This document shows positions 1-38,489 of a stretch of DNA of 38,489 nt, in pieces. The stretch is from contig QHRD01000110.1 in NCBI GenBank assembly GCA_003220005.1, forward strand, positions 1-38,489, written 5' to 3'. Below the pieces are notes generated by a model. That model saw only the letters and a program-made list of their open reading frames with translations, was not told the origin of the DNA and ran no database searches. Source of the stretch: Verrucomicrobiota bacterium (GTDB taxonomy: Bacteria > Verrucomicrobiota > Verrucomicrobiia > Chthoniobacterales > UBA10450). A program made the position numbers and the translations under genes. Positions within the stretch are counted from its first letter, which is position 1, and each line of letters starts with the position of its first letter.

Positions 1-718
1 CTCTCTCTTCAAGCTCTAGAGCAAGTTCTTTTCGCCCGCTTCTAACGATTCGCCCACCTACCATCACATGGACGTAATCGGGGACGATGTAGTTCAGGAG
101 CCGCTGATAATGCGTGATTAACAATATGCCAAGATTGGGGCCGCGCAACGAATTCACTCCGTGCGCAACGGTCTTGAGCGCGTCGATGTCAAGGCCGCTA
201 TCAGTCTCATCGAGAACGGCATATTTCGGTTCGAGCACGGCCAGTTGCAGAATTTCGGTGCGCTTTTTTTCGCCACCGGAGAAACCCTCATTAACTGCCC
301 GGGACGTAAACGAGCGATCCATGCCGAGCAGTTCCATTTTTTCATAAAGCTTTGCGTAATAATCGGTGGCCTCAAGTTCTTCGCCTTCCGGCAGACGCGA
401 TTGCAACGCTGCGCGCAGGAAATTAGCAATCGTTACTCCCGGGATTTCGCTCGGGTACTGAAAGGCCAGGAACAAGCCGCGCCGTGCCCGTTCGTCTGGT
501 TCAAGTTCAAGAAGATTCTCTCCATCCATTAAAACCCTGCCAGCGGTCACCTGATAATCGGGGTGACCAGCGAGCACTTTTGCCAGCGTGCTTTTGCCTG
601 AGCCGTTTGGGCCCATAAGCGCGTGCACCTCGCCCCGCGGCACGCGGAGCGTCAATCCACGAACTATCCCCTGACCGTTCACGGCGATATGCAGGTTTTC
701 TACGTTCAAGTCCTTCAT
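1..718 (-). CDS. sufC: Fe-S cluster assembly ATPase SufC, 3' end runs off the window
   Basis: Reverse complement from ATG at 718 reads [60 protein letters not shown] (Walker A), later ...[10 protein letters not shown]...[13 protein letters not shown]; open to the window edge. Confidence 0.93.
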
Positions 719-801
719 AAAGGTGAATGCAAAATATACGCCGGTTCCAGAGATTTGCGAACCGCGTAAAAGGCTTCGCCTCACGCGGCACCCGCGGGCG
801 C

Positions 802-836
802 AGCCACGTGAGCGCCCAAGGCGCTTTTACGTGGCT
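802..836. repeat. Compact AGCCACGT hairpin abutting the tRNA-Gln 3' end
   Basis: AGCCACGTgAGCGCCcaaGGCGCTtttACGTGGCT. Confidence 0.7.
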
Positions 837-905
837 ACCCCGCTTGGATTCGAACCAAGAATAACGCCTCCAAAGGGCGCTGTGTTACCGTTACACCACG
901 GGGTA
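835..905 (-). tRNA. tRNA-Gln (anticodon UUG)
   Basis: Minus strand TACCCCG-TG-GTGTAACGGTAACAC-A-GCGCC-CTTTGGA-GGCGT-...-CTTGG-TTCGAAT-CCAAG-CGGGGTA-G folds as a cloverleaf; anticodon TTG. Confidence 0.93.
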
Positions 906-1032
906 AACGGATTGGCGATTTTAGATTGGCGATTTTCGGTTCGAGCGCAATTCCCAAATTAGAGCGTGATCGGGTTTGCGCGAAGCAACTCGCTGTCAAA
1001 ATCGAGGTTGAATCAGTGGCAGCGGGACGAGT

Positions 1033-2052
1033 ATGATGGCTTCGCCGCAGCCACGGAGCCCGGTTATGGAGCGCACAATCTACCTTCAGCATTACCGCGT
1101 CTGCCTCACATCGGACGGCGCTCCGCGTGAAATCAGCCGGGACGGTGCAGCAATTACCTACGAAGCGCTGGACGAAAGAACTCGCGAGCAAGTTGATCTA
1201 AAACTCATTCCGCTTAAAAGCATCGACTCGGGTGTCCGGGAGAAATTAGACGAGCAGGCACGCGCCGCGCAGATGCTGCGTCACGTGAATATTGCGAAAG
1301 TTTACGATTTTGGACGGGAAGGCGGAGATTTTGTTTGCATCTCAGAGCACCTGCCAGGTGAAACGCTTGCAGCGTGGGTGGTCGCTCACGGCCCGATGCC
1401 GGCTGACGCCGCATTGCGAGTGGCCGAGCAAATCGTAAGCGTGCTCTCATCCGTGAATTTTCACAGGCTTCCATATCCGCCAATTCAGCTCTCCGACATC
1501 ATCGTCGTCCCGGGACAGACTCCCGAAGGCACTTGGCCGCTGGTGAAACTGATTAACTTCGGGTTGCCCGCACTTAGGTCCGGCGCCGGGCTAGGGTCTG
1601 AAGATTCACAGACGCGCGAGCAAACTTCCTCTGCGGAACAAGCGGCCAGGCCCGAGGAAAGCGCACATGGAGCGAAAGACATCCAGTCAGAGATTTTTTT
1701 GCTCGGTGCGACGCTTTATTTTCTTCTGACAGGCGTTGCACTTTCGTCTGAAGCGCTCCAGCGGCCTCCAAAGTTATCAAAGTTTCCAAAACCGTTACGA
1801 GGCATGCTTGGCCGGATGTTGCATCCTGATTCGAATCAACGTCCAAGGGATTTGGTCGTCCTCGCGGAAATGATCCGCGAGTGCCTGCTGAAGATCGAAC
1901 GTCGCCGAGCACTCGCCGACAAGTATGGCATTCCGTACAGGACAACAATGCCGCGGCGAACCGAGGTTCGGCGATCGCCGCCGTCTTGTTGCCAGAGCCG
2001 ATTGGCAAAATTATATCTCGCGCTCGCGAGACAAAACCGATCGGCGTTGTGA
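1033..2052 (+). CDS. Serine/threonine kinase-like protein, predicted pseudokinase; probably frameshifted with the next ORF
   Basis: Kinase-fold pattern (VDLKLIPL, LRHVNIAKVYDFG, CISEHLPGETLAAWV) but HRD replaced by FHRLPYPPIQLSDI and DFG by INFG. Confidence 0.75.
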   Translation: MMASPQPRSPVMERTIYLQHYRVCLTSDGAPREISRDGAAITYEALDERTREQVDLKLIPLKSIDSGVREKLDEQARAAQMLRHVNIAKVYDFGREGGDFVCISEHLPGETLAAWVVAHGPMPADAALRVAEQIVSVLSSVNFHRLPYPPIQLSDIIVVPGQTPEGTWPLVKLINFGLPALRSGAGLGSEDSQTREQTSSAEQAARPEESAHGAKDIQSEIFLLGATLYFLLTGVALSSEALQRPPKLSKFPKPLRGMLGRMLHPDSNQRPRDLVVLAEMIRECLLKIERRRALADKYGIPYRTTMPRRTEVRRSPPSCCQSRLAKLYLALARQNRSAL

Positions 2053-2675
2053 TTGGCGTCCCTGAATCCTCGCCACCGCCCGCGGCCCAAAATCGTTCCA
2101 CTCCAATCGCTCGCGCGGCTGTATCATCGCAAGCGGACAACGCAGTTTTGAACCAACCAACGATGAACACCGCTACGGTTTCGATTTCGCCTCAAATTTC
2201 TTCACCGGATGTTCAGCAAACTCAAACATCAAATGCCCAATCGCAGGTCGCCACTGCAAATGCTCCCGGAGTGAGTTCGCCAGGTGCGAAGCCGGACATC
2301 TCTTCATCTACGGGCGGCGAAACAGCATCCACCTCAAAAGGTAACGACGCAGCGCAGCCGAGCACTGCCATTCAGCCAAGTTCGCAAGGCAAAAAGAAAT
2401 CTTCTGCCTCGATTTCGAAGCGGGCCCGCGGGGCTCAGGATTTGTCCGAAGACTGGCCCCAACGTCATGTCGGTTCGATGCGCGGTCACATGGTTGGTAT
2501 TACCTCTGACGGAAGGCTCATTTATCGTTTGTCCTCGGGCCGCACCAGGATTGTGGCGCCGGATTCTGAAGACCAATTCGTGCCACGGGGTCGCCGGCGC
2601 GTTTTGATTGAGCGCGACGAAGACACATTCGTTCCGCCGCCTCGATTTGCGCCGGATTATTCCCCCGACGACTAG
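1881..2675 (+). CDS. Low-complexity S/P/Q-rich protein; likely C-terminal half of the upstream kinase-like gene
   Basis: ORF overlapping the kinase-like ORF by 172 nt in the -1 frame; hydrophobic stretch AIAAVLLPEPIG, then disordered region and conserved-looking basic C-terminus. Confidence 0.6.
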   Translation: MPAEDRTSPSTRRQVWHSVQDNNAAANRGSAIAAVLLPEPIGKIISRARETKPIGVVIGVPESSPPPAAQNRSTPIARAAVSSQADNAVLNQPTMNTATVSISPQISSPDVQQTQTSNAQSQVATANAPGVSSPGAKPDISSSTGGETASTSKGNDAAQPSTAIQPSSQGKKKSSASISKRARGAQDLSEDWPQRHVGSMRGHMVGITSDGRLIYRLSSGRTRIVAPDSEDQFVPRGRRRVLIERDEDTFVPPPRFAPDYSPDD

Positions 2676-2794
2676 CAAGCAACCGGCATACACTGCGGTA
2701 GAATTCCGGGGCCGAGCGACGCTTTTTGTGGCCCCGCATTTTTTTGAAAAAAAAGCTTGTCTAACGCCACGGTTCCCGGCATAACCTCGCGTTC

Positions 2795-3610
2795 ATGGAG
2801 AAACGACCGGCCTTTTTGGCCTTCACAACCATTTCGCTTCTCGTCATTTCCAGCGGAGCTCTGCGCGCGCAGGGATTGGCTCCGGCAACGTTGAATCTTG
2901 CGAGCCACGATCAAAAAGCTGCGGACGACATGGTGCAAATCATCACCAGCAAGTCGGTGCAGGAAACCGCAGATAGACCGGTGCATGCGGTCACCAAACC
3001 GCGCGGCCCGGTGATCGTCAAAAAGCTGGCGCCACCGGTTAAGAAAGAGCCCGCGTCGGCAATCGCCGCCGATTCTGCGCGAGCTTTCGTGGCCGAGCCG
3101 GTGCGACCAATGGATCAACAAACCGTAGGCAAGACGACAAAGCGCGGTAGCCTTTTCAGCTTCAAGAGCCCGGAGGGGAAAAAAGAATCTGTCCCCGTCA
3201 TCACGCAATATTATCCCAAGCAGATGGTTTATCCCTTTGGCAGGGTTGATCGCCACATCGACACCAGACTGATGCAAGCAGCGAGCATCGCGGAGGAACG
3301 CGCACACGCGCACTCGCGCTCACAGTGCTGGCATTACGTCAAGGAAGCGTTGCTAGCCTCCGGCGTCATCGATTCACGCCCGAAGACTGAACTCGCAAGA
3401 GACGCTGCGTCAGAGCTCGTCAGCAATTACGGATTCAAAAAGCTATCGGTGAATGATCCATTCTCCGCGCCGGTCGGCTCGGTACTCGTGTACGGGACTT
3501 CGCGCAGCGTCGGTCATGTCGAGTTTCGCACCAGAGACGGTTTCGTGAGCGATTTTCGTTCGAAAACGCCATCGCGCCGCCCACTGCTCGGCGTTTACGC
3601 GAAGTTGTAA
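2795..3610 (+). CDS. Secreted protein with CHAP/NlpC-like C-terminal domain
   Basis: N-terminal signal peptide (FLAFTTISLLVISSGALRAQG); C-terminus QCWHYVKEAL...APVGSVLVYG...GHVEFRTRDGFVSDF resembles Cys/His amidase spacing. Confidence 0.6.
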   Translation: MEKRPAFLAFTTISLLVISSGALRAQGLAPATLNLASHDQKAADDMVQIITSKSVQETADRPVHAVTKPRGPVIVKKLAPPVKKEPASAIAADSARAFVAEPVRPMDQQTVGKTTKRGSLFSFKSPEGKKESVPVITQYYPKQMVYPFGRVDRHIDTRLMQAASIAEERAHAHSRSQCWHYVKEALLASGVIDSRPKTELARDAASELVSNYGFKKLSVNDPFSAPVGSVLVYGTSRSVGHVEFRTRDGFVSDFRSKTPSRRPLLGVYAKL

Positions 3611-3652
3611 TTTTTCATCAATTGGAAGTTAGGCTTCCGGCCTGGCCCGGCG

Positions 3653-3671
3653 GGCAGGCCTTTTGCCTGCC
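3653..3671 (+). terminator. Hairpin downstream of the secreted protein gene
   Basis: GGCAGGC-cttttg-region-GCCTGCC stem (3653-3659/3665-3671). Confidence 0.4.
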
Positions 3672-3695
3672 TTCTTAAACCATCTTTTCTCGCTC

Positions 3696-4007
3696 CTAGT
3701 AATTCCTGATCATGCGAGTCACTGCGATGAGCATCGACACGACTGGCCAGGCCGCGATCCCAGTGATCAGAAGGAAAAACAAAAGCTCGGCGACATAATC
3801 CCGGCTTCCTTCTTCGAAGAATTCACTGCTTAATTTGTAGAAGGCGGGCGCCTTAGTGGCCCGCCAGCCGGCGGAGGAATTCACCTGGCTTTCCGCTGTT
3901 GGACGATAGTTGTAATCCGTTAACGGAAAATTCTGGTGACTACGCCTTAAGCGGTTGTCGCGACGTGAGCCGCGCTGTTTGGGGTTAACTTGAAGTATTG
4001 GTTTCAT
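3696..4007 (-). CDS. Hypothetical protein with C-terminal transmembrane segment
   Basis: 103-aa ORF, hydrophobic VAELLFFLLITGIAAWPVVSMLIAVTRM. Confidence 0.5.
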   Translation of the reverse strand: MKPILQVNPKQRGSRRDNRLRRSHQNFPLTDYNYRPTAESQVNSSAGWRATKAPAFYKLSSEFFEEGSRDYVAELLFFLLITGIAAWPVVSMLIAVTRMIRNY

Positions 4008-4305
4008 AAATTTCTAAGTTGTTAAGTGTAATTGCCGAAGTCGGTTCGGGATACCGGCGCAAAAACCCGCGCGTGGTTGCGATTCGACCACTGGGGTGCC
4101 GCGAAGTGCGGGCTCCAACTTGGCGAAATCTAACGAGCCTTTATGCCGCCCGCCCGCCCCTGCGGGCAGCGCGAATCGGCGCGTTGATCAATTTCATCGG
4201 CTCTTCATGTACAGCCGTTTCCGTGTTTGTCCAGTGGTGGCCTGCGATCTCCGCTGTAAGTCTCTATCGTCGTGGGAGAAGCGATTACGAATATCTTCCG
4301 CTTAA

Positions 4306-4722
4306 TCATAGCTCGGGCGGCTCTGAGTGAGATCCGGGCCGGACAATTTGAAGGGTCATAAAGTGCGGATGCGCGTTCGTCCACGCCATTGCCTCTCTCT
4401 TTGTTTCAAAAAATCGGTCGACCACGATGGCCTTGAGTTGGCTGGCAGTCCGTCCGCATAGACGAGCCGCTTTGCGACTAATGACCGCCGGACCGGTGTC
4501 GACCGCGGTGCAGGCGCGATCCGGGAAGACCACTTTACTGCCGTACGGAATTCGCTTGGGATCGACGGCGCAATGTCCGGCGCGCAATCTTCGGCCGGTA
4601 CTGGCAAATGTAGAGCCCTCACCTGCCCAGTAACTGGTAACGCGCGCCAGGACCGACTCCTCGCGCGCGAATGCGGCCGATGCCAGCAATGAGAAAAACA
4701 TGACTGTGCGAAATAGCTTCAT
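4306..4722 (-). CDS. Secreted 3D-domain (RlpA/MltA-like barrel) protein
   Basis: Signal peptide MKLFRTVMFFSLLASAAFA; VTSYWAGEG...GHCAVDPKRIPYGSKVVFPDRACTAVDTGPAV; start moved from 4773 to the Met before the signal peptide. Confidence 0.8.
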   Translation of the reverse strand: MKLFRTVMFFSLLASAAFAREESVLARVTSYWAGEGSTFASTGRRLRAGHCAVDPKRIPYGSKVVFPDRACTAVDTGPAVISRKAARLCGRTASQLKAIVVDRFFETKREAMAWTNAHPHFMTLQIVRPGSHSEPPEL

Positions 4723-4742
4723 GGTGTTTTGGGGTTGCTCCG

Positions 4743-4982
4743 ATGTTGTCGAGTCTCGGGTGGAGCAAGCCATCCTCGATGCCGAAAGCCGCAGGAATGC
4801 AGCTTTTACTTCGGATTCGGAACAGCCCCGGCGCGCTAGCCCTCAAGGGGACGCGCGGACTTCTGACAAAGACTCGCCGCGGCGAGCCGGCCCTCCCTAT
4901 AAAGGAGTTGGCAGACTTGTCAAACGATCATCTGAATTTGTTGAAGATCCGCGGTGCGGAAATACAAAGTTTGTTGCGTTAA
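4743..4982 (+). CDS. Small ORF immediately upstream of the reverse transcriptase (uncertain)
   Basis: 79-aa ORF ending PIKELADLSNDHLNLLKIRGAEIQSLLR; C-terminal part looks coding-like, middle part may be an intergenic repeat. Confidence 0.3.
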   Translation: MLSSLGWSKPSSMPKAAGMQLLLRIRNSPGALALKGTRGLLTKTRRGEPALPIKELADLSNDHLNLLKIRGAEIQSLLR

Positions 4983-5030
4983 TCCGGGTGGCAGATACAC
5001 AAGCTAGGCAATTGCGATAGTTTCCCCTGA

Positions 5031-6617
5031 ATGTTCCAGTTAAAAGAATCGTCACTCGAGTGGGCGCTCAATCACGTGACGCGCTTCTCGGCAAATGACT
5101 TTTTCCCCCAACCGTTTGAATTCAAGGCCATCGCCGACCAGTGGGGCGAAGTAAAAAAGCACCTGTTAGGACTGGATTTGCACGTCTATGCCCCAAAAAC
5201 GCCAGTTGTCGGATTGGCGCTGAAACCGAATGGAACCTTTCGTGTCGTACACCAATTGGATCCGCTCGATTCGATTATCTACGCGGCGTTAACCTACGAA
5301 ATTGCGGCGAAACTCGAGCAATATCGGATACCTCGCGAGAAATGCATCGTTTGGTCATACCGAATCAAACCGAGCGTTAAAGGTTCATTTTTTGATCCGG
5401 AAGATAATACGTGGCGCGAATACAACCGCAGAACGAGGGAGCTTGCGGCTGAATTCAAAGATGGATATGTCGTGACTTGCGACATCGTCGACTTTTATAA
5501 CCAGATATACCTCCATCGCATCGAGAACTTGATTGAGGAAGCGTGCGGCCTTGCTTACGCGGCTCATGGCAAGGCGATGGAAAATTTCTTGCTCGGGCTC
5601 AACACGCTGACATCACGAGGGATTCCGGTTGGCCCCGCACCAAGCATCATAATCGCCGAACTAATTGCTGCTGACATTGATAAGAAGATACTCAGTTACA
5701 CCGATAATTTCGTTCGTTGGGTCGACGATATTTCGATCTTTTTCGCAACCAAAGACGAAGCGGAGCGAGTGCTTCATGAACTTACAGCATTTGTACATTC
5801 GAACCATAGGCTCGTCTTTTCCGGCGAGAAAACTCGTGTGCTTACAGTAGAGCGCTTTGTTCGCAACATGCGAGACGAGGAAGAAGAAGAACAGAAACTC
5901 GTGAAAGCACGTGCCAAAGAACGAGCGATGGACGCCTATTGGAAAGAGCTAATCGAAGAAATTCCTACCTATGACATATTCGAAGCTTTCGATGAGGAAA
6001 GGTTTCAAGAGGTGCTCAAAACGATACAAAAGGATGGCCGTTATGAAATCTTATCGGAAGTCTACCGAGAGCTGTTGTCCGCTGAATTAAAGAAGCCATA
6101 TCCAGGTTTCGCTGTCCTACGAAGGATCTTCCGCAACGCCGGTCGTTATCGAATCCGATCAATTCTTCCGTTACTATTCAAATACTTCGATAAGGTTGTG
6201 CCACTTTTAAGGGAAGCAGTTTTATATCTGCTCAAGGTGCTTACAAAAGATGTCGCGATATCGTACAAGGAGGAATTTCAGCGGATTATCGATAGTCCGC
6301 GAACCCAACTGCCATTCGTCAACACTTGGATCGCCGCATTGTTACGGCATCCAGCATTCAACACAATAGAACTGCCTCCAAATTATGATCGCGTTCTGAC
6401 AATTCATGATCGAGCGCTAATTGCCACTCGCCGAGAAGATCGCACTTGGGTGAAGGATTATAAGAATGGTGTCGACACACTTGGACCATGGGATAAACGC
6501 GCAGTATTGTATTCGGCTCAGATTCTTTCGAAGGATGAGAAACGCGCGTGGCTGAAGCTTGCAGCGCGACGTGGTGATTGTCTTGAGGCGGCCGTCGCAA
6601 CATTTGCGAGGCGCTGA
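5031..6617 (+). CDS. Stand-alone reverse transcriptase, Abi/UG/DRT-like, with long C-terminal extension
   Basis: RT motifs: FRVVHQLDPLDSIIYAAL; motif A VTCDIVDFYNQIY; motif B TSRGIPVGPAPSIIIAELIAADID; motif C FVRWVDDISIF; motif D LVFSGEKTRVL; no maturase, endonuclease or integrase signature seen. Confidence 0.88.
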   Translation: MFQLKESSLEWALNHVTRFSANDFFPQPFEFKAIADQWGEVKKHLLGLDLHVYAPKTPVVGLALKPNGTFRVVHQLDPLDSIIYAALTYEIAAKLEQYRIPREKCIVWSYRIKPSVKGSFFDPEDNTWREYNRRTRELAAEFKDGYVVTCDIVDFYNQIYLHRIENLIEEACGLAYAAHGKAMENFLLGLNTLTSRGIPVGPAPSIIIAELIAADIDKKILSYTDNFVRWVDDISIFFATKDEAERVLHELTAFVHSNHRLVFSGEKTRVLTVERFVRNMRDEEEEEQKLVKARAKERAMDAYWKELIEEIPTYDIFEAFDEERFQEVLKTIQKDGRYEILSEVYRELLSAELKKPYPGFAVLRRIFRNAGRYRIRSILPLLFKYFDKVVPLLREAVLYLLKVLTKDVAISYKEEFQRIIDSPRTQLPFVNTWIAALLRHPAFNTIELPPNYDRVLTIHDRALIATRREDRTWVKDYKNGVDTLGPWDKRAVLYSAQILSKDEKRAWLKLAARRGDCLEAAVATFARR

Positions 6618-6660
6618 TGACATCGCGTTAGATAATCGGCGTACCGGAGGAGTGGCGACT

Positions 6661-6686
6661 CTGGCGTGGCAAATTTGCCACGCCAG
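6661..6686. repeat. Perfect 26-bp palindrome
   Basis: CTGGCGTGGCAAA|TTTGCCACGCCAG. Confidence 0.95.
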
Positions 6687-6709
6687 TGCGGACTGATAAC
6701 GTGCGCCAG

Positions 6710-7717
6710 ATGGAAGCCGCTGATTGGGCATCGCTCAGCGACCAGGAGCTGCTCGAAAGACGTATCTCTACGCTCGGCCTGCGGCTTGAGGGGACGGCGC
6801 TCGAACCGTTGATCCGGCAGCTTAATGACGAGCTCTCGGCAAAGGGCTTGGTGTTTCATCCGCCGTGTCACATCGGCGATGAATGGTTTGTTCCCATCGG
6901 CATCCCGGCGATTTTCATTCCGTTCTTTCTCGTGCACGACCGGCTGCGCACGCTGGAGCGCACGATGATGCTCGAAGTCGAAGGCGGGACGCCGGAGTGG
7001 TTCATGAAATTGATGCGGCACGAGGCGGGTCACGCTTACATGTATGCCTATCAACTGACGCGGCGGAAAAAATGGAAGGAGTGTTTCGGGCAAACATCGC
7101 GTGAAGAAACACCGGACACTTACCGGCCGCGCCCGTTCAGTCGCAGTTATGTGATGCATCTGGAAGATTGGTACGCGCAGAGCCATCCTGACGAAGATTT
7201 CGCTGAGACGTTCGCGGTCTGGCTTACGCCCGGTCTCGATTGGCGCAAAGAGTATGCTGGGTGGCCGGTACTACGAAAACTGGAATATATAGATGAGCTC
7301 ATGCGCTCACTGGCGGGTAGGCCGCCGTTGCATACGCCGGAGTATCGCGTCGCCGATTACGATTGTCTCAATGTTAAGCTCAAAACTTACTACGCGCGCA
7401 AACGCAAGCTCAACGAAGATGCGTATCCAGATTTTTACGACGCCGATCTGCGACAGCTTTTCGCCGCGCCGGCTGGCATCAAGGCAAGCGCATATCTGCG
7501 ACGGCGAAGGCGGCGATTGCTCAACGCAGTTTGCCAATGGACGAACGAAAAGAAATTTCCGGTGAACCACCTCCTTGCGAGGCTCACCCGCCGCTGTGAT
7601 CAGCTTGGGTTGCATGTGCTCAATGACGATCCGCAACAGGACTTTCGCGTCACCGCCTTCATCACTACGCTGGTGATGAATTATCTTTTCACCGGCAAAT
7701 TCAAACGCACCAAATGA
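6710..7717 (+). CDS. Putative zinc-binding metallopeptidase
   Basis: LMRHEAGHAYMYAYQL (HExxH-type) plus DWYAQSHPDEDFAETFAVWL; ATG at 6710 preferred over GTG 6686, which lies in the palindrome. Confidence 0.8.
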   Translation: MEAADWASLSDQELLERRISTLGLRLEGTALEPLIRQLNDELSAKGLVFHPPCHIGDEWFVPIGIPAIFIPFFLVHDRLRTLERTMMLEVEGGTPEWFMKLMRHEAGHAYMYAYQLTRRKKWKECFGQTSREETPDTYRPRPFSRSYVMHLEDWYAQSHPDEDFAETFAVWLTPGLDWRKEYAGWPVLRKLEYIDELMRSLAGRPPLHTPEYRVADYDCLNVKLKTYYARKRKLNEDAYPDFYDADLRQLFAAPAGIKASAYLRRRRRRLLNAVCQWTNEKKFPVNHLLARLTRRCDQLGLHVLNDDPQQDFRVTAFITTLVMNYLFTGKFKRTK

Positions 7718-7727
7718 CGCTCATGTT

Positions 7728-7916
7728 TGTCATGTCGAGCGAAGTCGCCTGCCAAGCCGTAGCCCCGTGCGAAGGTCTGGAGACATCTCTGGATTTGCGA
7801 GGCTAACTACGATGAGAGATTTGATTCGCTCACTTCCCGTTCGCTCAGCCTTCGGCCTTCCCGTCCATGTCGCGGCTTCCCTAGCCACTCCATTCTCCAC
7901 TTCGGTCGGTATGACA
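7728..7916. repeat. MITE-like intergenic element with imperfect terminal inverted repeats
   Basis: TGTCATGTCGAGCGAAGTCG at 7728 versus reverse complement of right end TGTCATACCGACCGAAGTGG. Confidence 0.6.
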
Positions 7917-7930
7917 GAAACAGAAAAGTC

Positions 7931-8950
7931 GTGAAAAAGAAACTGAGACTGCTCGTGCTGTTTGACGGCACAAGCCCCACGAAACTCGATCAGGACTTCA
8001 CGAAGGAGCTGAAGACGAAAGACTGGAAGACGGAGGCGGACGTGATGGCTGCGCTGGGCAAGCTCGGTCATACCGCGGAGCATCTCGCCATCTACGACGA
8101 TGTCGATCTGGTGCGGCAAAAACTGGAGACCTGCGCCCCCGACATTCTTTTCAACCTCGTCGAACAATTCAAAAACAGGCCCGGTTTCGATCAGAACATT
8201 GTTTCGTTTTTCGAAATGCAGGATTTGCCTTTCACCGGGTGCGGTTCGACTGGCCTGACCCTTTGCAAGCACAAGGGCATTTCAAAGAAAATTCTGCATT
8301 ATCACGGGATCCACGTCCCGCATTTCGTGGTTATTCCGCGTGGCCAACGCATTGGCCGGCCGAAGCAGCTCAAGTTGCCAGTCTTGGTGAAGCCCGTGAA
8401 GGAAGAAGCGTCCTATGGGATTTCGCAGGCGTCATTCGTCCAGAATGAAGAGCAATTTCGAGAACGGGTGACTTTCGTTCACGAGAAGTACAATAGCGAC
8501 GCCATCGCCGAAGAATACATCGAAGGCCGCGAGCTTTACGTGAGTATCATGGGCAATGTGCGGTTGACCGTTTTTCCGATTCGCGAGCTGGTCTTTCGTG
8601 AAGTGCCGCCGAACGAACCGAAGATCGCCACTTACAACGCAAAGTGGGACGAAGAATATCGCAAACGCTGGGGCTTGGAGAACCAGTTCGCCGAAGACCT
8701 CGATCCGGCGCTTGTCACCAACATCCAGGAAACATGCAAAGACATCTACCGCTTGCTGACAATCGACGGCTATGCGCGAATCGATCTGCGCCTGACATCC
8801 GAAAACAAACTTTATTTCATCGAGGCAAACCCAAATCCGATTCTCGCAAACGACGAGGATTTCGCGCTTGCAGCGGGCAAAGCCGGCCTGCCCTATCCGC
8901 AATTGATCGAGCGGATCGTCCGGCAAGGGATAAATACCGTTCGCGATTGA
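7931..8950 (+). CDS. D-alanine--D-alanine ligase-like ATP-grasp protein
   Basis: LPVLVKPVKEEASYGIS, EEYIEGRELYVSIMG, GYARIDLRLTSENKLYFIEANPNP. Confidence 0.85.
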   Translation: MKKKLRLLVLFDGTSPTKLDQDFTKELKTKDWKTEADVMAALGKLGHTAEHLAIYDDVDLVRQKLETCAPDILFNLVEQFKNRPGFDQNIVSFFEMQDLPFTGCGSTGLTLCKHKGISKKILHYHGIHVPHFVVIPRGQRIGRPKQLKLPVLVKPVKEEASYGISQASFVQNEEQFRERVTFVHEKYNSDAIAEEYIEGRELYVSIMGNVRLTVFPIRELVFREVPPNEPKIATYNAKWDEEYRKRWGLENQFAEDLDPALVTNIQETCKDIYRLLTIDGYARIDLRLTSENKLYFIEANPNPILANDEDFALAAGKAGLPYPQLIERIVRQGINTVRD

Positions 8951-9023
8951 CGTAGGCATTGAGGCACAGCATCCGGCGGAAAAACTGCCGCGCGCAGAGT
9001 TTCTTTTTCGGCTAAGCTGAGAT

Positions 9024-9437
9024 ATGAGCGTGCAAGTTTATGGATGCAATCATGTCGCGATTGAAGTGGACGACGTCGAGAAGGCGGTGGCGTTTTACAA
9101 AGACGTTTTCAATCTGGAACAGATGCGCGGAGGCGAGGGCGACGCCTTCTTCAAACTGGGCGAGCATCAGTTCCTCGCAATTTTCGAAGTGGAAAAAGCG
9201 CAACGAGCGAATATGCGGCATTTCGGGATCATGGTTCGCGATGAAGCGCAGTTAGAGCACGTTCGAGAGAAACTCACGAAGAAATATAAACTGAAGCTGG
9301 AGCCGCCGTTCCGCTGCGATTTTCACGATCCTTGGGGCAATCGCATCCAGGTGGTCGATCTTCACGACGAATCGCTCGTCTGGCTTTTGCCTTATGCCGA
9401 GGTGCAAAAGGTCGGCATTAAATTCGACACGAAGTAA
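9024..9437 (+). CDS. VOC/glyoxalase family protein
   Basis: CNHVAIEVDDVEKAVAFYKDVFNLE...HFGIMV...DPWGNRIQVVDLHD. Confidence 0.88.
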   Translation: MSVQVYGCNHVAIEVDDVEKAVAFYKDVFNLEQMRGGEGDAFFKLGEHQFLAIFEVEKAQRANMRHFGIMVRDEAQLEHVREKLTKKYKLKLEPPFRCDFHDPWGNRIQVVDLHDESLVWLLPYAEVQKVGIKFDTK

Positions 9438-9440
9438 TCG

Positions 9441-9953
9441 ATGCAGGTCGCGCTAGAGCGATGCACTGTTCGGCCGTGGCGAATGGATGACGCGGAGTCA
9501 CTCGCAAGGCACGCAAACAATCGCAAGGTCTGGCTCGGTCTGCGCGACATCTTTCCACATCCGTACACGACAGATGACGCGCGTGCATTTTTGGGGAAGA
9601 CGATAGCTGCGCAACCGACGATAAATTTTTGCATTGAAGTTGACGGCGCGGCTGTTGGTGGGGTCGGCGTTCGTCTTGGTCAGGACGAGCGTCGGTATAC
9701 TGCAGCAGTGGGTTACTGGCTGGGCGAGGACTTCTGGGGACGCGGCATCATGACTGAGACAGTCGCTGCATTCACAGATTTCTGCTTCGAAAATTTCACC
9801 CTTCGCCGAGTCTCTGCGGAGGTGTTTGCTAACAATCCGGCGTCCGCGCGCGTGCTGGAGAAAGCCGGCTTTACCTTCGAAGGACGCCTCAGGAACAACG
9901 TCGTCAAAGACGGAGAGCTTCTCGATTCACTTCTTTACGCGAGAACAAAATAG
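9441..9953 (+). CDS. GNAT family N-acetyltransferase (RimJ/RimL-like)
   Basis: VGYWLGEDFWGRGIMTETVAAFTDFCF...RRVSAEVFANNPASARVLEKAGFTFEGRLRN. Confidence 0.9.
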   Translation: MQVALERCTVRPWRMDDAESLARHANNRKVWLGLRDIFPHPYTTDDARAFLGKTIAAQPTINFCIEVDGAAVGGVGVRLGQDERRYTAAVGYWLGEDFWGRGIMTETVAAFTDFCFENFTLRRVSAEVFANNPASARVLEKAGFTFEGRLRNNVVKDGELLDSLLYARTK

Positions 9954-9971
9954 ATGTAGCGCTCGGTTCAC

Positions 9972-10688
9972 ATGATTTCCTTAATTGTTCCGGCCCATAA
10001 CGAAGAATTTGAGCTGTCATCCACGCTCGCCGCGATTCACCTTGCGGCTTCCAGCGCGGCCCAGCAGTACGAGATCGTCGTAGTCGACGATGCATCGACG
10101 GACGCGACGCCAGAGATCGCCGCGCAGGCTGGCGCGAAAGTCGTTCGAATCAATCGACGCCAAATCGCGGCCGCGCGTAATGCAGGTGCGCGCGCAGGGC
10201 TGGGCGAGTATCTTTTTTTCGTGGACGCTGATACGCGGATCAGCGCGTCGCACGTTACTCAAGCCATCGCTGCTCTCGAAGCGGGCTACGCAGGCGGCAG
10301 CGCGCGAGTGGCGATCGATGGAGTCATTCCCCCTTGGGGTCGCGTTCTGTTGCGCGTGTTCACCGTACTTTATTTTGGCCTCAATCTTGGTGCCGGCGCA
10401 TTTCTTTTCACCATGCGGCGCAATTACGAGGCGGTGGGAGGGTTCGATGAGCAATACTTTGTGGGCGAAGAAGTTTACTTCAGCCTCGCATTGAAAAAGC
10501 TTGGGCGATTCAAGGTTCTGCGTGAACCGATCGTCACATCCGGCCGCAAATTGCGCATGTACCCAGCTAAACAATTTCTTTGCAACTTCCTCCGAGTGGT
10601 CGTTGCCGGTCCCCGTGGGGCGCGTTCGCGCGCGAAGCTGCGTTTGTGGTACGACGGCAAACGCGAAAAGCGTGCAGCGGAAGCATGA
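9972..10688 (+). CDS. Family 2 glycosyltransferase
   Basis: MISLIVPAHNEEFELSSTLAAI...EIVVVDDASTDATPEIA...GEYLFFVDADTRI. Confidence 0.9.
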   Translation: MISLIVPAHNEEFELSSTLAAIHLAASSAAQQYEIVVVDDASTDATPEIAAQAGAKVVRINRRQIAAARNAGARAGLGEYLFFVDADTRISASHVTQAIAALEAGYAGGSARVAIDGVIPPWGRVLLRVFTVLYFGLNLGAGAFLFTMRRNYEAVGGFDEQYFVGEEVYFSLALKKLGRFKVLREPIVTSGRKLRMYPAKQFLCNFLRVVVAGPRGARSRAKLRLWYDGKREKRAAEA

Positions 10689-10758
10689 CGGATCCGGCAG
10701 GACTGGCATGATGTGCGGTTGCCAAAATGGGTTCTTCGTCTAAAGTAGCCCCTTCGTT

Positions 10759-11022
10759 ATGGCAGAGAGCAGCGAAACGTTGAGTTTCAAGGAGTTCCAA
10801 TTGCATGACAAAGATACCGGCAGCGCGGATGTGCAGGTCGCACTTCTCACCCGCCGGATCGAGCATTTGACCGAGCACCTTAAGACCAACCGGAAAGATC
10901 ATTCTTCGCGCCGCGGCCTCCTCAAGATGGTCGCGCAACGCCGGAGTCTGCTCGATTATTTGAGCAAAACAGAAGCCGATCGCTATAAGAAACTGATCGA
11001 CAAACTAAACCTGCGCAAATAA
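10759..11022 (+). CDS. rpsO: 30S ribosomal protein S15
   Basis: [50 protein letters not shown]. Confidence 0.98.
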
Positions 11023-11144
11023 CCAGACCGATTATTAGTCTTGTTTCCAACCGTTTGAACTGCTCGAAGCCAGAAGTAAATTAAGAACAGTAATCAGCAG
11101 TCCAGGCTGCAGTAATCACCTTGGATTTTAGGTTTTAGTTTCGC

Positions 11145-11160
11145 GTCCGCCGCGGCGGAC
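11145..11160. repeat. Perfect 16-bp palindrome between rpsO and pnp
   Basis: GTCCGCCGCGGCGGAC. Confidence 0.9.
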
Positions 11161-11223
11161 AACGGGTTTAAAACCTACAGTCAGGGTGACCTGCCTGGAA
11201 CCGCACATCCAGGAAAAGTAAAA

Positions 11224-13377
11224 ATGCAACAAAAGGTCACGGCCCAAATTGGGGCCACTCAAATCTCTATCGAAACAGGCAAAATCGCCAGACTCGCCGA
11301 CGGAGCCGTCGTCGTCACGTGCGGCGACACTATGGTGCTGGCCAGTGCCGTTTCGGCCACCGCCATCAAAGAAGGCCAGGATTATTTTCCACTGACGGTC
11401 GATTATCGCGAGAAAGCAGCAGCCGTGGGTAAATTTCCCGGCGGCTATTTCAAACGCGAAGGCCGTCCCACGGAAAAAGAAACGCTCACTTCGCGCATGA
11501 TCGATCGGCCTTTGCGGCCGCTCTTTCCGCAGGGATATTTTTACGACACACAAATTATCTCGATTTTGCTGAGCGCCGACGGTGAAAATGATCCGGACAT
11601 TCTTGCGATGAACGGCGCATCGGCTGCGCTATCCGTTTCGGACATTCCGTTTGCTAGTCCGATCGGCGCAGTGCGCGTCGGTCGGGTCAACGGCCAGTTG
11701 GTTGCCAACCCGACGCATGCCGAGCGCGCCCAGAGCGATCTCGATCTCGTTTACGTAGGAATCGAAAACGACGTAATCATGATAGAAGGCTCCGCCAGCG
11801 AACTGCCGGAAACAGAGTTCGTAAAGGCGCTCGAGTTCGCGCATAGGCACGCCCGCGAGATGATTCGCGTTCAAAAAGAACTGGCGGCGATGGTGAACAA
11901 ACCGAAACGCGAGCCGCAGTTGCTCCAAGTGAACCAGGAATTGCTCGATATCGCTTACCGCGTTGCGGGCGACCGGATCGAACAGGCGCTTTACACCCAA
12001 GGCAAAGTTGCGCGCGCGAAAGCGGTCGATGCATTACACGAAGAAGTGAAGGCGGCCATCCTTGAAAAACATCCCGAGGCTGATGCCTTCGCGATCTCGC
12101 AGGCATTCGATTACGTTCAGAAAAAGGCTTTTCGCGTCAGCATTCTGCAAAAGCAGAAACGCGTCGATGGCCGTGGCTACCAGGATTTGCGGCCTATCAA
12201 CTGTGAAGTGAGTATTCTGCCGCGTGCGCATGGCTCGGCCATTTTCCAGCGCGGCGAAACGCAGGCGGTCGCGCTCGCTACACTGGCTCCGATCGAGGAA
12301 GCGCAGATGCTCGATGCTTACGGCGGCGGCGAACAGTCGAAGCGGTTCATTCTGCACTACAACTTTCCACCATTTAGCGTAGGCGAAACCGGCCGGACTG
12401 GCGGACCCGGACGGCGCGAGATTGGCCATGGCGCGCTGGCGGAGCGTTCGCTGGAACCGGTTGTGCCCGGTGAAAACGATTTTCGTTACGCCATTCGCAT
12501 CTCGAGTGAGATCATGGAATCGAATGGATCGACTTCCATGGCAAGCGTGTGTGCAGGTATGCTGGCCCTCATGGACGCGGGCGTGCCAGTGAAAACGCCA
12601 GTGGCCGGGATCTCTGTCGGGCTGGTGACCGAGCATGGCGACGACCAACAGATAAAACGCTACGAATTGCTCACTGACATCATCGGTTCGGAAGATCACT
12701 TTGGCGACATGGACTTCAAGCTTTGTGGAACAGACGCAGGCGTCACCGGTTTTCAGCTCGATCTCAAGCTCCCCGGCATTAGTCACAAAATCATGGCGGA
12801 AGCGATCCAGCGCGCCAAAGAAGCGCGCACGAAGATTCTCGACCTCATGCGCAGCGCACTAGACAAGCCGCGGCCGGAACTCTCGAAATACGCGCCTCGA
12901 ATCGAAACGATTAAAATCAATCCGGAGAAGATCGGCGCGCTCATCGGGCCCGGCGGAAAGACCATCAAGGGCATTGTCGCTGAGACAGGCGCTGAAATTA
13001 ACATCGAGGACGATGGGTCGGTGCACATTTACGCGACCAGCGGTGAAAGCATGGCGCGTGCAAAGGAAATCATCGCTGGCATGGCGCGTGAAATTGAGAT
13101 CGGCCAGACCTACCAGGGACGCGTGGTTTCAACGAAGGAGTTCGGCGCGTTTGTGGAAGTTTTGCCGGGCAAAGACGGCCTGGTGCATATTTCCGAGCTG
13201 GCAGATTTTCGGGTGAACCGGACCGAAGACGTCGCCAAGGTCGGCGACATCATCTGGGTCAAGTGCATCGGGATCGACGACAAAGGCCGCGTAAAACTTT
13301 CGCGCAAAGCCGCGCTGAAAGAGCGCGCAGAAGCTGAAACAGGCCAGCCCGCTCCGACAGAGAAAGCTGCGCATTGA
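11224..13377 (+). CDS. pnp: Polyribonucleotide nucleotidyltransferase (PNPase)
   Basis: 717 aa; [48 protein letters not shown]1 [30 protein letters not shown]. Confidence 0.98.
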
Positions 13378-13526
13378 TCGGAAGTGCATGACTGTGGTGT
13401 CCGCGGTCCTCAGCGGACATCGCGTCGCACCGGAAGCTGCTGCGCTGAGACAACGCATCCTACAGCAATCGCCAGCATAGTTGACAACGTCTGGCAGGGA
13501 TGGAGTTAAGAAGAGCAGAGCGAACC

Positions 13527-14531
13527 ATGGTCACTCCCATTCGGCTTTCTTACGGCGTGCTCGCCGCCACAATTATCCTGGCGGGTCTTCTGCATCTTGG
13601 AGTGCCGTTGCTGGTGGTTTTGTTCTCCTATTTCGCATTGCGCCAACTGTATTTCCTGACGAAAAGAAAATGGCTCGCTTTGATCTTGTTTGGCGTTGTC
13701 GTGGCTGGAATCGCAGCCGCAGCGATGTTCTTTACTCGCGCTGCCGTTCTTGCGCTGCCGGACGTGGCAGACACCTCCCTTCCCTCGGCCAGCGCCTGGG
13801 CGCAGAAGCGCCAGATCGAGTTACCGTTTAATGATTTTGAAAGTCTTAGACAGGCCGCGACCGACGCGCTCGGCCAAGAAGCGCATTACCTGCGAAATCT
13901 CGCTAATTTTGCCAAAACCACCAGCGCGCTGCTGTTCTTCAGCATAATCGGAATCATCGCGGCCGGGAGCCTCTTTTTGAAAACTGGCCTCGATCCGCAC
14001 CGGGGCACGCACCGCCTGAAGAACAATCTTTACTCCATTTCCTGCGATGAAGTTTCGAAGCGATTCCGCGATTTCTACCGCAGCTTCGCCACTGTCATGG
14101 GCGCGCAGATCACGATCTCGCTCATCAATACGGTATTGACCGCGATTTTCCTTCTCGCGGTGCGTTTGCCGCATGCGCCGCTGCTGATTGCAGTCACGTT
14201 TCTTTGCGGCTTTGTGCCTATCGTCGGCAACCTCGTAAGCAATACCGTCATCGTCTTCGTCGCTTTAACGGTATCGCTGAAGCTGGCGATTTCCGCGCTG
14301 CTGTTTCTGGTTCTGATCCACAAGCTGGAATATTTTTTAAACAGCAAAATCATCGGCGACCGGATACGAAATCCCATTTGGTTGACGTTGGTCGCCCTGA
14401 TCATTGGCGAACGGCTCATGGGTGTCCCCGGCCTCATCCTCGCGCCGGTAGTATTGAATTATCTACGCGTGGAAATGCTAACCGTGGAAGTGCCTGCTGC
14501 GCCGGAGAAGGTGGAAGCGTTCAATCGCTGA
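13527..14531 (+). CDS. AI-2E family transporter (PerM/UPF0118-like)
   Basis: Multi-TM; LLIAVTFLCGFVPIVGNLVSNT...HKLEYFLNSKIIGDRI...MGVPGLILAPVVLNYLR. Confidence 0.83.
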   Translation: MVTPIRLSYGVLAATIILAGLLHLGVPLLVVLFSYFALRQLYFLTKRKWLALILFGVVVAGIAAAAMFFTRAAVLALPDVADTSLPSASAWAQKRQIELPFNDFESLRQAATDALGQEAHYLRNLANFAKTTSALLFFSIIGIIAAGSLFLKTGLDPHRGTHRLKNNLYSISCDEVSKRFRDFYRSFATVMGAQITISLINTVLTAIFLLAVRLPHAPLLIAVTFLCGFVPIVGNLVSNTVIVFVALTVSLKLAISALLFLVLIHKLEYFLNSKIIGDRIRNPIWLTLVALIIGERLMGVPGLILAPVVLNYLRVEMLTVEVPAAPEKVEAFNR

Positions 14532-14560
14532 AGCGGTACCTGGTTACCCATACGTACGTC

Positions 14561-15823
14561 ATGAAAGCTGGTTTTCTTGAAAAACTCATCGAGCGGCTCG
14601 GGCGCATCGGGCCGGAAGAGGTGCAGAATTATTTTCTGCGCCTGGCCCAGGAGAAGGGTTTCCTGGAAACGGTTTTCAATGCCATCCAGGAAGGCATCAT
14701 TGTGACTGATTCCAAAGGCCGGATCACGTATTTGAACAATGCAGCTTGCGGATTATTTGGGCTCGAGGCAGGCGATGTAATCGGCAAACGACTCGACGAA
14801 CGTATCCGTGGTCTCGATTGGGAATCGCTCACGAAAAGCAGGGGACCGGTCAGTCATGACATGGAAATTTTTTATCCGCAAAGTCGCTTCATCAATTTTT
14901 ACATCGTGCCGCTGGTGATAGAGTCACGGGCTTCTGTAGGCGGAATCGGCGATTCCGCCGTAGCCTCAGCAGAGGCGGATGATTCCGCCAGGACGAGACC
15001 GACGATTCCGGCTACTGCGCAACAAGTTGGTCACGTCATGATCCTGCGCGATATCACCGAGAGCCGCCGAACCGCCCAGCAAACGATTGAATCTGAACGT
15101 TTGAACGCGCTGACCTTGCTCGCCGCAGGCGTGGCGCACGAGATCGGCAATCCACTCAACTCGCTGCACATTCACTTGCAATTGATGGAGCGCATCGTGC
15201 AAAACCTCGGCGACGGAGCAAAGGCGGAGCTCCAGCAATCGATTGATGTTGCTCGCTCCGAAGTCAACCGGCTGGATTCGATCGTCACCCAATTCTTACG
15301 GGCCATCCGGCCATCGCGGCCGCAACTTCGTCCGGAGAACATCAACACCATCGTGGAGGACGCAGTGCGCTTTTTTATGCCTGAAATTCAGGACCGCGAC
15401 ATCGTCGTCGAACAAGAACTGCGCTCGGAGCTGCCTTTGCTTCAACTGGATCGTGATCAGATGAAGCAGGCGTTTTACAACGTGATCAAAAACAGTCTCG
15501 AAGCCATGAAACGACGTGGCAAGTTGCGCATCCGCACCGATAGAGACGATACGCATGTTCTCATCACGTTTGCCGACACCGGCGGTGGCATGTCTGCTGA
15601 AAACTTCAGTCGCGTCTTTGAGCCTTATTTCACAACCAAGCCGTCCGGCACTGGTCTTGGATTACTAATTGTGCGCCGGATTGTGCGCGAGCACGGTGGC
15701 GAACTCTCCATCGAGAGCGGCCATGACAAAGGTCTCACTCTTACGATACGGTTGCCGTACATCGACAAGCGCATTCGGATGCTGGAAGCGGGAGAAGCCA
15801 GAGATCAGAGGTCTGAGATCTGA
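14561..15823 (+). CDS. PAS-domain sensor histidine kinase (NtrB/AtoS-like)
   Basis: PAS FNAIQEGIIVTDSKGRITYLN; HisKA LAAGVAHEIGNPLNSL; HATPase NVIKNSLEAM, DTGGGMS, GTGLGLLIVRRIV. Confidence 0.93.
   Translation: MKAGFLEKLIERLGRIGPEEVQNYFLRLAQEKGFLETVFNAIQEGIIVTDSKGRITYLNNAACGLFGLEAGDVIGKRLDERIRGLDWESLTKSRGPVSHDMEIFYPQSRFINFYIVPLVIESRASVGGIGDSAVASAEADDSARTRPTIPATAQQVGHVMILRDITESRRTAQQTIESERLNALTLLAAGVAHEIGNPLNSLHIHLQLMERIVQNLGDGAKAELQQSIDVARSEVNRLDSIVTQFLRAIRPSRPQLRPENINTIVEDAVRFFMPEIQDRDIVVEQELRSELPLLQLDRDQMKQAFYNVIKNSLEAMKRRGKLRIRTDRDDTHVLITFADTGGGMSAENFSRVFEPYFTTKPSGTGLGLLIVRRIVREHGGELSIESGHDKGLTLTIRLPYIDKRIRMLEAGEARDQRSEI
14935..15016. repeat. Diverged hairpin element inside the histidine kinase CDS
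   Basis: TGTA-GGCGGAATCGgCGATTCCGCC...GGCGGAtgatTCCGCC...CGATTCCGGCTACTG. Confidence 0.6.
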
Positions 15824-15825
15824 AG

Positions 15826-17166
15826 TCAGTGATCGTCGCCAAATCCTCTTTTTAACCAGCCTTCAAACTGACGAAAGAGGAGACCGAGATAGGCGCCGGG
15901 CGATTGGTTGAAAAGTTCGATAATGCGCGAGCTGAGATCCTGCCCAGGGTCATCGATCGTTCCGAAAAGATGCACATGGGTCCAGAAATAGCCGTTCTCG
16001 CTGCGGCTGAACACTTCCTCGGGATTCGGCAGCCAATCGAGATATTCACGGGTAAGCCCAAATCTGATCGTGCCATGCAAACGGCGCTGTTCGATCGACA
16101 TTTCTCCCTCGACCCGGAATTTTCCTCTCTCTTCGATGGCGATGTTACTGATGTCGATCCTCGGATATTTCCATTCAAAGCTAAGCGAACAATTATTGAG
16201 CTCTAAATGTTCGAATGATTTGTTCTGTGCAAGCTCGGCGAGCTTCTCCAAGACCGGAAGGTTGTCGATTCGCCCGTTGCTTACGCGCAATGAACCTTCG
16301 CCGGAAGAGCTTTCCAGCTTCGGATCTTTTCCGGCCCAGTGAAAATCGCCGGAAGCGCTGCCGTTGAAATGCTTTTTCCATTCAACTGGTAGCCAGGCGC
16401 GAATTGGGACTTGGTTGAAGTTCGCTCTCAAATCGACGCTTCTATCCTTGCCGATGCCGGCGTGGGCCTGGGCGCGAATGCTTTCGCTGCTGCCCGCATC
16501 TGACGCCAGATCGCTATCGTAAATCGTGAACAGCGTTTTGGTGATGAGAAGATGCGCGCGACGGAGAGCGAGGTCGGGAAGCAAAGCCATCTTCAGTCTG
16601 CCGCTGGTGGCGACGTATTCAAAATCGGGCCCATGAGGCGTAATGAGCAGCTGTGTTCCGAAAAATCCGGCCTGCTCGCCGCGAAATTGCCAGGTTATGT
16701 TGGCCTGTCCCGATTCAATCTTCTTCAGGTAGACTCTGTTTGGCAAAAAAATGGAAAACCATGGTTTTGGTGCGATCGCTTCAGGATTCGCTTTGTAAAT
16801 CTGAATTTCGACATCGCCGGATTGCACACGCACGTCGGTGAATCTCCATTGGCGAATAAAGACGCCCAACGGATCAAATGTTGCTGTGATGCCGTGACCG
16901 TCGAGCGACTTCATCGCTTTCTCTCCATCGCGCGCTCCAAAACTCTCGCTATACGCTGTGAATGCGCTCGTGCGCCGAATTGGTGCAAAATTGCTATGAG
17001 GGAAGTGCAAACCTTTCGCTGTCTCACCTTCCATGGCTCGACGAAATGACTCGCTCTCGACGTAGTGCGTGACTAACGGGCTGTAGAAAACTGCCACGCC
17101 ACCAGCGGCTACAAGCAGAAAAACAATCGCAATCGCGGCGGCAAGAATCAGTGGTTTGCTTCGCAA
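15826..17166 (-). CDS. Membrane-anchored AsmA-like protein
   Basis: N-terminal TM anchor then long beta-type sequence; weak AsmA-like pattern. Confidence 0.55.
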   Translation of the reverse strand: MRSKPLILAAAIAIVFLLVAAGGVAVFYSPLVTHYVESESFRRAMEGETAKGLHFPHSNFAPIRRTSAFTAYSESFGARDGEKAMKSLDGHGITATFDPLGVFIRQWRFTDVRVQSGDVEIQIYKANPEAIAPKPWFSIFLPNRVYLKKIESGQANITWQFRGEQAGFFGTQLLITPHGPDFEYVATSGRLKMALLPDLALRRAHLLITKTLFTIYDSDLASDAGSSESIRAQAHAGIGKDRSVDLRANFNQVPIRAWLPVEWKKHFNGSASGDFHWAGKDPKLESSSGEGSLRVSNGRIDNLPVLEKLAELAQNKSFEHLELNNCSLSFEWKYPRIDISNIAIEERGKFRVEGEMSIEQRRLHGTIRFGLTREYLDWLPNPEEVFSRSENGYFWTHVHLFGTIDDPGQDLSSRIIELFNQSPGAYLGLLFRQFEGWLKRGFGDDH

Positions 17167-17237
17167 AACGGAAGCGCGCTAATGACAAACGACGACTGAC
17201 GAATGACGAACGACGAAGCCCGAAGTGCGGCGATTTG

Positions 17238-19388
17238 TCATTCTGACTTCGTTATTCTTTTTGTTTTCAATTGCGCAAAGAGGAATGCGTAAATATCAGC
17301 CAATTGTTTGATGCGCTCGCTGAGCGCGGTGCCAATCCCGTGACCCGCGCTCGAGCTGGTTCGCAAAAGGATTGGATTTCCAGATTTGTTCGCTTCATCC
17401 AGGCGCGCGACCATCTTGCGCGAGTGATAAGGCGCGACTCGCCCATCGTTTGCGCCGGTCATCATTAGAACGGCAGGATATTTCGTCCCATCGACCACGT
17501 GATGATATGGCGAGTAGGCGTAAAGCGCCTTGAATTGCTCAGGATCTTTCACCGTGCCGAATTCGGTCACGTTGAATGCCCCGTTTGGCGCTAGCTCCAC
17601 TCGCAGCATATCGTAAATACCCACCTGGGAAACGACCGCCCGCATCAGATCGGGATGTTGCGTAATCATCGCGCCCATCAAAAGGCCGCCGTTGCTCCCG
17701 CCCTGCGTCGCCAGCTTTTCCGAACGCGTATAATTCTCTTTGATCAAGTATTCGGCGGCGGCCGCAAAATCATCGAACACGTTTTGCTTCTTCGTGAGGT
17801 TGCCGGCCTTGTGCCACTCTTCGCCGAACTCGCCGCCGCCACGAGTATTGGCTACCACATAGATGCCGCCGCGATCGAACCAAAGCCGCCGCGTAAAATC
17901 AAAATTTGGCGACAGGCTGATCCCGTAGCCGCCATATCCGTAAAGCACCGTGGGATTCTGGCTGTCTTGCTTCATTCCTTTTCCGAAAAGAATGTTGAGC
18001 GGAATTTTCGTGCCGTCCTTTGAGGTTGCGAACGCGCGCCTCACCTCGATGTCTCCGAATGAGACGGGCGATGTACTGCGGAGCGCCGTCTTGACTGGCT
18101 CTGTTTTTTCGTTTGCGCAACGGAACCAGGCGGCCGGCTCGGTGTAACTTACGTCGCGGAACAGGAACGACCCGTCTTCGAGCGCGAGCATTTCCTGCAC
18201 AGCGGAGACTTGCGGAATCGAGATGACCATTTCGTTTTTGCCATTCAGATCGAAACGCCGGATTTGAGAAGGACCGCCAAGCAAATCGGCTACGTAAAGC
18301 GCGTCAGTACTCGGGACGATTTGCTGGATCACCGCTTCCCCACTCGCAACGATCTCGGCCGCGTTCTGCAATTTCGGCACTTCGAGTGGCAGGCGCAGAA
18401 TTTTGCCACGCGGAGCGTCTGCGCGTGAAAGGAGGTAGAGCGCATTATCGCGACCCAGGCGCGCGACTTTTATCTGATCGCTGAACTGCGTGACCTGTTT
18501 CCAGGTTCCATCTGGCCCGAGCAGGTAATGTGCGAAGTCCCCGCCATCGCCGTTTGCGACCGTCGCAAGGATGTATTTGCCGTCATGCGAACCTTCGAGC
18601 GCGATCTCCGCAATCCGTGGAAAGTCTTTGCCGATTGAATACGTGTCCTCTGTGTCGGGCGCGCCGAGTTTGTGAAAATAAATCTGCTGATAAAAATTCA
18701 GATCAGCGTCAGGCCGCTCGCCTTTTCGGGGAAAGCGCGTGTAATAAACTCCCGTGTCATCGGCGTTCCAAGCCGCGCTGCCACCCGCAGTGGGATATTG
18801 GACATGCGCAATTGCGTCCGGCAGCGCTTTGCCAGTCGCGGTTTCGTAAAAGTGAAGTGTGCCATTTTCGCTGCCACCTTTGGAAAGCGATATAGCTATA
18901 CGTTTGCCATCCACTGACGGCACAAACCAATCGATCGTGGTCGTGCCGTTCGCGTCCAGCACGTTGGGATCAAGCACGACTTTCTCGGATTTGAGATCGT
19001 CGACCGACGCGAGCGCCACCAGCAGCGGCTGTTGTTTTGGTGGCTGGAATTTCATAGCAAACACAATTTCGGGCCGCGAGACGAGCGAAAAATAACTGGG
19101 CGAAGTTTTCGCGTACCACTCTGTTAATTGTTTCTCAACCGCTGCGCGGTCCGGCAACTTGTCGAGATATTGGCGGGTTCGTTGGTTCTGCGCGCCCGAC
19201 CACGCTTTCACCTGCGGGTCATTATCTTCTTCGAGCCATTGATACAGATCCTCCACAGTCACGCCCTGATAGGTCGTGGCGACAGGTTTCTTCGGAGTCT
19301 TTGGGGCCGAGTCGGCAGCCGGCAGATCACTCACGACAAGTCCACCCGCGAACAAGCCAGCAACAAACAGCAAACGATTCGCTTTCAT
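17238..19388 (-). CDS. Prolyl oligopeptidase (S9A family), secreted
   Basis: NPTVLYGYGGYGISL...VVANTRGGGEFGEEWHKAG...ATQGGSNGGLLMGA...SSAGHGIGT; signal peptide from Met at 19388. Confidence 0.95.
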   Translation of the reverse strand: MKANRLLFVAGLFAGGLVVSDLPAADSAPKTPKKPVATTYQGVTVEDLYQWLEEDNDPQVKAWSGAQNQRTRQYLDKLPDRAAVEKQLTEWYAKTSPSYFSLVSRPEIVFAMKFQPPKQQPLLVALASVDDLKSEKVVLDPNVLDANGTTTIDWFVPSVDGKRIAISLSKGGSENGTLHFYETATGKALPDAIAHVQYPTAGGSAAWNADDTGVYYTRFPRKGERPDADLNFYQQIYFHKLGAPDTEDTYSIGKDFPRIAEIALEGSHDGKYILATVANGDGGDFAHYLLGPDGTWKQVTQFSDQIKVARLGRDNALYLLSRADAPRGKILRLPLEVPKLQNAAEIVASGEAVIQQIVPSTDALYVADLLGGPSQIRRFDLNGKNEMVISIPQVSAVQEMLALEDGSFLFRDVSYTEPAAWFRCANEKTEPVKTALRSTSPVSFGDIEVRRAFATSKDGTKIPLNILFGKGMKQDSQNPTVLYGYGGYGISLSPNFDFTRRLWFDRGGIYVVANTRGGGEFGEEWHKAGNLTKKQNVFDDFAAAAEYLIKENYTRSEKLATQGGSNGGLLMGAMITQHPDLMRAVVSQVGIYDMLRVELAPNGAFNVTEFGTVKDPEQFKALYAYSPYHHVVDGTKYPAVLMMTGANDGRVAPYHSRKMVARLDEANKSGNPILLRTSSSAGHGIGTALSERIKQLADIYAFLFAQLKTKRITKSE

Positions 19389-19434
19389 GAGTCTGAGAAA
19401 AGACCAGGCCGCGTCAGTTGCAAGATCGATTTTG

Positions 19435-20151
19435 CTAACGGCTAGCTGATACCGATGATGGCGGAGCCGCCACGGCATATTTTGGATCTTTGACCTGTTT
19501 GCGAATGGCTGCGAAGAGCCTGCTTATTCCCGTCAGGCTGACATGATTTGCAATGAATGATGGGAGAGGCCCGCCAGTGTCACTGTAGATGAAATAAGTG
19601 GCGCGAGTCTTGATTGCGCCATCGGGCTCAAGCAGCCATGTGCCCTCGCAAATTTTGACACGTACTACCCCTTTTGTTTCTGGCGGCCCGAGTTCATTCG
19701 CCGGGAACCATTGACTCATAAAGACCCGGCCATCAGAGGCAGGCCATGACCTCTTCCAGACGCGCAATGTGTAATCACGATCGGCGCAAATTTTCGGCGA
19801 GAGCCGCTGATAACCAATCATGGAATCGCCATCCCGTTTGATCAATCGGGTCTCAGTCATGAAAGGCATGAACTTTGGATAATTCTGGAAGTCATCGATC
19901 ACCGCACAAACGGCGTAGGTGGGCGCGTCAATCGCGCCTACAGCTTTAAACTCCTTGAGCGGCGAACCCTGGCGCAGGCGGCTATAGATCGCGAGATTGT
20001 TTTCGCGACCGCCGGCCAGTTTCCACCCCTCGTCGCTCGAGTCTACCGCAGCGAACACCGTGGGAGAACCGGCCAAAAAGATCGACATCAGACCGCGAAA
20101 AATTCGCTGGTGCACCGCGCGATGATACATGATTCCAGCCCCGAGCGCCAC
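19435..20151 (-). CDS. START/SRPBCC-like domain protein
   Basis: GAIDAPTYAVCAVIDDFQNYPKFMPFMTETRLI...ICADRDYTLRVWKRSW. Confidence 0.75.
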   Translation of the reverse strand: MALGAGIMYHRAVHQRIFRGLMSIFLAGSPTVFAAVDSSDEGWKLAGGRENNLAIYSRLRQGSPLKEFKAVGAIDAPTYAVCAVIDDFQNYPKFMPFMTETRLIKRDGDSMIGYQRLSPKICADRDYTLRVWKRSWPASDGRVFMSQWFPANELGPPETKGVVRVKICEGTWLLEPDGAIKTRATYFIYSDTGGPLPSFIANHVSLTGISRLFAAIRKQVKDPKYAVAAPPSSVSASR

Positions 20152-20254
20152 AGCAGCCTGCCGGCTTTAAAAATCTCTGCACACCTGAGGTCGGGAGAAA
20201 TTCTTTGAATCTCAGTGCACTCTGCGTTCTCTGCGGTTAATTGATTCTGCAAAT

Positions 20255-21682
20255 ATGGACCTTCAGCCCACGGTTTTGATCGTTGATGACGAGAAGCATA
20301 CGCGCGACGGGCTCCGCACTTTGCTTGAGGACAATTACGACGTTTATGTAGCCGGGGACATCGCGGGGGCGATGGACGTACTCGAGCGCGAGCAAATCGA
20401 CGTCCTCCTCACGGATCTCCGCCTCGGCAGCGAAGATGGAATGGCCTTGATCGATCGCGCGCTGAAAATGCCGCGTCCACCGATCTGCATCATGATGACC
20501 GCTTACGGCTCTGTCGATGTCGCAGTCGAAGCGATGAAGCGCGGCGCGTACGATTTCGTGACCAAACCGCTCAACCTCGACAAAGTCGAAATGCTAATCG
20601 CGCGCGCCGTGCAAGGCCGCAAACTCGAGCAGGAAAATCGCGCGCTGCGGGAGCAGGTGGACGAACGCTACGGTCTCGAAAACCTCTGGGGCGACTCAGC
20701 GGCGTTGCATGAAGTGCTCGATACAATCCGGCAGGTCGCGCCTTCTTCGGCGAATGTGCTGATCGAAGGCGAAAGCGGCACAGGCAAAGAACTCGCTGCG
20801 CACGCCATTCATAATTTGAGCCGTCGCAACAAAGCGAAATTCGTGGTCGTCCATTGCGCGGCGCTCTCACCGCAACTTCTCGAGAGCGAATTGTTCGGTC
20901 ACGAGAAAGGCGCCTTCACTGGGGCGCACGAACGGCGCATCGGACGGTTCGAGCAGGCCAGCGGCGGCACGCTCTTTCTCGATGAGGTGTCGGAAATCGA
21001 TCCCAGCACGCAGGTTAAATTGCTGCGCGTGATCAGCGAGGAACGCGCGTTCGAACGGGTGGGTGGCAACCAAACGTTGCGAGCTGACGTACGGCTGATC
21101 GCAGCCACAAACAAAAATCTCGAGCAACTGGTACGCGAGGGAAAATTCCGTGACGATCTCTTCTTCCGGCTCAACGTGGTGCGGATCACCATGCCGCCGT
21201 TGCGTGAACGAAAAGAAGATATCCCGATTCTAATCCGCGGATTTCTTCGCCACTTCTCCAAGGAAAACAACAAGCCCCTCCTCGATCTGACGCCGGACGC
21301 GATGGACGCGCTACTGACTTACAATTGGCCGGGGAACATTCGCGAGCTGCGCACCGCCATTGAGCACGGCGTCGTCATGGCAACGGGGAAACAGATTACA
21401 TTACGCGATCTGCCGATCGCTGTGCGCCTAGCAGCCAGTTCCGCAGTCGCGGGATTGCCCGGCGGGGTTTCAGCGACTGAGGCCTTCGGCGAAAAAACCA
21501 GCCCGCTCGACCTGCACGAGACGGAAAAGAAATTGATCGCCCAGGCGCTTGCAGCGACAAACGGCAACATCACCGCCGCGGCTAAGAAACTCGGCATCAG
21601 CCGCCGCACGCTCCATCGAAAGATCAACCAAATGAATTTAGACAAAAAGTCAGTCGAAGCTGCGGACGCGAAATCGACCTAA
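20255..21682 (+). CDS. Sigma-54-dependent response regulator (NtrC family)
   Basis: Receiver VLIVDDEKHTRDGL; AAA+ GESGTGKELAA, ELFGHEKGAFTGAHE; C-terminal Fis-type HTH NITAAAKKLGISRRTLHRKI. Confidence 0.97.
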   Translation: MDLQPTVLIVDDEKHTRDGLRTLLEDNYDVYVAGDIAGAMDVLEREQIDVLLTDLRLGSEDGMALIDRALKMPRPPICIMMTAYGSVDVAVEAMKRGAYDFVTKPLNLDKVEMLIARAVQGRKLEQENRALREQVDERYGLENLWGDSAALHEVLDTIRQVAPSSANVLIEGESGTGKELAAHAIHNLSRRNKAKFVVVHCAALSPQLLESELFGHEKGAFTGAHERRIGRFEQASGGTLFLDEVSEIDPSTQVKLLRVISEERAFERVGGNQTLRADVRLIAATNKNLEQLVREGKFRDDLFFRLNVVRITMPPLRERKEDIPILIRGFLRHFSKENNKPLLDLTPDAMDALLTYNWPGNIRELRTAIEHGVVMATGKQITLRDLPIAVRLAASSAVAGLPGGVSATEAFGEKTSPLDLHETEKKLIAQALAATNGNITAAAKKLGISRRTLHRKINQMNLDKKSVEAADAKST

Positions 21683-21727
21683 AAGTTTCCCGTTTACGAA
21701 TTAACGTTGCCGCGTTTGAATTAGGCC

Positions 21728-23113
21728 GTGACCGAACAGAGGAGAATTTTTGGAACCGACGGCGTGCGCGGCGTCGCGAACGTTGAGCCAGTCACCGCTG
21801 AGACGGCGCTTAAACTCGGTCGGGCGGCGGCGTATGTGTTCGCGCAAATGAATCCGCGCAGAACGCCTGCGGGCGCGCGTCCGAAAATCGTTCTCGGCAA
21901 GGATACACGCCTTTCCGGTTACATGTTGGAAAACGCGCTCGTTGCCGGGATCACGTCACTTGGAGTCGATGTTCTTGTCATCGGACCGTTGCCTACGCCC
22001 GGTGTTGCTTACATCACACGTTCCCTGCGAGCCGATGCCGGCATCGTGCTTTCGGCCTCGCATAATGCTTATCAGGACAACGGCATCAAATTTTTCCGGC
22101 ACGACGGTTACAAGCTGGACGATCAGATCGAGGAAAAAATCGAGCAGCTGGTTTTCAGCGGCGAGATCGATTCCATCCGGCCGACTGCGAACAAAATCGG
22201 ACGCGCCACGCGAATTGATGACGCGCTCGGTCGCTACGTGGAATTTGCCAAGGCAAGTTTCCCGCGCGGCATGTCGCTTGAAGAGATGCGCGTCGCCGTC
22301 GATGTCGCGAATGGCGCAGCCTACAAATCGACCCCTTGTGTTTTGCGTGAATTGGGCGCGGATGTCGCTGTTGCGCACAACCAGCCGAACGGCATGAATA
22401 TCAACGACGGTTGCGGCAGCATGCATCCGGAAGAGATCCAGCGCATCGTGCAGGTAAACGGCGCGGACGTTGGCATTGCGCACGACGGCGATGCCGACCG
22501 CGTTCTTCTTTGCGACGAGGACGGCGAGATTGTGGATGGCGATGAGATTCTTGCTATTGCGGCTTTGGATCTTTTGGAGGCTGGCCGGCTTGAGCAAAAC
22601 ACGGTCGTCGCCACCGTAATGAGCAATTTTGGCCTGGATGAAACGATCGACGCGCGTGGCGGAAAGGTAGTGCGGACAAAAGTCGGCGACCGCTATGTTC
22701 TTGAAGAAATGATGGAGCAAAAACTGAATCTTGGCGGCGAACAAAGCGGTCACGTCATCTTCCGTGATTTCACCACCACCGGCGATGGCATCATCACCGC
22801 GCTACAGGTTTTGCGGATCATGCACAAGAGTGGCCAGCCGTTAAGTAAATTGAAGCGGTGCTTGCAAAAATATCCTCAGGTCCAGCGCAATTTAGTCGTA
22901 AAAGAAAAGCGTCCGCTGGCGGAGCTGTCCGCGGTGATGAAGCTGGTAAGCGAGACGGAGAAAGAACTATCGGGCAAGGGCAGGGTTCTCCTGCGTTATT
23001 CGGGAACGGAGCCAAAAATCCGTCTACTCATTGAGGGGCGCGAGTCGGATAAGATTGACAAGCAGGCTGACCGAATCGCGGAGGCGATTCAAAGCGCGAT
23101 CGGAACGGATTAA
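21728..23113 (+). CDS. glmM: Phosphoglucosamine mutase
   Basis: FGTDGVRGVAN, GIVLSASHNAYQDNGIKFF, DGDADRVLLCDEDG, RYSGTEPKIRLLIEG; GTG start. Confidence 0.96.
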   Translation: MTEQRRIFGTDGVRGVANVEPVTAETALKLGRAAAYVFAQMNPRRTPAGARPKIVLGKDTRLSGYMLENALVAGITSLGVDVLVIGPLPTPGVAYITRSLRADAGIVLSASHNAYQDNGIKFFRHDGYKLDDQIEEKIEQLVFSGEIDSIRPTANKIGRATRIDDALGRYVEFAKASFPRGMSLEEMRVAVDVANGAAYKSTPCVLRELGADVAVAHNQPNGMNINDGCGSMHPEEIQRIVQVNGADVGIAHDGDADRVLLCDEDGEIVDGDEILAIAALDLLEAGRLEQNTVVATVMSNFGLDETIDARGGKVVRTKVGDRYVLEEMMEQKLNLGGEQSGHVIFRDFTTTGDGIITALQVLRIMHKSGQPLSKLKRCLQKYPQVQRNLVVKEKRPLAELSAVMKLVSETEKELSGKGRVLLRYSGTEPKIRLLIEGRESDKIDKQADRIAEAIQSAIGTD

Positions 23114-23174
23114 TCACCCCAGAGATCACAGAGGCACCGAAAATCTATTTGAAACTCCGTGTCCTCTGTGGTGA
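23114..23174. repeat. Intergenic inverted repeat
   Basis: TCACCCCAGAGATCACAGAGG...CCTCTGTGGTGA. Confidence 0.6.
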
Positions 23175-23195
23175 ATCTTTTCGAGAACTTCATCC

Positions 23196-23825
23196 ATGAG
23201 TCTGACTCACGTTATCGAGGCGCTGTTATTTAGCGCGCAGAAGCCGCTCTCAATCCGTGAAATAGTCACGGCAATCAAGAACGCAGAGGGCGATCCCGCA
23301 GGCGCGGGACCTAACGAGTTCTCGCGCGTACGTGAAGCTGAAGTCGCCGCGGCTCTCGAACAATTGAAGATCGACTACATCGGGCAGGAACGCGCGTTTC
23401 AATTGACCGAAAAGGCGGAGGGCTGGCAGTTCGCGACCGATCCGAGGTTTGCGCAGTGGGTCCGTCAGCTTTTCCCCGCGGCAAAGCCGGCACGTTTGAG
23501 TGCGCCCGCTTTGGAAACGCTGGCGATCATTGCCTATCGTCAGCCCATAACGCGCGCTGATGTCGAAGCAGTTCGCGGCGTGAACATCGATGGCGTGCTG
23601 CAAACATTAATGGAGCGCGGCCTGGTTAAAATCGCTGGACGCGCCGAAATTCCCGGACGTCCGCTTCTCTATGAGACGACACAGTTTTTTCTCGATCACT
23701 TCGGGCTGCGCAATCTCGATGAATTGCCAAACGTCGAAGAACTCCGGAAACGTGATCTGCCGAGCGCGCGCTCTGTAGCCGGTCCGGCAGGATCAGCGAC
23801 TCCGACCGAAACGCAGGATTCGTAA
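23196..23825 (+). CDS. scpB: Segregation and condensation protein B
   Basis: VIEALLFSAQKPLSIREI...LETLAIIAYRQPITRADVEAVRGVNIDGVLQTLMERGLVKIAGRAEIPGRPLLYETT. Confidence 0.96.
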   Translation: MSLTHVIEALLFSAQKPLSIREIVTAIKNAEGDPAGAGPNEFSRVREAEVAAALEQLKIDYIGQERAFQLTEKAEGWQFATDPRFAQWVRQLFPAAKPARLSAPALETLAIIAYRQPITRADVEAVRGVNIDGVLQTLMERGLVKIAGRAEIPGRPLLYETTQFFLDHFGLRNLDELPNVEELRKRDLPSARSVAGPAGSATPTETQDS

Positions 23826-23829
23826 TTCT

Positions 23830-23910
23830 TGTAGCCGTCGCCCTGTGGGCGACGCCATCCACGCATGAATGGTTCGTCATGGATTCGCTTCGCGCAGCGA
23901 AGCGGCTACA
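23830..23910. repeat. TGTAGCC double-hairpin element, copy D
   Basis: TGTAGCC-GTCGCCCtgtGGGCGAC-...-CGCTTCGCgcaGCGAAGCG-GCTACA. Confidence 0.75.
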
Positions 23911-24923
23911 GTGGATTGTTTCTTGTCACACTCGCCACATCGCCTTCCGCTCTTGGCGAAATCCGTTCAGCAGATTGCGCACGCGCAGCAAAATATTCTG
24001 AGAGTAAACGCGGAGCCTCCGTACTGGTCATGCAAAATGGCCGCACAATTTTTGAGCACTATGCGAATGACGGATCGGCTGGCGGCAGATGGCCGATCTT
24101 CAGCGGCACAAAAAGTTTTTGGGGGATCGCCGCGTTGGCAGCGGTACGCGATGGATTGTTCAAACTCGATGATCCCGTCGCAGACACGATTACCGAGTGG
24201 AAGAGCGACCCGCGCAAATCGCAGATTACGATTCGCCAATTGCTCAGCCAAACCGACGGCATTGAAGGCGCCTCGTTGCTTCAACGCGCATCGATTCGGG
24301 ACCGAAACGCCATGGCAATTCGATTGCCAGTTGTTGCTGAACCCGGCACGGCGTTCATTTATGGTCCGAGTCATCTTCAGATTTTTTGCGAGCTGTTGCG
24401 CCGGAAACTGGGAGGCCGCAGCACCATCGCATACTTCGAGGGACACGTATCCAGCCGGCTTGGGCTTGGCCGCCTCAACTACAAAAAAGATTCTCTCGGC
24501 AATCCGCTACCGGCGACAGGATTTGAGTTGACTGCACGGGAATGGGCGCGACTCGGCGAGCTTGTGCTGGGCAACGGCAATTACCGCTGGCGGCGAATTG
24601 TGCCCGCAACTTTGTTGCACGAGGCGTTAGCTGGCTCCCAGACGAACCCATCATACGGTCTGACATTCTGGCTAAACTCGCAGGCGGCAAATGGTCGCGA
24701 GGTGGACATGGAACGAACGCTCGATTTGCCCTGGCAGAATGTGCAATGGACAGGTGTTTGCATCTGCAAGGATGCGCCGGCGGACATGGTGGTCGCTCTT
24801 GGCTCGCACTATCAGCGCTTGTTCATTATTCCATCGCTGAAGGCGATCATTGTGCGACAGGGATCGGAGGCGAAATTTTCGGATGCGCATTTCCTGCGGC
24901 TCGTGCTTGGCCGTGGCCAATGA
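23865..24923 (+). CDS. Serine hydrolase, class C beta-lactamase-like
   Basis: SGTKSFWGIAALAAV (SxxK), QLLSQTDGIEG, FIYGPSHLQIFCELL; a TTG start at 23916 before MFLVTLATSPSALG-type signal is also possible. Confidence 0.8.
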   Translation: MNGSSWIRFAQRSGYSGLFLVTLATSPSALGEIRSADCARAAKYSESKRGASVLVMQNGRTIFEHYANDGSAGGRWPIFSGTKSFWGIAALAAVRDGLFKLDDPVADTITEWKSDPRKSQITIRQLLSQTDGIEGASLLQRASIRDRNAMAIRLPVVAEPGTAFIYGPSHLQIFCELLRRKLGGRSTIAYFEGHVSSRLGLGRLNYKKDSLGNPLPATGFELTAREWARLGELVLGNGNYRWRRIVPATLLHEALAGSQTNPSYGLTFWLNSQAANGREVDMERTLDLPWQNVQWTGVCICKDAPADMVVALGSHYQRLFIIPSLKAIIVRQGSEAKFSDAHFLRLVLGRGQ

Positions 24924-25044
24924 TCCGCGACAGGTTTGACTTGCCGGCTCGTCTGGCAAACGATCAGGCCATTATGAAACACAGTCGCATCGCAGGTTAC
25001 TCCAATCGTGGAAAAATAATCGCTCAGCATTATCGAAATTCCTT

Positions 25045-25707
25045 ATGAACAAATTCGCTTTCGGTTGCGTCGTTGTGCTCTTGATTCTGCTCTTCTTCGT
25101 CGTCATTGCGGCTCTGGGGTTAGCCGGCAGTTACAATCGCCTGGTCCGGTTGCAGCAAGCTGTCGATCAAAGCTGGGCGCAGGTGCAAAACGTCTATCAG
25201 CGGCGCGCAGATTTGATTCCGAATCTTGTGAATACAGTTTCCGGCGCAGCAAATTTCGAGAAGTCCACGCTCGTGGAAGTGACAAATGCGCGCGCAAGTG
25301 TTGGCCGCGTCCAAACACAGATCGATCCGAACAAAGCGCCGACAGACGCAGCGCAACTTGAGAAGTTCCAGACTGCGCAAGGGGAGTTGAGCAACGCGCT
25401 GTCGCGCCTACTGGTTGTGGTAGAGCGCTATCCGGAGTTAAAGGCGAACCAGAATTTTCTCAGTTTGCAGGCGCAACTGGAAGGGACCGAGAACCGAATC
25501 TCCGTCGAACGCGGGAATTTCAACAAGACGGTGCAAGACTACAACGTGGCGGTGCGCAGTTTCCCAACGAATTTCGTCGCCGGCCCGCTCGGGTTTTCAC
25601 CAAGACCATTCTTCACCGCGCAGCCGGGCGCGGAGAAACCGCCGCCAGTGCAGTTTAATTTTGGCACGCCAGCTCCAGCGGCGCCTGTAGCGACGGCGTC
25701 CCCGTGA
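25045..25707 (+). CDS. LemA family protein
   Basis: YNRLVRLQQAVDQSWAQVQNVYQRRADLIPNLVNTV...YPELKANQNFLSLQAQLEGTENRI. Confidence 0.96.
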   Translation: MNKFAFGCVVVLLILLFFVVIAALGLAGSYNRLVRLQQAVDQSWAQVQNVYQRRADLIPNLVNTVSGAANFEKSTLVEVTNARASVGRVQTQIDPNKAPTDAAQLEKFQTAQGELSNALSRLLVVVERYPELKANQNFLSLQAQLEGTENRISVERGNFNKTVQDYNVAVRSFPTNFVAGPLGFSPRPFFTAQPGAEKPPPVQFNFGTPAPAAPVATASP

Positions 25708-25751
25708 AGACCGTGAAGCAGGCAATCCTGCCTGCCAAGGCTGCAAGTAAG

Positions 25752-26510
25752 ATGCAAACAAGATTGTCTGCATCACTGGTCGCGCTTGCGTTTATCGTCG
25801 CGATGACCGCGCAAGCCGCGGAAGTGATTCCGCCGAAGCCCGATCGTTACTTCAATGATTATGTGGGCGTTGTTTCAAAGGAAGCCGCCCAGCGATTCAA
25901 CGAGCAACTCGCGCAATTTGAGCGGGAAACTGGTGATCAAGTTGTGGTCGCGGTTTTTCCGAAAATGCAAAGTGATTCGGATATCGCTGACTACACCCAG
26001 CGCGTGGCACAGACCTGGGGCGTCGGCCAGAAGGAGCGCCGCAATGGTGTTGTCCTTTTCGTCTTTGTGCAGGATCGCAAGGCGTCAATCCAAGTAGGGT
26101 ATGGCCTCGAAGGCGCGCTGTCAGATATCATCGCCTACGACATCCGGGCGAACCACATTTCGCCGTACTTCAAAAATGGTGATTACGAAGGAGGTCTCGC
26201 CACCGGGATTGATCTGATCTGCAAAGCGATTCGTGGCGAGTATAAAGGATCTGGGAAAACGGTCACTGAACAACGCCGTGGGACCGGCGGTTTAGGGGTG
26301 TTGCCCTTTATCATCTTTGTCATTGTGCTGATCGTGATTTCGCGAATGATGCGGCGACTCGGCGGCTACGGCTACTCATCGAGTCGCGGTGGTCCAGTTT
26401 TTTTGCCGATCGGTGGCGGCGGATGGTCGTCGGGCGGCGGTGGCGGATTTAGTGGGTTCAGCGGCGGCGGCGGCAGTTTTGGCGGTGGCGGTTCTAGCGG
26501 GAGTTGGTAG
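25752..26510 (+). CDS. TPM-domain (YgcG-like) protein with Gly-rich C-terminus
   Basis: YFNDYVGVVSKEAAQRFNEQLAQFERETGDQVVVAVFP...IQVGYGLEGALSD; GGGGFSGFSGGGGSFGGGGSSGSW; start moved from 25704 to the Met before the signal peptide. Confidence 0.9.
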   Translation: MQTRLSASLVALAFIVAMTAQAAEVIPPKPDRYFNDYVGVVSKEAAQRFNEQLAQFERETGDQVVVAVFPKMQSDSDIADYTQRVAQTWGVGQKERRNGVVLFVFVQDRKASIQVGYGLEGALSDIIAYDIRANHISPYFKNGDYEGGLATGIDLICKAIRGEYKGSGKTVTEQRRGTGGLGVLPFIIFVIVLIVISRMMRRLGGYGYSSSRGGPVFLPIGGGGWSSGGGGGFSGFSGGGGSFGGGGSSGSW

Positions 26511-26514
26511 ATAA

Positions 26515-26964
26515 ATGCGAACGCGAGAATTTCTCAGCAAAGTCGAGCATGACCGAATCGTAGCCGCGATTCGTGATGCTGAATCAAAAACTTCCGGCGA
26601 GATTCGCGTTTTCATTCAGCGCGGGAAATTGACCGCCGACCCGCTAGTCGCCGCGCAGAAAAAGTTTCGTCACCTGCGTATGCATAGGACACGCGCGCGC
26701 AATGCGGTGCTGATTTTCGTGGCGCCACGTGTGCACAAGTTTGCCGTAGTCGGCGACAAAGCGATTCATGAGAAATGCGGCGACGAATTCTGGCAACGCA
26801 TTGTGAACGGAATGCGGGTGCATTTTCAAAATGAGAAGTTTAATGATGCGCTAGTCGAGGCGATTAACGAAATCGGCAGCAGGCTGGCTGCACACTTTCC
26901 GCGAAAGTTTGCGTCCACGAACGAACTGCCTGATGACGTGGTCGAGCAGCGACCTTTCGATTAA
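26515..26964 (+). CDS. TPM-domain protein
   Basis: IVAAIRDAESKTSGEIRVFIQRG...AVLIFVAPRVHKFAVVGDKAIHEKCGDEFW. Confidence 0.85.
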   Translation: MRTREFLSKVEHDRIVAAIRDAESKTSGEIRVFIQRGKLTADPLVAAQKKFRHLRMHRTRARNAVLIFVAPRVHKFAVVGDKAIHEKCGDEFWQRIVNGMRVHFQNEKFNDALVEAINEIGSRLAAHFPRKFASTNELPDDVVEQRPFD

Positions 26965-27110
26965 CACCTGCCTTCAGGCAGGTGCTTCCGCAGAATGTAG
27001 CCACCCAGCCGTTTCAACCGCTTCGGAATCGCTGCACATCGACCAAGCCGTTGAAACGGCTTTCACTGACGTCGGCTTGATAACACCGGCCTGAAGGCGC
27101 GGTGTTAATA
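26965..27110. repeat. Cluster of nested inverted repeats
   Basis: CACCTGCCttcaGGCAGGTG; AGCCGTTTCAAC...GTTGAAACGGCT; AACACC...GGTGTT. Confidence 0.65.
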
Positions 27111-27376
27111 ATGATCGGTCGTTCATGCAGGGAGGGACAAACAGTGGTTGCAAAACTGTGCATTGAGTGTTTATTCCAAGCTCCGCAGCGAGTTTTTGAA
27201 ATACGCCGTTGGTCCCTGGGTCTCCGTCGCTGGATGCGAGGCCGCACTCGCCAGGGGAAACCCGGCGAAGAAATTGCAGATCTAAAATTGCAGATTTTCG
27301 AGTGGTGAGAGCTATCGCCATAGCGGTGCTCTCGTCTCAAATCGCAAATCGGCAATCGACAATCTAAAATTAGTAT

Positions 27377-28420
27377 ATGCCAATCCGTTACGGTCGTTTT
27401 GAAATGCCGAAAACTCTCGTGAAGGACGAGAGCACGGCTACTGATACCTACGCAAAATTCGCCGCCGAGCCGTTTGAAGCCGGCTACGGTCACACCGTTG
27501 GGAACTCCCTCCGGCGCGTTCTGCTTTCGTCATTGGAAGGTGCTGCCATCACTGCGGCTAAAATCACGGGCGCGCAGCACGAGTTCGCCACGCTCCCGGG
27601 CGTGGTCGAGGACGTCACCGACATCGTCCTCAATCTCAAGAAAGTGAAGTTCAAAGTGGACGGCCAGGACCACGAGCCGAAGAAACTGTCGCTTATCGTG
27701 AATAAGGAAGGCGAGGTGACCGCCGGCGACATCCAAGCCATTCAAGGTTTTGAAGTACTGAACCCAAAGCAGCTAATCTGCACGCTCGACAGGAAACATA
27801 AATTTGATGCGGAGCTCGATGTGCGCGTTGGCCGCGGCTTTGCCACCGCTGAGGAAAACAAGCGTCCGGATCAGCCGATCGGTATTATCCCGATCGATTC
27901 CATCTTTTCGCCGGTCACGCGCGTGAAGTACGCGGTTGAAAATACGCGTGTCGGTCAGCGCACCGATTACGACAAGCTCATTCTCGAAATGTGGACTGAC
28001 GGACGTTTGACGCCGGATGACGCACTACTCCAGGCGTCCGCAATTCTGCGGCATCACCTCGACGTCTTTGTGCACTACAACGAAGAAGTGATTGAGTTCG
28101 ACCAGACACCGGCAGGGGTAAGCGAAGAAAATATCAAGCTCAAGAAGCTGCTCAATATGAGTGTGAACGAGATCGAGCTCAGTGTGCGCGCAGCCAATTG
28201 CTTGAACAATGCGAATATCACCACTGTTGGTCAGCTCGCCCAAAAAACCGAGGCCGAAATGCTGAAGTATCGCAATTTCGGCAAAAAATCGTTAAACGAA
28301 ATCAAGGACAAACTGCAACACCTTGGGTTGAGTCTGGGCATGAAATTCGAGCCGGGCTTGATCGATATTCCGGTGAGCAGTGATGGCGCTGGCGAGGCGG
28401 CTGCGCCCGATGCCAGATAA
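27377..28420 (+). CDS. rpoA: DNA-directed RNA polymerase subunit alpha
   Basis: FEAGYGHTVGNSLRRVLLSSLEGAAIT; alpha-CTD ELSVRAANCLNNANITTVGQLAQKTEAEMLKYRNFGKKSLNEI. Confidence 0.98.
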   Translation: MPIRYGRFEMPKTLVKDESTATDTYAKFAAEPFEAGYGHTVGNSLRRVLLSSLEGAAITAAKITGAQHEFATLPGVVEDVTDIVLNLKKVKFKVDGQDHEPKKLSLIVNKEGEVTAGDIQAIQGFEVLNPKQLICTLDRKHKFDAELDVRVGRGFATAEENKRPDQPIGIIPIDSIFSPVTRVKYAVENTRVGQRTDYDKLILEMWTDGRLTPDDALLQASAILRHHLDVFVHYNEEVIEFDQTPAGVSEENIKLKKLLNMSVNEIELSVRAANCLNNANITTVGQLAQKTEAEMLKYRNFGKKSLNEIKDKLQHLGLSLGMKFEPGLIDIPVSSDGAGEAAAPDAR

Positions 28421-28423
28421 GCC

Positions 28424-29008
28424 ATGAGACATAAAAAAAAGACGATCAAACTTGGTCGCACGGCTGAGCACCGGAAGGCGCTCCTGGCGAATCAGGTTTG
28501 TTCTTTGATCGAACATCAACGTATCAAAACCACCTTGGCCAAGGCGAAGGCCGTTCGACCGCTTGCAGAGCGAATGGTTACTCTCGGGAAAAGCGGATCG
28601 ATTCACGCACGCCGCACCGCTCTTGCGACTTTGCGCCAAAAGAATGCGGTCAAGAAATTGTTTAACGACATCGCGCCAAGGTCGGCGGAGCGCAATGGCG
28701 GATACACGCGCATCGTGAAGCTGGGCCAGCGCACGAGCGACTCCGCTCCGATGGCGTTCATCGAGTGGGTCGATATGCTAGAGGTCGTCGAGGCAAAGCC
28801 TGCAGAAGAAAAAAAGACGAAACGGAAAAAGGCCGAACCAAAACCAGAGCGAGCAGAACCAGAGGGTGCAGGGCTAATGGAAGAAGAGCCTGCGGCGGAG
28901 GAAAAAAAGCCGGACGAGGAAAAGGAAAAACCGGCTGAGGCGCCGACGCCGGCGGAGGAGCCCGAGCCGAAAAAGCGCCGGTGGTTCGGCAGAAAATCGA
29001 GCGAGTAG
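28424..29008 (+). CDS. rplQ: 50S ribosomal protein L17 with charged C-terminal extension
   Basis: [56 protein letters not shown]; about 74 extra E/K/P/A-rich residues. Confidence 0.96.
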
Positions 29009-29088
29009 CCAGCATCGCCGATGTTGTCGATCAGGTAGCGTTGCATCGACAAAGAGCGCCGTGATGCAGTAAGGTTTAGCTTTCGAGG

Positions 29089-29463
29089 ATGACTCCGAAT
29101 CCTTATTTATTCATCGTCATTTTCATTGGTGTGGCGCTGGCCTTTCCGCTTGTCCCACTTGCCCTGGCGTGGATGTGGCGGCGATTTTTCCAGCCGCCAA
29201 AGCCGGGCGCGGAAAAAAACGCGATTTACGAGTGCGGGGTCGAATCCGTTGGTGAAGCGCACATTCAGTTCCAGTCGCAGTATTATCTCTACGCCATCAT
29301 CTTTTTGATCTTCGACGTCGAGGCTGTTTTTCTTGTGCCGTTTGCAGTCGCATTCACCGGGTTGCCGGTCGGTGCGTTTGTCGCCATTCTGATCTTTTTA
29401 CTTCTTTTGGTTGAAGGTCTAGCCTGGGCATGGGGCAAAGGTTGCCTGCAATGGGCGCGCTGA
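29089..29463 (+). CDS. nuoA: NADH-quinone oxidoreductase subunit A
   Basis: YECGVESVGEAHIQFQSQYYLYAIIFLIFDVEAVFLVPFA. Confidence 0.96.
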   Translation: MTPNPYLFIVIFIGVALAFPLVPLALAWMWRRFFQPPKPGAEKNAIYECGVESVGEAHIQFQSQYYLYAIIFLIFDVEAVFLVPFAVAFTGLPVGAFVAILIFLLLLVEGLAWAWGKGCLQWAR

Positions 29464-29564
29464 CGCGCCCTGCGCTGGTTAAAAAGGTTAAAAGGGTTAA
29501 ATTGTTAAAACGGACGGGGGCAATGAGTCAGCCCGATCTGACGTTTTAACGTTTCACGAAACGA

Positions 29565-30185
29565 ATGAGCGAGATCGACGAAAAACTTCGCACCGAACTT
29601 CAGCGGCAGGGAGTCTGGGTGACTTCCATGCAGGACCTTTACAACTGGGGACGCAAGAACTCGATCTGGCCGCTGCAATTCGGCCTGGCTTGTTGCGCCA
29701 TTGAGATGATCGCCACGGCGGCGTCGCGCTATGATATCGCGCGATTCGGCGGCGAAGTTTTCCGGCCATCACCGCGCCAGGCCGATCTGATGATCGTTGC
29801 GGGGACCGTGACTAAGAAAATGGCGCCACAAATTGTGCGCCTTTACAACCAAATGGCCGATCCGAAATATGTGATCGCCATGGGCGCATGCGCGATCTCC
29901 GGCGGGCCGTTTAAGCAAGGCTACAACGTACTCAAAGGAATCGACCGTTACATTCCGGTTGATGTTTACATACCTGGTTGCCCGCCGCGACCGGAAGCAC
30001 TGCTGCACGCGTTCATGGAACTGCAACGCAAGATCGATGAACAAAAATTAACCGGCGCGAATAAGGCCGAATTTCTTAAGCCTGAGCAACCAAGCGAGTT
30101 TCCGGTGCCAAAATTTGGTGACCACGATTTGAATCCGCCGGCGAATCGAAATGTCTTTCAACCGCCGAAACTTGAGCGCGTCTGA
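29565..30185 (+). CDS. nuoB: NADH-quinone oxidoreductase subunit B
   Basis: [50 protein letters not shown]...[16 protein letters not shown]. Confidence 0.98.
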
Positions 30186-30187
30186 TC

Positions 30188-30862
30188 GTGGAGTCGTTGG
30201 AGCAAATCAAAGCGCAGGCGGAAGCGGCGGTGCCCGGTACGAAGGTTGACATCGTAGCGAATCCCGGTCCGGCAAATCAGCCATCGCTTTTGATCGACAA
30301 CGAGCACGCGCTCACGTTCGCGCAGTTCCTGCGCGATGATCCGGCGCTGCGGCTCGATTTTTGTTCTAACGTGACCGGTGTCGATTGGCTCGATCGCGTC
30401 GTGAAGAAACCGGCGAAAATAAAGACAGTCGTCGATGGCATCCAGAAAGAGGTCGATCAGACGAGCGAGGAGAAAATCCCGGGTTATCTCGAGGCCGTTT
30501 ATCATCTTTACTCAGTAACCCACAAACATGGACCGGTAATCATTCGCATGCGTACCGCAGATCGCGCTGAAGGCGCGCGCCTGCCGTCGCTCACCCCGGT
30601 CTGGCGCAGCGCGGAATTTCAGGAACGCGAGATTTTCGATCTCTACGGAGTTCGATTCGATGGTCATCCCGATTTGCGGCGGATTTTGATGTGGGACGAG
30701 TTCGAAGATCATCCGATGCGCAAGGATTATGTGCAGCCGGACGATTTTGAATGGGAACCGACGCCGCACGACGAAGTGTTGGCCCGAGCAAAGCAGCATT
30801 ACACGCCGCGGCCACAGCTCGATGGAGCAGAAAAAATCACAGCCACAGATCTACACAGATGA
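30188..30862 (+). CDS. nuoC: NADH-quinone oxidoreductase subunit C
   Basis: TPVWRSAEFQEREIFDLYGVRFDGHPDLRRILMWDEFEDHPMRKDY. Confidence 0.96.
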   Translation: MESLEQIKAQAEAAVPGTKVDIVANPGPANQPSLLIDNEHALTFAQFLRDDPALRLDFCSNVTGVDWLDRVVKKPAKIKTVVDGIQKEVDQTSEEKIPGYLEAVYHLYSVTHKHGPVIIRMRTADRAEGARLPSLTPVWRSAEFQEREIFDLYGVRFDGHPDLRRILMWDEFEDHPMRKDYVQPDDFEWEPTPHDEVLARAKQHYTPRPQLDGAEKITATDLHR

Positions 30863-30941
30863 AACACAGACGTCAGAAGGCGATTAAGCTTCCAGAATTC
30901 AGGGTTCAGAAATCTGTGTCGATCTATGTGCATCTGTGGCT
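30841..30941. repeat. Imperfect inverted-repeat element between nuoC and nuoD
   Basis: AGCCACAGATCTACACAGATGAAACACAGA...TCTGTGTCGATCTATGTGCATCTGTGGCT. Confidence 0.7.
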
Positions 30942-30959
30942 TCGGATCCTTAGGTGATC

Positions 30960-32126
30960 ATGAATTCTACGCTTGAAACCATCGAAGCAATGGAGCGGCC
31001 ACCAGTTAGGATGAGCTCGCGACTGGAAGGTGAGTTGCTCGAAGTTTCGATGGGCCCGCAGCATCCATCCACGCACGGCGTGTTCCGGATGAATGTCGCG
31101 CTGGAAGGCGAAATCGTGCGAAAGCTCAAGCCGGTCTTCGGTTATTTGCACCGCAACCACGAACAGATCGGTGAGCACACAACGTATCTCGGATCGATGC
31201 CGTACACAGATCGTCTCGATTACTTTTGTTCAATGACCAACAACTGGGCGTACGCCCTCAGCGTTGAAAGACTCGCCGGCATCGAAGTTCCCGAGCGCGC
31301 TCAGTACTTGCGCGTTATTCTCGCTGAGTTGACGCGGCTCCAAAATCACGCCTCGCTCCTCGGATTTTTGTTGAGCGACATGGGCGCATGGGGCACGCCT
31401 CTGATGTACGCGTTCCGCGAACGCGAGAAGATTCTCGATTTATTCGAATCGCTCTCGGGCGCACGCATGATGTGCGACTACATGCGGTTCGGCGGTTGCC
31501 GCGTTGACACTAGCGATGAGTGGCTCACTGCCGCAAAGAAGATTGTCGATCGTTTTCCAAAGTTTCTCGATGAATTTGATGAACTGATCCTAGGAAACGA
31601 GATCGTGATCGCACGGACGCAGAACGTTGGCAAACTTTCGGCCGATCTCGCGATCAATGCCGGGATCACGGGCCCAATGCTTCGCGCATGCGGCGTGAAC
31701 TACGACATCCGCAAAGTGGACGGCTACGGATTTTATCCACGATTCAAATTTCGGATTCCGTTAGGCGAACACGGCGACACTTATGATCGTTTGATGATGC
31801 GCGCACTCGAAATGCGCGAGAGCGTCGAAATTTTGAAACAAGCGCTCGCCCAGATTCAGCCCGGGCCGATCCTGAATCCAAAAGTGAAGATCCGCGCATT
31901 TCGACCGCCGGTAGGGGAAGCGTACGGGCGAATTGAGGCGCCCAAAGGTGAACTCGGGTTTTATCTTATCAGCGACGGCGGTCCGAATCCGTATCGCTAT
32001 CGCGTGCGCCCGCCAAGTTTTATTAATCTCACGATTCTTGAAGATATGTGTTTGGGCCACACCGTCGCCGACGTGATGGTAATTCTTGGCAGTGTCGATA
32101 TTGTGATGGGCGAAGTGGATCGCTGA
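30960..32126 (+). CDS. nuoD: NADH-quinone oxidoreductase subunit D
   Basis: [23 protein letters not shown]...[12 protein letters not shown]...[17 protein letters not shown]...[12 protein letters not shown]. Confidence 0.98.
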
Positions 32127-32132
32127 AGGCCT

Positions 32133-32711
32133 TCACAGCGCCTTGTAATCAACAGAAATCACGCGGAAGGGCGGCAACGGGTCGTGCTGCGCCGAGAAAT
32201 AAAAAAGTTCCAGCATCGTCGTGCCGACCATCCATTGATACCCGACCAGCGTTTGGATGACATCAGTATCATGCTCGTTGCCGCGCGACACCAGTTTTCC
32301 AGTTCCGTACTTCTCGTCGAAGTATTTGCGAATTTCGCCCATGCGCTGGTTGTAGCGTTCGATCGACCAGTCGGGGTATTCGTACTGGAGCTCGACCGCG
32401 ATAAGCGCTCTCTGCTTAAAAGTAAACAGGGTGCGTTTTAAACCGGGATGAACCAGGCCTTCCACAGTCCAGACTTCCCGGTTCTCTTTTTTTTCACGCG
32501 AGGTAATTTTGGCCTTTGCGCCATGAAGTACCGCTTCCACGCGCGCCATCGAGTCGTTCCACCGGAAGCCAAACGGCGGCAGCAGCTCGTCAAGGGACTG
32601 TACGCACGGCGCCGCTAGAAGCAAAACGATCACTCCGATTAAGGAAGATCGCCGCATCGCAGGCCGGTTGGAATTTGCGGTACACATTGTCTGCATTCTT
32701 TGATTTGCCAC
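32133..32711 (-). CDS. Hypothetical secreted protein
   Basis: N-terminal hydrophobic segment SSLIGVIVLLLAAPCVQS; soluble remainder, no recognised family. Confidence 0.6.
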   Translation of the reverse strand: MANQRMQTMCTANSNRPAMRRSSLIGVIVLLLAAPCVQSLDELLPPFGFRWNDSMARVEAVLHGAKAKITSREKKENREVWTVEGLVHPGLKRTLFTFKQRALIAVELQYEYPDWSIERYNQRMGEIRKYFDEKYGTGKLVSRGNEHDTDVIQTLVGYQWMVGTTMLELFYFSAQHDPLPPFRVISVDYKAL

Positions 32712-33310
32712 GCGTTTAACCTGGCATTCTGGAGGCGGAAAAAATTGCGCCGCAGGCCAAGCAGGTCAACTCAGGAGTACCTACAGGAGCAAAAATCCAG
32801 ATCAGTTCGCCGCCGCGGTTTCGAATCGAGGGCGCACGCATCACAATGAATCAGATGGAGCAATCATTTTTTTTTGTTTTCCCTCGGACACGCGCGTTTC
32901 CGTTTTTTAGTCAAGAAATTTTTTTCGCGATCCAAAAAATAAAATTCATTTTTTTCTTGTCGATTTCAAAACAGGTTTCTAGTCTCAAGCCCGCTGGCGA
33001 GGATGAGAATAAGGCGCATGTGAATAAGTTGTGAAAATCTCTGAGAAACTTTTACCAGCGAGAATGGACGACAGCGGAAGCTCCTCGGGAAAAAGATTAC
33101 CCGGGCAGGCACCGCAGACCGCAGGGACCAAGGCAGTGAAAAATGCGGCAGCCAGTTTTCGCTCGTATGTACGCGTTTTTTACATTTTTTTTCAGCATTT
33201 TTCCGCAGGATTGCGAGGGACATCGCTTCGTGGCCAATCCCATTTAGCCCATCGATTTTCCCTAATATCAGCCAGTGTGGCATTTGTGTAACACTGTTAA
33301 CAAGTTTGCT
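32712..33310. promoter_or_regulatory. Candidate oriC / dnaA upstream region
   Basis: AT-rich intergenic region with long T runs, directly upstream of dnaA-dnaN; one DnaA-box match TGTGAATAA (reverse TTATTCACA) at 33019-33027. Confidence 0.45.
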
Positions 33311-34669
33311 ATGGACAAGAAATGCGCGCAGTTGTGGCAGCGGTTATCGGCTGCGCTCAAACCCCAAATAAGCGCCGATAGTTTCAAGCGCTGGTTTTCT
33401 GCTGTCGAGTTGGTCGAGGCCAAAGACAAAACGCTCACTCTGGCCGTTCCAAACAATATCTATCAGCTTTGGATCGAGAGTAATTATATGCCGGCGTTGC
33501 AAACTGCGATTGTCACCACTTTTGGCAATCCGCGCTCGGTAAAGTTTTCGTCCCTCTCAGGACCTGACGCGCTGACTGCGGAGGATAGCGCGCCGCTGAA
33601 AGAAGTTTTACTGGAACCAGCGGGCGACGCAAAGCCAGGCGCAACCGTGCCCGGGCTCAATCCACGGAACACATTCGAATCTTTCGTAGTCGGTCCGAAC
33701 AACGAAATTGCGCATGCGGCGTGTCTTGCCGTCGCGCAGGCGCCGGCGCGCACCTACAACCCACTGTTCATTTACGGCGGAGTCGGTCTCGGAAAGACGC
33801 ATTTGATGCAAGCGATTGGTCAATACGTTTGGGCGAAGAAAAAAAATATGAAGGTGATATACGTCTCGAGTGAACTTTTCATAAATGAGTTCATCGATGC
33901 GATCCAGCACAGTAATCTGGTCAAATTCCGGAAGCGTTATCGCCAGGCGGATCTTCTTTTGATCGACGATATCCAATTTCTCGGAGGAAAAGAGCGCTCC
34001 CAGGAAGAATTCTTTCATACGTTCAACACGCTTTTCGATGGGCATAAGCAGATCGTCCTCTCGAGCGACCGACCTGCATCGGAGATCGCGAACCTGAAGC
34101 ACCGTCTGGTTTCGCGGTTCGAATGGGGGTTAACCGCGGAGCTTCAGCCGCCGGACATCGAGACCCGTATGGCGATCCTGCGAAAAAAAGCGCGCACCAT
34201 GCAGATCAAATTGCACGACGAGGTTTTCCAATTTCTCGCCAGCCGCATTCGCACAAACGTGCGTCGTCTGGAGGGCGCGCTGATGCGCGTGGCCTCTTTC
34301 GCGTCACTCAGCGGCAAGGAACTTACCCAGGAAGTCGTCGAGCATTTGCTCAAGGACATTTTGCAGGAGGAAGCGCGGCATTCGGTTACCATTGAGCAAA
34401 TTCAGCGGCGCGTGGCCGAACATTTTGATGTGCGCATCGCCGATATGACCAGCAAGCGGCGCCCGGCCAGCATTGCTTTTCCGCGACAGGTGGCAATGTA
34501 TCTGGCGCGCGAGCTCACCAAGGCGTCTTTGAATGAAATTGGCGAGGCCTTTGGCGGACGCGATCACGGCACTGTCTTGCACGCATGCAAATTGGTGAAG
34601 AGACGAATGACCGAGCAAGATAACATTCGCCAAACCATATCATTCATCGACAGTTCGCTTCAAAGGTGA
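33311..34669 (+). CDS. dnaA: Chromosomal replication initiator protein DnaA
   Basis: NPLFIYGGVGLGKTHLMQAIG...DLLLIDDIQFLGGKERSQEEFFHTFN...GGRDHGTVLHACKLV. Confidence 0.98.
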   Translation: MDKKCAQLWQRLSAALKPQISADSFKRWFSAVELVEAKDKTLTLAVPNNIYQLWIESNYMPALQTAIVTTFGNPRSVKFSSLSGPDALTAEDSAPLKEVLLEPAGDAKPGATVPGLNPRNTFESFVVGPNNEIAHAACLAVAQAPARTYNPLFIYGGVGLGKTHLMQAIGQYVWAKKKNMKVIYVSSELFINEFIDAIQHSNLVKFRKRYRQADLLLIDDIQFLGGKERSQEEFFHTFNTLFDGHKQIVLSSDRPASEIANLKHRLVSRFEWGLTAELQPPDIETRMAILRKKARTMQIKLHDEVFQFLASRIRTNVRRLEGALMRVASFASLSGKELTQEVVEHLLKDILQEEARHSVTIEQIQRRVAEHFDVRIADMTSKRRPASIAFPRQVAMYLARELTKASLNEIGEAFGGRDHGTVLHACKLVKRRMTEQDNIRQTISFIDSSLQR

Positions 34670-34675
34670 AGGAGC

Positions 34676-34711
34676 ATGCGCTTGCGCATCCTCATCGGCA
34701 GGATGCCGATG
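34676..34711. repeat. Two tandem hairpins in the dnaA-dnaN spacer
   Basis: ATGCGCttGCGCAT and CATCGGCaggatGCCGATG. Confidence 0.7.
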
Positions 34712-34777
34712 CCACGACATGAGATTGCGGTTGCCGAATAAAATCCCAAGCGTTACATCTTAAGCGCTCTGTGCATC

Positions 34778-35875
34778 ATGAAATTTAGCGTTACGAAAGA
34801 AAAACTGCTCGTAGGTCTGCAACAAGTTCAAAACGTGGTCAGTACTCGCACCACTCTTCCGATCCTTTCCAACGTTTTGCTGCAAGCGGACAAGGACGAA
34901 ATTCATCTCACCACTACCGATCTCGACGTCGGCGTGCGCGGCAGTTGCGAAGCGCAGGTGGACAAAACAGGGGCGACGACTCTTCCGGCACGGCGCCTTT
35001 TCAACATCGTTCGCGAACTGCCTTCGAGCGAAATTCAGGTGGATGTCGATGGAAAGAATGCCGCTTCCATCCGGAGCGGCCAAAGCTTCTTCAAAATTCT
35101 TGGGTTGCCGGAGGATGAATTTCCGCCGTTGCCGAAATTCGAAGACGCGAAAGTTGTCACGATTCGGCAGAAAGATTTGCGCGATGGGCTACGAAAAACT
35201 TCCTACGCTATATCGACCGACGAGACCCGTTACGTGCTCAACGGCGTCCTGTTCAGTTTCAAGGACAACAAGCTTACATTGGTGGCGACGGATGGGCGCC
35301 GGCTGGCGATGGTGGAAATCGAACTGGAATTTCCCCGCAGCCACGAAGCGGACCTGATCATTCCGACCAAAGCGGTGACGGAATTGCAACGCCTGTTGAC
35401 CGACGACGGCGAGGTCAAGGTGAGCATGGGCAGCGGTCAGATCGCGTTCGATCTCAACAAAACGCTGCTCGTCTCAAAATTGATCGAAGGCAATTATCCA
35501 AACTATAAGCAGGTCATTCCAGCCGAAGCAAAGGAGCGAATAAAACTCGAGCGCGAAATGTTTCTGAACTCACTGCGGCGCGTTTCGCTTCTGGCCAGCG
35601 ACAAATCGCACTCGATCAAACTGAATTTCAGCAAGAACAACATCGACATCACTGCCAACACTCCTGAAGTGGGCGAAGCGAAGGAATCAATCGCGGTCGC
35701 CTACAAGGGACGCGAGTTTTCCATCGCTTTTAATCCGGAGTTTCTCATGGCGCCTTTGCGCGCACTGATGGAGGACGAAGTTTTTCTCGACCTCATCGAC
35801 GAGATGAGCCCGGGCGTTGTAAAAATTCAAACGCCATTCCTGTACGTCATAATGCCGATGCGCATTAGTTCGTAA
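34778..35875 (+). CDS. dnaN: DNA polymerase III subunit beta (sliding clamp)
   Basis: MKFSVTKEKLLVGLQQVQNVVSTRTTLPILSNVLL...LTLVATDGRRLAMVE...FLYVIMPMRI. Confidence 0.98.
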   Translation: MKFSVTKEKLLVGLQQVQNVVSTRTTLPILSNVLLQADKDEIHLTTTDLDVGVRGSCEAQVDKTGATTLPARRLFNIVRELPSSEIQVDVDGKNAASIRSGQSFFKILGLPEDEFPPLPKFEDAKVVTIRQKDLRDGLRKTSYAISTDETRYVLNGVLFSFKDNKLTLVATDGRRLAMVEIELEFPRSHEADLIIPTKAVTELQRLLTDDGEVKVSMGSGQIAFDLNKTLLVSKLIEGNYPNYKQVIPAEAKERIKLEREMFLNSLRRVSLLASDKSHSIKLNFSKNNIDITANTPEVGEAKESIAVAYKGREFSIAFNPEFLMAPLRALMEDEVFLDLIDEMSPGVVKIQTPFLYVIMPMRISS

Positions 35876-35890
35876 GGATCGTCGGAAGAC

Positions 35891-35953
35891 AAGCATCTTG
35901 CTTATCTCAGCTGGCAGGCTGCCAGCCTGCCGAGTCCGCCAGGATGCCGGACT
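35891..35953. repeat. Three tandem hairpins between convergent dnaN and CBS gene
   Basis: AAGCAtctTGCTT; GGCAGGCTgccAGCCTGCC; AGTCCG...CGGACT. Confidence 0.7.
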
Positions 35954-35965
35954 TCCAAACGCTGC

Positions 35966-36385
35966 TTACAAAACCCGTCGCTGCGGCATGGCCGATTGCA
36001 CCATCATTAGTTCGGTCACGTTCTCCGGCGTAAGCAAGCCGACCAGGCGCTTCATCCGATCGAGCACGGGCACCGCCGGACAATTGCATTCCTGCATGAT
36101 GCGGAACGCGTCTTCAAAACGCGTACCTGTTGTGACCGTGGGAATATCGCGCCGCATCACGTCGCCCGCGCGCAGGTCGGGATCGTTCTTGCGCAAGGCA
36201 GCGATGAGATCGTGACGCGTCAACAAACCGGCGACGCTGCCGGTTTCATCCACGACGGGAAAATCGTGCTGCGAAGTCGCCAGCAACGCGTCCACTGCTT
36301 CCTGCAGGCTGGCGTTTTCAGACAGCGTGCGGAATTCGCGTACCATCGCGCTGGAAACTGGAAACCGGCGCGAGACATCTTTCAT
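35966..36385 (-). CDS. CBS-domain protein, in frame with the upstream M50 protease
   Basis: Two CBS repeats: SAMVREFRTLSENASLQEAVDALLATSQHDFPVVDE and DVMRRDIPTVTTGTRFEDAFRIMQECNCPAVPVLDRMKRLVGLLT. Confidence 0.9.
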   Translation of the reverse strand: MKDVSRRFPVSSAMVREFRTLSENASLQEAVDALLATSQHDFPVVDETGSVAGLLTRHDLIAALRKNDPDLRAGDVMRRDIPTVTTGTRFEDAFRIMQECNCPAVPVLDRMKRLVGLLTPENVTELMMVQSAMPQRRVL

Positions 36386-37048
36386 CTACGCCAGGGCCGC
36401 TTCCTGCGACGCGCCGATATAAACGAAAAGCGCGATGAAAATCAGGAACGGATTCCAGAGCAACCCGATGAAGCCAAACACGAAGGCAAACCCTTGCCCA
36501 ACCGTCGCGGCCACCTGGGTAGCGCGCGCGTAACTCATGCGCGTCGCCAGCAGCGCGCGCAACACGCGCCCGCCGTCCATTGGAAATGCAGGCAGCAAAT
36601 TAAAAAGAACCAGCACGATGTTGATGGTCAGCAACTGGGCAATCAGACCGCCGCCTTCGACTGTTGTTGGATTAAGGAGCGCTTGCGATCCGCCAGCCAC
36701 AAACAAGCCGAGCGCAATCACTACGTTCACCAACGGCCCAGCTACCGCGATGACCAATTCCTGTACCGGCTCCTCCGGCATCCGTTCCAGTCGCGCCACT
36801 CCGCCAATGGGCAGCAACGTGATATCTGGCGTATTAATTCCGAACGCCTTTGCCGCGAACGCATGCCCGAATTCATGCAGCACCACGCAAAGAAAAAGAA
36901 GCAGAACAAATATGACCCGGCTTGCCGCCACGGCTGAACCGCCTTGCGTGTAATAGCCGAAGGCCAGCCACACAATCAGCAGCAAAAACGTGATGTGAAT
37001 CCGCAATTGAATGCCGGCGACGCGGAAAATCGGGAGAGACCAGCTCAT
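36386..37048 (-). CDS. Site-2 protease family (M50) membrane metalloprotease
   Basis: VVLHEFGHAFAAK (HExxH), NLLPAFPMDGGRVLRAL, multi-TM. Confidence 0.93.
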   Translation of the reverse strand: MSWSLPIFRVAGIQLRIHITFLLLIVWLAFGYYTQGGSAVAASRVIFVLLLFLCVVLHEFGHAFAAKAFGINTPDITLLPIGGVARLERMPEEPVQELVIAVAGPLVNVVIALGLFVAGGSQALLNPTTVEGGGLIAQLLTINIVLVLFNLLPAFPMDGGRVLRALLATRMSYARATQVAATVGQGFAFVFGFIGLLWNPFLIFIALFVYIGASQEAALA

Positions 37049-37198
37049 ACAAAGCAATCTGCTCTGCTACTGCATCGCGCGCCAGTGCGGATTAGGCTCT
37101 GAAAAAGAATTCAACGTCCGACGCCCAACGTTCAACGTCGAATTCAGATGCTGCTTAGTTGAGCGTTGGATGTTGAGCATTGAGCGTTAGGCGTTGCC

Positions 37199-38335
37199 AT
37201 GGAAATCTTCGATGTTGCAATCGTTGGCGGCGGCCCGGCCGGATCGAGCTGCGCGGCGTTTTGCGCGCGCGCCGGTCTGCGAACGGTTGTTCTTGACCGG
37301 GAAAAATTTCCCCGGGAAAAAGTGTGCGGCGATTGCCTGAACCCATCGTGTTGGCCGGTACTGGAGCACCTCGATCTCGCGCAGCGGGTCCGGGACTTGT
37401 CGCATTCCAAACTCGACTTGGTTGAGTTTGTCGCCATCGGCGGGCGTAAGGTAATTGTCGATCTTCCACCGGGCGACAATTGCGAGTTATCGGTGAAGCG
37501 CAGTTTGTTCGATGCCCTCCTGCTAAAGCGCGCGCAAGAACTCGGCGCGCACGTACGCGAGGAGACCACTGTTGCCAAACTGATCTGTAACCACGGGCCT
37601 GTGGCCCGTCTGGCTCTCGACGCCCCACAGGGGCGTGGCTACAACAATGGGTGGAAAATTGAAACCGCGAGCAGCGAAAATTTTTCAGCGCGAATATTGG
37701 TCGGCGCGGATGGACGCAATTCTACGGTCGCGCGCTTGTGCAATTTGCTGCCGCGCCCCGCGCGTGAACGCGTGGCGCTGCAAGCGCACATCCGACTGCC
37801 GCGAAATTTTGGCCGGCGCATCGTGCTGCAATTTCTTCCGGAAGGTTATTCCGGCCAGGCTCCGGTGAATGAAACGGAGCTGAATCTTTGTCTTGTGGGC
37901 ATGCCACCTACGATTTCCAGGTTGCGCCGATGGGCAGAACGCCATTTTGAAATCACTTCCGCTCAGCCCTGGCGCACGATCACGCCGCTTACCCGCTCGC
38001 CGATTCCTTGCGCCCACGAAAATCTCTTCTTCATCGGCGACGCAGCCCGCGTGGTGGAACCCTTTACCGGCGAAGGAATTTATTATGCGATGCGCTCAGG
38101 CGAACTGGCGGCTATTGCCATTTCGAAAATAATGCGAGGCGAAGATCAACAAGCAGCTCTTTGCGAATTCACTTGCGCCTGCGCCGAAATGTATCGCGGG
38201 CGACTATGGATCAATCGACTCGCGCGCATGGCCGTATTGTGGCCGCGTGTCGGCTCGTTCTTTGTTCGCGCCGCGCAAATTCAGCCGGCGATGCTGCATC
38301 TGTTCACGGGCAAAATCGTTTCGGGAGAGCTGTAG
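37199..38335 (+). CDS. FAD-dependent oxidoreductase (geranylgeranyl reductase-like)
   Basis: FDVAIVGGGPAGSSCAAFCARAGLRTVVLDREKFPREKVCGDCL...ILVGADGRNSTVAR...FIGDAARVVEPFTGEGIYYAMRSGELAA. Confidence 0.93.
   Translation: MEIFDVAIVGGGPAGSSCAAFCARAGLRTVVLDREKFPREKVCGDCLNPSCWPVLEHLDLAQRVRDLSHSKLDLVEFVAIGGRKVIVDLPPGDNCELSVKRSLFDALLLKRAQELGAHVREETTVAKLICNHGPVARLALDAPQGRGYNNGWKIETASSENFSARILVGADGRNSTVARLCNLLPRPARERVALQAHIRLPRNFGRRIVLQFLPEGYSGQAPVNETELNLCLVGMPPTISRLRRWAERHFEITSAQPWRTITPLTRSPIPCAHENLFFIGDAARVVEPFTGEGIYYAMRSGELAAIAISKIMRGEDQQAALCEFTCACAEMYRGRLWINRLARMAVLWPRVGSFFVRAAQIQPAMLHLFTGKIVSGEL
37586..37643. repeat. TGTAGCC double-hairpin element, copy A (inside a CDS)
   Basis: TGTAACCACGGGCCtgtGGCCCGTCTGGCTCTCGACGCCCCacaGGGGCGTGGCTACA. 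Confidence 0.85.
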
Positions 38336-38387
38336 CCACGGCCTTGTGGGCCGTTTGGGATAAACGTGCCACAGGCACGTGGCTACA
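38331..38387. repeat. TGTAGCC double-hairpin element, copy B
   Basis: TGTAGCCACGGCCTTGTGGGCCGTTTGGGATAAACGTGCCacaGGCACGTGGCTACA; same architecture as copy A. Confidence 0.88.
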
Positions 38388-38489
38388 GCGATTGGCTCGC
38401 CGCCTTCACCGTGTTCGCCATCAGCATCGCGATGGTCATCGGCCCAACGACCCCCGGCACGGGCGTAATCGCGCTGGTTTTCTTTGATA
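38383..38489 (-). CDS. folD: Methylenetetrahydrofolate dehydrogenase/cyclohydrolase FolD, C-terminal end only
   Basis: Minus strand reads [34 protein letters not shown], the FolD signature (TPVPGGVGPMT). Confidence 0.92.

Follow-up and report, generated by a model that had tools for sequence, protein, structure and literature searches.

The stretch of DNA analysed here (the window) comprises 38,489 nucleotides of a contig from a soil-dwelling Verrucomicrobiota bacterium. It carries, on the forward strand at 5031-6617, an intact reverse transcriptase (RT) gene with an ATG start that specifies a protein of 528 amino acids. A first-pass annotation, made from the nucleotide letters alone, had given exactly this position and length and had described RT motifs A to D in order. 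These are readily recognised: motif A (DIVDFYNQIY, residues 151-160), motif B (SRGIPVGPAPS, 195-205), motif C (RWVDD, 229-233) and motif D (GEKTR, 265-269). The Pfam RVT_1 profile matches the protein above its cutoff (42 bits compared with 29.6). Thirteen residues are invariant across the family alignment (R71, R111, D151, G197, P199, G201, D217, R229, V231, D232, D233, L261 and K267). They include the catalytic aspartate triad (D151 of motif A, D232 and D233 of motif C), which is intact in the window RT. The genes on either side encode a 3D-domain protein and a Peptidase_Mx protein and, as had been reported initially, no maturase, DGR, integrase or Cas1 neighbour was seen. By translation, the remaining genes of the window look housekeeping-like (pnp, rpoA, nuo, dnaA and dnaN). 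The coordinates of the features are collected in Table 1.

Table 1. Features of the RT locus (window coordinates) and the evidence for each
Feature	Coordinates	Strand	Evidence or remark
Window-specific segment containing the RT	4931..6693	.	Homology to relatives ends at 4929/4930 and restarts at 6694
Upstream stretch common to palsa_1382	4967..5030	+	blastn, alignment; TTGTTG-17-GATACA, promoter-like by eye only
DRT8-family (Class 1 UG/Abi) RT	5031..6617	+	Drt8 profile, AF2 model, Foldseek
RT-like domain, residues 1 to ~300	5031..5930	+	Family alignment
Motif C, catalytic WVDD, codons 230-233	5718..5729	+	
Tyr314 codon; candidate residue for protein priming, within an acidic, disordered loop (309-321)	5970..5972	+	
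C-terminal alpha-helical (alphaRep-like) domain, residues 322-528	5994..6614	+	DSSP of the model all-helix; alignment

The RT ORF has a GC content of 47.9% compared with 55.1% for the remainder of the window, and its GC3 is 0.50 compared with 0.63-0.68 in seven other window genes. On a 1.5-kb scale the GC minimum of the window starts at 4901. The compositional contrast noted in the first-pass annotation therefore stands, in that the RT is the least GC-rich part of the window, but the whole pnp gene, at 0.57, lies below the 62% quoted for one line of it. Relatives of the same genus have conserved DNA to either side of the slot but lack the RT, which indicates that the contig is the organism's own and that the RT is a local insertion. 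A search of 34 genomes of the genus did not find the gene (two give only partial RT matches at 23-29% identity). From these sequence comparisons, we conclude that the window RT is horizontally acquired. The slot itself is a variable site within the genus (loci L150-L154): in five relatives it contains, on the opposite strand, what by translation is a GNAT acetyltransferase of ~184 amino acids in a segment of ~680-830 bp, while in others it is smaller (~90-250 bp in the shortest) and the 3D-domain gene is missing too.

The sole close relative is an RT from Spartobacteria palsa_1382 (PMTM01000009.1; L014/L019), with 84% amino acid identity over the full length. Like the window RT it carries WVDD; unlike the window RT it has a stop at codon 333, and its locus and neighbouring genes are unrelated. 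The DNA shared between the two copies is limited, by blastn, to window positions 4967-6608, that is, from ~60 bp upstream of the gene through about the stop. A stricter sigma-70 scan of the upstream stretch found no site. The palsa_1382 copy (L014:9473-11056) is open before and after its one in-frame TAA (CAA to TAA), which lies near the RT/helical junction and is either a true nonsense mutation or an artefact of assembly. Between the two proteins dN is ~0.10 while synonymous sites are saturated, which indicates that the protein has been under purifying selection. The interrupted sister copy and the absence of the gene from the other genomes of the genus could suggest a decaying or non-defence RT, acquired but without function in its host. 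We regard this as the least probable of the readings weighed here, since the window copy is intact, retains all its catalytic residues and has been strongly constrained at the protein level with respect to its sister.

The first-pass annotation had recommended a profile search, and this identified the family by a wide margin. The PADLOC Drt8 model matches residues 4-526 over model positions 2-489 of 493 (E 3.6e-128, 427 bits), and the runner-up, UG21, reaches only 113.6 bits (E 2.5e-33). Drt8 (PADLOC PDLC03783) is presumably UG7, which fits the way in which PADLOC accessions are ordered alphabetically. Such an end-to-end match to a 493-position model, together with the substitution pattern described above, implies that the ORF is not a chance one. 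An NCBIfam search returned no Drt8 match and its RT matches were all below threshold. For example, group_II_RT_mat gave 40.9 bits compared with a cutoff of 300 and retron_St85 gave 34.9 bits compared with a cutoff of 235, so that identity as a group II intron or retron RT, either of which would have argued against the initial reading, is unsupported. DGR membership is unlikely in view of the full-length Drt8 match, and the same match rules out a new RT clade. Judged by its profile match, the window RT is thus a member of the known DRT8 family. The initial reading was correct in proposing a horizontally acquired, stand-alone RT of the Abi/UG/DRT class with an alpha-helical C-terminus, but not in considering it a candidate new type.

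Relatives were collected with an alignment query, which gave 190 in genome contigs, of which the best 80 were kept; 29 loci from viral contigs were added. Sampling thus relied on a [YWF]VDD pattern and on the 80 strongest matches to the window protein. The window protein used as a single query found no relatives in the genome contigs. None was found in the phage collection searched, and distant relatives are present on plasmids. All 63 proteins of the family alignment match Drt8, and it is by far the best model for each of ten relatives spread across the tree. In the tree, the window RT pairs with the Spartobacteria copy, and this pair is joined next by copies from Chloroflexota, Ignavibacteria and Bacteroidota; the other Verrucomicrobiota copies are placed elsewhere. 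The Chloroflexota, Ignavibacteria and Fibrivirga RTs of this clade (L020-L023) are also single genes, with 45-48% identity to the window RT, but differ in their hosts and neighbours, and their position points to transfer between phyla. Since the clade mixes phyla and excludes the other Verrucomicrobiota copies, the DRT8 family appears to move between phyla.

The tryptophan that replaces the usual tyrosine of motif C, noticed at the outset, is real, yet it is not rare in the family. Among 93 aligned relatives there are 74 with Tyr, 11 with Phe and 8 with Trp at this position (a count biased by the [YWF]VDD collection pattern). WVDD can therefore be dismissed as a special feature or the mark of a new clade, because Trp, Phe and Tyr interchange inside DRT8 and WVDD recurs on several branches. 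The DRT8 RTs L095, L096, L098, L101, L105 and L055 likewise have WVDD; they occupy at least two tree positions distinct from that of the window RT and its sister.

An AlphaFold2 model based on the 63-sequence alignment (mean pLDDT 91.7, pTM 0.91) shows an RT-like domain up to about residue 300 and helices alone thereafter, in keeping with the helical extension proposed initially. In the alignment the C-terminal domain closes with a conserved motif, W-x-[KR]R-A ... L-x-x-DE-x-x-x-W. The structural comparison suggested in the first-pass annotation was carried out with Foldseek against the PDB and gave as nearest folds DRT6 (9wy8), DRT4 and UG15 (9vdo, 9l9s), AbiK (7z0z) and AbiP2 (7r08), with E values from 4.5e-12 to 1.7e-9. 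These combine an RT with a helical domain, as does the window RT, but are separate families with 13-16% identity to it over the structural alignment. The TM-scores are just 0.4-0.56, the aligned part being the RT and a loosely matching helical domain. The modelled helical domain and the nearest folds place the window RT among the Class 1 'alphaRep' UG/Abi RTs. The enzymes of this class studied so far, with their HEAT-like alphaRep domains, carry out template-free DNA synthesis, in some cases protein-primed, and are oligomeric (PMC13174585, PMC9508834). DRT8 belongs to those DRT types that have a reported anti-phage effect but no established mechanism (PMC13213688, PMC13314766).

We consider it probable that the window RT is a horizontally acquired, solo DRT8 (UG7) that acts as a template-independent, protein-primed Class 1 DNA polymerase and causes abortive infection. 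Its RT-like domain has a complete catalytic centre and is joined to the C-terminal helical domain, an arrangement also seen in Class 1 Abi/DRT polymerases. The enzyme would most likely be oligomeric (trimer or hexamer), with the helical domain standing in for the template strand. A DNA chain would be started on a hydroxyl group of the RT itself, most likely that of Tyr314 in the flexible acidic loop between the domains, and would be extended without a nucleic acid template. This DNA product, or its build-up, would then arrest the infected cell once a phage factor had triggered or stabilised it.

Tyr314 is the most conserved tyrosine of the family (73 of 79 full-length relatives). It stands alone in an acidic loop of variable length, the columns beside it being conserved at 57% at most, and residues 310-319 alone in the model have a pLDDT <50. 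A loop tyrosine is present in 77 of the 79 proteins (mean loop length 14.7 residues), compared with ~36 expected from composition; no P value is attached to this excess because the sequences are related. Aligners may draw lone tyrosines together in gappy loops. The next candidate, Tyr399 (70 of 79), lies within a helix. A priming tyrosine near the N-terminus, as in AbiK, or near the C-terminus, as in DRT3b, was rejected, since no column in those regions exceeds 40% Tyr among the 79 relatives. AbiK primes from Tyr44 in its fingers loop (PMC9508834), where DRT8 has no conserved tyrosine. There is a parallel with DRT1, which primes from Ser402, a family-conserved residue that the cryo-EM map does not resolve (PMC13275509): in both cases a family-conserved hydroxyl residue is found in a disordered stretch. 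On the basis of its isolated conservation in a disordered loop and of this parallel, we predict that Tyr314 is the protein-priming residue. Homology does not back this choice, as the priming sites differ between AbiK (fingers loop), DRT3b (C-terminal tail) and DRT1.

Work published in 2025 presents DRT8 as having a PD-(D/E)XK domain (PMC12596737), and a nuclease of this type is neither fused nor adjacent to the window RT. In our collection only L106 and L109 have an RTasPDDEXK gene directly 3' of the RT, where it overlaps the RT stop (E 2.5e-69). Since the Escherichia coli DRT8 has such a partner, DRT8 chemistry may need a nuclease; its DNA product might activate or recruit a PDDEXK-type effector encoded elsewhere or borrowed from the host. 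We think this unlikely for the window RT. The RTasPDDEXK model has no match in the window's own genome (~82% complete), and of 30 other genomes or records that carry DRT8 it matches only two. Both positive records belong to the L106/L109 clade, which includes E. coli DRT8. The figure of two in 30 is no census, as the [YWF]VDD pattern and the selection of the best 80 tilt the sample towards the window's side of the family. Partners of other kinds were sought by clustering 780 neighbouring ORFs: no family lies near more than four of the ~80 DRT8 loci, which also speaks against an unlinked-nuclease reading and leaves no recurrent non-nuclease partner. The few families that recur are generic (ATPases, regulators, dehydrogenases and resolvases) and occur at mixed positions. 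In line with the defence reading, the genes immediately beside some relatives encode type I RM specificity subunits, OLD-like ATPases, MmeI and SLATT proteins.

Some UG RTs need cis ncRNAs, a conserved one being characteristic of Class 2 (DRT2, DRT3a, DRT9 and DRT10), and the ~60 bp upstream of the gene are well conserved with palsa_1382. Like DRT2, DRT3, DRT9 and DRT10, the window RT could be RNA-templated, with an ncRNA encoded in or close to the gene that has escaped detection. We judge this very unlikely, given that homology with palsa_1382 stops ~60 bp upstream and at the stop codon, that Rfam has no match in window positions 3500-8200 and that the fold is nearest to Class 1 enzymes. In addition, most close DRT8 pairs do not have flanks in common: in most pairs of relatives with 65-92% DNA identity, homology ends no more than ~70 bp from the start codon and a few bp from the stop. 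The exceptions are L082/L083/L089 and L106/L107, which share a chromosomal or prophage context, and L073/L075, with ~70 bp upstream and 100 bp downstream in common. No conserved flanking RNA was detected in the flanks of palsa_1382 or of the close pairs, but this is a weak exclusion, since structure-only conservation would escape and the DRT2 control reached only -70 and ~-143 upstream, the available relatives being too divergent.

The window RT gene forms a compact, one-gene cassette. In this sample, the data suggest that the common DRT8 form is a solo gene and that the RT with PDDEXK is the exception. E. coli DRT8 resembles the window RT in its full-length family match, motif set, domain order and loop tyrosine (DPYSAN in L106). 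It differs in its motif C residue (Tyr instead of Trp), in having a PDDEXK partner and in its integrase/satellite context, and the two are only 26% identical. Tentatively, and at a little below even chances, DRT8 may at root be a one-gene, template-independent polymerase primed from the family-wide loop tyrosine, the nuclease by which the literature defines DRT8 being a late addition in the lineage that E. coli P4-like satellites carry. The family itself was already known; what is new is the detail of the one-gene cassette and a sharper hypothesis for minimal DRT8. The solo locus and its relatives make the minimal system clear and allow a single residue, Tyr314, to be named for the priming model.

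DNA related to the E. coli type is present in 105 of 5,426 E. coli genomes. In E. coli H3 (L170:4584-8366) the RT and PDDEXK genes follow a tyrosine integrase at tRNA-Thr and adjoin P4-like genes (phage polarity suppression and ogr/Delta). In Rhizobium leguminosarum pRL12 (L011:8001-9544) a DRT8-like RT corresponds to two annotated ORFs in CP090202 and aligns in one piece in CP090116 and CP090109. On the Aminobacter plasmid pANY103b (L012:5678-11683) a DRT8 RT lies behind a HerA-like ATPase and is immediately followed by a gene for a type VII-A1 retron RT-DUF3800, so that two different defence RTs adjoin.
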